In this document: one piece after another, positions 1 through 64,000 of the stretch
How the letters are laid out: every line of letters starts with the position of its first letter
Position numbering within the stretch: position 1 is the stretch's first letter
DNA from: Nitrospira sp.
GTDB lineage: Bacteria > Nitrospirota > Nitrospiria > Nitrospirales > Nitrospiraceae
DNA: 64,000 nucleotides
NCBI GenBank assembly: GCA_024998595.1
Contig: JACOEK010000003.1
Coordinates: 248,001 to 312,000, forward strand
Direction: 5' to 3'
Position numbers and translations under genes: made by a program
The notes under the pieces: model-generated
The model's input: only the letters and a program-made list of their open reading frames with translations
What the model was told of the DNA's origin: nothing
The model's database searches: none

Positions 1-266
1 ATGACTTTCTCAAAGTTATGGATGGCCGACTCTCGACTTTCATACAGAGAGGTCAACGCGCGGGTGAAGAATACATGATCGCAGGTATTTTTACTAGCAC
101 ATTTGGCCGTTAATGAGGCATCTTTACGTAAAATGGCTTGCAACATTTTGCCCTCCCCCCCATCATTTGAAAAATAGGGGGCCTGAGCCGGGGGCGGAGG
201 GAGGGTGCCACAGGCAGACAAGAGTCCAAAAAATACCAACATACCTATGGAATGCCACCGGTGCAC
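1..266 (-). CDS. QseG-like outer-membrane lipoprotein (partial, cut by left edge)
   Basis: About 88 N-terminal residues are visible before the sequence runs off the window. The start is a GTG whose G is also the last base of the kinase stop codon (TAGTG), so the two genes are translationally coupled. The N-terminus has a short basic segment, a hydrophobic core and a lipobox ending LLSAC, followed by a proline-rich linker. The part after the linker is helical and contains an Ala/Leu-rich segment typical of TPR-like lipoproteins. In enterobacteria the GlrK kinase, the QseG lipoprotein and the GlrR regulator are encoded in that order. This lipoprotein sits in the QseG position, so the role is inferred from synteny. 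The ATG at 242 is an alternative start but would leave a weak signal peptide. Confidence 0.7.
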   Translation of the reverse strand, partial: MHRWHSIGMLVFFGLLSACGTLPPPPAQAPYFSNDGGEGKMLQAILRKDASLTAKCASKNTCDHVFFTRALTSLYESRESAIHNFEKV

Positions 267-1735
267 TAGGCCAACATCCCTGGTTTCGTTAGATACAATA
301 TGAATCGCACAGTCGTCCCTTTTCCCACTTCACTTTCCACCCAAATCCTCCCGCCATGTGCTTCTACGACTTTTTTTGCAAGGGCTAACCCGAGACCGCT
401 TCCCACTGAAACCTGCCGGCTCTTGGCTCGTCCCTGGTAAAACCGCTCGAAAATATGTGGCAGTTCCTCCGTTGGTATGCCTGGGCCTGAGTCTGCGACG
501 TCGACAAACAGCAACCCCTCGTCCCGCCTAGGTGTCATTTGCAACCTGACAATTGCACCCTCGGGGCTGTACTTCAACGCATTCGAGAGGAGATTGTCCA
601 GTACTTGTTCGATGCGCGTACTATCTGCCCTGACCCAGTGCCGCTCCACTGGGGCCTCGATCAGAAGCTGCACGTGTTTGGCATCCGCTAACAGACGGAT
701 TTTATTGACCGAAATATCGGCGACTCGACGAAGATCCGTCGGGACAAACCGATATTCCATCATGCCCGACTCCATCTTCGACAGATCCAGGATTGTCGAA
801 ATGAGATACATTAGCCGCCGGCTACTATCCGACATGATGCGAAGCGTAGTGCGTTGGTCCTGTGTTAATGGACCGGGAATTTCATCTAATAAGAGATGGG
901 TGCCTTCCTGGATCGAAGCCATCGGCGTGCGCAACTCATGGGATACATGGGCGAGGAACTCGCTTTTGATGTCATCCAACTGCTGCAACTTAGTTCCCAT
1001 CCATTTGACAGTTTCGCCCAATTCCCGCAATTCCCGGGGGGCCTGACCATCCAACGAAGCCTTGAAGTTGCCCTGCCCCATCTCCTGAATGGTGGCCTGG
1101 AGTCGACGCAAGGGGCGAAGAATATTGTAACTAGCCACCGCGGCCATGCCGAGACCAAAGAGGAGCGCGACCAAAACGAGATTGCGTGTGACGGCTTCCG
1201 CCTGCACAGAGCTGGCATGAGATTCATTCACTCCTACAGCAATCCGCCGCTCGTGTAGACCGATATACTGCTGAAGCGTAGCGGCTATTTTCGCCACCAC
1301 GGCCTCGCGCCGCGCATCATAGGCCGAGGTCGCCTCCGGGTGGCCGCTTGACTCAGCCAGCTGGGATTGAAACAGCGCCAGATGCGCTTGCTGAAGGCCC
1401 TCGACCTCCTTGAGCAACTTCGTCTCCGACTCCGATCCCTCACGGGCGAGCAACAACTGCAAGACCTGCTGAAACTCTTTACTCTCGGTATCGAAATGCT
1501 CCAGAAAAGTGGCGGCAGGCACGGCCACATACTTCTTCTCACCCTGAACCTGCTCATATATCGACGTTAGTAGGCGCTTGGCCGAATCAATCTCCGGATG
1601 GTGGTGAGAGCCGACCTCGGTATTGAGGCCGGCTAATGTCCGAATCTGCAACAACGCATAGATATTCACGGCGGTCATTACTGCAATAATGACCAGATAC
1701 GTCAGAACCAATCGCCAGAAAATCGAGAGGCGCAC
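266..1735 (-). CDS. Sensor histidine kinase, GlrK/QseE-like
   Basis: A 489-residue membrane sensor kinase with a GTG start. Order: TM1 (about 8-29), a periplasmic helical sensor region (about 30-183) with a His-rich patch near 44-46, TM2 (about 185-203), HAMP (about 205-257), and a HisKA box with phospho-acceptor His266 in HVSHELRTP. The ATPase domain follows, with N-box NLLSNALKYS, G1 box DSGPGIP and G2 box GSGLGLALA. All catalytic boxes are intact. It overlaps the downstream lipoprotein by one base, which matches the GlrK-QseG arrangement, and a sigma-54 type response regulator would be expected beyond the left edge. The stimulus cannot be read from the sequence. Confidence 0.9.
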   Translation of the reverse strand: MRLSIFWRLVLTYLVIIAVMTAVNIYALLQIRTLAGLNTEVGSHHHPEIDSAKRLLTSIYEQVQGEKKYVAVPAATFLEHFDTESKEFQQVLQLLLAREGSESETKLLKEVEGLQQAHLALFQSQLAESSGHPEATSAYDARREAVVAKIAATLQQYIGLHERRIAVGVNESHASSVQAEAVTRNLVLVALLFGLGMAAVASYNILRPLRRLQATIQEMGQGNFKASLDGQAPRELRELGETVKWMGTKLQQLDDIKSEFLAHVSHELRTPMASIQEGTHLLLDEIPGPLTQDQRTTLRIMSDSSRRLMYLISTILDLSKMESGMMEYRFVPTDLRRVADISVNKIRLLADAKHVQLLIEAPVERHWVRADSTRIEQVLDNLLSNALKYSPEGAIVRLQMTPRRDEGLLFVDVADSGPGIPTEELPHIFERFYQGRAKSRQVSVGSGLGLALAKKVVEAHGGRIWVESEVGKGTTVRFILYLTKPGMLA

Positions 1736-1885
1736 GACCAGGCACTCTCCCTGGTGATGAATGCACAGCCCTGCATCAGCGGCAGTGTAGGTTCAGCCAT
1801 ACACCACTTCTCTTATCCCCTCAACAAGTTATCTATATTGTGCAGAAACAGCGGCCGTGTCGTTGAATGTGTCGAATGGCGCCTC

Positions 1886-2704
1886 CTAGCGGGCGGAGTC
1901 GTGAAACTGCGACTGATAGGCGCGTTGGCGTCGGGACGTAGAAGAGAGGGCCGAGAAAAGATGGCCTCGAAAGAGGAGCATGCCGACCATGAGCGGTGGA
2001 GTCAGAAGCAGCGCCATCAATCCGGTGAGACTGGCGGAAATTCCGAAGTCGGTCAACCAGGCGCTTAATACCGTAAAGGGCACTAGGACCAACTGGATGA
2101 AATCGAGCCCCGCCCCCCTCCCCAACTGACTTGAAAGTTTGAAGAAGAGGGACAACCCAAGGGGCGCCAAGACCAGGGCCATCGGCAGGAACCATTCAAT
2201 CCAATTGTCCAGGACGAAGTCGTAACTCCGCTTCAAGACATCCAGTGGCGAATCATGCCTGGTGAGGTAGATCACTTCAGGAGCGGGATTCAGCAGGATA
2301 AACACCAGTAATAAACAGGCCATCACCAGAAATTGACTGTCAGGATTGGCGCGCAGACTCGTGTCCAGGAGCATGGTCGGAATCCAGAGCACAAACCCGA
2401 CACTAATGACGTCCCAAAAATAATGCCCCATACTTTGCAGCACATCGTGCATGGTTATCGTGCGAATGCCCTTGATGGACTGTTCGATCAGGCTAAGCGT
2501 CGCGCCGATCAGGAGCGCGTTGACGGCACCGAGCAGGAACCCCCCGAGCATGCCCAGGGGACGTGCGACCTGATGGGCCAACATCATCAGCAGGGTAAAG
2601 ACGATGACGGCGAGGATCACGAACCACCCACGAACCAGGGAACGTCCGGTCGCGTGAAGCGCATCTCGGTAGAGATGAAGCGTCGAGTTGAATAGGGTCA
2701 ACAT
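1886..2704 (-). CDS. Polytopic inner-membrane protein, unknown function
   Basis: A 272-residue protein with about six hydrophobic segments: near 28-45, 52-72, 98-115, 125-142, 172-190 and 230-245. It has a short basic C-terminal tail. I do not recognise a family with confidence. The overall look resembles uncharacterised proteins with glycerophosphoryl-diester-phosphodiesterase-type membrane domains, but no motif proves it. It is transcribed away from clpB and sits 150 bp upstream of the kinase gene, so it may share a transcript with the kinase or stand alone. Confidence 0.75.
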   Translation of the reverse strand: MLTLFNSTLHLYRDALHATGRSLVRGWFVILAVIVFTLLMMLAHQVARPLGMLGGFLLGAVNALLIGATLSLIEQSIKGIRTITMHDVLQSMGHYFWDVISVGFVLWIPTMLLDTSLRANPDSQFLVMACLLLVFILLNPAPEVIYLTRHDSPLDVLKRSYDFVLDNWIEWFLPMALVLAPLGLSLFFKLSSQLGRGAGLDFIQLVLVPFTVLSAWLTDFGISASLTGLMALLLTPPLMVGMLLFRGHLFSALSSTSRRQRAYQSQFHDSAR

Positions 2705-2870
2705 GGATCAGTCAATGCGGGCAGATCGAGCATAGCGGGGCTGTTCCTTTCCCGAGAGTCGGTTCGATATGTCGGGCGGACAATAAGACGGATTCCCCCG
2801 ACAGGTCAAGTCACGCCGCGAAAGAATCACACTCCCCCAACCAGCAAGGCATTCCCGGTATCGCCTGCTA

Positions 2871-2898
2871 TTGACTTGCCCCTCGATATGATTATGTT
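2871..2898 (+). promoter_or_regulatory. Candidate promoter of clpB
   Basis: TTGACT at 2871-2876 and TATGTT at 2893-2898 are separated by 16 bases, about 40 bp before the clpB start. It looks like a housekeeping-type promoter. I see no CIRCE inverted repeat and no clear sigma-32 consensus in the 233-bp divergent spacer. Confidence 0.4.
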
Positions 2899-2937
2899 CT
2901 TTCAGTAGATAGACACACCCACCCAGGAGTCAGCCAC

Positions 2938-5532
2938 ATGGATATGAACCGGATGACCGTCAAGCTCCAAGAGGCCCTGCAAAGTGCATCAGCGCTTGCC
3001 ATGCGCCGTGGACATCAGGGCATTGATGTCGAGCATCTCCTCCTGGCACTTCTGGAGCAAGAACGAGGTATTGCCGGCTCGCTGTTCGAACAGGCTGGGG
3101 TCTCTCCAGCTGCCATTCGCCAAGCTGCGGACCAAGCCCTTGCAAAGGTGGCTCAAGTTCAGGGGCCCGGTGCGGCTCCCGGACAAATTCATCTGACCCC
3201 GCGCCTGGGCGCAGTGCTGACCAAGGCCGAAGATCAGATGAAGGAGTTGCGTGACGAGTTCATCAGCGTTGAACATGTTGTCCTGGCGATGGTCGAAGAA
3301 GGCGGGGTGTTTCGACGACTCAATCTGACACGAGAACGCCTCCTCACGGCATTGCAGCAGGTTCGCGGCAACCAACGCGTGACCAGCCAAGATCCAGAAG
3401 GCACCTACCAGGCCTTGGAAAAATACGGCCGTGATCTCACCAAACTCGCGGGCCAGGGCAAACTGGATCCGGTGATCGGCCGTGATGACGAAATCCGGCG
3501 AACGATCCAAATTCTGTCCCGGCGAACCAAGAACAACCCCGTCCTGATCGGTGAACCAGGCGTGGGCAAGACGGCCATCGTCGAAGGGTTGGCGCAACGT
3601 ATCGTGAAGGGCGATGTGCCTGAAGGCCTCAAACAGAAGCGAGTTGTCGTGCTCGATATGGGCGCACTCGTCGCCGGGGCTAAATTTCGTGGAGAATTCG
3701 AAGAACGTTTGAAGGCTGTTCTCAAGGAAGTTCAATCGGCCCAGGGGCAAGTCCTGCTCTTCATCGACGAACTGCACACCGTGGTGGGAGCGGGCGCCGC
3801 GGAAGGCGCAATGGATGCAGCTAACCTCCTCAAACCCATGTTGGCCAGAGGCGAAATGCATCTCATCGGCGCCACCACCTTGGACGAATATCGCAAACAC
3901 ATCGAGAAAGATGCCGCGCTTGAACGACGCTTCCAAACTGTCCTCGTGGACCAGCCGACGGTCGAGGACACCATTTCCATTTTACGCGGACTCAAGGAAC
4001 GTTACGAAGTGCATCATGGCGTGCGCATCAAAGACGCCGCCCTCGTCGCGGCGGCTAAGCTCTCGAACCGGTATATCGGCGACCGGTTTTTACCCGACAA
4101 GGCGATTGATCTTGTCGACGAATCCGCCGCGCGTCTCCGCACCGAAATCGATAGTCTGCCGGCTGAACTCGATGAAGTCTCGCGAAAGGTTCTTCAACTG
4201 GAGATTGAGCGAGAAGCCCTCAAAAAGGAAACCGATCCGGGCAGTAAGGCACGGTTGCAGTCGATCGAAAAGGAACTCACGGAGAAGAATCGCGATCTGC
4301 AGGCCCTCAAGACACGGTGGGAATCAGAGAAGAATTCTGTCAGCAAGCTCAGGAAGATCCGTCAGCATATCGAAGAGGTGAAGCAAAACATCGAGCGATC
4401 CGAACGGGCGTATGATTTGAACAAGGTCGCCGAGCTGCGTTACGGCGAGTTGCCCCGGCTGGAACGGGAATTGGAATTAGAGCAGCAATCCCTCGGCAAA
4501 AAGCAAAATGAAACCCGCCTGCTGAAAGAAGAAGTCGACGAGGAAGATATCGCCGCGGTGGTCAGCCGTTGGACCGGAATCCCCGTGACGCGTCTTGTTG
4601 AAGGGGAATTGGAAAAACTCCTCAAACTGGACGAACTGCTCCACCAGCGCGTCGTAGGACAAGAACAGGCCGTCACGGCAGTAGCCGATGCCGTGTTGCG
4701 AGCCCGTTCCGGCATCAAAGATCCCAACCGGCCGATCGGCTCATTTCTGTTTCTCGGTCCGACCGGCGTGGGCAAGACGGAATTAGCGCGCGCCCTTTCG
4801 GTCACCCTGTTCGATGATGAATCGAACCTCATCCGGATCGACATGTCCGAATATATGGAGAAGCATACGGTTGCCAGGTTGATCGGCGCCCCTCCAGGTT
4901 ATGTGGGATACGAGGAAGGTGGCCAACTGACCGAAGCGGTGCGCCGGCATCCGTTCTCCGTCATCCTCTTTGACGAGATCGAAAAGGCGCACCACGACGT
5001 CTTCAATATTCTGCTGCAGGTGCTCGACGACGGCCGGTTGACTGATTCACAGGGTCGAACCGTGGATTTCAAGAATACCGTGTTGATCATGACCTCGAAT
5101 ATCGGCAGCCAGCATATCCTGGAAGCACAGCAAGCCGGCGCCTCTTATGACACGATGAAAAACCAGGTGACCGGCGAATTGCGGGCACACTTCAGGCCGG
5201 AATTCCTAAACCGGGTTGACGAGATCGTGGTATTCCACGCTCTTGGCAACGAACACTTGGCAAAGATTGTGGAGATTCAGTTAGAGCGGTTGCGAGCCCG
5301 TTTGACGGAACGGCGGATCACGCTGACGGTGACGCCGGACGCGCTGCAGAATCTCGGCCGGCGCGGGTACGATCCGGTGTATGGCGCGCGACCGCTGAAG
5401 CGCCTCATTCAACAGGAGATTGAGACACCGATGGCACGGCAGTTGATCAAAGGAGAGCTGCGGGATGGAGATACGGCCGTGGTGGACCTAAAGGATGGGC
5501 AGATCGTGATCGTTCCCACCGTCGCTCCGTAG
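2938..5532 (+). CDS. clpB: ATP-dependent disaggregase ClpB
   Basis: An 864-residue Hsp100 chaperone that extracts polypeptides from aggregates together with DnaK. It has the full ClpB layout: the N-terminal Clp-N repeat domain (about 1-150), the first AAA module with Walker A GEPGVGKT at 205-212, the long coiled-coil middle domain (about 400-520) that distinguishes ClpB from ClpA and ClpC, and the second AAA module with Walker A GPTGVGKT at 607-614. The C-terminal D2-small domain is also present. Its length matches the family. The ribosome-binding site AGGAGT at 2925-2930 fits the ATG. No truncation is seen. Confidence 0.98.
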
Positions 5533-5567
5533 GCCGCTTCGATCAGGGCAACGCCAAGGTATGTCCG

Positions 5568-5595
5568 GGGGCGGTTACCCTAAAAAGACCGCCCC
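5568..5595. terminator. Inverted repeat between convergent genes, possible bidirectional terminator
   Basis: An 8-bp perfect stem (GGGGCGGT at 5568-5575, ACCGCCCC at 5588-5595) with a 12-base loop lies between clpB and the convergent gene and overlaps that gene's stop codon. No clear T-run follows on either strand, so a termination role is a guess. Confidence 0.35.
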
Positions 5596-6000
5596 TCCCT
5601 TCGTATCCGTCTCTTTGCCGCTGAAGTGTTTCTTATCGATCCGCCATTCCGTCTGCGACACGTCGAGACGATGTCCCTTGATCGTATGAAACGACCCCTT
5701 GCTAAACACCACGCGATTCCCCTCGCGCAGTTCCAACGTAAAGACCACCGTTCCCGATTCCTCATGTTTGAGTGAGACGCTTGTCGGACTCTTGGCAAGT
5801 TGATACGCGCGGCGCTCGTTGAATGTCAGATTGCTGTCGACGACTTTTGCCATCATCCGTCCCACCTCATCGAACAATGCGAAATTCACGAGCAGTGCCC
5901 GCGCCGGTTCCTTGATCGCGACCTCGAACTGCGGCACGCCTTCGATATCGATGATACCGTTGGAGTTTCGATACAGATTGGACCCGACTTCAATATCCAT
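5575..6000 (-). CDS. Hypothetical protein, beta-rich
   Basis: A 141-residue soluble protein with no signal peptide or membrane segment. The ATG at 6000 is preferred over upstream GTG codons because AAGGAG lies eight bases before it. The protein is predicted to be mostly beta strand and carries a central basic patch (FNERRAYQLAKS). It resembles no family that I can name. It lies downstream of the comM-small membrane protein pair on the same strand (42 bp) and converges on clpB. Confidence 0.7.
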   Translation of the reverse strand: MDIEVGSNLYRNSNGIIDIEGVPQFEVAIKEPARALLVNFALFDEVGRMMAKVVDSNLTFNERRAYQLAKSPTSVSLKHEESGTVVFTLELREGNRVVFSKGSFHTIKGHRLDVSQTEWRIDKKHFSGKETDTKGGAVFLG

Positions 6001-6042
6001 GGCCACCACTCCTTATCCTGCCCGGCATCCGGAGATGCCTCG

Positions 6043-6273
6043 TCACGATTTCTTAATACGGTCCAAAATCAACGCGATACACCCGCCCAATAATCCGCCG
6101 CCCAAAATGGTCGTGAGCAATTCCACCAGTTTGAGCTCCCAGACCGATCCTTGGGCTTGCATCGCCTCCCTGATGCCCCCTTGGAGCAGAATGACCGCCA
6201 ACGCCATCGTCGCCCCGACGATGAACCACCAGGCGAAGACACGCGCGGTATGAATGACGGGAGATTCTTTCAC
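6043..6273 (-). CDS. Small two-TM membrane protein
   Basis: A 76-residue protein with two hydrophobic segments (about 12-30 and 50-68; the second is glycine-rich, GGGLLGGC) joined by a short loop and ending in a basic tail. Its ATG overlaps the comM stop by four bases (ATGA), so it is translationally coupled to comM. Function unknown. The coupling suggests a conserved partner, but that is inference. Confidence 0.75.
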   Translation of the reverse strand: MKESPVIHTARVFAWWFIVGATMALAVILLQGGIREAMQAQGSVWELKLVELLTTILGGGLLGGCIALILDRIKKS

Positions 6274-7799
6274 AACTCCACTCGACGATCGAAACTTCGG
6301 TACTGAATAGCCTCGGCCAGATGAGCCGGCCCGATACTAGCAGAGTTAGCCAAGTCGGCAATAGTCCGGGCAACGCGGAGAATGCGTCCGTGTGCGCGGG
6401 CTGAAAACCCCAATCGGGCCATGGCCTGTTCAAGCAGGTCTCGACCGAGGCTGTCCAGAGCACAATACTGCTTCAGGTGGCGAGGTTTCAATTGAGCATT
6501 GGTGTAAATCCCGTCGCGATGATACCGCTCGGCCTGACGCGCCCGGGCCGCCATCACTCGCGCCCGGATCGTCGCCGAGGAATCGGTGGCAGGCACGTCG
6601 TCCCCCAGGGCGCGAATCGGCACAGCCGGCACCTCAATCTGAAGGTCCAGACGATCCAGCAGCGGTCCGGACAATCGTCCCCGATAACGCCGAACCTGAG
6701 CGACGCTGCACACACAGTCCCTGGTGCGGTCTCCATAATACCCGCAAGGACAGGGATTCATTGCGGCGACCAGCATGAAGCGAGCCGGGAATTTCAAAGA
6801 GCCGCTGGCGCGCGTAACCGTCACATGCCCATCTTCCAGCGGCTGTCGCAACCCGTCGAGCGTGGCACGACCGAACTCACCGGCTTCATCCAGAAACAAG
6901 ACACCATTGTGGGCGAGCGACACTTCGCCGGGACGCGGGATGGTCCCGCCGCCGATGAGGCCGGCTTCGGAAATGCTGTGATGCGGGGCGCGAAACGGAC
7001 GGCGGCGCATCAGTGGCTGCTCTCGAGAGAGTTGTCCGACCACGCTGTGGATGCGGCTGGTCTCCAGCGCTTCCTCCTGCTCCAACAACGGGAGAATACC
7101 GGGCAGCCGGCGCGCCAACATGGTCTTACCGGAACCGGGCGGGCCCATCATCAGAAGATTGTGGCCGCCGGCGGCAGCCACTTCCAGCGCCCGTTTCGCG
7201 TGCGCTTGCCCTTTCACGTCGGCAAAGTCTTCGTCCTCCGGCAGAATACCACCGGCGGATCCATCGCCGGAGAGCGACAAGGCGGAAATCGCCTGGGCGC
7301 CGCGCAAAAATTCCACCGCTTGCGGAAGTGTGTGGATGGGAAACACCTCCGCCCCGTCGGCCAACGCTGCCTCATCCGCATTTTCGGCCGGGGCCAGAAT
7401 CCGATGCCGACGGCGGCAGACCACGCCGATCGAGAGCGCCCCGGGGATCGGTTTCAAGCGACCATCCAGCGACAGTTCTCCCACGAACACAGAGTTCTTG
7501 ACGGCCTCTGCAGGAATGACGTCTTCTGCGGCAAGAATGCCCAGGGCGATGGCCAGATCAAGCCCGGCGCCTTCTTTCTTGATATTGGCTGGAGCCAGGT
7601 TGACCGTGATTTTTTTGATGGGAAACTGAAACCCGCTATTTTTGAGGGCCGCGCGAACCCGGTCACGACTCTCGCGTACCGTCGCATCGGGAAGCCCCAC
7701 GATGGAAAACTGAGGGAGGCCGGCGGAAATATCGACTTCCACATCCACCAAATGCGCGTCGATCCCCACAATCGCTGCACTCAAGACAGTAGCCAGCAC
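6270..7799 (-). CDS. comM: ComM/YifB family Mg-chelatase-like AAA ATPase
   Basis: A 509-residue protein with an N-terminal Lon-protease-like ChlI domain (about 20-145), a central magnesium-chelatase-type AAA module with Walker A GPPGSGKT, Walker B VLFLDEAGEF and a sensor region (MNPCPCG), and the C-terminal Mg_chelatase_C domain (about 410-505). In naturally competent bacteria ComM is a helicase that extends branch migration during integration of incoming DNA. The start is set at the GTG at 7799 because GGAGA precedes it and the product then begins MLATVLSAAIVG, the usual family N-terminus. A frame reaching 7829 adds ten unlikely residues. It is followed by a coupled small membrane protein. 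Confidence 0.93.
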   Translation of the reverse strand: MLATVLSAAIVGIDAHLVDVEVDISAGLPQFSIVGLPDATVRESRDRVRAALKNSGFQFPIKKITVNLAPANIKKEGAGLDLAIALGILAAEDVIPAEAVKNSVFVGELSLDGRLKPIPGALSIGVVCRRRHRILAPAENADEAALADGAEVFPIHTLPQAVEFLRGAQAISALSLSGDGSAGGILPEDEDFADVKGQAHAKRALEVAAAGGHNLLMMGPPGSGKTMLARRLPGILPLLEQEEALETSRIHSVVGQLSREQPLMRRRPFRAPHHSISEAGLIGGGTIPRPGEVSLAHNGVLFLDEAGEFGRATLDGLRQPLEDGHVTVTRASGSLKFPARFMLVAAMNPCPCGYYGDRTRDCVCSVAQVRRYRGRLSGPLLDRLDLQIEVPAVPIRALGDDVPATDSSATIRARVMAARARQAERYHRDGIYTNAQLKPRHLKQYCALDSLGRDLLEQAMARLGFSARAHGRILRVARTIADLANSASIGPAHLAEAIQYRSFDRRVEL

Positions 7800-7977
7800 T
7801 GGATCTCCAGAAAGCCGTGATTGGGTCAAGCGTCAGAGGAAGGTCATATGGTCGCAAGCTGGCGTCCGTGGCCGAATTATAGGCAGTTGCCCCAGCCGAA
7901 TTCAATCACGGCACTGATCAACGACGCTCTTGCCCAATGCTGTAGCGTGCATAGCAGCGCTTCTGTATAATGCCGCC

Positions 7978-8661
7978 ATGTCGCCCCTCTTAGATGGCCG
8001 TCGCCTTACAAAAACTGGCTCTGGCATGGCTGCGGCTCCAGGAGCCAAGCCCGGAGAGGCGCCAGCTTCCTTCGTCAGGCCCTATCTCGTCGCGCTGCTC
8101 TTCTTGTCGCCGATGGTTCCCGGTATCAGTTGGAGTCAGCCGCCGGTCGCAGAACCGACACCGGTAATGCGAACCATAGCCCAACCGGCACGGACTGGAT
8201 CCGTCTACATCGGCTCGGTCATGGCTATGCTGGCCACGTTTGAAGATGCCGGGATTCTGCCACCCGAGGGCACGCCGCAGGCCAATAGGATCATCAAGGC
8301 CGTGATCCAATTCCAGTCCGCATTTCTCAAGAGCGATCATCCCGCCGTCCGGCATTTTTTTACGGAAGCCCATCGCATCAGGCTGGGCCCTCGAGCCGAA
8401 GAGGTGGAAACATCGTTCCGCCAAAGCGGTTGGTCGGCCGATACTTTTGACGCGGTGATCACGGCCGGACAAATCGAGACGGCCTGGAACGCCGACGGTC
8501 TCACTGACGGCTTCCGGGAATTCAATATCGGGAAACAGGACTTTGACATCCTCGCGGAGCTGTACCAACAAAGCAGCCGCGCGTTCTCCGCACAAGGCAA
8601 AAGCTTCCAGGAAGTCTATGCCCAGCGCCGCCGGGAGATGCCCGGGGCCAAATCAGAGTGA
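7978..8661 (+). CDS. Secreted or membrane-anchored hypothetical protein
   Basis: Roughly 227 residues from ATG 7978. The start is uncertain: none of the candidates (7930, 7978, 8026) has a good ribosome-binding site, and a TATAAT at 7966-7971 would place transcription close to 7978. A hydrophobic segment (PYLVALLFLSPMVPG) lies about 36-50 residues in and is probably an export signal or anchor. The remaining 170 residues are helical and lack recognised motifs. It is divergently transcribed from comM. Confidence 0.65.
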   Translation: MSPLLDGRRLTKTGSGMAAAPGAKPGEAPASFVRPYLVALLFLSPMVPGISWSQPPVAEPTPVMRTIAQPARTGSVYIGSVMAMLATFEDAGILPPEGTPQANRIIKAVIQFQSAFLKSDHPAVRHFFTEAHRIRLGPRAEEVETSFRQSGWSADTFDAVITAGQIETAWNADGLTDGFREFNIGKQDFDILAELYQQSSRAFSAQGKSFQEVYAQRRREMPGAKSE

Positions 8662-8729
8662 CCGTCATCTATCAGCGAGCGCAGCCAACACCATCACATT
8701 GTTTCACGACTGCAGTTTGAGGAGGCATC

Positions 8730-8966
8730 ATGGCAACGAAAGCGTACATTCTCATCAAGGTCAAGGCCGGCAAAGGTAAGTCCGTGCTCACCGCACTCAA
8801 GAGTATTGCCGGCGTCGAACAGATTCACGCCTGTTTCGGCCAACCGGACATTTTCGTGTTTATCAATGTGGCAGATGAGCGGGCGTTGTCCGATGTCGTG
8901 ATTACACGCATTCACGCCATCGAAGGCGTAGAAGAAACCGATACCCACATCGTCGCAGAAACCTAA
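8730..8966 (+). CDS. Stand-alone Lrp/AsnC ligand-binding (RAM) domain protein
   Basis: A 78-residue protein that equals the C-terminal RAM domain of Lrp/AsnC regulators, with a beta-alpha-beta-beta-alpha-beta pattern. It includes the typical GVEQIHACFGQPDIFVFI stretch in which the ligand pocket lies at the dimer interface. The DNA-binding helix-turn-helix is absent. Such proteins form decamers and may sense amino acids or bind a partner. GAGGAGG lies six bases before the ATG. It ends one base short of the end of the convergent oxidoreductase gene. Confidence 0.85.
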   Translation: MATKAYILIKVKAGKGKSVLTALKSIAGVEQIHACFGQPDIFVFINVADERALSDVVITRIHAIEGVEETDTHIVAET

Positions 8967-8967
8967 G

Positions 8968-9957
8968 TCACCGGTACTCGACTGTGATGGCCCGGCCACC
9001 CTGGCCGGCGGAGGCGTAACAGGCCTCGGCAATTTCAACGGCACGCTTGCCGTCTTCGATGGTGATCGGAGGCGGCAAGTTCTCGCGCACGGATCGCACA
9101 AAGGCGCGTAGCGTACTAAGTACGGTCGGTGCTGCCACAGTCTGCCAATCTCCGGCGCCATGCCGAGCCGAGACCCGCGTGACTCGCTGCCCGCACCAAT
9201 CAGCCGATAACTGCCCTTCGTGGCCGATCAATTCGACCCGCCCGATCCGACCCGACGTCACCCGGGACACATCCACCAGGCAGATCAGTCCGCGCCTCGT
9301 CGTCAGGCGGCCCAGCATCCGCCGCTCTGCGCCGGCAGGCGGTACGCTGTCCATCTCGCAGGACACCGTGTCAACCTCGTCTTCCGTCAATAGACGAACC
9401 AGATCCAGGAGATGAATTCCTGTTTCCAATACACAGCCGCGCCCGCCGAATCCCCATTCCTGCTCACTGATCGCGTGCGGCTCCATCCGACTGGCCAGGC
9501 TGAGATACTGAAGCGCGCCGACCTGCGCCTGACGCTCGCGCAGCGCAATCACCGCCGCATCGAACCGCAAGGTTTGCGCCGTCATCATCACCTGGCTGCT
9601 CCCCTGCGCCGCCCGCAGGATGGCGCGCGCCTCCTCAGCCGTAGTCGCCAACGGCTTCTCCACCAAGAGGGCTTTCTTCGCCAGCGCAACAGAGATACAG
9701 ATGTCCCGGTTGAGCGTGGGTGGGGTCACCACGACCACAGCCTCCACTCCGGGATCGGCAATCAACTCATGATAATCGGAATAGCAGGGCACGGTTGCCC
9801 CATCAGACAACCCGTTTCCCTGCTCGGCTCGACGCCGGCATACGGCTGCCAGACGGGCCTCGGGAAGGTCGTGCAGGAGATGTTTGGCGTAGCGGCTGCC
9901 GTGATGGCCGAGCCCGATCAACCCGACTCCGAGCGGCATGCGAGATTCATGAGACAT
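8968..9957 (-). CDS. Gfo/Idh/MocA family oxidoreductase
   Basis: An NAD(P)-dependent oxidoreductase of about 329 residues. The N-terminal Rossmann fold begins with GVGLIGLGHHG and the segment ending AAVCRR. The dehydrogenase motif VEKPLATTAEEA (family consensus EKPxa) is present near residue 95. The C-terminal alpha/beta domain completes the fold and includes an ETGIHLLDL segment equivalent to the catalytic GGxxxDxxH region. The substrate is probably a sugar or sugar-nucleotide derivative, which cannot be decided here. The start was set at ATG 9957; a start at 9987 adds ten residues that do not fit the family. Confidence 0.88.
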   Translation of the reverse strand: MSHESRMPLGVGLIGLGHHGSRYAKHLLHDLPEARLAAVCRRRAEQGNGLSDGATVPCYSDYHELIADPGVEAVVVVTPPTLNRDICISVALAKKALLVEKPLATTAEEARAILRAAQGSSQVMMTAQTLRFDAAVIALRERQAQVGALQYLSLASRMEPHAISEQEWGFGGRGCVLETGIHLLDLVRLLTEDEVDTVSCEMDSVPPAGAERRMLGRLTTRRGLICLVDVSRVTSGRIGRVELIGHEGQLSADWCGQRVTRVSARHGAGDWQTVAAPTVLSTLRAFVRSVRENLPPPITIEDGKRAVEIAEACYASAGQGGRAITVEYR

Positions 9958-10026
9958 CGTTGGCGCGCACTCTACCGGCTGGCCCATGACGGGTCAAGAC
10001 GACTCAGTCGGCTACCGGCGCGTCGA

Positions 10027-10056
10027 TTGACAATGCCTAAATCCGCTCCCTATAGT
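10027..10056 (+). promoter_or_regulatory. Strong sigma-70-type promoter
   Basis: A perfect TTGACA at 10027-10032 and TATAGT at 10051-10056, separated by 18 bases. It lies in the divergent spacer and points at the dienelactone-hydrolase-like gene. The predicted leader is about 48 bases. Confidence 0.65.
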
Positions 10057-10110
10057 ACCGGGCGGCCACCCGCTGGACGCAGACGCCAATCGAGAAAGGA
10101 CCGATCGCCC

Positions 10111-10902
10111 ATGACTACGCAGACTGCCCCGTTTTCCCTGGATCAGATTGGAACCGGCACGGCTCGCTTTCCAAGTGGAATGGCGATTCCCACCGCGACT
10201 GATGCGATGGTGGATCCCTATATCCGCACGCGCATCAGCAAAGATGTCCATGTGGAATGTATTCAATTCTGGCCGCAGGACAAGGTCACCTATCCCGGGA
10301 TTGTGCTGTTGCATGACTGGTGGGGCATGAATTCTCAGATCACGGCTTTGGGCGCACGTTTAGCTTGCGAAGGGTATGGTGTGATCATTCCCAAGCTCTA
10401 CGGCCGGCTCGGCGGTATGGTCACAGCCAATGCCGAAGTGGCGGAAGCGCTGGCAGCCAAGTGCAACGAGCAACTCCTGCTCCAGGACATCAATACCTGC
10501 TGCGAATATCTCAATACCACCGAACGCACGAAACGGAATATTCACGGCGTGGTCGGATTCGGCCTGGGCGCCACGTTGGCGATTCGGTTTGCCTGTCAGC
10601 GTAAACGTTTACGGGCAGCCGTCGCCTATTATGGGAAGGTCAGCGCGCCCGACCAACTCAGTAACATGATGAGCCCCTTGCTCTACCACCAGGCCGAGCA
10701 GGATACGTGGGCTACGCAATCAGATGTCGATCTGCTTCGCGCCGCGGCGACCCAGGGCAAACGTATTGAGATCAAGACCTATCCTGGTACCGTGCACGCA
10801 TTCTGTGACGAAACCAGGCAAGCCGGGCACAATGCCGAAGCGACTGCGCAGGCCTGGGACACCACCGTGGCATTTCTCAAAACCTGTTTCCAGGGAACAT
10901 AA
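10111..10902 (+). CDS. Dienelactone hydrolase family protein lacking the catalytic nucleophile
   Basis: A 263-residue alpha/beta-hydrolase of the dienelactone hydrolase family. The early strand with IVLLHDWWGMN and the lid region match the family. The nucleophile elbow, normally GYCxGG, reads GFGLGA here: the codon at the Cys/Ser position is GGC (Gly). The acid (Asp in AEQDTW) and the base (His in PGTVHAF) are retained. The protein may therefore be a binding or otherwise non-hydrolytic member. ATG 10111 follows AAAGGA at 10095-10100 and fits the promoter at 10027. The same frame stays open far upstream, but that stretch is antisense to the oxidoreductase gene. Confidence 0.88.
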   Translation: MTTQTAPFSLDQIGTGTARFPSGMAIPTATDAMVDPYIRTRISKDVHVECIQFWPQDKVTYPGIVLLHDWWGMNSQITALGARLACEGYGVIIPKLYGRLGGMVTANAEVAEALAAKCNEQLLLQDINTCCEYLNTTERTKRNIHGVVGFGLGATLAIRFACQRKRLRAAVAYYGKVSAPDQLSNMMSPLLYHQAEQDTWATQSDVDLLRAAATQGKRIEIKTYPGTVHAFCDETRQAGHNAEATAQAWDTTVAFLKTCFQGT

Positions 10903-11006
10903 CCAGTATCGCGGGTGAATCAGACGATAACGGCGATCGGCCGATTGTCTCCGGTCGCCTCATCGCATCGCACTGCCTCACGCACATAAGGAAAGCAGTC
11001 CCAGTC

Positions 11007-11975
11007 ATGCCGAAGCCTCCCGTTCGTATCTTCCTCATCGTCTGCGTCCTTACCACCTTGTTCACGACGCCGATTGCAGTGCGCGCCGAGGAGGCAACTC
11101 CTCCACCCCAACCGACTCTGACTAATCGCCTGCCGGCCTTTCAGGAAGTGGCGCGGGCCAACGCCACGCAGCTGTCGGCTCTTCCGGCGCAAGGTGATGC
11201 GCTGACGCTCTTCAAAACAGTGATCGGCCCGCAGTTGGGATTAAGCGATGCAGCGATGACGGTCGGAGCCAAAGGGCTGACTCCGGCGATGAGTCAGGAA
11301 CTGCTCATCAGTGATCTTACGCGGGCAGCCAGTGAGCTCGTGCGCGGACTGGCAGCATGGCACTTGGCACAAACCGCTCGAGCGCTGGATGTGTCAGGGA
11401 CCGTAGAACGGCGCGAGAACATTCAAAAACAGATCGATGCCCAGACGGCCTGGTTGAGTGAAGGGACCACGCTGGGTCCCGCCCTGGGGCGTCTTCGAAC
11501 GTTGAGTGCGTCCGAGCCGACGGAAGACACGGCGCCCCTCATGGGGGGCGCGGCTGCCCAGATCGAAGCCTGGGCCATCGACACCGTGACCCGCGAATGG
11601 TTCAGAATTTACAATTGGAAAGACCAGGTGAGACAACAGCGCGGCCTCGTTCGTTTATGCGGGACCTGGCAATGGTCGATTCACAACCATCAAAACCATC
11701 GCGAAGAAAAGACGGCGGTCATCTTCGCGCCACCGGGATCCGTGTCGGCTACCAGTCCGGCGGAAATCATTGTCCTGGGCGATAGCGTGTATCTGCGATG
11801 GGAAACCAGAGCCGGTGTGCAGGAAGATAGTTTGCTGTTTTCGGGAGAGGGGCAGCGCTTGGAAGGCACCTTTGTGAATACCGCAGGCGGATGGGGTTCG
11901 ATTACCGGCAAACGCACCGCCACCTGCTTCAACGAGGGCAGCGGTAAAGGCACTTCACCGCGTCGTCATCATTGA
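11007..11975 (+). CDS. Secreted hypothetical protein
   Basis: 322 residues with a classic signal peptide (basic start, hydrophobic core to about 25, cleavage near VRAEE). The mature part is helical up to about residue 205, then becomes beta-rich with aromatic residues and a CGTWQW segment, which suggests a small C-terminal beta domain. I do not recognise a family. It overlaps the convergent DUF423 gene by seven bases at the 3' ends. Confidence 0.75.
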   Translation: MPKPPVRIFLIVCVLTTLFTTPIAVRAEEATPPPQPTLTNRLPAFQEVARANATQLSALPAQGDALTLFKTVIGPQLGLSDAAMTVGAKGLTPAMSQELLISDLTRAASELVRGLAAWHLAQTARALDVSGTVERRENIQKQIDAQTAWLSEGTTLGPALGRLRTLSASEPTEDTAPLMGGAAAQIEAWAIDTVTREWFRIYNWKDQVRQQRGLVRLCGTWQWSIHNHQNHREEKTAVIFAPPGSVSATSPAEIIVLGDSVYLRWETRAGVQEDSLLFSGEGQRLEGTFVNTAGGWGSITGKRTATCFNEGSGKGTSPRRHH

Positions 11976-12364
11976 GGGCGATCGCCGCGCCAAGCGGTCC
12001 AGGCGATACAAGCCCACCCGCTGATAAAAGATGCCCCTCCCAAGGGAGTCAGGGCGCCCATCCATTTGACCCCGGCCAGCGCCACAATATACAAACTCCC
12101 GCTGAACAGCAGGATCCCGGCGCACAACAACCAGCCGGCCTTGATCGCCAGGGGATTGTGGGTCTCACGACTTAACCAGGCTACGACAAAGAGGCCGAGA
12201 GCGTGGTACATTTGGTAGCGCGCCGCCGTTTCATACACGATGAGCATCGCCGGATCCAGAATCGCTTTGAGAGCGTGGGCACCGAAAGCGCCGGCTGCCA
12301 CGGAGGTTGCGGCAAAGAGCGCGCCGAGAAATGCGAATTGGAACGACCCAGTCGATTGATGCAT
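11969..12364 (-). CDS. DUF423 family membrane protein
   Basis: 131 residues with four hydrophobic segments. The signature AAGAFGAHAL is followed by the YHALGLF motif, both typical of DUF423 (YgdD-like) inner-membrane proteins of unknown function. ATG 12364 follows AGAGGT and gives the family-length product; longer in-frame starts up to 12532 run into the promoter region of the divergent gene and look spurious. Confidence 0.85.
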   Translation of the reverse strand: MHQSTGSFQFAFLGALFAATSVAAGAFGAHALKAILDPAMLIVYETAARYQMYHALGLFVVAWLSRETHNPLAIKAGWLLCAGILLFSGSLYIVALAGVKWMGALTPLGGASFISGWACIAWTAWRGDRPQ

Positions 12365-12436
12365 AGCGACCTCTTGGAAATCCACGTCATCCGACGAAGG
12401 AAGGGCGCGCGATTCTAACACGAATGTCGATGCCAC

Positions 12437-13003
12437 ATGAGCAAACCTATCCCGCTTGAATGTCCCCGCTGCCTCATGGCAAACCCCGATGCCGCGCAGT
12501 ATTGCGAATGCGGATACGACTTTACTCCGCACTTCGAAGGGTTTCCGATTAAATCCTCCTCAGGAGCCGCGCCGCGAAAACGTCTATTCTCGGAAGAAAT
12601 GGGCCGCGGGAGTTTCGTGCTAGGAATTCTACTGATCTGGCTGGCGCTGTCGGTGGGCGAACTCTACCGTATCCGCATCGAATTGCCGCGCCGCCCGAAA
12701 ATGGAGCTTGGGTTCAGCAGTTTGATGGTCGGCATGACCGATCTTGCCGCCGCCCTCGTCGTCGGAGCAATCGGTTGGGCCTGTGTGTGGATTATCTTAG
12801 CTGCACAAAGCAAACGCGACGGCAGTCTCTGTCCCAAACGGACCACCTTCGTTGTCACCCTCATTGCTGCGGGCTTGCTGTTTGTCACCCGAACCATCGA
12901 CCCGAGCGTGTTGGTGCAACACGTCATGCAGGTCCTCTTCGTCCTTGCCATTGCGATTGCGTCGTATTACGCGGGCTGCCGGAATTGGCTGGGGAAATGG
13001 TAA
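12437..13003 (+). CDS. Zinc-ribbon membrane protein, unknown function
   Basis: 188 residues. The N-terminus (about 8-27) carries a zinc-ribbon-like pattern CPRC...CECGYDF. Four hydrophobic segments follow, near 60-76, 97-122, 137-152 and 162-178. Zinc-ribbon plus small TM domains are common in uncharacterised bacterial membrane proteins. No enzyme motif is visible. It is divergent from the DUF423 gene. Confidence 0.75.
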   Translation: MSKPIPLECPRCLMANPDAAQYCECGYDFTPHFEGFPIKSSSGAAPRKRLFSEEMGRGSFVLGILLIWLALSVGELYRIRIELPRRPKMELGFSSLMVGMTDLAAALVVGAIGWACVWIILAAQSKRDGSLCPKRTTFVVTLIAAGLLFVTRTIDPSVLVQHVMQVLFVLAIAIASYYAGCRNWLGKW

Positions 13004-13092
13004 TCGATCGGGCCGACGTTCTGAAACGAGATCAGGCTCTTTGAGAAACCTGCGGAGGATATCTTCTGTAGGTAGTGGAACGGGCGAACGCG

Positions 13093-13590
13093 TTATTTTC
13101 TGCAGAAATAGAGGTAAAAATCGGCGAATTCCTCGGCCGGAATTCCCAAATGCACCGGCTTCTTCGTATTCCCGCACAAGAGAGTCCATTCCGCCGCGAG
13201 TTTGGCCAATTGTTCCTCGGTCACTCCATGCGTGCCCCACAAATTGACCGATGCGGAACTCAACACCACGGTGACCGTGCGCGTGGAGGGGCCGTAACTG
13301 AATTTAAATTCATGCCCCCCTCGAAATAACGGAATCACACCTTCTCGCGACCGTAGTCCACGATGCTTGCATTTCGTGCACACCAGCGATTCCAACCCGC
13401 TACGAATATCGTAGTCGGCGGCGCACACCTTCATATGGCCATCGCATTTATGAACCGGGCAACGGAACCCGTCCGGATCTTTTGAGGCCTGTTCGGGGGA
13501 GGGGACTGGGTTGGATGGGGTAGCCGGATTGCCTGCCGCTCCTGAGAATTCGTCTTTCTGCACAGTAACCTCTGCGGTGCGTTGTACCAC
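13093..13590 (-). CDS. Hypothetical protein with cysteine pairs
   Basis: 165 residues, soluble. A Pro/Ser-rich N-terminus (about 20-40) leads to a CPVHKC motif and, about 25 residues later, CTKC; together these could bind zinc. A beta-rich middle and an Ala/Leu-rich helix with ending YLYFCRK complete it. No family recognised. An extended -10 (TGATATACT) on the minus strand around 13647-13655 might serve as its promoter. Confidence 0.65.
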   Translation of the reverse strand: MVQRTAEVTVQKDEFSGAAGNPATPSNPVPSPEQASKDPDGFRCPVHKCDGHMKVCAADYDIRSGLESLVCTKCKHRGLRSREGVIPLFRGGHEFKFSYGPSTRTVTVVLSSASVNLWGTHGVTEEQLAKLAAEWTLLCGNTKKPVHLGIPAEEFADFYLYFCRK

Positions 13591-13881
13591 CTATGGAACT
13601 CCCGTCAGAGCGCGTAAACAGCAGGGTGCCATGATTAACTATGGCAAGTATATCAGAAGCCAACACAGGTCCTGGATGGGCTGGCTCCGTCGCTCTGCAG
13701 TCGGGAGAAGATCTCAGCTGTCTGGCATGTTCCAGGACAACCCTCTGGTTTTCAGTCTGTTTTTCTCCTAATATCAGCACTCGACCCGACGGCACTGTGC
13801 CACAAGAGGCCTGAAACCACAACCGTTGTTCCCCTACCGCCGGCGAACAGACGTGGGCGGAATTCGAAAGGACCATCGACC

Positions 13882-14226
13882 GTGACAGACGAATACGCGC
13901 GCAGGAAGGTACAAGTCATCAAGGAGTTTCTCGAGGCGCAATTTCCGGCCCCCTATGTCGTGGAAACCGTCCTGCCGAGGAGAGACCCCCTCGCGGACAC
14001 GAGGTATAAAGTGATCCTCAACAACGTGGTCGAGCGCACCCTCCTGGTCTGCCCTGCCGTGGTGATGGACAGTTTTCCCACGCCGGACCTCCTGAAGGAA
14101 GTACTCGTGTCACGAAAGATCATCGACAAGGTCAACGCGTCGACCGATTCCCGCATCTGCCATGATGACCTGGGCACCGACGATCAGAACTATCAGAAGC
14201 CCATCCGATCCGTACGCGGGCTCTAG
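13882..14226 (+). CDS. Hypothetical protein
   Basis: 114 residues from a GTG start, with AAAGGA about 11 bases upstream. The N-terminal half has an alpha-beta pattern and the C-terminus is polar. No family recognised, no signal peptide. The 291-bp spacer before it (13591-13881) holds no convincing gene. Confidence 0.55.
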   Translation: MTDEYARRKVQVIKEFLEAQFPAPYVVETVLPRRDPLADTRYKVILNNVVERTLLVCPAVVMDSFPTPDLLKEVLVSRKIIDKVNASTDSRICHDDLGTDDQNYQKPIRSVRGL

Positions 14227-14352
14227 GACGAGGGGGAAGATCGGTCATAGCCTGGCATGGAGCCATGGCATAAGTCAGTTACATTTGTCCGTCAAACGTA
14301 GTAAGCTGGAATTGATTAGGGGTTCGCCCTACTCACGGAAGGAGCTCAGCCG

Positions 14353-14523
14353 ATGGGCATGTATAGCGCCATGATGAAACAAGTACATGAACACGCTAAG
14401 AAGCTGGAAAAATCTGGTCAGTTGGATCGGATGTTCCAGACGCAGGAGCCGACGCCATCTCAGCAGGCTGTTGCCTTTCCTCCTCGGAAGCAGGAACAGG
14501 ATCTCGCGCGTCGCGGTAGGTGA
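14353..14523 (+). CDS. Small hypothetical protein, antisense-overlapping its neighbour
   Basis: A 56-residue open frame starting ATGGGCATG with a good ribosome-binding site (AAGGAG) about nine bases before it. The product is charged and helical at the start (MKQVHEHAKKLEKSGQLDR), then polar and Gln/Pro-rich. It overlaps the 3' end of the minus-strand interrupted gene by 128 bases. Either this small gene is real or the overlapping frame is decaying; both cannot be settled by eye. Confidence 0.4.
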   Translation: MGMYSAMMKQVHEHAKKLEKSGQLDRMFQTQEPTPSQQAVAFPPRKQEQDLARRGR

Positions 14524-15277
14524 TGTTCAGGTTCTTGATCTCGCTGTATCTCATAAGGAAATAGTCACCGGGTTCAATCCGCTGCCAGGTGAAATGGACC
14601 TCCCCTTCGACCTTCCTGAACTTACTCCTTCGTGCCGCCGTGATGATCAAGTCCCTTAACGCACCCCGCTCGTCAGTCGTGAAGGCCGCAACCAGTCCCC
14701 GATAAAGTCGCGTTCTCCCTTCCACCTCAGTGGGCTCATCGGTCAAGGCGTCCACCCATACAATAATATCCTTCGACGGAACGCCCTCCAGTTGACCACG
14801 GCCTAATATGGAATATATCCATTCGTTCCTGAAGGCAAACACCTTCGGCCAACTCACGTCCAGTTCAAATTCCCACACCAGCCACCGGGAGAGATGCCCC
14901 AGGCCGAACGCGGCCAGCAGGATGAGGACATAGTACGTCAGGAGATGGGCCTTGCTCTGATAGAGATGATCAAGGACCACTGAAAACTTGTCGTTGTAGT
15001 CCGTTCCGGTATTTTAAAATTCTCCCGCCAACATCCGAAACACGCTCTCCACATTCAGCGTGTGGTGAATGAGATGCGCATGCTGAAGGTAGCTGACCGT
15101 GAAGACTCCAAGAATGTGAAACGGCAATGAAAAAATGATGGCCTTGGCGAGATCGTCTGTCCAGCTTCGTTGAAGCACCTGACGAGTAAATTCTGTTGAG
15201 AAGTAACTCGCCAGGAAAATATATCCGGGCAGGGCAAGTAAAAGGAAAAGCAGCGACGTAAAGGCGATGTTCGTCAT
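14396..15277 (-). pseudogene. Membrane protein gene interrupted by one in-frame TAA (DUF6338-like)
   Basis: Two open segments in the same reading frame, 15014-15277 (87 residues) and 14396-14980 (194 residues), are separated by a single TAA at 15014-15016 and 11 sense codons. No frameshift is needed. Read through, the product would be about 293 residues. The N-terminus begins with a hydrophobic segment containing ALPGYIFL, a second TM follows near 45-65, a third (YYVLILLAAFGLG) comes after the stop, and the cytoplasmic C-terminal domain is soluble. This layout resembles DUF6338 membrane proteins, a tentative assignment. The start has AGGGAGAG upstream. It is either a recent nonsense mutation, readthrough, or a sequencing error. 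Confidence 0.6.
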
Positions 15278-15533
15278 ATCTCTCCCTTACCGAGGCCTGC
15301 TGTCCACATTGCTGAGGGGCGAGGCAATCAACCTCAAAGTCTCCGTGACGACGTCCCAAGTCTATACATGTGGCTTCAAGCAAGGCAAACCGGTTTGTTC
15401 CCTGGTCCCTTCCAACGCGAACTACCTGCATGTTCTGAATCAGGGAGAGGAATATGGGCTAAGAAATTTGAATACGAGGTATGACCAACCGTGAGACTGA
15501 CTGAGGAGGAGATGAAAGCGACGATAGCAAGTT

Positions 15534-15622
15534 TGGTGCGGGAGGCGGGACTTGAACCCGCACGCCATTGGTATGACACAGGATTTTAAGTCCTGGGTGT
15601 CTGCCGATTCCACCACTCCCGC
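15534..15622 (-). tRNA. tRNA-Leu(UAA)
   Basis: 89 bases including an encoded CCA. The seven-base acceptor stem GCGGGAG/CTCCCGC, an anticodon stem CAGGA/TCCTG enclosing loop CTTAAAA (anticodon TAA), a long class-II variable arm and the T-loop GGGTTCAAGTCCC are all present. It reads UUA and UUG codons. Confidence 0.97.
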
Positions 15623-15643
15623 GGCGCAAAACCGTCGCGGCGA

Positions 15644-15672
15644 AATCTAACACCCGGGTACCGGAGGGTCAA
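15644..15672 (-). promoter_or_regulatory. Candidate promoter of tRNA-Leu
   Basis: On the minus strand, TTGACC (15672-15667) and TAGATT (15649-15644) with a 17-base spacer lie about 22 bases upstream of the mature tRNA 5' end. Confidence 0.5.
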
Positions 15673-15701
15673 GCTGCAGGATGAAGATCTTCACAACTCT
15701 A

Positions 15702-15733
15702 CAACGGCCTGTCCCGTATGGGACAGGCCGTTG
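15702..15733. terminator. Strong 14-bp hairpin downstream of the YtxH gene
   Basis: A perfect 14-bp stem (15702-15715 and 15720-15733) with a four-base loop GTAT lies between the end of the YtxH gene and the tRNA promoter. It sits where a terminator for the YtxH gene would be, although no T-run follows. Confidence 0.6.
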
Positions 15734-15774
15734 CAAGACATTCTGACTGGCCGACTACCTTTCTCAACCGCAGG

Positions 15775-16026
15775 CTAGGCGGCTTCTTTGTGATCGTCTT
15801 TCTTCACCAGAGCCTTGCTGCGTTCCACCATAGTGGACACACCGGTCTTCACGGAACGGCTGAACCGGGTCGCCTGAAGCTGGGCTTTCTTGGCATAACG
15901 GGCGACATCGCGCCGCGTCTCCGCCCCAGACTTCGGCGCCAACAGTAACCCCAACGCCGCGCCCACAACCGCCCCGCCACCGATGATCGCCGCAATCTTG
16001 GCTGCTTCACGCCCCTTGGTAGACAT
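15775..16026 (-). CDS. YtxH domain protein
   Basis: 83 residues. A single N-terminal membrane segment rich in glycine and alanine (IIGGGAVVGAALGLLLAP) is followed by a KSGAETRRD-type stretch and a basic amphipathic helix, the usual YtxH organisation. YtxH proteins are small general-stress envelope proteins of unknown mechanism. ATG 16026 follows GGGAGGAAG; a longer frame starting at 16104 adds 26 residues without support. Confidence 0.85.
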   Translation of the reverse strand: MSTKGREAAKIAAIIGGGAVVGAALGLLLAPKSGAETRRDVARYAKKAQLQATRFSRSVKTGVSTMVERSKALVKKDDHKEAA

Positions 16027-16299
16027 CGTGACTTCCTCCCTCTCGTACAACAAGGTTGATGGTTCACTGACTCGGCGAGTAGCTATCTCTACATACAGCA
16101 TCAATTGTGCCAGAGCATGGTCACGTGGTTTCGAGCCGGATTTGCAGGGTTCGATGACGACAGGTTAAAGGCGCCTCATAAAGGGTGCTGTTTTGTGAAC
16201 AATGACAGGAGACAACCGTTTCAGAAAAGCGACAGGTGTGCGGAGGAAACACTCATCAACCAGGCTCAGGCCTTGCCTGGAGCGGGCTCGCGGCTTGCC
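16027..16299. other. Intergenic region, no gene seen
   Basis: Divergent spacer between the YtxH gene and lgt. I find no supported open frame and no repeat; the only recognisable signal is the lgt promoter candidate at its right end. Confidence 0.6.
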
Positions 16300-16328
16300 T
16301 TGCAATGTGGATCAGGCTCACATAAGAT
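16300..16328 (+). promoter_or_regulatory. Candidate promoter of lgt
   Basis: TTGCAA at 16300-16305, 17-base spacer, TAAGAT at 16323-16328 (four of six matches each). Transcription would begin near 16335, which favours the ATG at 16353 over 16338. Confidence 0.35.
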
Positions 16329-16352
16329 CGCGAAACTATGTGGAGTCCTTCT

Positions 16353-17186
16353 ATGCTGCCCTGGTTACACGCGATACCCTATCCCGACATCGACCCGGTT
16401 TTTCTCCGATTGGGTCCCTTGCAGTTCCGATGGTACGGACTGATGTATCTCATCGGACTCACCCTTGCCTACTTCATCATCGAGGCTCGGGCCAGGGCCC
16501 AGAAACTCCCGCTGAACAAGGATCAGGTCTACGACATGATCGTTTATGCGGCGGTGGGCGTGTTTGCCGGCGGGCGGTTGGGGTATGTGCTCTTCTACAA
16601 CCTGTCCTATTACTTGGAAAATCCACTGAAGATCTTCGCGGTATGGGAAGGCGGCATGTCATTCCATGGCGGGTTGATTGGAACCATCGTGGCGTTGATC
16701 CTCTTTGCAAAGCGGCAAGGCATGACGGTTCTCACCATCGCCGACCTCGCCGCCGGTGTGACCCCCGTAGGCCTCGGACTGGGGCGGATTGGCAACTTTA
16801 TCAACGGTGAACTGTACGGACGCCCGACCGATGTGGACTGGTGCATGGTGTTCCCGGCCGGCGGGATGGCTTGTCGCCACCCGTCGCAGCTCTACGAAGC
16901 ATTTCTGGAGGGACTGCTGCTTTTCACGGTGCTCTGGCTGATCACGCGCCGTCTGCCCCCGTCAGGAACCGTCTTCGGATCCTTCCTGGTCGGCTACGGA
17001 CTCTGCCGGATTATCGTGGAATTTTTTCGCGAGCCGGATGCGCAGATCGGCTTTATTGTCGGGACGATTTCGATGGGTCAGATGCTCAGCATCCCTATGA
17101 TCGTCGGAGGAGCGGTCATCCTCGCCATCGCCTCCCAGCGAAAGCGTCCGCTCCGCTCAGATTCCGGGTCGGCCGCCTCGCTCTAG
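16353..17186 (+). CDS. lgt: Prolipoprotein diacylglyceryl transferase
   Basis: A 277-residue polytopic inner-membrane enzyme that transfers diacylglycerol from phosphatidylglycerol to the lipobox cysteine, the first step of lipoprotein maturation. Family motifs are present: FRWYGLMY in the first TM region, SFHGGLIG with the essential histidine, the Lgt signature GRIGNFINGELYGR, and the C-terminal VEFFREPD arginine/glutamate segment. ATG 16353 has GGAG eight bases upstream; the ATG at 16338 has none. The window encodes at least ten predicted substrates. Confidence 0.96.
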   Translation: MLPWLHAIPYPDIDPVFLRLGPLQFRWYGLMYLIGLTLAYFIIEARARAQKLPLNKDQVYDMIVYAAVGVFAGGRLGYVLFYNLSYYLENPLKIFAVWEGGMSFHGGLIGTIVALILFAKRQGMTVLTIADLAAGVTPVGLGLGRIGNFINGELYGRPTDVDWCMVFPAGGMACRHPSQLYEAFLEGLLLFTVLWLITRRLPPSGTVFGSFLVGYGLCRIIVEFFREPDAQIGFIVGTISMGQMLSIPMIVGGAVILAIASQRKRPLRSDSGSAASL

Positions 17187-17207
17187 GTCCAGCCGTGGGG
17201 GAGGTCT

Positions 17208-17612
17208 TTATTTAGGGTTGGCGTCCATCCAGGACTTCTTCCCCAGGGTGAGCTCACTGTCGTACTTTCTCAGCGGTGGAGCATCCCAGATGATCTTGTT
17301 GCCGGGGGCCAAATTGGCCGCGGCAACATAATGTTTCCTGGCTTCGGCCTTCTCACCCAGCTTCTCCAACGCCAGCGCCAGATTATAGTGCGCTTCCGCC
17401 AGTGTCTGCTCAGCCTGGATCGTCGCCAGATAGGCGTCTCGCGCTCCAGCCCAATCCTCTTTCAGGAGCAACTGATTCCCCTGCTCCAACTGTTGGCTCA
17501 CCGCCGCGGTAGTGCCGGTCGGTGCGTGGAGCGGCCGGACCTCGGCTTTTCGAGGCCCCGCACACCCGACGACCATCGCCATTACCACGACCATCCATGC
17601 AAGACGTGTCAT
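17208..17612 (-). CDS. TPR-containing lipoprotein
   Basis: 134 residues. The signal peptide ends in the lipobox MVVGCAG. About 1.5-2 tetratricopeptide repeats follow (LEQGNQLLLKEDWAGARDAY and AEAHYNLALALEKLGEKAEA), then a short polar tail. Such proteins often act as scaffolds in envelope assemblies. ATG 17612 follows AAAGGAG at 17619-17625. It begins 16 bases after the addA stop and probably belongs to the addB-addA transcript; a functional link is not evident. Confidence 0.85.
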   Translation of the reverse strand: MTRLAWMVVVMAMVVGCAGPRKAEVRPLHAPTGTTAAVSQQLEQGNQLLLKEDWAGARDAYLATIQAEQTLAEAHYNLALALEKLGEKAEARKHYVAAANLAPGNKIIWDAPPLRKYDSELTLGKKSWMDANPK

Positions 17613-17628
17613 GCCTACTCCTTTCTTT

Positions 17629-20600
17629 TCAGACCGGAACAGATACACCCAGCCGGAGAAACACAAATTCAAATCCTGCGATCGGTTCTCCCAGCGACTG
17701 AGTGACTGCCGCCCGGTACAACCGGGCTTGCTCCCGGTAGACATCCGCCCTGGCCGCTACCTGATCGAGCGGGATCATATCCGTCTTATAGTCCGCAATC
17801 CAGAGCTGGCCGTCGATACGATATAAGAGGTCAATCGCGCCTTCTAGAATCTGGCGCTTTTCATTCCAGGATATGAGAAACGGCATTTCCCGCCCGATCA
17901 CCGTCGCCCGCCGCAGGCGGTCATACGCAGGTGACTGCACAAAGGTTTGCAGCACCGCATGAACCTCATCCGCGATGGCCTGCCGAGCCGCTTCATCCGG
18001 CTCATCGAGTGTCAGGGATGCACCGGTAATTGCCGCCATTTGCGGCTCCACCTCAGCGCCGAAGTCCCAATATTGCAGAACGCGGTGCACGATCGTCCCG
18101 ATCGCTTTCCCCGATGGGACACCTCGCCCCTGTCGCGAGCGTTGAACGGTCGAAGACGCCACCGCAACGGGCTTTCGGATGAAATCCGAAGGTGAGATGA
18201 GGAGACTGTCCGCACGATGTGCTTCCCATACCCGATCACGCTGCACCCAGCGATCCAACCAAGCCTGATCGAGAGGGCAATCTTCCAACACGATCGGCTG
18301 CTGCCGTACCCGTGAAGGGGGACGGTCTTCTCCCGTGAGAATAGTTTGTCGCAAGCCGACACCTCCCACGGATAGCTCGTCCTGCGCCTTCCCGTCCAAT
18401 TTGGTCCCCGCCGCCTGTTCCAAGAGATCCAGCAGGGCCCCGCGCACCCGGCGCTTCGGCAAGGCTCCCGACAACACCAGGGACTCGCGTGCGCGAGTCA
18501 TCCCGACATAAAACAGTCTGCGACGTTCCGCCTGTTCCCGTATGCGCGCCTTTTCTGCAACTAGCACCGCGCCTGCCGTGCACAGGCCGCCGAAATCGAG
18601 TCCCTGCATGCCAGTGGACCAATCATGCCAGATCTGCGGTCGCGCTGGCCCCCGACCGGCTCCGTCTCCATGGTGTAATCCGGCCAGGATCACCAAAGGG
18701 AACTCCAACCCCTTGGCCTTATGGATGGTCAGCACCCGCACGGCATCGAGGGTATCTTCCGACAGCGCGCTTTCCGCTTCGTCCGGTTGCTCGGTGAGTC
18801 GCGCCAGCATCAATTCGACGAACCCGTTCAGCGTGAGAGTCGGCCGGTCGGCCAGATCCGACGCCATCTGCCGCACCTTCAGCAGATTGGCCACGGCTTG
18901 TTCCCCATGAAGCGAGGCGGCTGCCAGTTCAAGCAAGGGAAGTTGCTGGAATACCAGATCCAGCACTTCAGGTAATGGACAACGCAGAGCCAGCTCATGC
19001 AACCTCGCGAGCGCCGCATACAACCGTCGGAGCGGCTGAGCGTGAGGACTGTTCCAGCCGGCCAGCCGATCGCCTTCGCGATAATCCAACGCCTGTGCTT
19101 CGGTGAGGCTCACCAATGCGGAATCCGGCAGGCCTCCGATCGGCGACCGCAAGAGCCCTACCAACGCAATATGGTCGTAGGGATTTTCGATGCACCGAAG
19201 AATGTTCACCAGGTCGATGACTTCCTGCCGGCGATAAAAATGCTTCTCCCCGTCGATGATGTACTGAATGTCGTGCCGTCGAAGCGCCTCCAGATATTCT
19301 TCGGCCTGAGTCAATTTACGAAAGAGCAGCGCGATATGGCCGGGGCGCAATCTGGCGTCAGGCCCGGACGTCGCGCCCTCCGGCGCAGTCGAACTCAGCA
19401 ATCCGGCGAGCATGGCCGCAATATGCTCGGCTTCCACCCTGGTGGCCGCGGCAGAATCCAAATCGTCCTCCTCTTCCGACCTCACCAGCCGGAGTTCGAC
19501 GCCGGAGGCGCGGAATTGACTCGATCGATTGGGTTGCACCGTCAATGGCACGTTCGGCGGCTGTACCGACGGTTGCGCGACCAGGAGCCGGTTAAAGACG
19601 CCGTTGACCACCTCGAGTACCTGAGCATGGCTGCGAAAATTCGTCGCGAGTTCGCACCGCAAGGCGCCGCCGCGTTCCAACCGTTGGACGACATGATCGA
19701 AGGCTTCGATATCAGCCCGCCGAAACGCATAAATCGACTGCTTCGGATCACCGACGATGAACAACTTTCCCGACTCAAGCTCGGTCTCACGCCAAGAAGA
19801 AGACTGCTCACCCAGCCGTTCAGCCAGATACAACACGATTTCGTATTGGACCGGATCGGTATCCTGGAATTCATCGACCAACAATGCGCGATAATCTCGC
19901 TTCAGCTGCTCACGAATCATCGGATAATCGCGGAGCAAACTACGGGCCTTGCCCACCAACCCGTCAAATGTCAGCCAGCCTGTATCTAGAAACGATGTCC
20001 GTACGGCCAGGACAAAGGGCGCCAGTACATCGAGCAGTTGCCCTAGCACCCCATGATTGACCTTGAGTAACCGGGTAGCGATCCGCTGGAGCGATTCGAC
20101 TTCTTCGAAATCGTCGTCCATCCAGCCGGCCGGCGCCTTGCCGAGATCTTTGGCCAACAACTCTCGAGACTGAGCCGGGAACGCATCGATTCCGTTCAGA
20201 CCATCCGTCAACAGGAGGGCAAACAGGTCGGCGATCGCGGCCAGCATATGCTCAATCTTGCGCCGTTTGGGACAGTCATAGCGGCCCAGCAGACCTTCTG
20301 CTTGTGCCTTCCGGTCGACGAACCAGTCGCGCAGCACTTGGTGAAGTCGACTCTCCGTCACCTGCGCCCTCAGTCCATCGAGATCGATCAAATCGCTGTG
20401 CAGGCTGTAGGCCAATTGCCGCAGGTCTTCCAGGCCGAATGCCGCCAGAAGCACCCGCCAACGCCCATGGTCAGGTCCCGCCGGTCCCAACTGACGATCC
20501 AGCCAGAGTTCCCATTCGGCGGTGAAATGTTCCTCAAAGCGCGACCCATCCTCATCCGTCTGAAAGGTGGGGCTGACCCCGGCCTCGATTGGATAGAGTC

Positions 20601-21024
20601 GCAGCAGGTGAGCGGCGAAACTATGTAACGTCCCGATCTGAGCCTTTTCGACATCACGTAGCGCAGCCTCGGCGCGGGCTACAATCTCGTCGGTCGTCCA
20701 GCCGAATCGCATGCGCAAATCGGCAATTGACACCGTGCCGCTCCCGGTGGCCGGATTGTCTCGCCCTTCGAGATTGATCAACGATCGCAGCCGCTCGCGC
20801 AAACGAACTTTCATTTCCGTGGCCGCTTTGTTGGTGAAGGTCAAGGCCACGATGCGCGAGAGGTCCAGCGAGTCGGACCGGCGCATGAGGAGGTACAAGA
20901 GCCGGTTGACCAGCAAGGTGGTTTTCCCGGTTCCCGCTCCGGCGATCACCACGACGTTGCGGTCGAAGGTGGTAGCGGCCGCTTCCCGCGCCGCTTGATC
21001 GGGAATCTGCCCCGCCTCAGTCAC
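17629..21024 (-). CDS. addA: AddA-like UvrD-family helicase/nuclease
   Basis: About 1131 residues, the size of AddA. SF1A helicase motifs are in order: Walker A AGAGTGKT at 28-35, motif II DEFQDTDPVQ, motif III GDPKQSIYAFRRAD, motif IV TNFRSH, motif V TIHKAKGLEFP and motif VI YVGMTRARESL. The C-terminus holds a RecB-type nuclease domain with GTIVHRVLQ, the acidic EGAIDLLYR and DYKTD. With AddB it should resect double-strand breaks for RecA loading. The GTG at 21024 overlaps the addB stop by eight bases (GTGACTGA), giving translational coupling. Upstream ATG starts would overlap addB further. Confidence 0.9.
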   Translation of the reverse strand: MTEAGQIPDQAAREAAATTFDRNVVVIAGAGTGKTTLLVNRLLYLLMRRSDSLDLSRIVALTFTNKAATEMKVRLRERLRSLINLEGRDNPATGSGTVSIADLRMRFGWTTDEIVARAEAALRDVEKAQIGTLHSFAAHLLRLYPIEAGVSPTFQTDEDGSRFEEHFTAEWELWLDRQLGPAGPDHGRWRVLLAAFGLEDLRQLAYSLHSDLIDLDGLRAQVTESRLHQVLRDWFVDRKAQAEGLLGRYDCPKRRKIEHMLAAIADLFALLLTDGLNGIDAFPAQSRELLAKDLGKAPAGWMDDDFEEVESLQRIATRLLKVNHGVLGQLLDVLAPFVLAVRTSFLDTGWLTFDGLVGKARSLLRDYPMIREQLKRDYRALLVDEFQDTDPVQYEIVLYLAERLGEQSSSWRETELESGKLFIVGDPKQSIYAFRRADIEAFDHVVQRLERGGALRCELATNFRSHAQVLEVVNGVFNRLLVAQPSVQPPNVPLTVQPNRSSQFRASGVELRLVRSEEEDDLDSAAATRVEAEHIAAMLAGLLSSTAPEGATSGPDARLRPGHIALLFRKLTQAEEYLEALRRHDIQYIIDGEKHFYRRQEVIDLVNILRCIENPYDHIALVGLLRSPIGGLPDSALVSLTEAQALDYREGDRLAGWNSPHAQPLRRLYAALARLHELALRCPLPEVLDLVFQQLPLLELAAASLHGEQAVANLLKVRQMASDLADRPTLTLNGFVELMLARLTEQPDEAESALSEDTLDAVRVLTIHKAKGLEFPLVILAGLHHGDGAGRGPARPQIWHDWSTGMQGLDFGGLCTAGAVLVAEKARIREQAERRRLFYVGMTRARESLVLSGALPKRRVRGALLDLLEQAAGTKLDGKAQDELSVGGVGLRQTILTGEDRPPSRVRQQPIVLEDCPLDQAWLDRWVQRDRVWEAHRADSLLISPSDFIRKPVAVASSTVQRSRQGRGVPSGKAIGTIVHRVLQYWDFGAEVEPQMAAITGASLTLDEPDEAARQAIADEVHAVLQTFVQSPAYDRLRRATVIGREMPFLISWNEKRQILEGAIDLLYRIDGQLWIADYKTDMIPLDQVAARADVYREQARLYRAAVTQSLGEPIAGFEFVFLRLGVSVPV

Positions 21025-24000
21025 GTGCCACCTTCTGCGCTCGCACGGTTCGTAGCGCATGGGCCTGTGAGGAACGGTACGCGCGCCACCAGCTGGGCTG
21101 ATGAGCCTTCCGACAGGCCGTCGAAAATTCGCAATGGGCGCAATGGGCGGTATCGGGCACGATGAAATGGCGTCCGCTCCGGATGCCATCGACCAGCACC
21201 TGCAACGTGTGACTCAACATCGGACCGGAAGGACCTTGCCAAGAAGAAGACGCGAACGACGCGCGCTCGATCGTAGGTTTGCCCTCCGGCAGAAGATACA
21301 AAAACTCCACCTGTTGGGGCTGAGAACTGGGCGCTTGCTCGTCAGTTCCCGCGACGGCCATCAAGGCATACAGCGCGGGCTGCAACCGTTGCGCTCGCAC
21401 CGCCGCTTGCAGGAGTTGCCGGTCCTTCGGTTCTATCCGGTCGTTCGCGCGATACTTGTAATCGATTACCTGGACCGCGCCAGAAACCGCATGTCGGTCA
21501 AGACGGTCCCATCGTCCACGCAGGGGAAGACCGCCTCCTGCCGTCTCTTCGGGCAGAATCCCCTTTGCATCGATTTCGCATTCCACCGGAATGAACCCTG
21601 TGGCCGCTGCCGCCTCGCGATCGAATAGGACCGTCGCTTCGACTAGGCGTTGAACCGTCTCCTGAGCCAGCTGCCAGGTGAGAGCATAGCCGGTGCCGTG
21701 CGTCATCGCATAGGCGGCGAAGGCCTGCGTGACGGCCCGGGTGACTTCCGCCTTGACAGCGACCGTGGATGAAGTGGCTGCTACCCATCCCTGCCTGATC
21801 AGTGACTGATAACAGAGCTTCAATGCGTCATGGCACAATTGCCCCATGGCCAACGGGGAGAGCTCCATCGAAACCGTCTGACGTACCGCGTCCAGGTCGA
21901 GCACCTGCGCAGAAAAATATTGGAAGGGGCAACGGGCGTAGGCCTCCAGGGCAGTGGGCGAGACCCCGCGCTCGCAGAGACGGGCCCAATGAGCGGACGT
22001 ATCCTCGAGCATGCCGTCGTAGGCGCTCAGAGCCGGTACGCCGCTTTCGATCAGGCCTTGCGCCGCGAGACCATGAGCAAACAAGTCCCCGTCGCGCCCT
22101 TCTGCCTTCAATAAGGCCGACACGTCCCGGCCATGCAGGACGTGGCTCACGGTCAATTCTTCTCTGGTCAATAGCGGCGGAATGAACAGGGGCACCGCGA
22201 CGCGATCCTTCCACCGGCGGGGCATGGCGAAGAGCGACTGCGTGTCTGCCGCATGCGGCACAGCTCCTATGGCATCCAGATACCCCGAGGGGGCCAACGG
22301 CCTCCCGGCTGCGTCCGCCCGTTGATACGACAGATACAGCCGCTCACTCGCGGAGGTCCGCAGCAGCTCGAACAGCAACGCTTCTTCCCCATAACCTTGC
22401 AACTTTTGATCGATCTTGTAGCCTAGCGTTTCACTCAACACGAGGCGGTGGCTGTCGCGAAGAAATCCGTCTTCATGAATGAAACGCGGAAACAGTTTTT
22501 CATTCATGCCGACGATAAAGACCGCGCGGAATCCCAGCCCCCTCGCCGCCATTGCATCCAGCACCTGAACCCCTTGATGAGACGTAGGAGCCAGGACGCA
22601 GGTTGTTCGCTCCAGGATCTCTTCGAACGTGTCGGTCCACTCCTGCCAGGTAATCCGGATATCGAGCCGATCCAACTCGCGCAGTTGTGCAAGGACCCCG
22701 GTCAGTGCCTCCGTGACATCTGCGGCCTCCTCCCACTGCCTTGACGCCTCGAGAGAATCGGACGCACCCAGGGGAATGGAAAGCTGTTCTTCCGCCAGCG
22801 CGCAGAAGGCATCCGTCAACGAGCCGTAACCGCCAGACTCCGGCAGACGCGTGACCCCGGCGATCAACGGCGAGAGACAATCCCAGAGCAGCCGGAGTTG
22901 TGGTCCGTCAAGCGAGAGGGTGTCGAGTGTTGCGCCAAGGAACTCTTCATCTGTCCCTGAGCAGGACTCAAGGCGGCCCAGTCGCGCCAACCGCCGCCAT
23001 TCCTCCTCACCCCTGGTGATCCCCAATGCATGCACGGCCAATCGCCAGAGGTCGGGACGTGGTGGCACACCGCCCTGCGGCGCCGTCAATCGCCGATTCC
23101 AAGGCGAGGTGATCACTTCAAGCATCGCCGGACGATGCAAACCGCTCCCCTTGAGCCGGGCCAGATGAAGGAGTGTCTTGGCCGCCGGCTCTTGTAACAA
23201 TGGAAGCGCCGCGGTCGACACAAACGGAATGCGATGCTGATCGAAGATGCGTGTGAGTGCGGATTGATAGGGCACGAGAGTGCGTCCCACGACCCCGATG
23301 TCCTCAAAGTGATATCCGTGGGTTTCGACCAACGTGAGGATCTGTTTGCAGACCAGCGTCAGCTCATCGTCGATGCCTGCCGCATTTCGTACTTCGACCG
23401 ATACGCTGACTCTTTCAAGATCGGATCGGACCTCATCTGTTGAGGACGAACTGCGGGCGTCGGCGGTTCCGGAAAGTGGATACAAATACCGTTCGAGAAA
23501 CTGTTGCGCAAAGCCATAGGCCGGCTGAGCATCCACAGGAAAATACACCGTGACCGGAAGAGTTGCGGCCAGAGATTCCAGCAACGTCAACTGGGTCTGC
23601 GTGAGATCGTACGAACCGTAGTACCAGAGTGCGTTGAGGCCGTGAAGGAAAGACGAGGCAGGCACGACCTCGGTGACGATGGAGGCCAGGTCGTCCGGCG
23701 AGCCCACGCCTAAGGCCGCGCTAGCCTCTCGGACAGCCGCGTACAAGGTAAATAATCCCTTGAGCTTTTCACCGTCCTCCGGCGCGAACTGCCCCTCCTC
23801 CACCGCGCGTACCGCCACGGCTGAATCCACGGTTGCATCCTTCAGGTCACGCACACTCGCCCAAAGAGCCGGCCAGGCCCCGTGGGGGAGCTGCGCCAAA
23901 CGAAGAGGCTCGGTCTGGGGCACCTGACGTTGCGCGATATGCCGCAGCAGATGCTCGAAGAACACATCGGACACGAGATCGATCTGCCGCGTCTGATCCA

Positions 24001-24247
24001 ATCCTCCAGCGGTGCGGCGCTCATGATTCAGATGCAAGGCCAGTTGATGAAAGGAGAGGATGTGAACATTGAGTAGCGCGAGCCCCTGCTGCAGGATCAG
24101 CAGGCGCTTGAGCGACCGGCGCAGGTGATCGGAGGGCACAATGATCGCAATCGAAGCCAGCGGCTCACGCGTTTTGAGAGCACGGAGATCCTGAACGAAG
24201 CGAGATTCGAGTGTGGGATGAAATGGGCCGGTTACGAGGCGGAGCAT
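21017..24247 (-). CDS. addB: AddB-like nuclease subunit (PD-(D/E)XK, Fe-S)
   Basis: 1076 residues, the size of AddB. The N-terminal half is helicase-like but inactive looking: the Walker A position reads TGPFHPTLESR, without the GKT lysine. The C-terminal nuclease domain has GQLCHDALK, a GRWDRLDR acidic segment and DYKYR. Four cysteines for the Fe-S staple are present: one in YARCPFQYFS (near residue 772) and three in CAHCEFSTACR at the C-terminus. Together these mark an AddB or closely related subunit. It is the first gene of the minus-strand cluster addB-addA-TPR lipoprotein. Confidence 0.88.
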   Translation of the reverse strand: MLRLVTGPFHPTLESRFVQDLRALKTREPLASIAIIVPSDHLRRSLKRLLILQQGLALLNVHILSFHQLALHLNHERRTAGGLDQTRQIDLVSDVFFEHLLRHIAQRQVPQTEPLRLAQLPHGAWPALWASVRDLKDATVDSAVAVRAVEEGQFAPEDGEKLKGLFTLYAAVREASAALGVGSPDDLASIVTEVVPASSFLHGLNALWYYGSYDLTQTQLTLLESLAATLPVTVYFPVDAQPAYGFAQQFLERYLYPLSGTADARSSSSTDEVRSDLERVSVSVEVRNAAGIDDELTLVCKQILTLVETHGYHFEDIGVVGRTLVPYQSALTRIFDQHRIPFVSTAALPLLQEPAAKTLLHLARLKGSGLHRPAMLEVITSPWNRRLTAPQGGVPPRPDLWRLAVHALGITRGEEEWRRLARLGRLESCSGTDEEFLGATLDTLSLDGPQLRLLWDCLSPLIAGVTRLPESGGYGSLTDAFCALAEEQLSIPLGASDSLEASRQWEEAADVTEALTGVLAQLRELDRLDIRITWQEWTDTFEEILERTTCVLAPTSHQGVQVLDAMAARGLGFRAVFIVGMNEKLFPRFIHEDGFLRDSHRLVLSETLGYKIDQKLQGYGEEALLFELLRTSASERLYLSYQRADAAGRPLAPSGYLDAIGAVPHAADTQSLFAMPRRWKDRVAVPLFIPPLLTREELTVSHVLHGRDVSALLKAEGRDGDLFAHGLAAQGLIESGVPALSAYDGMLEDTSAHWARLCERGVSPTALEAYARCPFQYFSAQVLDLDAVRQTVSMELSPLAMGQLCHDALKLCYQSLIRQGWVAATSSTVAVKAEVTRAVTQAFAAYAMTHGTGYALTWQLAQETVQRLVEATVLFDREAAAATGFIPVECEIDAKGILPEETAGGGLPLRGRWDRLDRHAVSGAVQVIDYKYRANDRIEPKDRQLLQAAVRAQRLQPALYALMAVAGTDEQAPSSQPQQVEFLYLLPEGKPTIERASFASSSWQGPSGPMLSHTLQVLVDGIRSGRHFIVPDTAHCAHCEFSTACRKAHQPSWWRAYRSSQAHALRTVRAQKVARD

Positions 24248-24344
24248 CGAGCGGAATCAGCAATGGTCAATTGTACATGTCCTACGGACTGCATAGGCTG
24301 CCTCGTCATGAACCACTCAACCCTAACCGGCGCCCTCTTCGCGA

Positions 24345-24509
24345 TTAGCCGGTTTCCGGGCCGAGCAGCTCACCGTTGCAATCGACACAGGCCCAATCGC
24401 CGTCGATGAACTTCATCGGATCTCCGCACGTCCCGCATTCAGGCGGCGGCCCCTTATCGATCAGAGGAAGAATCGGCAGTTCGAAATCATCGTCATCGGG
24501 AACGGTCAT
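24345..24509 (-). CDS. Small zinc-ribbon protein
   Basis: 54 residues. An acidic N-terminus (four Asp in a row) leads to two CxxC pairs, ECGTCGDP and ACVDCNG, spaced 13 residues apart, a compact zinc ribbon. GGAGAG precedes the ATG. It lies 12 bases downstream of the thioredoxin-fold gene and is probably co-transcribed. Function unknown; the ribbon may mediate a protein or nucleic-acid contact. Confidence 0.75.
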   Translation of the reverse strand: MTVPDDDDFELPILPLIDKGPPPECGTCGDPMKFIDGDWACVDCNGELLGPETG

Positions 24510-24521
24510 ATCTCTCCGATC

Positions 24522-24788
24522 TCACGCGCCCTGCGGTTTCATCTTCAGCTGCAGCGCCTTTTCAGCGCTTTGGCGAGGCGGTACCCCGACAAACGTCAGC
24601 CGGCCATCGATAATGGTCGCGGGCACAGCCCGGACCGAATGCCGATTCGCCAATTCCTGACCGTCCGGGGTCGTAATATCGACCTCGCGATAGCTAAAGC
24701 TATACTTTACCCTGAGTTCCTTCCAGAGGCGTTTCGCCGAAGGACAGGCTCCGCAGGTCGGTGAATGCAACAAGGTGATATTCGGCAT
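24522..24788 (-). CDS. Glutaredoxin/thioredoxin-fold protein
   Basis: 88 residues with active-site motif CGAC (SPTCGACPSAKR) followed by a thioredoxin-like fold including the cis-proline segment VRAVPATIIDGRL. It is glutaredoxin-sized and would carry out dithiol-disulfide exchange in the cytoplasm. ATG 24788 has AAGGA six bases upstream; a TTG two codons earlier is also possible. It heads a two-gene unit with the zinc-ribbon gene. Confidence 0.85.
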   Translation of the reverse strand: MPNITLLHSPTCGACPSAKRLWKELRVKYSFSYREVDITTPDGQELANRHSVRAVPATIIDGRLTFVGVPPRQSAEKALQLKMKPQGA

Positions 24789-24856
24789 GGTCAATCCTTC
24801 TCCTTAACGTGAGCGGATCTTAACACCCGCGCCGAGGAACGCGCAACCAACCGCGC

Positions 24857-24885
24857 CTGACATTCGAGACCGAGGCGTATATACT
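24857..24885 (+). promoter_or_regulatory. Candidate promoter of pgm
   Basis: CTGACA at 24857-24862 (five of six matches), 17-base spacer and TATACT at 24880-24885. The leader to the pgm start would be about 52 bases. Confidence 0.5.
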
Positions 24886-24943
24886 GAGCGCGACCTGACC
24901 TTGCACTCAGCGTCCACCCATCATCAATCGTATTGAGGCGTCC

Positions 24944-26596
24944 ATGGCTCACCATCCTCGCGCCGGTCAACCGGCGCAACCGGAACAACTCGTTGATCTC
25001 TCCCGGCTCGAGCAGGCCTATTACCAGGAGACGCCGGACCCGGCGGATCTTCAGCAGCGCGTGAGCTTCGGTACCAGCGGTCACCGCGGCTCTTCCCTGA
25101 AACGAACGTTCAATGAGGCCCATATTCTTGCGATCACTCAATCGATCTGTGAGTACCGGATCAAAGTCGGCACGACCGGCCCCCTCTTCATCGGCAAAGA
25201 TACCCATGCGCTCTCCGCTCCTGCCCAGCGCAGCGCGCTGGAGGTACTGGCTGCGAACGGTATCCAAGTCCGCATGGATAAGGACGACGGCTACACGCCG
25301 ACTCCGGTCATGTCCCATGCGATCATTCAGACCAATCGCGACCGAACCTCCGGCTTTGCCGACGGCATCATCGTCACGCCTTCTCATAATCCACCGGAAG
25401 ACGGCGGGTTCAAATACAATCCGCCCCACGGCGGTCCGGCCGACACCGACGTGACGAAAGCGATTGAGAACCGCGCCAATGAACTCCTGGCGGCCCAACT
25501 TCATGGCGTCAAACGCATACCCTACGAACAGGCGCTTCGAGCAGCGTCCACGACGCGATACGATTTTGTGGGAACCTATATCGCAGACCTGGCTACGGTC
25601 GTCGATCTTGATCGCATCAAGGCCGCCAAGCTACGCCTTGGCGTGGATCCCCTGGGCGGTGCCGCCGTGGCCTATTGGCGTCCGCTGGCCGAGCGGTACG
25701 GATTGAATCTCGAGATCGTCAACGAATCGGTCGATCCGACCTTTCGCTTCATGACGCTGGATTGGGACGGGAAGATCCGTATGGACTGCTCCTCTCCCTA
25801 TGCGATGGCGTCGCTCATCACACTCAAAAACCGATTCGATCTGGCCTTCGGAAACGATACCGATACGGATCGCCACGGCATCGTGACACCCGGCGCCGGG
25901 TTGATGAACCCCAACCACTACCTCGCCGCGGCGATCTCCTACCTGTTCACGCATCGCCCCGGGTGGCAAAGCAGCGCAGGAGTCGGCAAGACCGTCGTCA
26001 GCAGCAGCATCATCGACCGCCTCGTCCGGTCGTTAAAACGCCGGTTGGTTGAAGTGCCGGTAGGATTCAAATGGTTCGTCCAGGGCCTCAGCGACGGCTC
26101 ATTGGGATTCGGCGGAGAAGAAAGTGCGGGCGCGGCGTTTCTACGCCGTGACGGCACCACCTGGGTGACCGATAAAGACGGCATCATTATGAATCTGCTC
26201 GCGGCGGAGATGCTGGCGGTCACGGGGAAGGACCCGGCGCAGTTGTACGGTGAACTCACTGCGCAACTCGGCGAGCCGGTCTACGAGCGAATTGATGCGC
26301 CGGCCACCAGAGCGCAAAAAGCCGCATTGCAGAAGTTTTCACCGCAGCAGGTGCAAAGCCGGGAACTTGCCGGTGAAGCCATTACCGCCATGCTGACAGA
26401 AGCACCGGGCAACAAGGCCTCGATCGGTGGGCTCAAGGTCACCACCGCCAACGGCTGGTTTGCCGCCCGCCCGAGCGGAACGGAGGATGTGTACAAACTC
26501 TACGCGGAAAGTTTCAAGGGACAGGCTCATCTCCTGCAAATCCAGGAGGATGCGCAGGCCTTGATCAAGCAAGTCTTCTCCAGCGCCGGTACCTGA
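24944..26596 (+). CDS. pgm: Phosphoglucomutase
   Basis: 550 residues that interconvert glucose 1-phosphate and glucose 6-phosphate. The catalytic phosphoserine is Ser147 in [12 protein letters not shown], the metal-binding loop reads [10 protein letters not shown], the sugar-binding loop GGEESAG, and the C-terminal phosphate-binding loop [11 protein letters not shown]. The length and the N-terminal FGTSGHRG segment fit the alpha-D-glucose phosphate-specific subgroup. It links glycogen or polysaccharide metabolism to glycolysis. A repeat element follows the stop codon directly. Confidence 0.96.
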
Positions 26597-26599
26597 CAA

Positions 26600-26705
26600 G
26601 ATGCTGTAAAAGGACCGCCGCAGAGTGCTCACTTCGCTCAGGCCCTCAACATACCGCTTCGACTCACTCACAGAGGCCTTGCTGGATAGTCTTATTGAAC
26701 ATCCT
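26600..26705. repeat. Dispersed repeat, copy B
   Basis: This 106-bp stretch right after pgm contains GATGCTGTAAAAGGACC at its left and, at its right, GAGGCCTTGCTG followed ten bases later by TTGAACATCCT. The reverse complement of the region 52713-52835 carries the same right-hand signature, GGCCTTGCTG then TTGAACATCCT with identical spacing. The interior is diverged. It looks like a REP-like or miniature element; I associate this type with Nitrospira. Confidence 0.65.
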
Positions 26706-26764
26706 CTGGTTGCCTGGCATCACTTCGCAGTAGATGATCTGAAGACCAGCTATACTTACACAGT

Positions 26765-27466
26765 ATGCCGATGCTCTCACGCATATGCTCCGGCTTGGTC
26801 CTTGCCTCCGCACTGAGCGCCTGCGCCGCCCCGTCGTCACCGGGACTGCGGCAGGCCGTCACTCCCATTTCAGATTGTTGCCGTGCCAGTGAAACCGACA
26901 GCCGCCAGCAGGCGATCGTCCGCACGGCGGAGAACCTGGTGGGCGCCACTACGATAGAAAGCCAAGGCCGTCGCATCAGTTACGATTGCGCTGGAGTAAC
27001 ACGTGCCATCTATCTCGCCCATGGCGTCGACCTCTATTCAGGAGCCACTGCCGACGGCAGAACCAATGGCGTGGGCCTCATTTACAACCACGTCCGGAAA
27101 AACGGCCGACTCCATCGCGGGCCGGTCGTACAGGCCGGCGACTTGGTGTTCTTCGACAATACCTGGGACTTCAATGGGGATGGCCTGGTCAACGATCCCC
27201 TGACCCATGTAGGTATCGTGGAACAGGTGGAGCATGACGGCACCATTGTGTTCATTAGCCGGGTAGCCGGCGCAATCGAACGATACCGGATGAATGTGGC
27301 GCATCCACATGTTCATCGAACCGCCGACGGTCGTCTGCTCAATGACTATATGCGACGGAAACACTGGCGGGACGGAGAGCACACCGCCTATTTGACCGGC
27401 GAGTTGTTTGCTGCGTTCGGCACGAGAATGATAGACTCTGCTAGCGTCTCACCAGCTACAAGGTAA
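26765..27466 (+). CDS. NlpC/P60-like lipoprotein
   Basis: 233 residues. The signal peptide ends in the lipobox ALSACAA. The domain carries a [11 protein letters not shown] motif with the candidate catalytic cysteine, GDLVFF, and [11 protein letters not shown] with the candidate histidine, which is the Cys-His layout of NlpC/P60 or CHAP peptidases. It may cleave or bind cell-wall peptides at the outer or inner membrane. It may also have a non-hydrolytic role. The next gene, yacG, begins five bases after it. Confidence 0.8.
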
Positions 27467-27471
27467 GAACC

Positions 27472-27672
27472 TTGTCCGCAAACCAACCGTCACATCGCCG
27501 CTGCCCCGAATGTCATCAGACCACGACTTGGCAGGACAATCCCTGGCGTCCGTTCTGTTCCGAGCGCTGCCAACTGATCGATTTGGGAGCCTGGGCAGGA
27601 GAACAGTACCGCGTGTCAGGGCCGATTCTGACGGTGGGTGGATCGAATTCCTCTTCGCCGGACAGTGAGTGA
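27472..27672 (+). CDS. yacG: YacG-like DNA gyrase inhibitor
   Basis: 66 residues starting with a TTG preceded by AAGGTAAG. The four zinc cysteines are in CPECH and [15 protein letters not shown], the family hallmark, followed by an extended tail. YacG binds GyrB and blocks DNA binding. The predicted size and motif spacing match. It probably shares a transcript with the NlpC/P60-like gene. Confidence 0.85.
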
Positions 27673-27685
27673 CCGCGCGTCTACT

Positions 27686-28045
27686 CTATTCGCAACGACA
27701 ATTCGCTTTGTAATCCATGCACATGGGACCGAAGCTCCGTTCGCAATCGCAGCTGCACTTCGGCGTTTTATCGGCGGGGCAGGTGATCTGACAGGTTTGC
27801 TTGATCCCCATACCGCAGGACACGATCTCACAGGAATTGGATCCCTCGGCTACGAGCAGCGGCAACGACGGTTCAACCGGAGCGAGCGTCTGCTGCACTG
27901 CACCGGCACGGCTTGCCGGAGACTGAGTCACGACAGAAAGGTTCGACGCGCCGCCCTCTTCTGCCTGAAGCGGCGTGTACACCGCCAACAATGTGACTGC
28001 CAACAACACAGCGGCAACCCCGGTTCGCAAGATGTCCCTCAACAT
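27686..28045 (-). CDS. Secreted cysteine-rich protein
   Basis: 119 residues. The signal peptide ends near PLQAEEG. A Ser/Pro-rich linker is followed by a C-terminal domain with ten cysteines in about 52 residues, including CEIVSCG, CQITC, CSCDC and CRCE. The cysteine spacing resembles small disulfide-stabilised domains, but I cannot assign one. GGAAGG lies near the ATG. It converges with yacG. Confidence 0.7.
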   Translation of the reverse strand: MLRDILRTGVAAVLLAVTLLAVYTPLQAEEGGASNLSVVTQSPASRAGAVQQTLAPVEPSLPLLVAEGSNSCEIVSCGMGIKQTCQITCPADKTPKCSCDCERSFGPMCMDYKANCRCE

Positions 28046-28299
28046 GACGTCACCTTCCTTTCAGTGGGGGCAGGATAGGAAGAATTCCGCATGAAATCAA
28101 GCCCTGCCTTATCAGCGCGGTGAGCGAATGGAAACGTGATTCTCGGATGGTCTGAACCTTCGCTTTCGTGCGCCTCGTCTGTCTGTCGCTGGTTGCGACA
28201 AGATTCATCCGGCCTTCAGATTGACTGGTACCATCGGCCCTCTCATGCCTGGTAACAATCCTAGTAGAGAACTCCCGCTCCATTTTTGTAGGATCGCGC

Positions 28300-28731
28300 A
28301 TGCGTTACGCGCTCACATTGTTGTTGGTTTTGCTTACGGTCTGGGTCAGTACCGGCTGCAATACGCCCACCACCAGCCGGATCACGGGGGCCATCCGCTA
28401 TTTCAATATCCGCGCCGAAATCGCCCCGCGTCACTTGATCGCACAGATCGGCGATGAAATCCGGTGGCAAAACCTGAATTCGCACCCCGTCACATTACGG
28501 ATGCTTGAAGACAGCGACCCGGCGTTGCTCGCCTGCGACAAAGGATTCAAGCAATTCGGAGTCCTGCAGGACACGGTGACGATCGCGCCGTTACAATCCG
28601 TCAGCCTCTGCTTTTTGAAACCCGGTACCATCCGATTTAATGTCTGGCTCGACGCCGACAATCCTCAGGGCGCCATGACACCGACCGGCACCATCCGCGT
28701 CGAACCTTCGTCACCCCGACGCAATTCCTGA
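28300..28731 (+). CDS. Cupredoxin-like lipoprotein
   Basis: 143 residues. The lipobox is VSTGCNT. The mature protein has a beta-sandwich pattern with a typical cupredoxin-like start (IAQIGDEIRWQNLNSHPVTL), where His of NSHPV occupies a metal-ligand position, and a second Cys in SLCFLKPG. The complete type-1 copper ligand set is not evident, so copper binding is unproven. The 254-bp upstream spacer shows no gene. Confidence 0.7.
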   Translation: MRYALTLLLVLLTVWVSTGCNTPTTSRITGAIRYFNIRAEIAPRHLIAQIGDEIRWQNLNSHPVTLRMLEDSDPALLACDKGFKQFGVLQDTVTIAPLQSVSLCFLKPGTIRFNVWLDADNPQGAMTPTGTIRVEPSSPRRNS

Positions 28732-28848
28732 GCTCGGTTCTGAGACCTCGGGATCTCCACCAGCAAACTCAGCTCTATAGGAATCGGCTGGCTCCAATTG
28801 GAGAGAAAGGCGGGTCCACATCAAACTGCTCGACCACTGTGTTCCTAG

Positions 28849-29277
28849 TCAGCAGGGAATATTGATGGCGGGATCGCAGAAGAGCGGCGGGATCACTGTC
28901 GGGCGCATGTAGCGTGCGGACGGATCTTGCGAGCCAGTGGAGCCAGTCAGCGCCGTTCCGCCGGTCATGCCGGGCAGGCCTTGACCGATTGTGCCGAACG
29001 ACTTCCCCTGGCTGGAGGGAATGGTGTTGCTTTGCGGGGCGCTGGCGCCCGACGCTGTCGATGAAATAGCCGACTGCTGCGCGAGAGGATTGGGAATCGG
29101 GATAGTTCCCGGAGCCTGCGGATTTTGTCCCGGCTGATTCTGTGAGTTTGACTGATTCGACGGGGGCGATATCATCTGCGCAGTCGCGAAGGCTGGCGTA
29201 AGAAACAGCCACGCGCAAAGGCCGGTGTTCATCACATACGTCTGAATCGACCACAATCCCCGCTCGTTCTGCCTCAC
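28849..29277 (-). CDS. Secreted Gln/Ser/Pro-rich hypothetical protein
   Basis: 142 residues from a GTG start with GAGGAGA six bases upstream. An export signal of about 35 residues (ending ATAQM) precedes a low-complexity segment rich in Ser, Gln, Asn and Pro (about 37-100), then two cysteines in the C-terminus (FCDPAINIPC). It follows the topoisomerase VI A subunit by 19 bases; no functional link can be read. Confidence 0.6.
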   Translation of the reverse strand: MRQNERGLWSIQTYVMNTGLCAWLFLTPAFATAQMISPPSNQSNSQNQPGQNPQAPGTIPIPNPLAQQSAISSTASGASAPQSNTIPSSQGKSFGTIGQGLPGMTGGTALTGSTGSQDPSARYMRPTVIPPLFCDPAINIPC

Positions 29278-29296
29278 ATCGCTCTCCTCGGCCCCG

Positions 29297-30403
29297 CTAG
29301 TCGAGCCAATCCTTTTCCTTCAGCTTGCGCGGAAGATACTTCTTGGTTAGGTATTGGAAATCCTTATTGGCCAGCGCGTCCAATTCGTACTTGAGGCCGC
29401 TCGCGAGCATGCGTTTGATTTCCTGCTGCCAGGCCGGTTTTTGGAACCACTGATAGTTCAGCAGTTCCTTCGCTCGGGTAATGTCTTTTTCGTTCAGCTT
29501 GATGCCCACGTTGCGCGGCAACTCGTACCGCTCAGGATCCGCGCTGGACAACCCGATGAACTTCGCTTTGGGGATGGCCATGCGCTGGCTCTCGAACGCG
29601 AGATTGATCGAACCCTGCTTCACAACGGAGTAAATATAATATCCCCAAGGATCGTTATCGACCAAGACATAGACCGGCAACTTATGTTCTTCATGCAGGC
29701 GACGCGCCAAGCGCCGCACCCCGCGCGGCGGCTGACCGTTTCCCGTCAACAACACACAATTATATCGCCGCCAGAACTTATCCTCCGACAAGCGGTTCCA
29801 CTGCGTACCCTTTTCGACCAACAGCAGAAAGTCGGCCGTACAGCGTCGGATCTCCAGATATTCCGGCTCGACGATCGAGGGCACCGAATACCCGCCCTTG
29901 CCTAACTTGGCGCAATCCACCCGGTCGCCGTCATCGCCGAAGACCACCGGCCCGACGATGCTGCCGCTGTTTTCAGCCCGCACATGGAGTTCTTCACGCA
30001 AGGCCGTGAGCGACACTTCCAGATCCTCGATGATCGGATCGGATTCATCCTGCGTGTCGAACGTGTTCTCGTGCGAATCTTGAATCGTATGTTTGGTGCG
30101 ATAGTAGATTTCCCTCAACGAGGTCGTCAAATCAGCCTGCTGCAGTTCAGCCAGTGCGTCGGCCACCAGCATCGTCTGCATAAATTTCTTCGCCATGCCG
30201 ACGTTAAAGAACGTCCGAGCTTGTTTCTTCTCACCCATCTCGATCAATCCCTTACGGGGATTGAACGACACGTTCGACAACGCTCGAATCGGAATTTCAA
30301 ACGTCGGATCTTTGGATCGTTGCGCCGCAGAGATGACGACATCGGCCATGCCCACGAGCTTTTTCGCCACTACACCGTTCTTTTTCGGTTTCGCCTGTGC
30401 CAT
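29297..30403 (-). CDS. top6A: DNA topoisomerase VI subunit A
   Basis: 368 residues of the Spo11/Top6A family. The winged-helix (CAP) domain carries the catalytic tyrosine Tyr101 in LREIYYRT. The Toprim domain has Glu197 (LLVEKG) and the acidic pair Asp249/Asp251 (DNDPWGY). Together with subunit B the enzyme relaxes and decatenates DNA by double-strand cleavage with ATP. It is typical of archaea and plants and rare in bacteria. It starts eight bases after the B-subunit stop, so the genes form an operon in the order B then A. Confidence 0.95.
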   Translation of the reverse strand: MAQAKPKKNGVVAKKLVGMADVVISAAQRSKDPTFEIPIRALSNVSFNPRKGLIEMGEKKQARTFFNVGMAKKFMQTMLVADALAELQQADLTTSLREIYYRTKHTIQDSHENTFDTQDESDPIIEDLEVSLTALREELHVRAENSGSIVGPVVFGDDGDRVDCAKLGKGGYSVPSIVEPEYLEIRRCTADFLLLVEKGTQWNRLSEDKFWRRYNCVLLTGNGQPPRGVRRLARRLHEEHKLPVYVLVDNDPWGYYIYSVVKQGSINLAFESQRMAIPKAKFIGLSSADPERYELPRNVGIKLNEKDITRAKELLNYQWFQKPAWQQEIKRMLASGLKYELDALANKDFQYLTKKYLPRKLKEKDWLD

Positions 30404-30411
30404 ACGCTGTC

Positions 30412-32523
30412 CTATTTCCTTTTCCGAGTGGCGGGCGTCGTCTTGGATGGTTTCTTGCGAAGCGGCGCCTTCTTCCCGGCAGCCGGCTCGGCGAACAACT
30501 CCTGCTGCCCGGCTTTGCGCTTCTGACCCGGAGCAGGGCCAGTCTTTTTGGCTGCAGACACGGTCGCGGCCGCCCGCTTACCTTTCGTCGGAGCCTTCGC
30601 CTGGGGACCTGCCGCAGAAGGAGCTATTTCCCCCAGACTGGCCTCTGACACCGGAACCTGCTCAGCGACCTCAGTCTCTCCTTCAATGCCTTCCGCTGTG
30701 ACGATGATGGAATGGGGCAGACCTTCAGGACCGGCGCCGGTTTTCCCGAGCGCTTCATCCGTCTTGAGACCGCCCGTCCGTGAACTGGCGATCTTATGCA
30801 ACTGTTCTTTCAATTTTTCGATGGGAAGATTCCCGCCCTTCAAACGATTGCACGCGGCCACCACCTCTTCGATATATAGTTCGAAGATGTTACGCCGCCG
30901 GAATTCACTCGCGGCCCGTTCCCGCCTGCGCAGAAAAATTCCCAACCGCCGTCCGGCTTCACGCAGCGCCAGCGTAATTTCCTTCTGAATTTCATCGTAG
31001 TCTGCAATGGCTTCCTTCGACTCGCTGGTGAACGGGACCCAGACTGACGCCATGTGCACAAAGATCACCATCGGTCCGGCAGGCAACGCGCCTCGCGACT
31101 GGCTGACACCATAATTGCGCCAGGTGGTACTCAGTACGGCTTTGAAGGTCGCGCAGGCTGATTGTTGATAGAGCAAGGGCACGCGATTGGCGTACCGGAT
31201 CACCCGGGCCTGTTCGGTATCGTTGCCGTGGTCTTCGCCTTCCGCCAGGGGCACCGCTGCTTGCTGCGGCTTCGAGGCTTCTTCCGGCCCCTTCCCGAAT
31301 GCCAGTCCCGCTTCGATGACGAAGGGGTACCCACGGTAGACGGCCGGTGGCCGACTGACTGCCGTATAGAACTCGCCCTTGATCTGTTTGTACAGCCCCG
31401 AAAGAATCGCTTTTTCGCCGATCGGGGAAATGCAATTGGTCGGCGGCGCCATGATCTTGGTCGTCTGGATGGTTTTATAGAGCGTTTCCGCCGCGTGAGG
31501 CTTCACCTCGCGAGGTTTGGTATTGGGAGAGAGTTTCGCCGCTTTACAGATCTCATCGGCCAACGCGGGAGAGACACGGCAAAAATCGCTGGCGAGAAAC
31601 GATGCGATCGTGTGACTTTTCGTATCCTGGAGCATCTTGAGCAGGGCCCCGAATTCAATGCCGTACGGATGCGGCTTGATTTCCTTCGGCGAGGGCGGCA
31701 ACTCGTGATAGGTGCGAGGGTACTGTTTCTGCTCGCCTTCCGGCGTGTGATACGTCAACTGCACGTGCGGATTGGCAATCGACGTCTGCTCCAGCCATTC
31801 ATCCACCGACGCGCGCCCCTTCTGATAGCGCCCTTCGACTTCCAGCACCACCTCGGTCCCTTGGGGTTGCGCCCACTCGATCTGTTTATTCTCATGCACC
31901 AACGGTTCGTTTTTCTTCGTGTCGATTTGCACTTCGAAGTAGTGCGCCGCCGCCCGTGGTCCGGTGCGAGAAATCACTTTCACCGGCTTGCCGGTCGTGA
32001 GCTGGCCATACATCCCGGCCGCGGAAATGCCGATGCCCTGCTGTCCCCTGCTCATCCGCATGCGATGAAATTTGGAGCCGTACAACAATTTCGCAAACAC
32101 CCGGGGGATCTGCTGGCGTACAATGCCCGGGCCATTGTCGGTGACCGTGATGCGAAAACGGGTCGCCTGACTCGGCGCAACCGGCGACGGGCCATTCGCC
32201 ACCACTTCGAGCCTCACCGTTACGTCGGGCAGGATCCCCGCTTCCTCGCAGGCATCCAACGAATTATCGACCGCTTCCTTCACGCAGGTCAGCAACGCCT
32301 TCCTCGGATTGTCGAATCCCAGAAGATGCCGATTCTTCGTGAAGAACTCGGACACGGAAATCTCGCGCTGCCGCGCGCCCATTTCCACCGCCGTGACCGC
32401 GGGTGCGGATTTCTGTGCGGCGGCAGTCTTGTTTCGCGAGGCGGCCGATTCAGATTCGGTGGAGTCGGATGGAGGCGCGGGTATGGGAGACTCGGCACGT
32501 GGCGATGATGTCTTCGTGGCCAT
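30412..32523 (-). CDS. top6B: DNA topoisomerase VI subunit B with lysine-rich tail
   Basis: 703 residues of the GHKL ATPase Top6B family. The ATP site is complete: Asn87 in KEAVDNSLDA, the DNGPGI loop at 129-134, and the glycine loop RGQQGIGISA (159-168). H2TH and transducer domains follow. Residues before about 50 are Ser/Ala/Pro-rich. The last roughly 95 residues form a low-complexity tail rich in Lys, Ala and Pro with several KKxxxK clusters, resembling histone H1-like tails, beyond the usual end of the family. The tail may add DNA affinity; that is inference. Confidence 0.95.
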   Translation of the reverse strand: MATKTSSPRAESPIPAPPSDSTESESAASRNKTAAAQKSAPAVTAVEMGARQREISVSEFFTKNRHLLGFDNPRKALLTCVKEAVDNSLDACEEAGILPDVTVRLEVVANGPSPVAPSQATRFRITVTDNGPGIVRQQIPRVFAKLLYGSKFHRMRMSRGQQGIGISAAGMYGQLTTGKPVKVISRTGPRAAAHYFEVQIDTKKNEPLVHENKQIEWAQPQGTEVVLEVEGRYQKGRASVDEWLEQTSIANPHVQLTYHTPEGEQKQYPRTYHELPPSPKEIKPHPYGIEFGALLKMLQDTKSHTIASFLASDFCRVSPALADEICKAAKLSPNTKPREVKPHAAETLYKTIQTTKIMAPPTNCISPIGEKAILSGLYKQIKGEFYTAVSRPPAVYRGYPFVIEAGLAFGKGPEEASKPQQAAVPLAEGEDHGNDTEQARVIRYANRVPLLYQQSACATFKAVLSTTWRNYGVSQSRGALPAGPMVIFVHMASVWVPFTSESKEAIADYDEIQKEITLALREAGRRLGIFLRRRERAASEFRRRNIFELYIEEVVAACNRLKGGNLPIEKLKEQLHKIASSRTGGLKTDEALGKTGAGPEGLPHSIIVTAEGIEGETEVAEQVPVSEASLGEIAPSAAGPQAKAPTKGKRAAATVSAAKKTGPAPGQKRKAGQQELFAEPAAGKKAPLRKKPSKTTPATRKRK

Positions 32524-32935
32524 TCAACCTCTCAAGCAAGGATTCACAGAACAGTGCGGCACGATCACCGGACGCGATACGTATCCTCCTCGTCGTTTAC
32601 AGGGAACGCTGCGGAGAGTCAAGCCTTGGGGATATTCCGGTCGACCGCACTTGATGCCCTGACATGTCGCGGAACTGACACGTTGAATCGATCGAGGAAG
32701 ATGGGAAGAGCTGTGCAGAGGAATGTTTGGGTGGGAGGAGGACGCACCTACCGAGGAGAGGTAGATACGGCGGAGATCTCGGGAGGACTTCAGGCTTCCC
32801 GGTACAAGCCGGGCATGCACACCATCCTCAACACTCAATCCCCTTTTTGTACATATTCCCCCGGGGCGTTAACTCCCCCCACTCGGGTACGATAGGCCTC
32901 TCCACACCGATCAGTCAAGAGCGTGCGCTGGCACT
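32524..32935. other. 412-bp intergenic region upstream of topoisomerase VI
   Basis: No gene supported on either strand. It separates the topoisomerase VI operon from the end of the receiver-PAS operon. A promoter candidate for top6B is given separately; a GC-rich tract near 32860-32885 shows no clear hairpin with a T-run. Confidence 0.55.
32594..32622 (-). promoter_or_regulatory. Weak candidate promoter of top6B
   Basis: On the minus strand TTGACT (32622-32617) is followed after 17 bases by TAAACG (32599-32594). The -35 element is good, the -10 poor. Confidence 0.3.
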
Positions 32936-33409
32936 CTAGGACCCGCTCACTTGTGTCTGTCGGCGGGTGACGGTGAGGCGGTGGAGCCAGTCCAGATCGA
33001 TGCGCACCTCTGTGCCGATGGGGCAAAAGACCGGCGCGGACGTATTGTTACTTTCGACACGCGCCTTCACGGCGCCATGTTCGATCTCAATCTCCAAGAC
33101 ACCCAGATGTTCATGCAGATCGATCACGCACGTGGCGCTGCCTGCACTGCGATCGCCTGGAATGGTCCGCGCTACGACCGGCTCTTGCAGGGTGATCAGA
33201 TCATGCGGCCGGAACATCGGCCGATCGTTCATCTCGACAATCGTCATGAACACCGCTCCAGCGACGACGGCTGCGGCGCCGGCGAGGATGGCGTTGGCAC
33301 GTTCGGGATGATGAATCCTGATCCAGCGAATCGCCGTGAGGACGCCGATGGCAAGCAGCAATGCGATGAAAGCCAGCACCAGAACGATGAACGCAAAGCG
33401 AAGGTTCAT
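32936..33409 (-). CDS. Membrane protein with extracytoplasmic beta domain
   Basis: 157 residues. Two hydrophobic segments (about 5-28 and 40-56) flank a short basic loop, and about 95 residues follow that are beta-rich and include DLHEHLGVLEIEIEHG. The ATG overlaps the regulator stop by four bases (ATGA), so it is translationally coupled to the receiver-PAS protein. It may be a signalling partner; this is inference from coupling only. Confidence 0.65.
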   Translation of the reverse strand: MNLRFAFIVLVLAFIALLLAIGVLTAIRWIRIHHPERANAILAGAAAVVAGAVFMTIVEMNDRPMFRPHDLITLQEPVVARTIPGDRSAGSATCVIDLHEHLGVLEIEIEHGAVKARVESNNTSAPVFCPIGTEVRIDLDWLHRLTVTRRQTQVSGS

Positions 33410-35025
33410 CCGCGGCCGCCCAGGGGATCAATGGTCACGACCACATGCGCTCCATTCGCCGTCATCAGCATCGTCGAGTTGATTGTAACCGGAAACTCTG
33501 CGCCGTCTTTATGCAAGCCGATCCATTCAGACCTCATTGAGGAGGACTCTCCGTCTGTCGGCGCAGACCGGCCGAATTCCGGTTCGAATTTCCCCAGATT
33601 GAAGAGTGTAGGAATCAGCCGTTCGAGTGATTGTCCCGGCAGGTCGCCTGACGCGTAACCGAATAACGCCGCCACTTGTCCATTCGCGGCCAGGATGTTT
33701 CCGTCGCCATCCACGATGACCATGCCGTTGCCGGCCGCCTCCATGACGATGCGCACCAAGTCCTGATTTTCGCGAAGCGCGGCTTCATGCCGCTTTTGCT
33801 CCGTGATGTCCTGCGCAAAGACCAACACACCAAGCACGTTCCCTCGCGGGTCGAGGTAGGGCACTTTGTCTGTTTGCACCCAGTGTTTCTTGCCGGCCGC
33901 ACGATGGGGTTCGATGATGCCGAGTTTCGGTCGACCTGATACGATGACCTCCAGATCGTCCTGATGATACCGTTCGGCGTCCTCCGGATAGAACTCATCG
34001 GTCGATCTCCCCTCGATCTCCGCCACGGTTTTTCCGATGGACTCGGCCGCTCGCCGGTTGGCCCGAAGAATGCGATTGTGCGAATCCTTGTACCACACCA
34101 TAGCCGGGATCAAATCCAGCAGCGCCTGTTGCTCGATCTGCTGTTGGAGCAGGCGCGCTTCCGCCTCTTTCCGCTCCGTGATGTCTCGCACGATGCCGCA
34201 GTGCACACGGGTGCCGCTGGAAATCCAACTACTGAGCGACATCTCGATGGGAAATTCCCGTCCATCCTTATGCAGGCCGTGCATCGTCACAACGGTACCT
34301 TTCAGGCGCACATCACCGGTGGTGCGCACCCGCTCCAATGCCCGCTGGTGATTGTCGCGGTACCGTTCAGGCATGATCCTGGTCAGGGATTGTTCCAGGA
34401 CCTCCTCTGCCCGATAACCGAACAGGCGCTCCGCCGCACTATTCCATGACAAAATACGCCCGTCTCCGTCTGCCAGCACAATAGCGTCAGGAGCAGTCTG
34501 TACGACTTCTCGAAAACGGTCTTCGCTGGCCGTGAGAGCCTGTTTCGCCGAAGCCGCTTCGAGGGACAAATGCTTGACGCCGACGGCCCGTTTGATGAGC
34601 GCCTTTAATTCTTCGCCGTCATAAGGTTTAGTGAGATAACCGAACGCGCCTTCCGTGAGCGAGGCGTGTTTCTTGGCAACCTCCACAAACGCAGTCAGCA
34701 TGATTACCGGGAGCGCTGGGTCGAGCCCTTTCAACAGTGTGAGGACGGAGAGGCCGTCCATATCGGGGAGCATCAAGTCCAGGAGCACCGCCGAAAGGGA
34801 TTCCGCCTTGGCCCTGGTCAGCGCTTCCGCGCCCGTGGTGGCAACCTGTACCTGGTACCCGGAATGCTCTAGGAGATCTTTCAAGACAAGCGCAATGTCG
34901 GGGTCATCGTCTACGATGAGAATCGTGGGAGGGGGTGAATTCATAGCCCTGGGCTGGGTGATCAACATGGCGGTCCACAGAACCTGGACGTCCTCGTATG
35001 ACCGTTCCACGGCGCCGGTAATCAT
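33406..35025 (-). CDS. Response regulator with receiver and three PAS domains
   Basis: 539 residues. The receiver (about 34-150) has the acidic pair DDD, the phospho-acceptor Asp in LLDLMLPDMDG and the conserved Lys in LTKPYDG. Three PAS/PAC units follow, near 168-290, 300-420 and 428-535. No kinase, cyclase or DNA-binding output is present. The start at 35025 has a strong AAAGGAGG but close spacing; ATG 34944, which begins just before the receiver, is the alternative. It is coupled to the downstream membrane protein. Confidence 0.85.
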   Translation of the reverse strand: MITGAVERSYEDVQVLWTAMLITQPRAMNSPPPTILIVDDDPDIALVLKDLLEHSGYQVQVATTGAEALTRAKAESLSAVLLDLMLPDMDGLSVLTLLKGLDPALPVIMLTAFVEVAKKHASLTEGAFGYLTKPYDGEELKALIKRAVGVKHLSLEAASAKQALTASEDRFREVVQTAPDAIVLADGDGRILSWNSAAERLFGYRAEEVLEQSLTRIMPERYRDNHQRALERVRTTGDVRLKGTVVTMHGLHKDGREFPIEMSLSSWISSGTRVHCGIVRDITERKEAEARLLQQQIEQQALLDLIPAMVWYKDSHNRILRANRRAAESIGKTVAEIEGRSTDEFYPEDAERYHQDDLEVIVSGRPKLGIIEPHRAAGKKHWVQTDKVPYLDPRGNVLGVLVFAQDITEQKRHEAALRENQDLVRIVMEAAGNGMVIVDGDGNILAANGQVAALFGYASGDLPGQSLERLIPTLFNLGKFEPEFGRSAPTDGESSSMRSEWIGLHKDGAEFPVTINSTMLMTANGAHVVVTIDPLGGRG

Positions 35026-35159
35026 TGTCCTCCTTTTGACGACAAGAATCCAGCGCCCTGTTTGCCGGTTTCCATCCCTCAGCCCTTCTTCTCTCGCACG
35101 TTCGCTTGCCGCACCTCCCGGATGATCGTCGGGACGGGCGAGTCCAACGGGCGTCGCCC

Positions 35160-35336
35160 CTATTTTTTCCGGTACACATTCAAGCCGATTTTTTCCTCGC
35201 GCCCGGGGATCGTGACATTACCCTCTGTCGAGGCGATGATGGTCGTTTTTCCCGACGCCGACGGCCCGAACTCCTTCGACAAATCCACCTTGATGGTCAA
35301 CCACGTTCCCTCGACGGTCATCTCGACATTTTTCAT
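35160..35336 (-). CDS. Small protein co-encoded with dodecin
   Basis: 58 residues. ATG 35336 follows AAGGAG by about four bases and lies eight bases after the dodecin stop, so it is probably the second gene of a dodecin operon. The sequence is beta-rich, with a GTWLTIKVDLSKEFGPSASG segment, and is compact and highly charged at the end (YRKK). I do not know its function. Longer frames starting at 35435 run antisense and through the dodecin gene. Confidence 0.75.
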   Translation of the reverse strand: MKNVEMTVEGTWLTIKVDLSKEFGPSASGKTTIIASTEGNVTIPGREEKIGLNVYRKK

Positions 35337-35344
35337 GATGCTCC

Positions 35345-35548
35345 TTATTCGTTGAGCACGAACGTCACTTTTAGCGCCACCCGATACTGCGTGATCTTTC
35401 CATCCTCGATATCCATCTTCTGATCCTCGATCCACGCGCTCTTGACATGCTGCAGCGTCTTATTGGCGCGAGCAATCCCCTGATGGATGGCATCGTCAAA
35501 ACTCTTGGGAGATGCGGCAATGATTTCCGTCACACGGGCGACAGACAT
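35345..35548 (-). CDS. Dodecin flavoprotein
   Basis: 67 residues, the exact dodecin size. The flavin-stacking tryptophan lies in KSAWIEDQ, and the conserved glutamine in ITQYRVALKVTF. Dodecins are hollow dodecamers that store and quench flavins such as riboflavin or FMN. The short DDAI and IARANKTL segment is characteristic. It is the first gene of a two-gene unit with the 58-residue protein. Confidence 0.93.
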   Translation of the reverse strand: MSVARVTEIIAASPKSFDDAIHQGIARANKTLQHVKSAWIEDQKMDIEDGKITQYRVALKVTFVLNE

Positions 35549-35590
35549 GATGGCCTCCCTGGTTAAAAGTTAGATCGTTGCGGCCACCTC

Positions 35591-35619
35591 AGGCTAGGCC
35601 GACAGGCAAGCGCTGTCAA
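35591..35619 (-). promoter_or_regulatory. Candidate promoter of the dodecin operon
   Basis: TTGACA (35619-35614, perfect) is followed after 17 bases by TAGCCT (35596-35591) on the minus strand, about 43 bases before the dodecin start. Confidence 0.45.
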
Positions 35620-35716
35620 GCAGGCTACCCCTGCCCGACCCAGACTGCGCCAGGGAGCTTGTCTAGATTTTCTCTTAGAAATCCTGCCCCGGTCCCACCC
35701 TGGGTAAACCTCTAGG

Positions 35717-35746
35717 TTGACTTGCGTTGTACCGGGGGGCTAGGGT
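35717..35746 (+). promoter_or_regulatory. Candidate promoter of the oxygenase gene
   Basis: TTGACT (35717-35722), 18-base spacer, TAGGGT (35741-35746). The -10 is weak, and the product start at 35787 lies about 40 bases on. Confidence 0.35.
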
Positions 35747-35786
35747 GCAGCCATCCACGGTCGTAGATCTGTATGGGACACCATCC

Positions 35787-36497
35787 ATGCCGACCGAGAT
35801 CGAGATCCAAATCACGCCCCTTTTCTCCACGCCTCTGCTGGTCTTCACTCCCGCTGACCATAAACAGATCAACGCCAGGCTCGCTGCCATGATTCTCGAA
35901 CGGGAAGCGTCCGTTCCAACCCATCGAGATACCGAAGTGGTCGGCTGGTCTTCCCCTCATGATCTCTCGATGCTCGAATGGGCCGGCGAACCGTTACGTG
36001 ACTTGTTCGCTCCGGTGCTGGAAGCGGCAAAACAAGTCACCACCCTGACCCAGCGTTGCGCTCAGGGCACTGCTCGACCTGATTGGGATGTGGTGGAAGT
36101 GTGGGCTAATGTACAGCGGAACGGCGGCGCTAATGCAGCACATTCCCATCCCGGCAGTTTTTGGGCCGGGGTATATTATGTGGATGCTGGCGAGGTCTCG
36201 TCCACGAAAGAAAAGGGCGGCGAGTTACAGATTTACGACCCGCGCGGCTGTTTACCTCGCATGCTGGCGCCGTATCTTCAGTACAGCATGAGCGAGTTAC
36301 ACGATGCGGGAACCAGCATTTCCTATGCGCCGGTGTCGGGACAATGTCTGCTCTTTCCGGGATGGCTGTTCCATGCCGTGAATACCTATCACGGGACGTC
36401 GCCTCGTATCAGCGTGGCATTCAATCTCGATCCGATTCTCACGTCTGGCATGATGAACGGCGCCCATCGACATCCTGTAAGCGAATCCCGTCGCTGA
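35787..36497 (+). CDS. Putative 2OG-Fe(II) oxygenase family protein
   Basis: About 236 residues. The AAHSHPGSFWAGVYYVD segment carries a candidate metal histidine, and later comes FPGWLFHAVNTYHGTSPRISVAFNL with the distal His and the Arg expected to hold the 2-oxoglutarate carboxylate. This matches the TIGR02466-type family of putative 2OG-Fe(II) oxygenases. The substrate is unknown. ATG 35787 begins the conserved part; an upstream in-frame start at 35727 has no ribosome-binding site. Confidence 0.78.
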   Translation: MPTEIEIQITPLFSTPLLVFTPADHKQINARLAAMILEREASVPTHRDTEVVGWSSPHDLSMLEWAGEPLRDLFAPVLEAAKQVTTLTQRCAQGTARPDWDVVEVWANVQRNGGANAAHSHPGSFWAGVYYVDAGEVSSTKEKGGELQIYDPRGCLPRMLAPYLQYSMSELHDAGTSISYAPVSGQCLLFPGWLFHAVNTYHGTSPRISVAFNLDPILTSGMMNGAHRHPVSESRR

Positions 36498-36527
36498 CCG
36501 CCTATGAACGGTTCTCTCCGCATCTTA

Positions 36528-37097
36528 CTAGGGCAACGCGCTCGCCTGAATGAACAGCGCCTGTTCTAACGTCCGAAAAAATTGCTGATAGGGCTCAGGA
36601 GATTCGATCGCCTTCAGGTAATACTGCGCGCTGGCCCGCACGACCAATTGCTTGTCCCCGCGCGGTCGAACGGTAACCGTGATCCGAACCAGATTGCTGC
36701 GGTGGTAAAATGGTCCCCAGCTCCGGAAATGTGGGGTGAGAATCAACAGCCCATCGTCCCGATAGAGATGGTAAGAGGGGTCTCCCAATCGAGACGGTTC
36801 GTAATCATCAAACTTCTTTGCCGAGACGATTCCCAGAGTTTCATCCAGCACTTCGACGGCAAACCCGAGATCCTGACAGGTTGAGACGACCGCCTGAATG
36901 GTCTTGAGCCGGTCAGCCTGATCAAATACCCGACTTTGTGCCGCCCGTACTTTGACCTGACTTGCTTCGGATAGCCAGATCTGGTCGCGCGATTCCCATT
37001 GGTTTTCATGTCGCCACTCATAAGGCGAGCAGCCTGCCGCCAGGGCCGTCAGTAGAACGAAACTTCCCACAATCGTTCGGCTGCTCGACCGGGCCAC
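36528..37097 (-). CDS. Lipoprotein, paralogue family member 3
   Basis: 189 residues with lipobox ALAAGCSP. It shares with the next two upstream genes an AQSRVFD-type motif, a CQDLGFAVEVLDETLGI segment and a C-terminal PEPYQQFFRTLEQALF motif, so it belongs to one tandemly duplicated lipoprotein family. It has an insert of about 30 residues with PSRLGDPSYHLYRDD. Function unknown. It is the last gene of the cluster, starting four bases after its neighbour's end. Confidence 0.8.
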   Translation of the reverse strand: MARSSSRTIVGSFVLLTALAAGCSPYEWRHENQWESRDQIWLSEASQVKVRAAQSRVFDQADRLKTIQAVVSTCQDLGFAVEVLDETLGIVSAKKFDDYEPSRLGDPSYHLYRDDGLLILTPHFRSWGPFYHRSNLVRITVTVRPRGDKQLVVRASAQYYLKAIESPEPYQQFFRTLEQALFIQASALP

Positions 37098-37100
37098 CGG

Positions 37101-37538
37101 CTACTCCTTCCCCAGAAACAACGACCGCTCCACTGCCGCAAAAAAGTTCTGATACACTTTCGGATCTTCGATGGGTTTGCTGTTATAGATCGCGTTGGCC
37201 CGGATCATCGTTTTGCCCGCTTCTTGCGGTCGAACCGTGACTGTCACACCAAGCACATCATAATAATTCGGTTCTGCAAAACGTGCCGCGGTGACCAGCC
37301 CGAGCGGCGCATTGGCACGTTCGATAATGAACCCCAAATCCTGCAAGGCCGCAATCACCCCGCGCATCGCCACGGCGGAATCACTGACTTCGAACGTTCG
37401 ACTCTGCGCACTCCGGATCTTCATCTGCGCGTCGGTCGGCGCGAAGAGTTCCTGCCGCGGCTCCGGAGCGACACAGCCGTGCAGTGCAATAGCTCCCGTC
37501 ACGATCGCCGCCGCTCCGATGACTTGTATCCGATTCAT
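37101..37538 (-). CDS. Lipoprotein, paralogue family member 2
   Basis: 145 residues with lipobox ALHGCVA. It is the shortest member of the lipoprotein family here: AQSRTFE, ALQDLGFIIERANAPLGLVTA and the end motif PKVYQNFFAAVERSLF. The predicted mature fold is alpha/beta with a conserved LGF strand. It lies between its two paralogues on one transcript. Confidence 0.8.
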   Translation of the reverse strand: MNRIQVIGAAAIVTGAIALHGCVAPEPRQELFAPTDAQMKIRSAQSRTFEVSDSAVAMRGVIAALQDLGFIIERANAPLGLVTAARFAEPNYYDVLGVTVTVRPQEAGKTMIRANAIYNSKPIEDPKVYQNFFAAVERSLFLGKE

Positions 37539-37550
37539 GTCTCCTTGCTC

Positions 37551-38195
37551 CTAAATCGAGTGCGGCTCCAAGAATACTGCCTTGGAGAGCTTCGCAAAAA
37601 ATTGCTGATAGATCTCGGGGTCCCGAATCATTTCCATTTTCTGCTCGCCTGGTGGAATGTAATTGCGATCGGCCTGCCCTTCCCCCTTCCATACCACGCG
37701 ATAGAACATGATCCGAACTTCCTGCCTCGCATGGTCCTGGTTCGCCGGACGCGTCACAATCGTCGCCGCAATTTTCTGATGCAAATCGATGGGCATGATC
37801 AGATGACCGAGCGACAGGAGCCAGACAAAAAATTGATTCCGATACTGGCCGTATTCACGGGCGCTGCGCTCCTTTGCCGCCCGCAAAAGCCCTACCTCGC
37901 GCACACTCTCTTCAATTTGAAACCCGAGATCCTGAAGCGCAGCGGCCGAGGCCGACAACAATTCAGTATCGGCACCGGTCTCGAAAAGACGGGTTTGCAT
38001 AGCCCGGTTGGCGCTGCTCTCCGGCGAGAGTTCAAAAAATTGCGTCGGCTGTGTGCGTTCCGCACAGCCGCCCAGGAGCATTGGCCAGGTCAGTACCAGG
38101 ATGAGGACGGCCCACCTATGTCCTGTCGCAAGGCCGAATCTCTCAAAATTGGGTGGAGTTATAGGCAAAGTCTCTGACCTTTTTTTCTTCGTCAT
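37551..38195 (-). CDS. Lipoprotein, paralogue family member 1
   Basis: 214 residues. The lipobox MLLGGCAE comes after an unusually long n-region of about 28 residues; the start may lie later, but no ATG or GTG occurs before the hydrophobic core. Conserved family segments are AMQTRLFETG, ALQDLGFQIEESVREVGL and PEIYQQFFAKLSKAVF. A central FFVWLLSLGHLIMP segment is hydrophobic and could be an extra membrane stretch. The gene overlaps the BamE-like gene by 53 bases. Confidence 0.75.
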   Translation of the reverse strand: MTKKKRSETLPITPPNFERFGLATGHRWAVLILVLTWPMLLGGCAERTQPTQFFELSPESSANRAMQTRLFETGADTELLSASAAALQDLGFQIEESVREVGLLRAAKERSAREYGQYRNQFFVWLLSLGHLIMPIDLHQKIAATIVTRPANQDHARQEVRIMFYRVVWKGEGQADRNYIPPGEQKMEMIRDPEIYQQFFAKLSKAVFLEPHSI

Positions 38196-38544
38196 ACTTG
38201 ATGATAATCGTTAACGTCCGCTGGCGCTGTGAGCTGGATCGATCGCTGGAGTTCGTGCCCAGAATGATCAACCCGGCATAGGATGAGCTGGATGTGTCGA
38301 CCCGATCCGTCGACACCTTGTCATAGATCCACACTTCCCGTCGCTTGTCGTCGGTGGTGACGATGTTCGGCGAGCCCAGCAGTTCCGCCACCTGCGCAGC
38401 CGACATGCCGACTTTCACTTCGCCCTGCACCCGTCCGACAGTCAACCGGTCCTCCTTGATTTCGGCCTGCTTTCCGCCGCAGCCACTCATGCCGATCACG
38501 GCACAGATTCCCACCAGCGCCAACCCCCATCGCATGTGTCTCAT
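38143..38544 (-). CDS. SmpA/BamE-like lipoprotein
   Basis: 133 residues. The lipobox reads GMSGCGG. The SmpA/OmlA signature follows: VGMSAAQVAELLGSPNIV, then DKRREVWIYD and a late beta strand with TLTIIIKYDEEKKV. In E. coli BamE is a small accessory lipoprotein of the outer-membrane barrel assembly complex, and the repeated fold also appears in other envelope proteins. ATG 38544 follows AAGGGAG; an ATG three codons later is possible. Confidence 0.8.
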   Translation of the reverse strand: MRHMRWGLALVGICAVIGMSGCGGKQAEIKEDRLTVGRVQGEVKVGMSAAQVAELLGSPNIVTTDDKRREVWIYDKVSTDRVDTSSSSYAGLIILGTNSSDRSSSQRQRTLTIIIKYDEEKKVRDFAYNSTQF

Positions 38545-38726
38545 AGTCCGCGTCTCCCTTTGTATTGTCACCGTATGGGCAATTGCCTGGATCCCATCTT
38601 ATCCTGCGCTTATCCCCGGCGCAAAGCGTGATCTGCGGCGATCGACTCGAAGCGGCCCGTGTGCATTCTCAGATGTCTGGACAATTGATCGTTGCCCGCT
38701 ACAATGAGCGTAACGGAGGGGACGCT

Positions 38727-39239
38727 ATGCCGATGCCGGATGCCATGCCGATCGAAGAGGTACAGAGCACCTACGAAAAACTCGTGGCGCAGGTGCGAAC
38801 AGCCGTGTTGTTGACCCTCAAACAGGGCCACCCTTTCGGCTCCCATGTCCCCTATCTGATCGAAGACGATTGGTCCCGCGTCTATCTCCACCTGAGCCGT
38901 CTGGCCTTGCACACGCAGCAGATGCTCGTAGATCCTCGCGTCAGTCTGTTTATCGCCGAACCCGATGCAGCGGGAAAGAACCCCTCTGCTCTGCAACGTC
39001 TGAACCTGCAAGGTACAGGAGCCATTCTCTCCCCGTCCCATGAGTCGTACGACAGGGTCAAACAGCGCTATTTGAGACAATTCCCGCAATCACAGATGTT
39101 GTTCGGATTCGGTGACTTTGCCATCTGGGAACTCCGCATGAGTGACGCCCACCTGGTGCTCGGATTCGGCCAAGCCTATCTCGCCCAGTCGGCCAAGCCT
39201 CGCGAGTGGCAACACCAGAAGCCTGAAACTAAACCCTGA
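38727..39239 (+). CDS. PNPOx-like flavin-binding protein (HugZ-type)
   Basis: 170 residues with the split-barrel fold of pyridoxamine 5'-phosphate oxidase relatives. Typical pieces are TAVLLTLKQGHPFGSHVPYLIEDD, LHLSRLALHTQQMLVDPRVSLFI and the FGFGDFAIWELRMSDAHLV end segment. Such proteins bind FMN, F420 or heme. The exact substrate cannot be read. ATG 38727 has GGAGGG six bases upstream; longer starts at 38565 have none. Confidence 0.8.
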   Translation: MPMPDAMPIEEVQSTYEKLVAQVRTAVLLTLKQGHPFGSHVPYLIEDDWSRVYLHLSRLALHTQQMLVDPRVSLFIAEPDAAGKNPSALQRLNLQGTGAILSPSHESYDRVKQRYLRQFPQSQMLFGFGDFAIWELRMSDAHLVLGFGQAYLAQSAKPREWQHQKPETKP

Positions 39240-39415
39240 GACGTTCCATCCTGAGCGCCTATTTCCTGCTCTCCCCTCGTTGCTAAGCTACCCCTGCGGC
39301 TTGTACTCGCCCCTCCAAAGCACTATCCACTCGGCCGAAGGACCGATGGTGCGCTCCATATCCTGCACAGTACTCTGCGCAGGGTCACGCGAGCTCACCG
39401 GAGAGTGTCCCTCAC

Positions 39416-39856
39416 ATGGTTTTCGCAGCCTCGATCATCGTGAGCTACATGCTGTTGTTGGTTGCTCTTGCGGTCGCCGCACCGGGCATTGGCTTGGGCG
39501 GATCCCTCATCGCACTCGTGCCGGGAAATTGGCGCGATGCAGCTCATGTACCGGCCTATGGATTGCTAGCCTGGTTGGTGATGTGGGGACTTCGTCGTCG
39601 GGGGTGGCCTGTCCTCCAGGCGACCGGCATCGGAGTCCTGGCGGCCGGCGTATTCGGTCTCTGGACAGAAGTGGCGCAGGGCACGGCTCCCGGAAGGGAA
39701 GCATCCCTTCACGATGTGTGGAATGATCTGCTAGGGGGCATGATAGCCGGCGCCCTGGCGCTGTGGTGGGAAAGGGCGCGTACTAACTCAAGAAGCCTGA
39801 AGGTGGCGCAGGCGAGGAACCGCCACCACGTGATGAAAGGAACAGGGTCGAGATGA
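39416..39856 (+). CDS. VanZ-like membrane protein
   Basis: 146 residues. Four hydrophobic segments, with the VanZ-type motifs HVPAYGLLAWL, a glutamate in WTEVAQG, and GREASLHDVWNDLLGG, where the R, D and N form the typical polar pattern. VanZ-family proteins affect glycopeptide and surface-polysaccharide chemistry in some organisms; here the role is unknown. Its end overlaps the PilZ gene by four bases. Confidence 0.8.
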   Translation: MVFAASIIVSYMLLLVALAVAAPGIGLGGSLIALVPGNWRDAAHVPAYGLLAWLVMWGLRRRGWPVLQATGIGVLAAGVFGLWTEVAQGTAPGREASLHDVWNDLLGGMIAGALALWWERARTNSRSLKVAQARNRHHVMKGTGSR

Positions 39857-40194
39857 ACGCTTCGTATCGCGAACGTGGAATCAGACGCATCCCCGTGCAA
39901 TACCCGATTTACTATTCGAATGGCGCCTTTCAAACGATCGGCGTGACGGAGAACTTCAACGTCGAAGGTGGACGCGTTCGGGGGAGAGAAGCCGTGACGG
40001 TCGGCATGGAGCTGGTGGTGATCGTGATTCAGGCGATTCCGGAAACTCCCATGCTGATACGACGCGCGACCGTGCGCTGGTCAAAAGGCCATGACTTCGG
40101 CATCGCCCTCTCCGGCGTTCCCCCGCAATCGGAAGCCGAACTCAAAGCCATGGCGAAGGTAATGTTACCTGGCCTTTGGTCCTGCTTGAACTGA
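39853..40194 (+). CDS. PilZ domain protein
   Basis: 113 residues. A basic RERGIRRIPVQ start matches the c-di-GMP-binding RxxxR patch, and NFNVEGGRVRG corresponds to the D/NxSxxG motif, although the Ser is Val here. A beta barrel follows. It would bind c-di-GMP if the degenerate second motif is tolerated. The ATG overlaps the VanZ-like stop (ATGA), which implies coupled expression. Confidence 0.75.
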   Translation: MNASYRERGIRRIPVQYPIYYSNGAFQTIGVTENFNVEGGRVRGREAVTVGMELVVIVIQAIPETPMLIRRATVRWSKGHDFGIALSGVPPQSEAELKAMAKVMLPGLWSCLN

Positions 40195-40197
40195 ACC

Positions 40198-40320
40198 CTA
40201 TTTTCTCTGTGACTGATCCAATGGATGCCGCGGACCGGCGAAAAACATCTCCATCACCCCGAAGAACATCATGAGGAGCGCGCCGAGTCCGATGGCCACA
40301 GCCCAGTTCTCCCACGACAT
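40198..40320 (-). CDS. Small single-TM protein
   Basis: 40 residues. One hydrophobic segment (AVAIGLGALLMMFFGVMEMFF) and a polar tail ending QSQRK. GAGGAGAA precedes the ATG. It lies 55 bases after the coiled-coil membrane protein on the same strand and may be co-transcribed. Function unknown. Confidence 0.6.
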   Translation of the reverse strand: MSWENWAVAIGLGALLMMFFGVMEMFFAGPRHPLDQSQRK

Positions 40321-40375
40321 AATCGTTCTCCTCTGACACCCTGGGAATCGCCCGTCGATCCCCAGGGTGATCCGG

Positions 40376-41323
40376 TTATCTCCCCGATCGATGCAATTGC
40401 AGCAGTGTGTCCAGCTTCCAGAGGGGGATACTCTCCACCTCGCCTTTTCTGCTGCTGAACGCCAAGCCACCCATGAATAAGGCGATGAGCCCCACACAAG
40501 CCAGGATAAGGAACCCGCGGGAAACGTCCGCGCTGGCCGTCCGATGATGGGCGATAATCGTCCGTTCAGCCGACATGTCTTCCAATAGCGCCAGCCGGTC
40601 CATCAACGCGTCGGTGCGCACTGCCGCAACCGTCGCGCTCGCCAGTTGAATCTGCCGTTCGGCTTTCGCCTCCGCATAGTTTTCCTGAGCCTGGGTGACC
40701 TGTACGACCGCCCGTCCGACTCGTTCCTGAGCCGTGGCGTTCATCTGATCTTCCTCTTGAATGGCCTCGACGATCGATCGGCCTATCGCGGCCTGTCTCG
40801 TCGCCTCGAATTGGTCATGCATCCGCTGCCCCGTCAACTCGGCCGTTCTGATCAGAGTAGTATTGAATTCGCTGACATACTGATCGGCGGAGAGAATACC
40901 GGTCGCGATCCCCCGACGCGTCTGGTTGACGACCGCCTTCCCCATGACATACTGCATTCGCGCTTGGTGATCGGCTTCCTGTCCGAAGGCACGCAACTCT
41001 GCCAGCACGAGCGGACTTAACAGCGTGGTGGACATCCGCTCCGATTCACCAACGGCTCGATTCAGTTCCATGGCAGAAGCCGACAAGGCTGCGCCGGCAT
41101 CCCGCTCTAACAACAGATCTTGTACGATCGCTTGACCTAACACGGGCTGAAGATACTGCATGCCCGTGAAAGGTTCAGTACCGGCGATGGCGCGACTCAT
41201 GGTGGAAGAGCCAGGCGCCTGCCAGAATCCATCGGCTGCCGTGACCAGCAGGTATCCTCCGAATAGGGTGGCCACCAATCCGATAGCCACCACGACATCG
41301 ATCAAGTCATATTTCCGTCCCAT
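40376..41323 (-). CDS. Two-TM protein with long helical extracytoplasmic domain
   Basis: 315 residues. TM1 (about 10-30) and TM2 (about 265-285) enclose about 230 residues of alpha-helix rich in Ala, Gln, Arg and Glu, with heptad-like spacing (about 165-235). The layout resembles the sensory part of a chemoreceptor or histidine kinase, but no HAMP or kinase follows, only a short cytoplasmic tail. GGAAGGAG precedes the ATG. Function unknown. Confidence 0.7.
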   Translation of the reverse strand: MGRKYDLIDVVVAIGLVATLFGGYLLVTAADGFWQAPGSSTMSRAIAGTEPFTGMQYLQPVLGQAIVQDLLLERDAGAALSASAMELNRAVGESERMSTTLLSPLVLAELRAFGQEADHQARMQYVMGKAVVNQTRRGIATGILSADQYVSEFNTTLIRTAELTGQRMHDQFEATRQAAIGRSIVEAIQEEDQMNATAQERVGRAVVQVTQAQENYAEAKAERQIQLASATVAAVRTDALMDRLALLEDMSAERTIIAHHRTASADVSRGFLILACVGLIALFMGGLAFSSRKGEVESIPLWKLDTLLQLHRSGR

Positions 41324-41424
41324 GGCATTCTCCTTCCTGCCTCAGGTAATCCGGCGCGCGCCAAACAGACAGGATGCCGACACGCCGGCAATTGAACGGC
41401 ACGGAGTCTCAGTCGTCTCTGCAT
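41302..41424 (-). CDS. Candidate 40-residue arginine-rich peptide
   Basis: ATG 41424 has AAAGGAGGT exactly six bases upstream, one of the best ribosome-binding sites in the window. The frame encodes 40 residues, ten of them Arg, and ends inside the start of the coiled-coil gene (22-base overlap). It could be a leader peptide coupled to that gene or a chance frame. No homology can be judged. Confidence 0.4.
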   Translation of the reverse strand: MQRRLRLRAVQLPACRHPVCLARAGLPEAGRRMPWDGNMT

Positions 41425-41648
41425 AAGCAGACCTCCTTTGGGGAAGGTGAAATCTGCGCGTGATGGACGAATGCCATCGGCTCGGCACAAGGGAAAGCCG
41501 CCCCGAATGTACCGGCCTGAAGTATCGACGTGGGAGAAAATGGGGGGAGGAGACGGGACAAGACTGGCTTGCTGAAAGCCGCGGTCATGTCCGACGCGGA
41601 GAACCATGTGACCACCTGCTGAAAGGGTGGTACTGACTCCGATGATTC

Positions 41649-41677
41649 AGTCTACGCTTCAAAAAAAAAACGGTCAA
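41649..41677 (-). promoter_or_regulatory. Candidate promoter of the coiled-coil gene
   Basis: TTGACC (41677-41672) and TAGACT (41654-41649) with a 17-base spacer that contains a run of ten T on the minus strand. It would give a leader of about 220 bases before ATG 41424. Confidence 0.5.
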
Positions 41678-41816
41678 GACAGGAAAAGTCGAGCGCCGGC
41701 GCGGCCTGCCCGTCATCGTGATACGGAACGCCCACCTTGGCGATTCCCATCCTCCATTCTCCGTCTGGTAGGATGACTGCATCATCAGGTCCTCTGTCGT
41801 TTTTTGGGAGTGCTGC

Positions 41817-42215
41817 ATGCACAGCGTTGCCGTGATGATGCTCCTCGCGATGTGGTCCTGTATTTTTCCGCTCTCTCATGCCGGGGCACAGCCCTCTCCT
41901 CTCAGTCAATCAGCTGGGAGCACCGGCACGACGACTCCGCCGGGCGATGACAAGGCGATGTATTCTGATGTGCAGGGAAATAAAGATCCCACGCACTTCG
42001 GCGCACGCCTCCCTTCTCAGGCCTTCAGTGGATCCCATAGAGCCACCCCGGGGACGGTAACGCCATTTGGAACTCCGACCCCGCCGAATCTTCTCACGCC
42101 AGCCCCCTTGCTGCCGCTTCAGCCCAAAGGCATGGCCACGCCGCATCCACAAGCACCTGCCGCTCCTCGCACTCCGGGCCCTTTCGGGCCATCGAATGGA
42201 CGCCCGGGACGGTAG
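41817..42215 (+). CDS. Secreted Pro/Thr-rich hypothetical protein
   Basis: 132 residues. A signal peptide (cleavage near SHAGAQ) is followed by low-complexity sequence rich in Pro, Gly, Thr and Ser, with repeated PGTVTPFGTPTPP-like elements. GGGAG lies seven bases before the ATG. Such proteins are often poorly conserved; no function is evident. Confidence 0.55.
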   Translation: MHSVAVMMLLAMWSCIFPLSHAGAQPSPLSQSAGSTGTTTPPGDDKAMYSDVQGNKDPTHFGARLPSQAFSGSHRATPGTVTPFGTPTPPNLLTPAPLLPLQPKGMATPHPQAPAAPRTPGPFGPSNGRPGR

Positions 42216-42311
42216 TAGCCGCGACGGGGATACGCAGACCGGGCCGCTTCGGAATCGACAGCTGAAACAGGACTGTTGAATCTACTCAAGGCTTTCGTTA
42301 AGTTACCGCTG

Positions 42312-43946
42312 ATGACCATCTCCCGCGCTCGCCTCATCCTGCTTGCCTGCGCGAGCGGTTTTCTCTATCCCCTGTCATTCCCGGCATTCGACCTCGGCTT
42401 CGTGGCCTGGTTCGCCCTGGTCCCCCTGCATATCGCCGTCGAATATGTCTCGCCGCGGCGCGCCTTCCGGGTGGGATGGCTCGCCGGGACCCTAGCCTTT
42501 ACCGGCGCCATGTTCTGGGTGATCACCGCCATGAACGTCTACGGCAAGGTGCCGTTCCCCATTGCCACCCTCGTGATGTTATTGCTCACGGTCTACCTCG
42601 GCCTCTACCTGGCGGTCTATGCCGGCGCGCTTTCTTGGATCAGGACCGCCTTTCCCACGCTGGGATTTCTGCCGGCGCCGTTTCTCTGGGTTACGCTAGA
42701 GCTGATCCGCACATATTTTCTCTCCGGATTACCCTGGGCGCTGTTCGGCTACTCCCAGTACCAATGGCTTCCCATCATTCAGTTCGCCGACCATTTCGGG
42801 GTCTATGGAGTGTCGTTCCTGCTGGTGCTGGTCAACGCCGCGCTGGCGGAAACCCTCCTATGGAGCTTCAAAGCCTATCGCGGATTTCAAATCCGTTCCT
42901 TTCCCTGGCCCTCCTCGGTCGCGGCTGCGGCAGGATTCGGAGTGGCACTGTTTTATGGCACAAGCGTCCTGTCCGCGGCCCAGCATGCAACGCCCCGCAT
43001 GTTATCCGTTGGTCTGGTTCAACCGAACGTCGAGCAGGCTCAAAAATGGGATGTGGCATTCCGTCAGGAAACCATGTCGCGCTACGATCGATTGACCGCC
43101 GGGTTGGGTGAGAACCTGGATCTCATCGTCTGGCCGGAAGCCGCCACCCCCTTCGTGTTCGAGATGGAGCCGCAATACCGGGCGATCGTCAACGACATGT
43201 CGCGACGCGCCGGCGCCCCGCTGTTATTCGGCAGTCCGGCGCTGCGGCGCTATCCGGACGGAAAGCCGTTCTTGCTGAACAGCGCCTACCTGCTGGCAAC
43301 CGACGGCCAGATCCTCGGTCGCTACGACAAACAACATCTGGTGCCATTCGGCGAGTACATTCCGTTCCACAACTCGCTGCTGTTCTTTCTGGACAAGCTG
43401 GTGGAAGGAATCGGTGACTTCGAGGCCGGTCCCGGCTCGACGCTCTTGATGTTCAAGCCCCTCGAAAAGACGCCGCCGATGGCCGCTGCAGCCACCAATG
43501 CGGATTTCCATCTGAAGTTCGGCGTGGTCATTTGTTATGAAGTGATTTTCCCCAATCTGGTGCGACAATTTGCGGCGAACGGGGCGGATTTCATGGTCAC
43601 CGTCACCAATGATGCCTGGTTCGGCCCTTCGTCGGCGCCCTATCAACATTTCGGTATGGTGGTCTTTCGCGCTGTGGAAAATCATGTCGCCTTTGCGCGG
43701 GCGGCCAACACCGGAATTTCCGGGTTCATCGACCCGTACGGCCGTGTCCTGCAACAGTCCCAGATTTTCACGCAAGAAGCTTTACGAGGAACCATTCCTG
43801 TGAGTCACCAACAGACCTTTTACTCCCAATACGGTGATCTCTTTGCCTATGCCTGTGCTATACTCATCGCGCTTTTGTGCCTGACCGGCTACTTCTCGCC
43901 TGATTCGGAACCAGCCGGTGGCGAACCGGCTGGGCGACCAGCCTGA
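42312..43946 (+). CDS. lnt: Apolipoprotein N-acyltransferase
   Basis: About 544 residues. Six to eight N-terminal TM segments are followed by a nitrilase-fold periplasmic domain. The catalytic triad is visible: Glu in VWPEAATPF, Lys in YDKQHLVPFGE and Cys in GVVICYEVIFPN. It adds the third acyl chain to lipoproteins after Lgt and signal peptidase II, so it completes maturation. ATG 42312 fits the family N-terminus; a TTG at 42276 is a longer alternative with only an AGGA nearby. Confidence 0.93.
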   Translation: MTISRARLILLACASGFLYPLSFPAFDLGFVAWFALVPLHIAVEYVSPRRAFRVGWLAGTLAFTGAMFWVITAMNVYGKVPFPIATLVMLLLTVYLGLYLAVYAGALSWIRTAFPTLGFLPAPFLWVTLELIRTYFLSGLPWALFGYSQYQWLPIIQFADHFGVYGVSFLLVLVNAALAETLLWSFKAYRGFQIRSFPWPSSVAAAAGFGVALFYGTSVLSAAQHATPRMLSVGLVQPNVEQAQKWDVAFRQETMSRYDRLTAGLGENLDLIVWPEAATPFVFEMEPQYRAIVNDMSRRAGAPLLFGSPALRRYPDGKPFLLNSAYLLATDGQILGRYDKQHLVPFGEYIPFHNSLLFFLDKLVEGIGDFEAGPGSTLLMFKPLEKTPPMAAAATNADFHLKFGVVICYEVIFPNLVRQFAANGADFMVTVTNDAWFGPSSAPYQHFGMVVFRAVENHVAFARAANTGISGFIDPYGRVLQQSQIFTQEALRGTIPVSHQQTFYSQYGDLFAYACAILIALLCLTGYFSPDSEPAGGEPAGRPA

Positions 43947-43964
43947 GAGAGAAAGGACCGTGCC

Positions 43965-45108
43965 ATGTTGGATGATGTCCGGACCCGTGTGCGAACCCTC
44001 GGTGAACAGTTAGCGCAGCTACGGGGGCATCTTTGACCTGGCTCGGATGACCGCTGAACTCAACGACATCGACGTCAAAACCTCACAGCCGGATTTCTGG
44101 AAAGATACGCAGGGTGCCGCCAAGGTGAACCGGCGCAAGGCCGCCTTGGATCGCGAACTCTCGCGCTGGCGTGAAACTGAACGTCGTCAGAACGATATCG
44201 AGGCGCTCCTGGAGTTAGCCCTGGAGTCGGGGGATGCCGGACTGGAGCAGGAACTCACGGCCGAACTCGAGCCATTCGAAAAATTCGTTGCCCAATTCCG
44301 CATCGAATTGCTGCTCTCAGGAGAGTTGGACGCCAATAACGCCATCTTCGCCATCCATCCCGGCGCCGGAGGCACAGAGTCGCAAGACTGGGCCCAAATG
44401 CTCCTTCGGATGTACGTGCGGTGGGCCGAGCAAAAGGGATTCAAGGTCGAGACATTGGATTTGCAGGGCGGCGATGAGGCCGGCATCAAGAGCGCGACAT
44501 TGTCCGTCAACGGTCCCTACGCCTATGGCTACCTAAAGGCCGAGGCTGGCGTGCATCGGCTCGTGAGAATCTCTCCATTTGATGCGAACAAGCGTCGGCA
44601 CACCTCCTTCGCGTCGGTGTTCGTGTATCCCGAGCTCGACGATGACGTGCAGGTGGTGATCGATGACAAGGACCTTCGAGTGGACACATTCCGGGCCGGC
44701 GGCGCGGGCGGTCAAAATGTGAACAAGGTAGAGACGGCCATCCGCATCACTCACATTCCCACTGGTATCGTGGTGCAATGTCAAAACGAGCGGTCTCAGC
44801 TTCAAAATCGTAACGGGGCCATGAAAATTCTGAGAGCCCGTCTCTTTGAAGTGGAACAGCGCAAGAAGGAAGCCGAGTTCAATGCGATCGTCGGCGAGAA
44901 AAAGGAGATCGCCTGGGGTAGCCAGATCCGTTCTTACGTCTTCCAGCCGTACCAGATGGTCAAGGACCATCGGACCGGACACGAAGTCGGCCAGGTGTCC
45001 GCTGTGATGGACGGCGATTTAGACGGCTTCATCGAGGCTTACCTTCAGAGAAAAATGACCGGCGGCAAGACTCCCCAGCCGGTGGCCATGACAGACGACG
45101 ACTTATAA
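43965..45108 (+). CDS. prfB: Peptide chain release factor 2 (programmed +1 frameshift)
   Basis: 380 residues after frameshifting: codons from ATG 43965 to CTT at 44031-44033, then the T at 44034 is skipped and reading resumes at GAC 44035. The stop TGA at codon 24 is the natural sensor. The product has the GGQ motif in [12 protein letters not shown], which catalyses peptide release, and the SPF tripeptide (RISPFDANK) that recognises UGA. The domain order is normal. AAAGGA lies seven bases before the ATG. It lies 19 bases after lnt. Confidence 0.95.
44021..44037 (+). promoter_or_regulatory. RF2 frameshift site
   Basis: A Shine-Dalgarno-like GGGGG (44023-44027) lies three bases before CTTTGAC (44031-44037). 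This is the same arrangement as the E. coli site: an internal SD, CUU slippery codon, UGA stop and following C. Low RF2 slows termination and lets the ribosome slip by +1, so RF2 regulates its own synthesis. Confidence 0.95.
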
Positions 45109-45181
45109 ATGTGACACGTATCGCGCGACGCATGGTTCACAGGTCACGAGATATGAGCGACGAACGACGAGAGACCCATCC

Positions 45182-46663
45182 ATGGACGAATTAAACGATC
45201 AGCGGCAACAACGCATCAAGAAACTCGACCACCTCCGTCAGCTCGGGGTGGCGCCTTATGGGACGCGCTTCGAAATCAAGGACCGCGCCGGGCAGCTCTC
45301 ACGCCTGCACGGGGAGAAAAGCAAAGAGGTGCTGGAGCAGGAGCACATCGGTTGCACCATCGCCGGCCGTATCGTCGGGTTGAGGCGCTTTGGTAAAGCG
45401 GCGTTCGCCGTGTTGCAGGATGGGTCTGACCGTCTGCAGGTCTATCTGAAGAAGGACACGCTCGGCGATCAGGCCCACCAGATTTCCGAGGGGCTGGATC
45501 TCGGCGACTGGATCGGCGTGACCGGCATCCTTTTTCGCACCAAGACCAATGAGTTCACGGTCGAGGCGAAGACACTCACCTTTTTGAGCAAAGCCCTCCG
45601 TCCCCTGCCGGAAAAATGGCACGGGCTCACCGACGTGGAAACCAGATATCGACAACGGTATGTCGACTTGATCGCCAACCCGCAAGTGCACCAGATTTTC
45701 TCACTCCGCAGTCGCATCATTTCGGGGATTCGCGCATTTCTCATCGAGCGCGGCTTCCTCGAAGTCGAGACGCCGATGATGCATCCCATACCGGGCGGCG
45801 CGGCTGCGAAACCTTTTGTCACGCATCATAACGCTCTGGACGCCGAACTGTATCTCCGCATCGCGCCGGAACTCTATCTCAAGCGCCTGATCGTCGGCGG
45901 ATTTCCCCGCGTGTTCGAAATCAACCGGAACTTCCGGAATGAAGGCATTTCGACGATCCACAACCCCGAATTCACGATGCTGGAGTTTTACGTTGCCTAT
46001 GCCGACTATCAGGACCTGATCGTGCTGACCGAGGAACTCTTCAGCCGGTTGGCCCAGGATATTCTCGGCACCACGACGATCGAATATCAGGGCGCACCGA
46101 TTCATCTGGGGTCCCCCTGGCGCCGTTGGTCCTACCATCAGTCTATTTTGGAAGTGAACAACTTGCCCCCGTCGGTCCTCACGAATCGTGACGAAGCCCT
46201 CGCCGCAGCACAACGGCTCGGAGTCGAGGTTTCTCCCAAGGAGTCGCTCGTCAACATCCTGAATGAGATCTTCGAAGAAACCGTCGAGCCCAAACTCCAA
46301 CAACCAACGTTTATCACCGACTACCCGATTGACATCTCTCCCCTGGCGCGCCGCAAGGATTCCGATCCTACCTTGACCGACCGGTTCGAGCTCTATATCG
46401 CGGGGCGCGAGATCGCCAATGCCTTTTCCGAGTTGAACGATCCGCTCGATCAGCGGGAGCGCTTCGAGGCCCAGGCTGCCCAGCATGCGGCCGGTGACGA
46501 AGAGGCGCATCGGGTTGACGAAGACTTCCTGCGCGCCCTTGAATACGGTATGCCGCCGACCGCCGGTGAAGGCATCGGCATCGATCGTCTCGTCATGCTC
46601 TTCACCAACCAGGCCTCCATTCGGGATGTCGTCCTCTTCCCGCAACTCAGGCCTGAAAAGTAG
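45182..46663 (+). CDS. lysS: Lysyl-tRNA synthetase, class II
   Basis: 493 residues. The N-terminal OB-fold tRNA-binding domain (about 55-145) includes GRIVGLRRFGKAAFAV. The catalytic core has the class-II motifs: motif 1 with FLEVETPMMHPIPGGAAA, motif 2 FRNEGISTIHNPEFTMLEFY, and motif 3 with GEGIGIDRLVMLF. Lys-specific residues in the ASELNDP loop (here FSELNDPLDQR) support the specificity. Length is typical. It starts 73 bases after prfB. Confidence 0.97.
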   Translation: MDELNDQRQQRIKKLDHLRQLGVAPYGTRFEIKDRAGQLSRLHGEKSKEVLEQEHIGCTIAGRIVGLRRFGKAAFAVLQDGSDRLQVYLKKDTLGDQAHQISEGLDLGDWIGVTGILFRTKTNEFTVEAKTLTFLSKALRPLPEKWHGLTDVETRYRQRYVDLIANPQVHQIFSLRSRIISGIRAFLIERGFLEVETPMMHPIPGGAAAKPFVTHHNALDAELYLRIAPELYLKRLIVGGFPRVFEINRNFRNEGISTIHNPEFTMLEFYVAYADYQDLIVLTEELFSRLAQDILGTTTIEYQGAPIHLGSPWRRWSYHQSILEVNNLPPSVLTNRDEALAAAQRLGVEVSPKESLVNILNEIFEETVEPKLQQPTFITDYPIDISPLARRKDSDPTLTDRFELYIAGREIANAFSELNDPLDQRERFEAQAAQHAAGDEEAHRVDEDFLRALEYGMPPTAGEGIGIDRLVMLFTNQASIRDVVLFPQLRPEK

Positions 46664-46665
46664 AC

Positions 46666-47943
46666 ATGGCGCTTCCCTACGAAATCTTCATCGGCCTGCG
46701 CTACCTTCGCGCGAAGCGGCGCAACCGGACCATCTCCTTCAATACGATCGTCTCCATCGTCGGCATTACGCTCGGCGTGGCAGCCTTGATCGGCACCGTC
46801 GGCATCATGACGGGTTTCAAGGAAGATGTGCAGGCTAAGATTCTGGGCACCACCGCACACATCTTGGTGAACGACCGCATGAAAGAGTCCATGGTCGATT
46901 ACGAGGAACAGGTGAAGAAAGTGGCAGGCGTTCCCGACGTCGTCGCCGCGACGCCGTTCATCTTTCGGCAAGTGCTCCTCACTTCTCCCTCGGGGGTGCA
47001 AGGCATTATCCTTCGCGGAATCGACCCGGCACGAGAAGGAACCGTCACCGAGCTGGCCCACAATCTCGTCAATGGGAACCTCGATGACCTCTCACATTCG
47101 ACCAAGGTCGTGCTGCCTGAAAAAGAACGCGAGCCGAACGGACCGGACACCGCTATGCGGCCGGGCATCATCCTCGGCAAGGAACTCTCGATGCGACTCG
47201 GCGCCTTCCCTGGCGACACCTTGAATGTCGTCTCTCCGGTCGGGCCCGTGACCGGCGCCAGCATGACACCGAAAATCCGGCAGTTCGTTGTCGTGGGCAT
47301 CTTCCAATCAGGCATGTACGAATATGATTCTTCGCTCGCTTATATCGAACTGGCGGAGGCACAGAAGTTTTTCAACATGGGCGCGAGCGTGACCGGCATC
47401 GAGGTCAAAGTCGCCGATGTCTTCCGGGCCGCCGACGTCGCCCGCTCGATCGAACAGCACCTTGGCTTTGCCTTCTGGGCCAGGGACTGGATGCAAATGA
47501 ACCGCAACCTGTTCTCGGCCCTGAAGTTGGAAAAGACGATGATGTTTCTCCTGCTGGTTCTGATCACGATTGTGGCGTCGTTCAACATCGTCAGCACGCT
47601 CACCATGATCGTAACAGAGAAACAGCGCGAGATTGCGATCCTCAAAGCGATGGGCGCCACCCGCAAGGGCATCATGCGTATTTTTATGCTCAACGGCCTG
47701 ATCATCGGCTGTTCAGGTGCGGCTATCGGTGTGCCGCTCGGCTATGCCTTTCTCTGGTTGATTCAAACGTTCTGGACCTTCGATCCGACGGTCTATTACA
47801 TCTCGCGCATTCCGGTCCATGTTCTGGGGTCGGATGTGTTGCTGGTCGCAGGGTCGGCCATTCTGATCAGTTTCGTCGCCACGCTGTATCCGTCGCTCCA
47901 AGCGGCCAAACTCGATCCGGCCGCCGCCCTCCGGTATGAGTGA
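46666..47943 (+). CDS. lolE: Lipoprotein-releasing ABC permease LolC/LolE
   Basis: 425 residues. TM1 (about 25-47) is followed by a periplasmic domain of about 220 residues, and three C-terminal TM segments (about 280-305, 325-350 and 385-405) complete the MacB/FtsX permease layout. The start FIGLRYLRAKRRNRTISFN is typical of LolC/E. A single permease gene suggests a homodimer or LolF-like transporter rather than separate LolC and LolE. It begins three bases after lysS and is followed by lolD, with which it extracts lipoproteins from the inner membrane. Confidence 0.9.
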   Translation: MALPYEIFIGLRYLRAKRRNRTISFNTIVSIVGITLGVAALIGTVGIMTGFKEDVQAKILGTTAHILVNDRMKESMVDYEEQVKKVAGVPDVVAATPFIFRQVLLTSPSGVQGIILRGIDPAREGTVTELAHNLVNGNLDDLSHSTKVVLPEKEREPNGPDTAMRPGIILGKELSMRLGAFPGDTLNVVSPVGPVTGASMTPKIRQFVVVGIFQSGMYEYDSSLAYIELAEAQKFFNMGASVTGIEVKVADVFRAADVARSIEQHLGFAFWARDWMQMNRNLFSALKLEKTMMFLLLVLITIVASFNIVSTLTMIVTEKQREIAILKAMGATRKGIMRIFMLNGLIIGCSGAAIGVPLGYAFLWLIQTFWTFDPTVYYISRIPVHVLGSDVLLVAGSAILISFVATLYPSLQAAKLDPAAALRYE

Positions 47944-47968
47944 CACCCACAAAACGCCCCAATACGCA

Positions 47969-47994
47969 TGAGCATTGAACATTGAGCATCGAAC
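47969..47994. repeat. Short imperfect direct repeat
   Basis: TGAGCATTGAAC (47969-47980) and TGAGCATCGAAC (47983-47994), one mismatch in twelve. It lies in the 72-bp gap between the permease gene and lolD; no function evident. Confidence 0.45.
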
Positions 47995-48015
47995 AGTCCA
48001 TAGTGCAGTGGCCGC

Positions 48016-48684
48016 ATGATTGACGTTGTCGACCTCTACAAAACTTTTCCGATGGGCGGGCGTGAGTTGGTGGTGTTGAATAACATCAACCTGCGCATCC
48101 AACGCGGTGAACTCATTGCCATCATGGGCGCGTCAGGAGCGGGTAAAAGCACCCTCCTTCAAATCCTCGGCACGTTGGACCGGCCCACCAAAGGCACGGT
48201 GTCGTTCGAAGGGCAAAATCTTTTCCAGCTCACGGAACAACAGCAGGCGGAGTTCCGCAATAAGCGCGTCGGCTTCGTCTTTCAGTTTCACCATCTGCTG
48301 CCGGAGTTCACCGCGCTTGAGAATGCCTGTTTACCGGCCATGATTCAGAAGCGGGAGATGGCCGATGTCGTCGGCGAGGCCACGAAGCTTCTCGGCGAGG
48401 TGGGTCTGGGCGATCGTTTGCACCATAAACCGGGCGAACTGTCCGGCGGCGAGCAGCAACGGGTGTCCGTGGCGCGCGCCTTGATGCAGCAACCGGATCT
48501 GGTGTTGGCCGATGAACCGACCGGCAACCTCGATACGCATACCGGAGATGCCCTCTTCGCGTTGTTGCGACAATTGAATCGCTCGCGAGGCACCACGTTT
48601 GTGATCGTCACCCACAACGACAAACTATCCGCCCAGGCCGACCGCATCGTCTCCATGCAGGACGGCACGATCATCTCGTCTTAG
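48016..48684 (+). CDS. lolD: Lipoprotein-releasing ABC ATPase LolD
   Basis: 222 residues. Walker A GASGAGKST, the Q-loop FQFHHLLPEFTALENA, the signature LSGGEQQRVSVARAL, Walker B DLVLADEPTGNLD and the switch His in VTHND are all intact. The FxFHHLLPE and PTGNLD segments are typical of the LolD/MacB-type ATPases. It would drive the adjacent LolC/E permease. It lies 72 bases after the permease. Confidence 0.93.
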   Translation: MIDVVDLYKTFPMGGRELVVLNNINLRIQRGELIAIMGASGAGKSTLLQILGTLDRPTKGTVSFEGQNLFQLTEQQQAEFRNKRVGFVFQFHHLLPEFTALENACLPAMIQKREMADVVGEATKLLGEVGLGDRLHHKPGELSGGEQQRVSVARALMQQPDLVLADEPTGNLDTHTGDALFALLRQLNRSRGTTFVIVTHNDKLSAQADRIVSMQDGTIISS

Positions 48685-48724
48685 AGCATGCCTCGCCGGT
48701 GACGTCCGCGCGGACAGTGACTTC

Positions 48725-48753
48725 TTGACGGCTTCAGGATGTTTCCGTAGACT
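48725..48753 (+). promoter_or_regulatory. Candidate promoter of the outer-membrane protein gene
   Basis: TTGACG (48725-48730), 17-base spacer, TAGACT (48748-48753), about 40 bases before the start of the barrel protein. Confidence 0.5.
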
Positions 48754-48791
48754 GCGCCATCATCGTTCCGAGCCGGAGTTCGACTCACTTT

Positions 48792-49937
48792 ATGAAGACA
48801 CCTGCCAGATCATACCTGCGATACACGACGATACTCCTTGCCGTCCTTCTGCCACTCCAAGCGGCAGCAGTCGAATTTGTCTTTGTGGGTTCACGTCAGA
48901 TGGGTATGGGCGGCGCAGGAGTCGCCACGACGACGGACTCCCTCGCCACCTATTGGAATCCAGCCGGGATGGCGATGAGCAAGAAATTCGACATGCGGAT
49001 TCAAGGCGGCGGCCAGGTGGTCGATCGCGGCGACGTCTTCGATACGATCAAAGACATCAACAATGTGAACTTGAACGACACGTCGGCGGCCAATCTCGCC
49101 CGGCTACAACAGCAGATCGATCGCATGAACAAACCTGGTACCAACCTGACGGCGGCCGCCTCCGGCGGGTTTTACCTCAAGGGCAACTTCGGCGAACATG
49201 CGTTGGGATTCAACGTCTCGGATGTCGCCACGTCCGGCGGCTTTTTACGCGGCCCGGTGGGCTTCACGAACAACGGCACGAATCTGACGGTCAACGGGCA
49301 ATTCGCCATGAACGGACTGGAAGTCCGGCAAGCCGCGCTGTCGTATGCCTATGCGTTCATGGACCGGATGTTTTCCATCGGTGTGACCGGCAAGGTTATC
49401 CAAGGCGCGGCCTATACCGGCGCTACCAATATTCGCGGCGCAAGCGACGATGTAAAAGTCTTCGAGGACATCGGGCGCGCCAAGATCTCGACCGCGCTCG
49501 GTATCGACGTGGGTGCCATGTTCCGCCCCTCGTCCTGGTTGCGGATGGGTATCGTCGCAAAGGACATTAACGCGCCGACCTTCGATGCGCCAAACGGCGA
49601 CAAATTCAAATTGTTGCCGCAGGTCCGAACAGGCGTCGCCGTGAATCCATACAATTCGCTGACGTTAACCGCGGATGTGGATATTACGAAGAACAACACG
49701 CTCACTCCCGGCGTCTACAGCCAGGTCCTGAGCCTCGGCGCAGAACAGACGATCTTGTCTGAACTTTTGTCGTTCCGCCTTGGCGCCTTCAAGAATATGC
49801 AGGATGCCAAAACACCGTTCATCCCGACGGCAGGCTTTGGGCTTCGCGTCCTAGCCTTGCGCATCGATATCGCCGGCGGGTATGATTTCAGAGACCAGGC
49901 GGCCCTGGCCTCCGGATCCATCGCCGTGACCTTCTAA
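48792..49937 (+). CDS. Outer-membrane beta-barrel protein (TraF/PorV-like)
   Basis: 381 residues with a signal peptide ending near QAAAVEF. The segment GSRQMGMGGAGVATTTDSLATYWNPAGMA is the N-terminal plug-like signature of the FadL/TraF_2-type barrels, and the rest is alternating beta strand ending with SIAVTF, a terminal aromatic typical of Bam substrates. The transport role is unknown. An own promoter (48725) is predicted. It is followed by a GNA1162-like lipoprotein. Confidence 0.8.
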   Translation: MKTPARSYLRYTTILLAVLLPLQAAAVEFVFVGSRQMGMGGAGVATTTDSLATYWNPAGMAMSKKFDMRIQGGGQVVDRGDVFDTIKDINNVNLNDTSAANLARLQQQIDRMNKPGTNLTAAASGGFYLKGNFGEHALGFNVSDVATSGGFLRGPVGFTNNGTNLTVNGQFAMNGLEVRQAALSYAYAFMDRMFSIGVTGKVIQGAAYTGATNIRGASDDVKVFEDIGRAKISTALGIDVGAMFRPSSWLRMGIVAKDINAPTFDAPNGDKFKLLPQVRTGVAVNPYNSLTLTADVDITKNNTLTPGVYSQVLSLGAEQTILSELLSFRLGAFKNMQDAKTPFIPTAGFGLRVLALRIDIAGGYDFRDQAALASGSIAVTF

Positions 49938-49983
49938 GGTCGCGTTCGGCGTGAAGCAATCTGCTACACTTGTTGTACGAACC

Positions 49984-50589
49984 ATGACACGACACACATT
50001 TTCCACCGTCAGCGTTGTTCTTTGTCTCATGATGACTGCACTGCTCGCAGGTTGCGGGGGCTTGCAGGAAATGTGGGAAGGACCGGCCGCGCGGGGCTTT
50101 TACCCGAAGACGATGGCCATTCTTCCGATCTCCGGCACCTATGACAGCGCTCGGGAAGACGTCGAGGAAGTCGTCGCCAAGGTTTTGATCAAGAGCCGGC
50201 GCGTCGAGAAGGTGGTACCGCCCGATCAGGTCACCGACACGTTCCAGACCACAAAAGATGCGTTTGATGCGCTGGTCACGTATTTTTCACGTATGGAAAC
50301 AACCGGCCAATCGGACAAGAATTCTGCGATCAAGATCGGGCATGCCTTGGGCGCGGATTCCCTACTGGTGGTCAAGGTGAATGCCTGGGAATACACCAGG
50401 GAGGAAGGCGACAACATCGCCCGCGTAGGCTTGAGCATGCGGCTCGTGGATGCCATCAACGGCGCCATCGTCTGGAAGGCGCGTCATCAGGTGCAAGAAA
50501 GTTATTTGTTCATACGACCTGATATGAAAGACCTTGCCACCAAATTGGCGGCCGACATGATTAAGTATATGCCGCCTGAAAAACGCTGA
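49984..50589 (+). CDS. GNA1162/CsgG-like lipoprotein
   Basis: About 201 residues from ATG 49984; a GTG at 49951 is an upstream alternative. The lipobox ends TALLAGCGG. The mature part, with KTMAILPISGTYDSAREDVE at the start and a GHALGADSLLVVKVNAWEY motif, has the alpha/beta fold of the TolB-N/CsgG-related GNA1162 (DUF799) family, which forms outer-membrane assemblies. The C-terminal helix includes LATKLAADMIKYMP. Partners are not evident; the preceding barrel protein is the nearest candidate. Confidence 0.75.
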   Translation: MTRHTFSTVSVVLCLMMTALLAGCGGLQEMWEGPAARGFYPKTMAILPISGTYDSAREDVEEVVAKVLIKSRRVEKVVPPDQVTDTFQTTKDAFDALVTYFSRMETTGQSDKNSAIKIGHALGADSLLVVKVNAWEYTREEGDNIARVGLSMRLVDAINGAIVWKARHQVQESYLFIRPDMKDLATKLAADMIKYMPPEKR

Positions 50590-50604
50590 CCGTTTGCGAT
50601 TCGC

Positions 50605-51663
50605 TCACCCCCTGTTTCCGCCCGCTCCTCTTCTGAGATTGTCGATCGCCAGCCCGAACTGATTCGAGAGACTCGCTAATTCCAGCACATCCCAATTGCT
50701 GAATGGCTTGCCGCTGCGACGATTGACGACTTCCAGGACCCCTACTGCCTTGGCGCCCATGCGGACCGGCACCGAGACGAGCGATGCGACCGAAAGGGCG
50801 GCTTGCCATCCCTGGCCGGCGACCAAGCGAGGGTCTTGCCGGCCTTGAGTGATCAACACTGCCTGACCCGTGCGATACACTCCTGCGGCAATGGTCGATT
50901 GCAACGACGTAAGGCCAGAAGATCGTTCTCCACCGATGGCGGACAGGTTCAGCGTGCCGTCGGTTGCCACTAAAAACAGCGCGCCGGCCTCCGCTTCGAC
51001 CAGCCGCACAGCCGCATCCAACGCTCGCCGCAATTTTTCGTCCTCGGCAAGTGAGGAATTCAAAATATCGCTCACCTGCTCCATATGCTGGATCCGAAGA
51101 ATCTTCGCCGCGTATTTGACCGTCAAGCGGGCATGGTCCAGCAAGACCGCCAGCCAAGGCTCCACCGACGTCAACAGCGACAGGAGTTTGCGCGAGGGCA
51201 ATCGCTGAGACTTGCCGGCCCGGAACATGACGACTCCATCCAACCGGCCGATTCGATGTAATCGGACTCCGTGCAACTCACCACTGACGATCTGGGCATT
51301 CTGCTCCGACTTCTTCAGTCCCTCCTGCCAGAGCTCCGTCACGGATGGATCGCTGCTGCCAGCTTCTGCCAGACAGGTCATCTCACGGGTTTGCTCGTCA
51401 CGGACATACAACGCCACGGCCTGGACCTTGGTCAATTGCAGGAACAATTGGACGAAGACCGCAGCCACACCGATAGGCGAACGCCCCTCGCCTTCAGCAC
51501 TCGACACAGTATTGAATAGCCCCAGTTGGAGAGCGCGAAGCAACCGATCTTCCCCGATGGGTGACGGCTTGCGGACGGCAACTTTTCTGCGCGGGGCAGC
51601 CAGCGTATTCTTGGATGTCGTTTTACGAGTGGTTCGACCGACCTTACGGCGAGCTACGGCCAT
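50605..51663 (-). CDS. Tandem GAF domain protein
   Basis: 352 residues. A very basic N-terminus (about 1-35, Arg/Lys/Thr-rich) leads to a degenerate GAF unit (about 55-180) and a better conserved GAF domain (about 195-340) that contains the terminal strand SVPVRMGAKAVGVLEVVNR. No output domain follows. GAF domains bind small ligands or cyclic nucleotides; what this one senses is unknown. The basic start could contact nucleic acid or membranes; this is inference. Confidence 0.75.
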   Translation of the reverse strand: MAVARRKVGRTTRKTTSKNTLAAPRRKVAVRKPSPIGEDRLLRALQLGLFNTVSSAEGEGRSPIGVAAVFVQLFLQLTKVQAVALYVRDEQTREMTCLAEAGSSDPSVTELWQEGLKKSEQNAQIVSGELHGVRLHRIGRLDGVVMFRAGKSQRLPSRKLLSLLTSVEPWLAVLLDHARLTVKYAAKILRIQHMEQVSDILNSSLAEDEKLRRALDAAVRLVEAEAGALFLVATDGTLNLSAIGGERSSGLTSLQSTIAAGVYRTGQAVLITQGRQDPRLVAGQGWQAALSVASLVSVPVRMGAKAVGVLEVVNRRSGKPFSNWDVLELASLSNQFGLAIDNLRRGAGGNRG

Positions 51664-51864
51664 GGCTTCTCCTCATGTGAACCGTCAATCGTTGCAGGAC
51701 AGAGCGCGATTGCTCTGCGTGATTTTTTTGTGGGCTGATTGGAGGTCGAAGGACCGGGATGTACGGTCCTCAGATCAGATACGGGAGAACAACGCAGGAA
51801 GGGTTGGTCAGAACTGGCTTGGGACCAACGGGGGTAAAAACAAGACCGTACTGCAGCGAACCGA

Positions 51865-52665
51865 TTATGCCGGTTGCATCGCTGCCTTAAGGGATCGAAC
51901 GAAGGAACCCACTTCTTGAACGAGTCGGCCATCCTGCCCATGTTCTCCGACACGGCGAACAATCGCGCTGCCCACGATGACACCATCGGCGGCTTCCGCG
52001 ACCCGTGCGGCATCTTCCGGGGTTGCCACACCGAATCCCACCGCAACGGGCGTCTTGGTGTGCTTCCTGATCTTGGCGACGTTCTCACGCACGCCCGCTA
52101 TGTCGTTCAGTTTAGCCCCAGTAATGCCTGTGATGGAAACATAATAGACAAATCCGCCGGACTCCTTCGCCACATAGGCGCGGCGTGAGGCAGTGCTGGT
52201 CGGCGCCAACAGAAAAATCAAATGCAGGCCCGCCGCAGCCGCCGGCTTGCGGAGAGGCTCGGCTTCATCTGGCGGCATGTCCGGTACGATCAGTCCGTCC
52301 ACGCCGGCTTCAGCCGCCTTGCCGCAAAAGTCGGCCTCCCCGAAGGCATGAATGTTGTTGTAGTAAGCCATCAAGACGATGGGGATTTGGGTCGAGGCGC
52401 GCAGGCGTGTGACGGCCTCTAGAATCCTGCGGAGCGAGGTGCCGCTTTGCAACCCACGCTCAGCCGCCTGCTGGATTACCGGTCCGTCGGCAATGGGGTC
52501 GGAAAAGGGAACGCCTAATTCAATGATGTCGGCCCCGGCCCGCTCGAGTTCAAGCACCAACTGCTCTGTCTCGTGCAAGGAGGGATCACCCGCCATGATA
52601 TAAGTGATGAGCGCTTTCTCCCCCTTCGCCTTCAAGCTGCTGAATGTCTGATCTAAACGATTCAT
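51865..52665 (-). CDS. trpA: Tryptophan synthase alpha chain
   Basis: 266 residues. The catalytic Glu (IIELGVPFSDP) and Asp (IADGP, in the active-site loop) are present, and the fold is the TIM barrel. It cleaves indole-3-glycerol phosphate to indole and glyceraldehyde 3-phosphate, and channels indole to TrpB. ATG 52665 follows GAAGGG; the frame extends 27 bases upstream without good support. It is the last gene of the trp cluster, separated from trpB by a repeat-bearing gap. Confidence 0.95.
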   Translation of the reverse strand: MNRLDQTFSSLKAKGEKALITYIMAGDPSLHETEQLVLELERAGADIIELGVPFSDPIADGPVIQQAAERGLQSGTSLRRILEAVTRLRASTQIPIVLMAYYNNIHAFGEADFCGKAAEAGVDGLIVPDMPPDEAEPLRKPAAAAGLHLIFLLAPTSTASRRAYVAKESGGFVYYVSITGITGAKLNDIAGVRENVAKIRKHTKTPVAVGFGVATPEDAARVAEAADGVIVGSAIVRRVGEHGQDGRLVQEVGSFVRSLKAAMQPA

Positions 52666-52712
52666 GTCGATATACCCTTCTCTCTCATCCATCCAGCAAG
52701 ATCGTTCTCTAC

Positions 52713-52835
52713 AGGATGTTCAACCAGGCCGTTCAGCAAGGCCGCAGGAAGGAAAGAGGTGAGGCGTACTGAGGAGCGTACGTTCAACCTCTGAGCACCG
52801 CAAGCACGCAGCTGGCTGCCGGGTTCAACCTCCTC
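52713..52835. repeat. Dispersed repeat, copy A
   Basis: This stretch between the trpB stop and trpA starts AGGATGTTCAA and continues with CAGCAAGGCC. Its reverse complement ends in GGCCTTGCTG, ten bases, TTGAACATCCT, the same signature as copy B at 26600-26705 with the same spacing. Interior bases have diverged strongly. It is probably a REP-like or miniature element found repeatedly in Nitrospira, but the wider copy number cannot be seen here. Confidence 0.65.
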
Positions 52836-54026
52836 CTACAGGGTCACGCCTTTAATCCTGGCCACCTGTTGCACATCCTTATCACCGCGTCCCGACAGAT
52901 TCACCACGAGGATCTGATTCTTTTTCATTCGTGGCGCACACTTGATCACCTCGGCGATGGCGTGGGCACTTTCCAGCGCCGGCATGATCCCCTCCTCCCG
53001 CGCAAGCAGATCGAATGCGGCCAAGGCTTCATCGTCGGTCGCCCACGTGTACTCAGCGCGATCCGTTTCTTTGTAATAACTGTGCTCCGGTCCCACTGCC
53101 GCATAGTCCAACCCGGCCGACACGGAATGCGTGAGATTGACCTGTCCGTTTTCGTCCTGAAGCAGATAGGTCATAGTTCCCTGGAGCACGCCGGGACGAC
53201 CGCCTGCGAACCGGGCCGCATGTTTCCCGCTTTCCACGCCAAGCCCTGCGGCTTCCACCCCGACCATCCGCACCTTCTTGTCCGGAACAAAGGCGTGAAA
53301 CAACCCCATGGCATTGCTCCCGCCGCCGACGCAGGCGATCAGGCAATCCGGGAGCCGTCCTTCCGCAGCGAGAATTTGCTTGCGGGCTTCCCGCCCGATC
53401 ACGGCCTGGAAGTCCCGGATCATCATCGGATAGGGATGTGCGCCGAGGACCGACCCGAGCACATAGTGGGTAGTCCGCACATTGGTCGTCCAATCCCGCA
53501 TGGCTTCGCTGATGGCATCTTTCAACGTCCGGCTACCGGCATCCACCCCCGTTACCTTGGAACCGAGCAGCCTCATGCGAAAGACATTCAATGCCTGCCG
53601 CTGCATGTCTTCCGTGCCCATGTAGATTTCGCATTCGAGACCGAACATTGCCGCCACCGTCGCCGTCGCCACTCCATGCTGGCCCGCTCCGGTCTCGGCG
53701 ATGAGTCGCGGTTTTTTCATTCGCCGCGCGAGCAACGCCTGCCCGATGGCGTTGTTGATCTTATGGGCGCCGGTATGGCACAGATCTTCGCGTTTCAGAT
53801 AGATTTTCGCGCCGCCCAGCCGCTTCGTCAGTCGCTGAGCAAAATACAACGGCGTCGGCCGTCCGACATACTCTTTCAAATAATGTTTCAGCTCGGCTTG
53901 AAAGCCCTTGTCCTTGCGCGTGCGTTGGTAGGCTTCTTCCAACTCCAGCAACGCCGGCATCAGAGTTTCGGGCACATACCGCCCGCCGTAGGGTCCGAAC
54001 CGCCCATGTCGATCTGGTATCGCCAT
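52836..54026 (-). CDS. trpB: Tryptophan synthase beta chain
   Basis: 396 residues with the PLP lysine in [13 protein letters not shown], the glycine-rich phosphate-binding [12 protein letters not shown], and the catalytic [10 protein letters not shown] segment. It condenses indole with serine. Family length and N-terminus ([17 protein letters not shown]) match TrpB1. It is separated from trpF by 85 bases and precedes trpA. Confidence 0.98.
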
Positions 54027-54111
54027 GTCTCTTCCTTCAGCTAATCGTAAAAATGAAAGTATAACAGGATGCGGAAAATTTCCGCCAGTATCGTGCTCGC
54101 AGCCAGGCGGG

Positions 54112-54747
54112 CTACTTAACGCGCAATACCTTGACGGCTTCTACGAAAGCCCGAACCTTTTCGTGGTCTTTTTTGCCTGGTCCGGCTTCGACGCCGCTGC
54201 TGACGTCTACACCGTACGGACGGACCTGCTCAATGGCTTGAGTAACGTTGTACGGGGTCAGACCGCCGGCGAGGAGAATACGGGAGACCGATGCGGCTTC
54301 TGCCGCCAACGACCAATCAGCCACCTGCCCTGTGCCACCATAGGCGTCGGGCGAAAAGGCATCGACCAAAAATCCTCGCACACCGGCGCGACCTTGAAAC
54401 TCGGCCAGGGCGAGAAAAGACCGCCGGTCCTTGAGGCGAATGGCTTTGAGGATTGGACGTCCCAACGACTCGCAGTAGGCCGCTGTTTCATCTCCGTGGA
54501 GCTGTGCCAGCGCGAGACCACAGCTGTCCATGACATCCCGCACGACCTTGGCCTCTTCATTCACGAACACGCCGACCGGCAACACGAAGGGAGGCAACGC
54601 TTTGACGATTGCCTTCACCACCGCCGTTTCTGCACAGCGAGGACTCTTCTTGTGAAACACGAAGCCGATTGCATCCGCGCCGGCCTCCACCGCCACCGCG
54701 GCATCCTCCACATTCGTCAATCCGCAGATTTTTACCTTCACGGTCAT
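54112..54747 (-). CDS. trpF: Phosphoribosylanthranilate isomerase
   Basis: 211 residues of a TIM-barrel enzyme. The N-terminal [11 protein letters not shown] motif contains the catalytic Cys, and the C-terminal [19 protein letters not shown] includes the phosphate-binding and catalytic region with Asp. It opens N-(5-phosphoribosyl)anthranilate by Amadori rearrangement. It starts three bases after the small lipoprotein gene that separates it from trpC. Confidence 0.95.
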
Positions 54748-54750
54748 GCG

Positions 54751-55065
54751 TCAACAGCTCTGCTTACTTTTTTGCATGCCATAAAATCCGCTGTAGGACC
54801 ACTGACAGGCCTGCCCCTTGGGGTTGAAGGTCAACCCGATCAAATCCTGTCGCCCGTCCTGCTGCGGGATCATCCACTCGCATACCTCGCCTCCGTCTTT
54901 GAAGGAGTGGCAGCGCGTGGGAATGCCCATGTCCTTGATGCGATCATCTTTGCTGCTACCCATCCAGGAGTCCCATTTGGGGGAGTACTCATGAATTTCC
55001 TGATTCAGGCAACCGGCCAGCGTCAGTACCCCCGCCATCAGTCCAAAAGAAAGCAGCGTCCTCAT
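54751..55065 (-). CDS. Small lipoprotein nested in the trp operon
   Basis: 104 residues. The lipobox reads TLAGCLN. The mature protein has a conserved-looking WDSWMGSSKDDRI segment, two internal cysteines (RCHSF and EVCEW) and a C-terminal QACQWSY...SC. The pattern resembles small periplasmic lipoproteins, but I do not recognise it. Its ATG overlaps the trpC stop (ATGA) and its end is three bases before trpF, so it is inserted inside the operon. Function unknown. Confidence 0.7.
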   Translation of the reverse strand: MRTLLSFGLMAGVLTLAGCLNQEIHEYSPKWDSWMGSSKDDRIKDMGIPTRCHSFKDGGEVCEWMIPQQDGRQDLIGLTFNPKGQACQWSYSGFYGMQKSKQSC

Positions 55066-55886
55066 GATTGTTCCTTTGTCGGCTCATCACCCAGCAGTTC
55101 TCGAATCTTCGCTCCGGTATCCTGTGCTCTGATCAGAGATTCGCCGATCAACATGGCATGGACACCGGCTTCTACCAATCGGAGGACATCCTTCCGTGTA
55201 TGAATGCCGCTTTCGCTGATGATCAGCTTGCCCGCGGGGATCCGTTTCGCCAGGCGAAGCGTCACGCCAAGATCCGTCGAGAAGGTCTTGAGGTCGCGGT
55301 TGTTGATCCCGATGAGCCGGACGTCCGGCAGCCATTCGAGCACCAGGTCGAGTTCCCGTTCGTGATGCGTCTCCACGAGCACATCCAGCGACAGTTCCTT
55401 CGCGAGCGCCGAAAAGTCGATCAATTGGCGTTTTTCCAGACCGGCCACGATCAACAGCACCGCGTCGGCGCCATAGGCCCGGGCCTCATAAAATTGAATA
55501 TCTGCGACCATGAATTCTTTGTTCAGCGCGGGCAGGCCGACTTTGCTCTTCACATCGGCCAGGTACGTCAGATCGCCCTGGAAAAAATCCTTGTCCGTCA
55601 GCACGGACACCGCCGAGGCGCCGTGCTCCCGATAGGCTTCGGCAATCCTGACCGGCTCGAACCGCTGCTCGAATTCAGGCCGCAACAGCCCCAGGCTTGG
55701 AGAGGCCTTCTTTACCTCCGCGATGAGCGCCGGCCTGGCGGGTGTGCGGCGCGCGTCGAGAGTGACTGCAAATCCCAGCGTCGGACCGGCGTCACGAATT
55801 CTGGTTTTCAGATCGGCCAGGTATCCGCGGCTGTGCTTATGACGAAGTTCCGCCTTCTTATGTTCGAGAATTCGGTCGAGAATCAC
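55062..55886 (-). CDS. trpC: Indole-3-glycerol phosphate synthase
   Basis: 274 residues. The TIM-barrel enzyme carries the catalytic Lys in ALIAEVKKASPS, the second Lys in ALNKEFMV, and the SESGI segment near the phosphate site. It closes the pyrrole ring to indole-3-glycerol phosphate. The start is the GTG at 55886, four bases after the trpD stop; an earlier in-frame start would run antisense and through trpD. Usual length. Confidence 0.94.
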   Translation of the reverse strand: MILDRILEHKKAELRHKHSRGYLADLKTRIRDAGPTLGFAVTLDARRTPARPALIAEVKKASPSLGLLRPEFEQRFEPVRIAEAYREHGASAVSVLTDKDFFQGDLTYLADVKSKVGLPALNKEFMVADIQFYEARAYGADAVLLIVAGLEKRQLIDFSALAKELSLDVLVETHHERELDLVLEWLPDVRLIGINNRDLKTFSTDLGVTLRLAKRIPAGKLIISESGIHTRKDVLRLVEAGVHAMLIGESLIRAQDTGAKIRELLGDEPTKEQS

Positions 55887-55890
55887 GATG

Positions 55891-56907
55891 TCACGAGGCC
55901 TTCTTGGTAAATGCGATGAGTTGCTCCAACTTTTCCATGGCCGCACCGGAATCGATCGTCCGCTGAGCCAGCTCGAATCCTTCTTGCAGCGTCTTGGCTT
56001 TGCGTCCTGCCACGAGTGCGGGCGCCGCGTTGAGACAGACGATGTCGCGCTTCGGTCCTTTTCGGCCCCGGAAAATGTCGCGCGTGATGGCGGCGTTGTC
56101 CTCGGCGCTCCCGCCGACCAATTCCTTCGGCCTGACGCGCATGAGCCCGAATTCAGAGGGATCGATGCTGTAGCTCGACACCACACCCGCCTTGCCCTCG
56201 GAAATTCTGGTGCGGTCCGTAACAGTGATCTCGTCCAACCCGTCCATCCCGTGTACCACAAAACAATGTTGCGCGCCGAGATGAACCAGCACTTTGGCCA
56301 ACAGCTCCGTCAAGCCGGCATCGAACACCCCGACGACCTGCAGACGAGCCCCCGCCGGGTTCGTCAGGGGACCGAGAATGTTCAGCAACGTGCGAATCCC
56401 CAGTTCCTGCCGAGGCTGGGCGCAATGTTTCATGGCGCTGTGGTAGAGCGGCGCAAACAGAAATCCGATGCCTACCTCGTTCACGCAATCGGCAACCTGT
56501 TCAGGCGGAAGATCAATGGCGACACCCAGCGCTGCCAGCACATCGGCGCTTCCGGATTTGGACGACACCGAGCGATTACCATGTTTCGCGACCGTGAGCC
56601 CGGCTCCCGCGACGATAAAAGCCGCCGTCGTCGAAATATTGAAGGTATGGGCTCTATCGCCACCGGTGCCGCAGGTATCCACGACCAGGGAATCCTTCAC
56701 CCGGATTTGCGTGGCCCTGGCCCGCATGGCCAAGACCGATCCCGCGATCTCTTCTACCGTCTCGCCCTTCATGCGCAAGCCCATGAGATAGGCGGCAATC
56801 TGGGCGCAGGTCGCGGTCCCGTCCATGATCTCGCCCATCACCGTCTCGGCTTCCTGCTCGGTGAGATCGGCCCGGTCGGCTAATTTGTTGATGGCATCTT
56901 TAATCAT
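55891..56907 (-). CDS. trpD: Anthranilate phosphoribosyltransferase
   Basis: 338 residues. The glycine-rich PRPP-binding DTCGTGGDRAHTFNIST and KHGNRSVSSKSGSADVLAALG segments are present, and the C-terminal domain has the DEITVTDRT motif. It attaches a phosphoribosyl group to anthranilate. ATG 56907 gives the family length; a longer open frame to 57090 runs through trpG. It lies 40 bases after trpG. Confidence 0.97.
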   Translation of the reverse strand: MIKDAINKLADRADLTEQEAETVMGEIMDGTATCAQIAAYLMGLRMKGETVEEIAGSVLAMRARATQIRVKDSLVVDTCGTGGDRAHTFNISTTAAFIVAGAGLTVAKHGNRSVSSKSGSADVLAALGVAIDLPPEQVADCVNEVGIGFLFAPLYHSAMKHCAQPRQELGIRTLLNILGPLTNPAGARLQVVGVFDAGLTELLAKVLVHLGAQHCFVVHGMDGLDEITVTDRTRISEGKAGVVSSYSIDPSEFGLMRVRPKELVGGSAEDNAAITRDIFRGRKGPKRDIVCLNAAPALVAGRKAKTLQEGFELAQRTIDSGAAMEKLEQLIAFTKKAS

Positions 56908-56947
56908 GGGTACAAACCGATGGGAGGCGGCGCACCGGCCCTCACAA

Positions 56948-57511
56948 CTACAACTTGAGGAAGTTGCGCAGCAGCTCCTTGCCGGCAGTGGTGAGAATCG
57001 ATTCGGGATGGAATTGCACCCCTTCGATGCCCAGCGTCTTATGCCGCATGCCCATGATTTCGCCCTCGGCAGTTTCCGCACTGATTTCAAAACAATCGGG
57101 CAGATTCTTGCGGTTCACGATGAGGGAGTGATAGCGGGTCGCTTCGAATGGATTCGGCAAATTGCGAAACAGTGTCCGGCCGTCATGGCGGACCATCGAG
57201 GTCTTGCCATGCATGAGTCGCTCGGCGCGAATCACCTCTCCACCGAAGGCGACCGCAAGAGATTGATGACCGAGGCAGACCCCCAGCAGCGGCAACTTAC
57301 CGCCGAAATACTTGATCGCCTCCACCGAGACGCCGGCTTCATTCGGCGTGCAGGGCCCCGGTGAAATAACGAGCCGGCCCGGCTTCAAGGCTGCCATCTC
57401 CTCGATGGAGATCTTATCGTTACGATAGACGACCACGTCTTCACCCAACTCGCCGAAATACTGGACGAGGTTATAGGTAAAGGAGTCGTAATTATCGATC
57501 ATCAACAACAT
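56948..57511 (-). CDS. trpG: Anthranilate synthase component II (glutamine amidotransferase)
   Basis: 187 residues. The class-I amidotransferase triad is visible: Cys in GVCLGHQS, His and Glu in FHPESILT. It supplies ammonia to TrpE. The start is [14 protein letters not shown], the family N-terminus. It is 73 bases after trpE. It may also serve as the glutaminase of aminodeoxychorismate synthase (PabA), as single TrpG proteins sometimes do. Confidence 0.97.
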
Positions 57512-57584
57512 GGTGCCTGCTCGCCGTCAGTGATGTATGACTTGCAACCCGTCCGATCGCTTCTGCATGTCGCGTATCGCGCCC

Positions 57585-59087
57585 TTACTCCAGCCCCTGC
57601 TCGGCGAGTTCGATCGCCTTCATCATCGCCCGGGCCTTATTGCAGGTCTCTTCGTATTCATGTTCGGGAACCGAATCGGCGACAATCCCCGCGCCGGCTT
57701 GAATGTAGGCTTGCCGGCCTTTGATGACGACGGTTCTGATGTTGATGCACATGTCCATGTTGCCGGAGAATCCGAAATAGCCGACTGCGCCGGCGTAAGG
57801 TCCTCGCCTTGTCGGCTCCAATTCTTCGATGATCTGCATGGCGCGAATCTTGGGCGCACCCGAAACCGTTCCGGCCGGGAAGCAGGCGCGTGTCACGTCA
57901 TAGACCGATTTGCCCTTTTCCAATTGGCCGGTCACCTGCGACACGATGTGCATGACGTGAGAATACCGTTCGACCTGCATCAACGAATCCACCTTCACCG
58001 ACCCGCGAGCCGCGACACGCCCCACGTCGTTCCGGCCCAGATCGACCAGCATCACATGCTCGGCCCGTTCCTTTTCATCAGCCAGAAGCGCCCGCGCAAG
58101 GTCCTGATCTTCATCCGGCGTCTTTCCGCGACGTCTCGTGCCCGCAATGGGGCGCAACGAAATTGCCCCGTCTTCGCACCGGACCAGCGTCTCGGGCGAC
58201 GAGCCCACCAATTCGACCCCGGCGACACGCAGATAATACATATACGGAGAAGGGTTGACGACGCGCAGTGCGCGATACAGCTGAAACGGTGTCGTATGAA
58301 TTTGCGTTTCCCACCGTTGCGACAAGACGGCCTGGACGATATCGCCCGCCCGGATATATTCCTTGGTTCGCACGACCATCTTTTCAAAATCGGCGCGGTT
58401 CATATTGGGGGTGAACGTGATGGGCTTCCGGCGGCGCTTCAGACGCGGTTGCCGTATGGGCCGTTTCAAGCGAGCAATCATCTTTTCGATCCGTGCCGTG
58501 GCATGACGATACGCCTCACGAATGGCGCGATCGGTCGTCGATTCGAGATAGGCGTTGGCCACCACTTTGATCTTCTGCGACACGTTGTCGAAGATCAGCA
58601 GGGTGTCGGTCAGCAGAAACGCGACTTCCGGCATCCCCAGGCTGTCTTTGCGGAGGGACGGCAGCTCCTCGAAGGTCCGCACCACGTCGTAGCTCAAATA
58701 CCCGACTGCACCGCCGACAAACCGGGGCAGTCCTGGCACCGTGACCGGACGATATTCCGCCATCAACTCACGCACACGTTCCAGCGGGTTGCCCCGGCTC
58801 TGAATCTTCAGCCGCTTCTTCCCGCGAGTCAGCACCAAATCACCCTTTTCCTCATGGATCACGGCGGACGAGCCGCTGCCCAGGAAGGAATACCGCGCCC
58901 AATTTTCGCCGCCGGCAATACTCTCCAGCAGATAGGCGGTGGACCCGTGGTCGATCTTGGCGAACGCCGACACAGGCGTTTCGTAGTCCGCCAGAATCTC
59001 CCGGTACAACGGAATCAGATTCCCTTCCGTCGCCAGGCCCCGGAACTCGTCCAGGGTGAGTGAATAGTGCTGCTTGGTCATACCCAT
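57585..59087 (-). CDS. trpE: Anthranilate synthase component I
   Basis: 500 residues. The chorismate-binding C-terminal domain is intact, with RPIAGTRRRG, LVDLGRNDVGRVA and FPAGTVSGAPKIRAM. The regulatory LLES motif near residue 51 in STAYLLESIAGG is where tryptophan binds, so feedback inhibition is likely. It converts chorismate to anthranilate with TrpG. It starts 21 bases after the LysM lipoprotein gene. Confidence 0.97.
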   Translation of the reverse strand: MGMTKQHYSLTLDEFRGLATEGNLIPLYREILADYETPVSAFAKIDHGSTAYLLESIAGGENWARYSFLGSGSSAVIHEEKGDLVLTRGKKRLKIQSRGNPLERVRELMAEYRPVTVPGLPRFVGGAVGYLSYDVVRTFEELPSLRKDSLGMPEVAFLLTDTLLIFDNVSQKIKVVANAYLESTTDRAIREAYRHATARIEKMIARLKRPIRQPRLKRRRKPITFTPNMNRADFEKMVVRTKEYIRAGDIVQAVLSQRWETQIHTTPFQLYRALRVVNPSPYMYYLRVAGVELVGSSPETLVRCEDGAISLRPIAGTRRRGKTPDEDQDLARALLADEKERAEHVMLVDLGRNDVGRVAARGSVKVDSLMQVERYSHVMHIVSQVTGQLEKGKSVYDVTRACFPAGTVSGAPKIRAMQIIEELEPTRRGPYAGAVGYFGFSGNMDMCINIRTVVIKGRQAYIQAGAGIVADSVPEHEYEETCNKARAMMKAIELAEQGLE

Positions 59088-59108
59088 AGAATGGTCAGGA
59101 TAATCGCA

Positions 59109-59798
59109 TTACGGCTGACTGACGATGAGCTTTTGCCCGACCCCGACGGTGTTATCTTTCAAATTATTCCACTTGCGCAATTGATCCGGCGCGACATGGT
59201 ATTTCTGTCCGATGCGATACAAGGTTTCTCCGGGTCGTACCGTGTGCGTCGTGCCGGCCGCCGATGCGGCAGTTGCACCAGCGCTTTCCATCACGTCACT
59301 GTGACCGAACGCGTCCTTGGCCGCGCCGGTTGCCGGTTCCAGGCTCATATCCGACGGCACATCCGTCTTCAACGCTTCATCTACGGCCGCGGCGAAGTCT
59401 TTCTTCGGTGCCGCTTTTTTGGCCTTCGAAGGAATGGTCGTCAGGCGCTTCATATCTTCGTGCGCCCGCTTCTCCAACAGGCTGGCTTCCTTCATCGCCT
59501 GCGCCTCTTCCTGGATCTGAGACGCCTGCTGGCGAACCGCCTCCACCTGCGCGCCCAGTTCGCGGTTGCGTGCTTCATACTCACTGAGTTCGCGCTTGCC
59601 GCGCTTCACTTCAGCATCCAATTCCGCGCTGCGTTTTTCTTCCTGCGCCAGAAGACGCTGGAAATTCAGACTGCGCGCCTTCTCCGCCTCGTATTTCTCC
59701 GACATGACACATCCGCTCAAGCCCAGGCTGCCCAGTATCAGCAGACCGATGGGAACTACGACCGCACGTCTCATCCGTCCCTGTTGTTCACGCATCAT
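59109..59798 (-). CDS. LysM lipoprotein with coiled coil
   Basis: About 229 residues. The signal peptide ends in the lipobox GLSGCVM. A long coiled coil (about 35-120, rich in Glu, Ala, Arg and Gln) is followed by a low-complexity linker and a C-terminal LysM domain (HTVRPGETLYRIGQKYHVAP...VGQKLIV) that binds peptidoglycan. It is the first gene ahead of trpE and probably shares its promoter. AAGGAG suits either ATG 59798 or 59795. Why it precedes trp genes is unclear. Confidence 0.83.
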   Translation of the reverse strand: MMREQQGRMRRAVVVPIGLLILGSLGLSGCVMSEKYEAEKARSLNFQRLLAQEEKRSAELDAEVKRGKRELSEYEARNRELGAQVEAVRQQASQIQEEAQAMKEASLLEKRAHEDMKRLTTIPSKAKKAAPKKDFAAAVDEALKTDVPSDMSLEPATGAAKDAFGHSDVMESAGATAASAAGTTHTVRPGETLYRIGQKYHVAPDQLRKWNNLKDNTVGVGQKLIVSQP

Positions 59799-59900
59799 GT
59801 GGCTCCTTCGTTCAGCACTCTTGGATGGGAGGCAATACCTACACCCCCCAGGAGATTTCGTGGCGCATCCGCTGCCGATTCGCAGTGTGCGAAAGGGGCT

Positions 59901-59929
59901 AGAATACGGTCCAAGGCAGCGAAAGTCAA
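59901..59929 (-). promoter_or_regulatory. Candidate promoter of the LysM-trp operon
   Basis: TTGACT (59929-59924) and TATTCT (59906-59901), spaced by 17 bases. The leader is about 95 bases and shows no run of Trp codons, so no classical attenuator is seen. Confidence 0.5.
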
Positions 59930-60033
59930 AGTGAAATGGGCAGGCACGGCGTTTGACCACCTCCCCACCCCTGTGCTACCGTCCGAAGAGATTCCATTCC
60001 GCCCATTCTAGCCAATCACCGGCACGAAAGACC

Positions 60034-60986
60034 ATGGCACCAGGCGCACAACCGGCCTCTTCTCGAGTGATCACCATCGACGGAATCACGCTACATCTCG
60101 CACAGCCTATGAGCATGGGCCAGGAATGGATCGGAAACCGGGAGATTCTCAAACAGCTGCTGGCCTGCTGGCTCGTCATCGACGAACGCGACCTGCCTCT
60201 CTCGCCCCGCATCACCGGCCAGCCCGGAATCGGGAAGACCACCCTGGCGATGGCCGGAGCCCGTGAGCGCAAACAGGAACTCTATGTGTTTCAGTGCACC
60301 GCGGATACACGCCCTGAAGATCTCCTGATTACCCCCGTACTGGCGGAATCAGGCACCATCAGCTACCACGCTTCGCCGCTCATCACGGCGGTGCTCACCG
60401 GCAGTATCTGCGTGCTGGACGAGGGCAACCGGATGAACGAAAAGAGCTGGGCCTCCCTGGCTCCCCTCTTGGATCACCGGCGCTGTGTGGAATCGATCAT
60501 CGCCGGTATTCTGATCAAAGCCCATGAGGACTTCCGCTGCTGCGTCACCATGAACGAAGATGCCTCGACCTATGAGGTGCCGGACTACATCCTATCCCGC
60601 CTGCAACCGACGCTGGGTATGGGATTTCCCGCTCGGGAGGATGAACTGGCAATTTTACAGTACCACCTCCCCTTCGCACCGGCGGAGATGCTGGCCCTGA
60701 CTGTTGAATTTCTCCAGGAAGCGCATCAGCTCAGTCTCGAATATTCCGTGCGCGACGGCATCCACCTTCTGCAGTATGCCCTGAAACGACGCGCGCAGGA
60801 TCCGACGCATCCGCTCTCGGTCGATGCCGCCTGGCGGGAATCCCTCATCAAGGTTCTCGGCGAGGAAGCGCTGGACCTACCGATGCAGTCACGCCGTCGA
60901 AAGCGTGCGTTGGGCGATCAGGCCCTGCCGCAAGGACTTGGAGATTTCTTCTTCGGAAGTGATGACCCTCTACATCCCGGCCGATA

Positions 60987-60987
<1 letters not shown>
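60034..60987 (+). CDS. MoxR-like AAA ATPase
   Basis: About 317 residues. Walker A is GQPGIGKTT (about 62-70), Walker [10 protein letters not shown] (about 126-134) and a sensor MNED follow, with a typical MoxR/McrB-like [14 protein letters not shown] arginine-bearing region. The C-terminal domain is helical. MoxR ATPases often act with a VWA partner in activating metal enzymes or other machines. Its stop overlaps the ATG of the next gene by one base (TAATG), so both are coupled. ATG 60034 has no good ribosome-binding site. Confidence 0.85.

Positions 60988-64000
<3,013 letters not shown>

What the first reader, a model, noticed from the sequence alone, without database searches (positions are those of the whole stretch)
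29297..32523. Bacterial topoisomerase VI operon, B subunit with histone H1-like tail
Both subunits carry intact catalytic residues (Tyr101 with Glu197/Asp249/Asp251 in A; Asn87 and the glycine loop in B). Top6 is chiefly archaeal and plant, rare in bacteria. The B subunit has about 95 extra C-terminal residues rich in Lys, Ala and Pro, plus a disordered N-terminus. The tail may bind DNA or control localisation.
Basis: partly seen in the sequence, partly recalled or inferred. Interest (0 to 1): 0.6.

Follow-up and report, generated by a model that had tools for sequence, protein, structure and literature searches.

The report
Topoisomerase VI with predicted clamp-binding tail
A Nitrospira bacterium has an archaeal-type DNA-untangling enzyme (topoisomerase VI) whose floppy tail carries a short motif that, in other proteins, docks onto the ring-shaped replication clamp, which suggests how the enzyme may be guided to newly copied DNA.

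Summary
In detail: window 29297-32523 (-) is an intact topoisomerase VI operon of a Nitrospira genome (B 703 aa, A 368 aa), with a disordered, Lys/Ala/Pro-rich B-subunit tail. Topo VI in Nitrospira, with gyrase and without topo IV, is already in print (PMC11302465). 'Histone H1-like' is compositional only.

The new point is inside the tail: QQELF (residues 673-677) matches the bacterial beta-sliding-clamp (DnaN) binding motif. The tail diverges fast, yet in 21 of 22 full-length same-genus genes the motif stays while its codons change synonymously. The five-residue motif recurs in Top6B extensions: 36/56 Nitrospirota (C-tail), 16/79 of a multi-phylum set (31/79 with a six-residue form), 21/81 Planctomycetota and 8/29 of a Myxococcota-phylum sample, against shuffle means of 0.18-0.55. 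It sits at either terminus, depending on lineage. Top6A termini show none in 206.

Best reading: bacterial topo VI is tethered to the replication clamp by its B subunit, to unlink newly replicated sisters. I found no report of this in the searches listed. Binding is predicted, not shown; a sizeable minority lack the motif, and many Nitrospirota do without both topo IV and topo VI.

The parts
30412..32523 (-). Top6B, topoisomerase VI B subunit, 703 aa
32392..32523 (-). Variable N-terminal extension of Top6B, residues 1-44 (predicted disordered 1-38)
   Evidence: pLDDT < 50 at 1-38; conservation 0.44-0.57 for residues 1-40
30904..32391 (-). Conserved core: GHKL ATPase, H2TH-like helices and transducer, residues 45-540
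   Evidence: (HATPase_c 75-183, Topo-VIb_trans 360-540)
30676..30903 (-). Conserved helical/strand extension after the transducer, residues 541-616
   Evidence: conservation 0.86-0.92; secondary structure to residue 615
30415..30675 (-). Disordered basic tail, residues 617-703
   Evidence: segment 617-703 below pLDDT 50; composition and charge
30493..30507 (-). Predicted beta-clamp-binding motif QQELF, residues 673-677
   Evidence: consensus QL(S/D)LF from PMC9690074 (passage)
29297..30403 (-). Top6A, DNA-cleaving subunit, 368 aa, directly downstream of Top6B

Best explanation
This is a vertically inherited bacterial topoisomerase VI (A2B2, type IIB) that most likely serves as a decatenase in a genome with gyrase and no detected topo IV. 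Its B subunit ends in a flexible basic tail holding a DnaN-binding motif (QQELF). The two tails of one A2B2 enzyme are proposed to dock into the two hydrophobic clefts of a beta-clamp dimer left on newly replicated DNA, while the basic flanks hold DNA non-specifically. The enzyme is thereby concentrated behind the fork, where precatenanes form. Shown here: the enzyme, the tail, the motif, its constraint and its recurrence. Inferred: binding, two-tail docking, recruitment and the decatenation role.
For: Motif: QQ[EADT][LM]F in 21 of 22 full-length same-genus sequences; the gene split in assembly (L026) also has it; L023 lacks it. In the 21 motif-bearing genes Q1, Q2 and F5 are the only invariant residues of the 22 codons shown, while their codons vary (CAG/CAA, TTC/TTT), and position 4 is L or M by five codons (the rows were chosen for having the motif, so only the synonymous variation is independent evidence; a Lys 12 codons on is also kept in 19 of 21). 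Wider family: QIALF, QTTLF, QARLF, QMGLF, QLTLF, QMPLF, QAELF. Recurrence, five-residue form alone: 36/56, 16/79, 21/81, 8/29 against shuffle means 0.36, 0.55, 0.39, 0.18 (maxima 3, 5, 3, 3). With the six-residue form added: 36, 31, 22 and 8. After clustering cores at 75% identity, 10 of 25 clusters against 0.21 expected, maximum 3 (both forms, first two sets only). Decoys: with Q first, 15 of 49 clusters hit (61 per 1000 Q residues); with ten other first residues, 0-12 per 1000; reversed motif 0 (122 proteins, 15 dropped). Top6A termini: 0 of 206 (duplicate loci included, and the stretches examined are shorter than those of Top6B). Positions are terminal: MTSQTTLFGDD and MARQQSLFGDA at the start..KQKELF and ..QLQMF as last residues. 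Own genome: the ImuB-like protein holds EQGELFDG (regex match), and DnaE holds GQTSIFGDE (found by eye; Ile at position 4, so outside my regex), close to GQQALFGDE in relatives' Top6B. One DnaN gene. One PF00521 gene, with a GyrA box, and no second.
Against: No binding was measured. Five-residue motifs are common: 4 of 50 other greedy ORFs of the window have a match in terminal stretches of the same length, so one occurrence alone means little. The motif is absent from 20 of the 56 Nitrospirota sequences, including all five of one genus (L029, L043, L046, L049, L147), from all three Elusimicrobia rows and from five of six Rokubacteria-like rows. Some look decayed (QLALL, QVALV, QTTFL). Topo IV replacement is not a rule: 43 of 44 Top6-positive Nitrospirota have one PF00521 gene, but so do five Nitrospiraceae without Top6 and, by my count of the table, 108 of 133 Nitrospirota of other classes, none of which has Top6. 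So lacking a second such gene does not imply a need for topo VI. I spotted the motif by eye before writing the regex, and reshaped the six-residue form between after seeing Phycisphaerae sequences; the Planctomycetota and Myxococcota sets were fetched afterwards. Shuffles ignore relatedness.
Confidence: 0.7

Rival explanations
1. The tail is only a basic, histone H1-like, non-specific DNA-binding extension that raises affinity or bridges DNA segments; the QxxLF match is incidental.
For: K/A/P-rich, net +11 in the last 43 residues; Lys-rich ends are common in bacterial Top6B tails.
Against: Q1, Q2 and F5 are the only invariant residues of the 22 codons examined, and the motif recurs at the other end of the protein in other phyla. 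Composition-preserving shuffles rarely produce it.
Confidence: 0.14
2. The conserved pentapeptide is a real docking motif for a partner other than DnaN.
For: Variants without Q are the rule in one Phycisphaerales clade: all 28 rows have LF in the last 90 residues (shuffle mean 2.58, maximum 8), only three with Q..LF. Short linear motifs are easily mistaken for each other.
Against: The Q-first preference over decoys and the closeness to the ImuB-like and DnaE sequences of the same genome point to DnaN.
Confidence: 0.12
3. Chance resemblance, or an artefact of shared ancestry and flexible patterns.
For: 4 of 50 other window ORFs match by chance; many sequences are close relatives; one pattern was reshaped during the work.
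Against: Five-residue form alone far above shuffles in four sets; 10 of 25 clusters at 75% identity against 0.21; Top6A 0 of 206; 36 state changes on a 275-row tree.
Confidence: 0.04

Closest known systems
Topoisomerase VI of Methanosarcina mazei (2q2e, 9o0g) and Saccharolobus shibatae (2zbk)
   Same: GHKL ATPase, H2TH-like region, transducer, Tyr/Toprim A subunit; 43-44% identity to M. mazei B over the fold alignment
   Different: M. mazei has an immunoglobulin-like C-terminal domain, S. shibatae none (PMC11302465, section 12 read); this one has a disordered basic tail with a clamp-motif match
Bacterial topo VI as surveyed by Allen and Maxwell 2024 (PMC11302465), including Nitrospira moscoviensis
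   Same: Same enzyme, same family Nitrospiraceae, gyrase present and topo IV absent
   Different: In its main text tail, disordered, lysine, DnaN, replisome and replication fork do not occur, and clamp only for the GHKL ATP-gate. I read sections 12, 14 and part 1 of 15, and passages
Proteins with a bacterial beta-clamp-binding motif, QL(S/D)LF (PMC9690074, passages)
   Same: Q-x-x-L/M-F in a disordered terminus; an ImuB-like protein of the same genome has QGELF and DnaE has QTSIF
   Different: The part of that review's table shown to me lists no bacterial topoisomerase among clamp partners; binding untested here
Eukaryotic PCNA with topo I and topo II alpha (PMC9690074 table passage)
   Same: A topoisomerase directed to a sliding clamp: functional analogy
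   Different: Unrelated topoisomerase class, clamp and motif
Topo IV with SeqA and MukBEF in E. coli (PMC11253446 passages and cited titles; PMC5061553 abstract start in listing)
   Same: Recruitment of a decatenase behind the fork or to the chromosome
   Different: Different enzyme and different recruiting partners

Membership tests
DNA topoisomerase VI (type IIB) | A subunit with catalytic Tyr and Toprim acidic residues | tested here: met
   Y101, E197, D249, D251; PF21180, PF04406 and PF20768 above cut-off
DNA topoisomerase VI (type IIB) | B subunit with GHKL ATPase and transducer | tested here: met
   PF02518 and PF09239 above cut-off; N87 and glycine loops; Foldseek E 3.2e-47 to M. mazei topo VI B
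DNA topoisomerase VI (type IIB) | H2TH domain between GHKL and transducer | tested here: inconclusive
   Helices at 291-354 in the model; only a sub-threshold NFACT_N match at 269-354; region aligned to M. mazei over its length
DNA topoisomerase VI (type IIB) | ATP-dependent decatenation by an A2B2 complex | not testable with these tools
   needs purified protein
Beta-clamp (DnaN) binding proteins | Motif of QL(S/D)LF type, here taken as Q-x-x-[LM]-F | tested here: met
   QQELF at 673-677; the second residue is Q, not the consensus L
Beta-clamp (DnaN) binding proteins | Motif in an accessible, disordered terminus and under constraint | tested here: met
   pLDDT below 50; synonymous-only change at Q1, Q2 and F5 in 21 genes
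Beta-clamp (DnaN) binding proteins | Partner clamp present in the genome | tested here: met
   one DnaN gene, aligned end to end to solved clamps
Beta-clamp (DnaN) binding proteins | Physical binding to DnaN | not testable with these tools
   no complex prediction and no bench assay
Histone H1-like proteins | H1 globular domain or a recognised H1-like family match | tested here: not met
   no such Pfam family in Top6B up to E 0.01; resemblance is compositional only

The most novel reading that the evidence does not exclude
Sliding-clamp tethering is a general, repeatedly evolved property of type IIB topoisomerases. Bacterial Top6B acquired DnaN-binding motifs independently at the N- or C-terminus in several phyla, and archaeal Top6B tails carry PCNA-binding (PIP-like) motifs, so the replication clamp, not an SMC complex, is the usual address for topo VI.
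Probability: 0.45. Interest if true: 0.85.

Novelty: new variant of a known kind. Interest (0 to 1): 0.7.

Why it matters
[quoted passage not shown] A clamp-binding motif gives a concrete, cheap test: one peptide, one clamp, three point mutations. If right, it places topo VI at the replication clamp, adds a topoisomerase to the bacterial clamp's clients, and offers a case of repeated evolution of a short docking motif at opposite ends of the same protein.

Tried and rejected
Tail as a conserved domain: rejected; no Pfam match, no confident structure, low conservation. Tail as the immunoglobulin-like C-terminal domain of gyrase-bearing archaea: rejected; no such domain is predicted. Simple rule 'topo VI replaces topo IV': 43 of 44 Top6-positive Nitrospirota fit and G204 has both, but five Nitrospiraceae and, by my count, 108 of 133 Nitrospirota of other classes have one PF00521 gene and no Top6. 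Plasmids as a source of bacterial relatives: five records, three annotated haloarchaeal Top6B. Viral contigs: one locus, L062, probably bacterial (a transketolase-like ORF lies beside topo VI, named by eye). A clamp motif in Top6A: none in 206. Archaea as a clean negative control: 3 of 31 matched (2 with the five-residue form), within the shuffle range, but 11 of 31 have Q[TSKQE][TKSE]L near the end (shuffle mean 1.16, maximum 6). That pattern was written after looking, so it is a lead only.

Rows dropped or doubled: one search kept 275 of 284 loci with a hit (nine cut or open-ended); scripts also left out duplicates L053-L056 and the split G003 pieces L026 and L027. The five sets add up to 276 because L133 is counted both in the named set and with the archaea, where L240 is the same protein (30 distinct cores of 31). 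The named set includes L062 and overlaps the Nitrospirota set in several genomes; L161 and L270 repeat L138 and L141. Seven Planctomycetota 'core' hits are not in the 22: four (L204, L217, L223, L225) lie, by my reading, in N-terminal extensions and were set by hand to 'N' for the tree count; three (L197, L207, L220) sit in conserved regions and are taken as chance. Of 91 Planctomycetota genomes with a match, 85 loci were read; five fragments (G394, G287, G319, G365, G389) were not fetched and G241 was already held as L124. Of the Myxococcota-phylum and archaeal matches only the 30 best-scoring each were read.
Full report
WHAT IS THERE. The window lies in a 4.23 Mb genome, 99.4% complete. In a Top6B tree its sequence falls among rows from named Nitrospira genomes; the same genus holds G015, whose Top6B core is identical to that of a Nitrospira defluvii record (L015 and L131). 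On the minus strand, Top6B (30412-32523, 703 aa) is followed 8 bp later by Top6A (29297-30403, 368 aa). Pfam matches are strong for both. The nearest solved chain is M. mazei topo VI B (480.9 bits), and Foldseek of the predicted model agrees. Model quality is moderate: mean pLDDT 66.5, pTM 0.60, 26 sequences.

INHERITANCE. Top6B occurs in 23 of 25 same-genus genomes, own included; the two without are fragmented and 88-89% complete. In a 198-genome Nitrospirota draw, 44 carry it. Top6A lies next to Top6B, downstream on the same strand, in 115 of 143 loci (duplicates included); in 17 of the other 28 no Top6A was recognised in the stretch held. In the tree (quick method) the Nitrospira rows lie inside a clade with rows from Rokubacteria-like, Elusimicrobia and other MAGs, apart from the Phycisphaerae. 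This fits vertical inheritance within the family, not a recent acquisition. Nitrospira moscoviensis topo VI, with gyrase and without topo IV, is already published (PMC11302465, section 14 read).

THE TAIL. Residues 617-703 are predicted disordered and poorly conserved (0.24-0.40 per 20-residue block for 621-700) beside a core mostly above 0.80. Residues 661-703 carry net +11. Inside, residues 673-677 read QQELF. The bacterial clamp-binding consensus is QL(S/D)LF, said in the same passage to tolerate much variation (PMC9690074). In 21 of 22 full-length same-genus sequences the motif is QQ[EADT][LM]F, and also in the split assembly L026. Across those 21, Q1, Q2 and F5 never change although their codons do, and position 4 is L or M by five codons; no other of the 22 codons shown is invariant, though a Lys 12 codons on is kept in 19 of 21. 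In other Nitrospiraceae x2 and x3 vary: QIALF, QTTLF, QARLF, QTMLF, QMPLF, QLTLF, QAELF.

RECURRENCE AND CONTROLS. I defined core and extensions by an HMM and counted matches in the extensions. Five-residue form Q..[LM]F alone: Nitrospirota set 36 of 56 (shuffle mean 0.36, maximum 3); named genome contigs set with L062, 16 of 79 (0.55, maximum 5); Planctomycetota sample 21 of 81 (0.39, maximum 3); Myxococcota-phylum sample 8 of 29 (0.18, maximum 3); archaea (with L060, L061 and L133) 2 of 31 (0.24, maximum 3). With the six-residue form Q[LM].[LF].[LF] added: 36 (all C), 31 (16 N, 15 C), 22 (14 N, 8 C), 8 (all N) and 3; shuffle means 0.54, 0.75, 0.63, 0.26 and 0.42, maxima 6, 4, 4, 3 and 3. So the named set, mostly Phycisphaerae, leans on the six-residue form, whose shape I adjusted after seeing them. 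Clustering does not remove the signal: 10 of 25 clusters at 75% identity against 0.21 (both forms, first two sets). Decoy first residues give 0-12 hits per 1000 residues against 61 for Q, and the reversed motif none. Top6A termini: 0 of 206, over shorter stretches. Matches inside the core: 0 in the first two sets, 7 of 81 in the Planctomycetota (four of them really N-terminal by my reading), 1 of 29 in the Myxococcota set. Against: 4 of 50 other greedy ORFs of the window also match in comparable stretches, so the single occurrence is not evidence; recurrence and constraint are.

POSITION. Nitrospirota carry the motif in the C-tail. Many Phycisphaerae carry it in the N-extension (QLSLF, QLDLPF, QMTLGF, QLALAF and others). 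Some other Planctomycetota have it within the first residues (MTSQTTLFGDD, MARQQSLFGDA) or as the very last ones (KQKELF, QLQMF). The Myxococcota-phylum set has QLGLF (seven) or QGSLF (one) in the N-extension. Start codons were taken as the first Met within 130-140 residues, so N-extensions are approximate. A 275-row tree needs 36 state changes (FastTree; gains and losses not separated; four rows set by hand), so the trait has come and gone often. In one Phycisphaerales clade all 28 rows have LF in the last 90 residues (shuffle mean 2.58, maximum 8) but only three have Q..LF, perhaps a weakened version.

GENOME CONTEXT FOR THE MECHANISM. The own genome has one DnaN gene. An ImuB-like protein carries EQGELFDG, and DnaE carries GQTSIFGDE, found by eye and outside my regex because position 4 is Ile; that these are the places of clamp motifs in those families is recalled. 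Several relatives' Top6B read GQQALFGDE. There is one PF00521 gene with a GyrA box and no second one. Among Nitrospirota, 43 of 44 Top6-positive genomes have exactly one PF00521 gene and G204 has two; all ten same-order genomes of family f3 have two and no Top6. But five Nitrospiraceae and, by my count, 108 of 133 genomes of other classes have one and no Top6, so one gene without topo VI is the commonest state in the rest of the phylum. Of 32 other genomes holding Top6 loci (one archaeal), 30 have one match (G236's a fragment), G223 none and G244 two fragments.

PROPOSED MECHANISM. Shown: enzyme, tail, motif, constraint, recurrence, presence of a clamp. Inferred: the tail's motif binds the DnaN cleft, the two tails of A2B2 suit the two clefts of a clamp dimer, and clamps left on new DNA concentrate topo VI behind the fork, where sister duplexes are interwound. 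The basic flanks may add DNA contacts. This parallels eukaryotic PCNA, for which topo I and topo II alpha are listed as partners (PMC9690074 table passage), and topo IV behind the fork in E. coli with SeqA and MukBEF (PMC11253446 passages; PMC5061553 abstract start).

LITERATURE. Searches of the held library: 'topoisomerase VI' + 'sliding clamp' (19 papers, 15 listed, none on this by title and abstract start), 'topo VI' + 'DnaN' (0), 'topo VI' + 'beta clamp' (0), 'topoisomerase VI' + 'PIP box' (2, unrelated by title), 'topoisomerase VI' + 'PCNA' + 'archaea' + 'pull-down' (4), clamp-motif with topoisomerase terms (69, 25 listed), topo IV with clamp terms (9), 'topoisomerase VI' + 'Planctomycetes' (5), 'topoisomerase VI' + 'bacteria' + 'Nitrospira' (2). 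In the 2024 survey DnaN, replisome and replication fork do not occur in the main text. One related note: a NucS pull-down from Pyrococcus abyssi brought down PCNA and two topo VI subunits (PMC4929162 passage), which is compatible with clamp association in archaea but indirect. Subscription papers, supplements and preprints were not searched.

VERDICT. New variant of a known kind; interest 0.7.

Noticed in passing
L238-L267 with L060, L061, L133 (archaeal Top6B): 11 of 31 archaeal Top6B C-tails hold a KQTTL/QSTL-type sequence near the end, reminiscent of PCNA-binding PIP boxes (resemblance recalled; pattern written after looking; shuffle mean 1.16, maximum 6).
   Followed up: partly
28-row Phycisphaerales clade (L070, L073, L074, L076, L081-L083, L085-L092, L097-L099, L101-L107, L121, L124, L127), Top6B C-tails: All 28 have LF in the last 90 residues (shuffle mean 2.58, maximum 8), mostly without the leading Q, often just before a Lys-rich end; possibly a degenerate clamp motif.
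   Followed up: partly
G098, G143, G156, G168, G185 (Nitrospiraceae): Five 98-100% complete genomes show neither Top6 nor a second PF00521 gene, so apparently gyrase alone must decatenate; the same holds for most Nitrospirota of other classes.
   Followed up: no
own genome, loci L144 and L146: A second DnaE-type polymerase beside an ImuB-like Y-family protein, a mutasome-type cassette, with QGELF near the ImuB-like C-terminus.
   Followed up: no
window 28849-29277 (-): 142-aa Ser/Pro/Gln-rich ORF with a signal-like start directly after Top6A, no Pfam match, found in 14 loci, all Nitrospira-type rows.
   Followed up: no
window 28300-28731 (+): 143-aa lipoprotein-like ORF resembling a cupredoxin by eye, no Pfam match.
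   Followed up: no
L116, L118, L119, L128, L130: Records labelled Betaproteobacteria, Deltaproteobacteria and Rokubacteria group together in the Top6B tree, suggesting mislabelled MAGs or gene transfer.
   Followed up: no
L233-L237 (Planctomycetota): The transducer family match is split at nearly the same place (about profile position 53-60), perhaps by the helical bundle described for Pirellula in PMC11302465.
   Followed up: no
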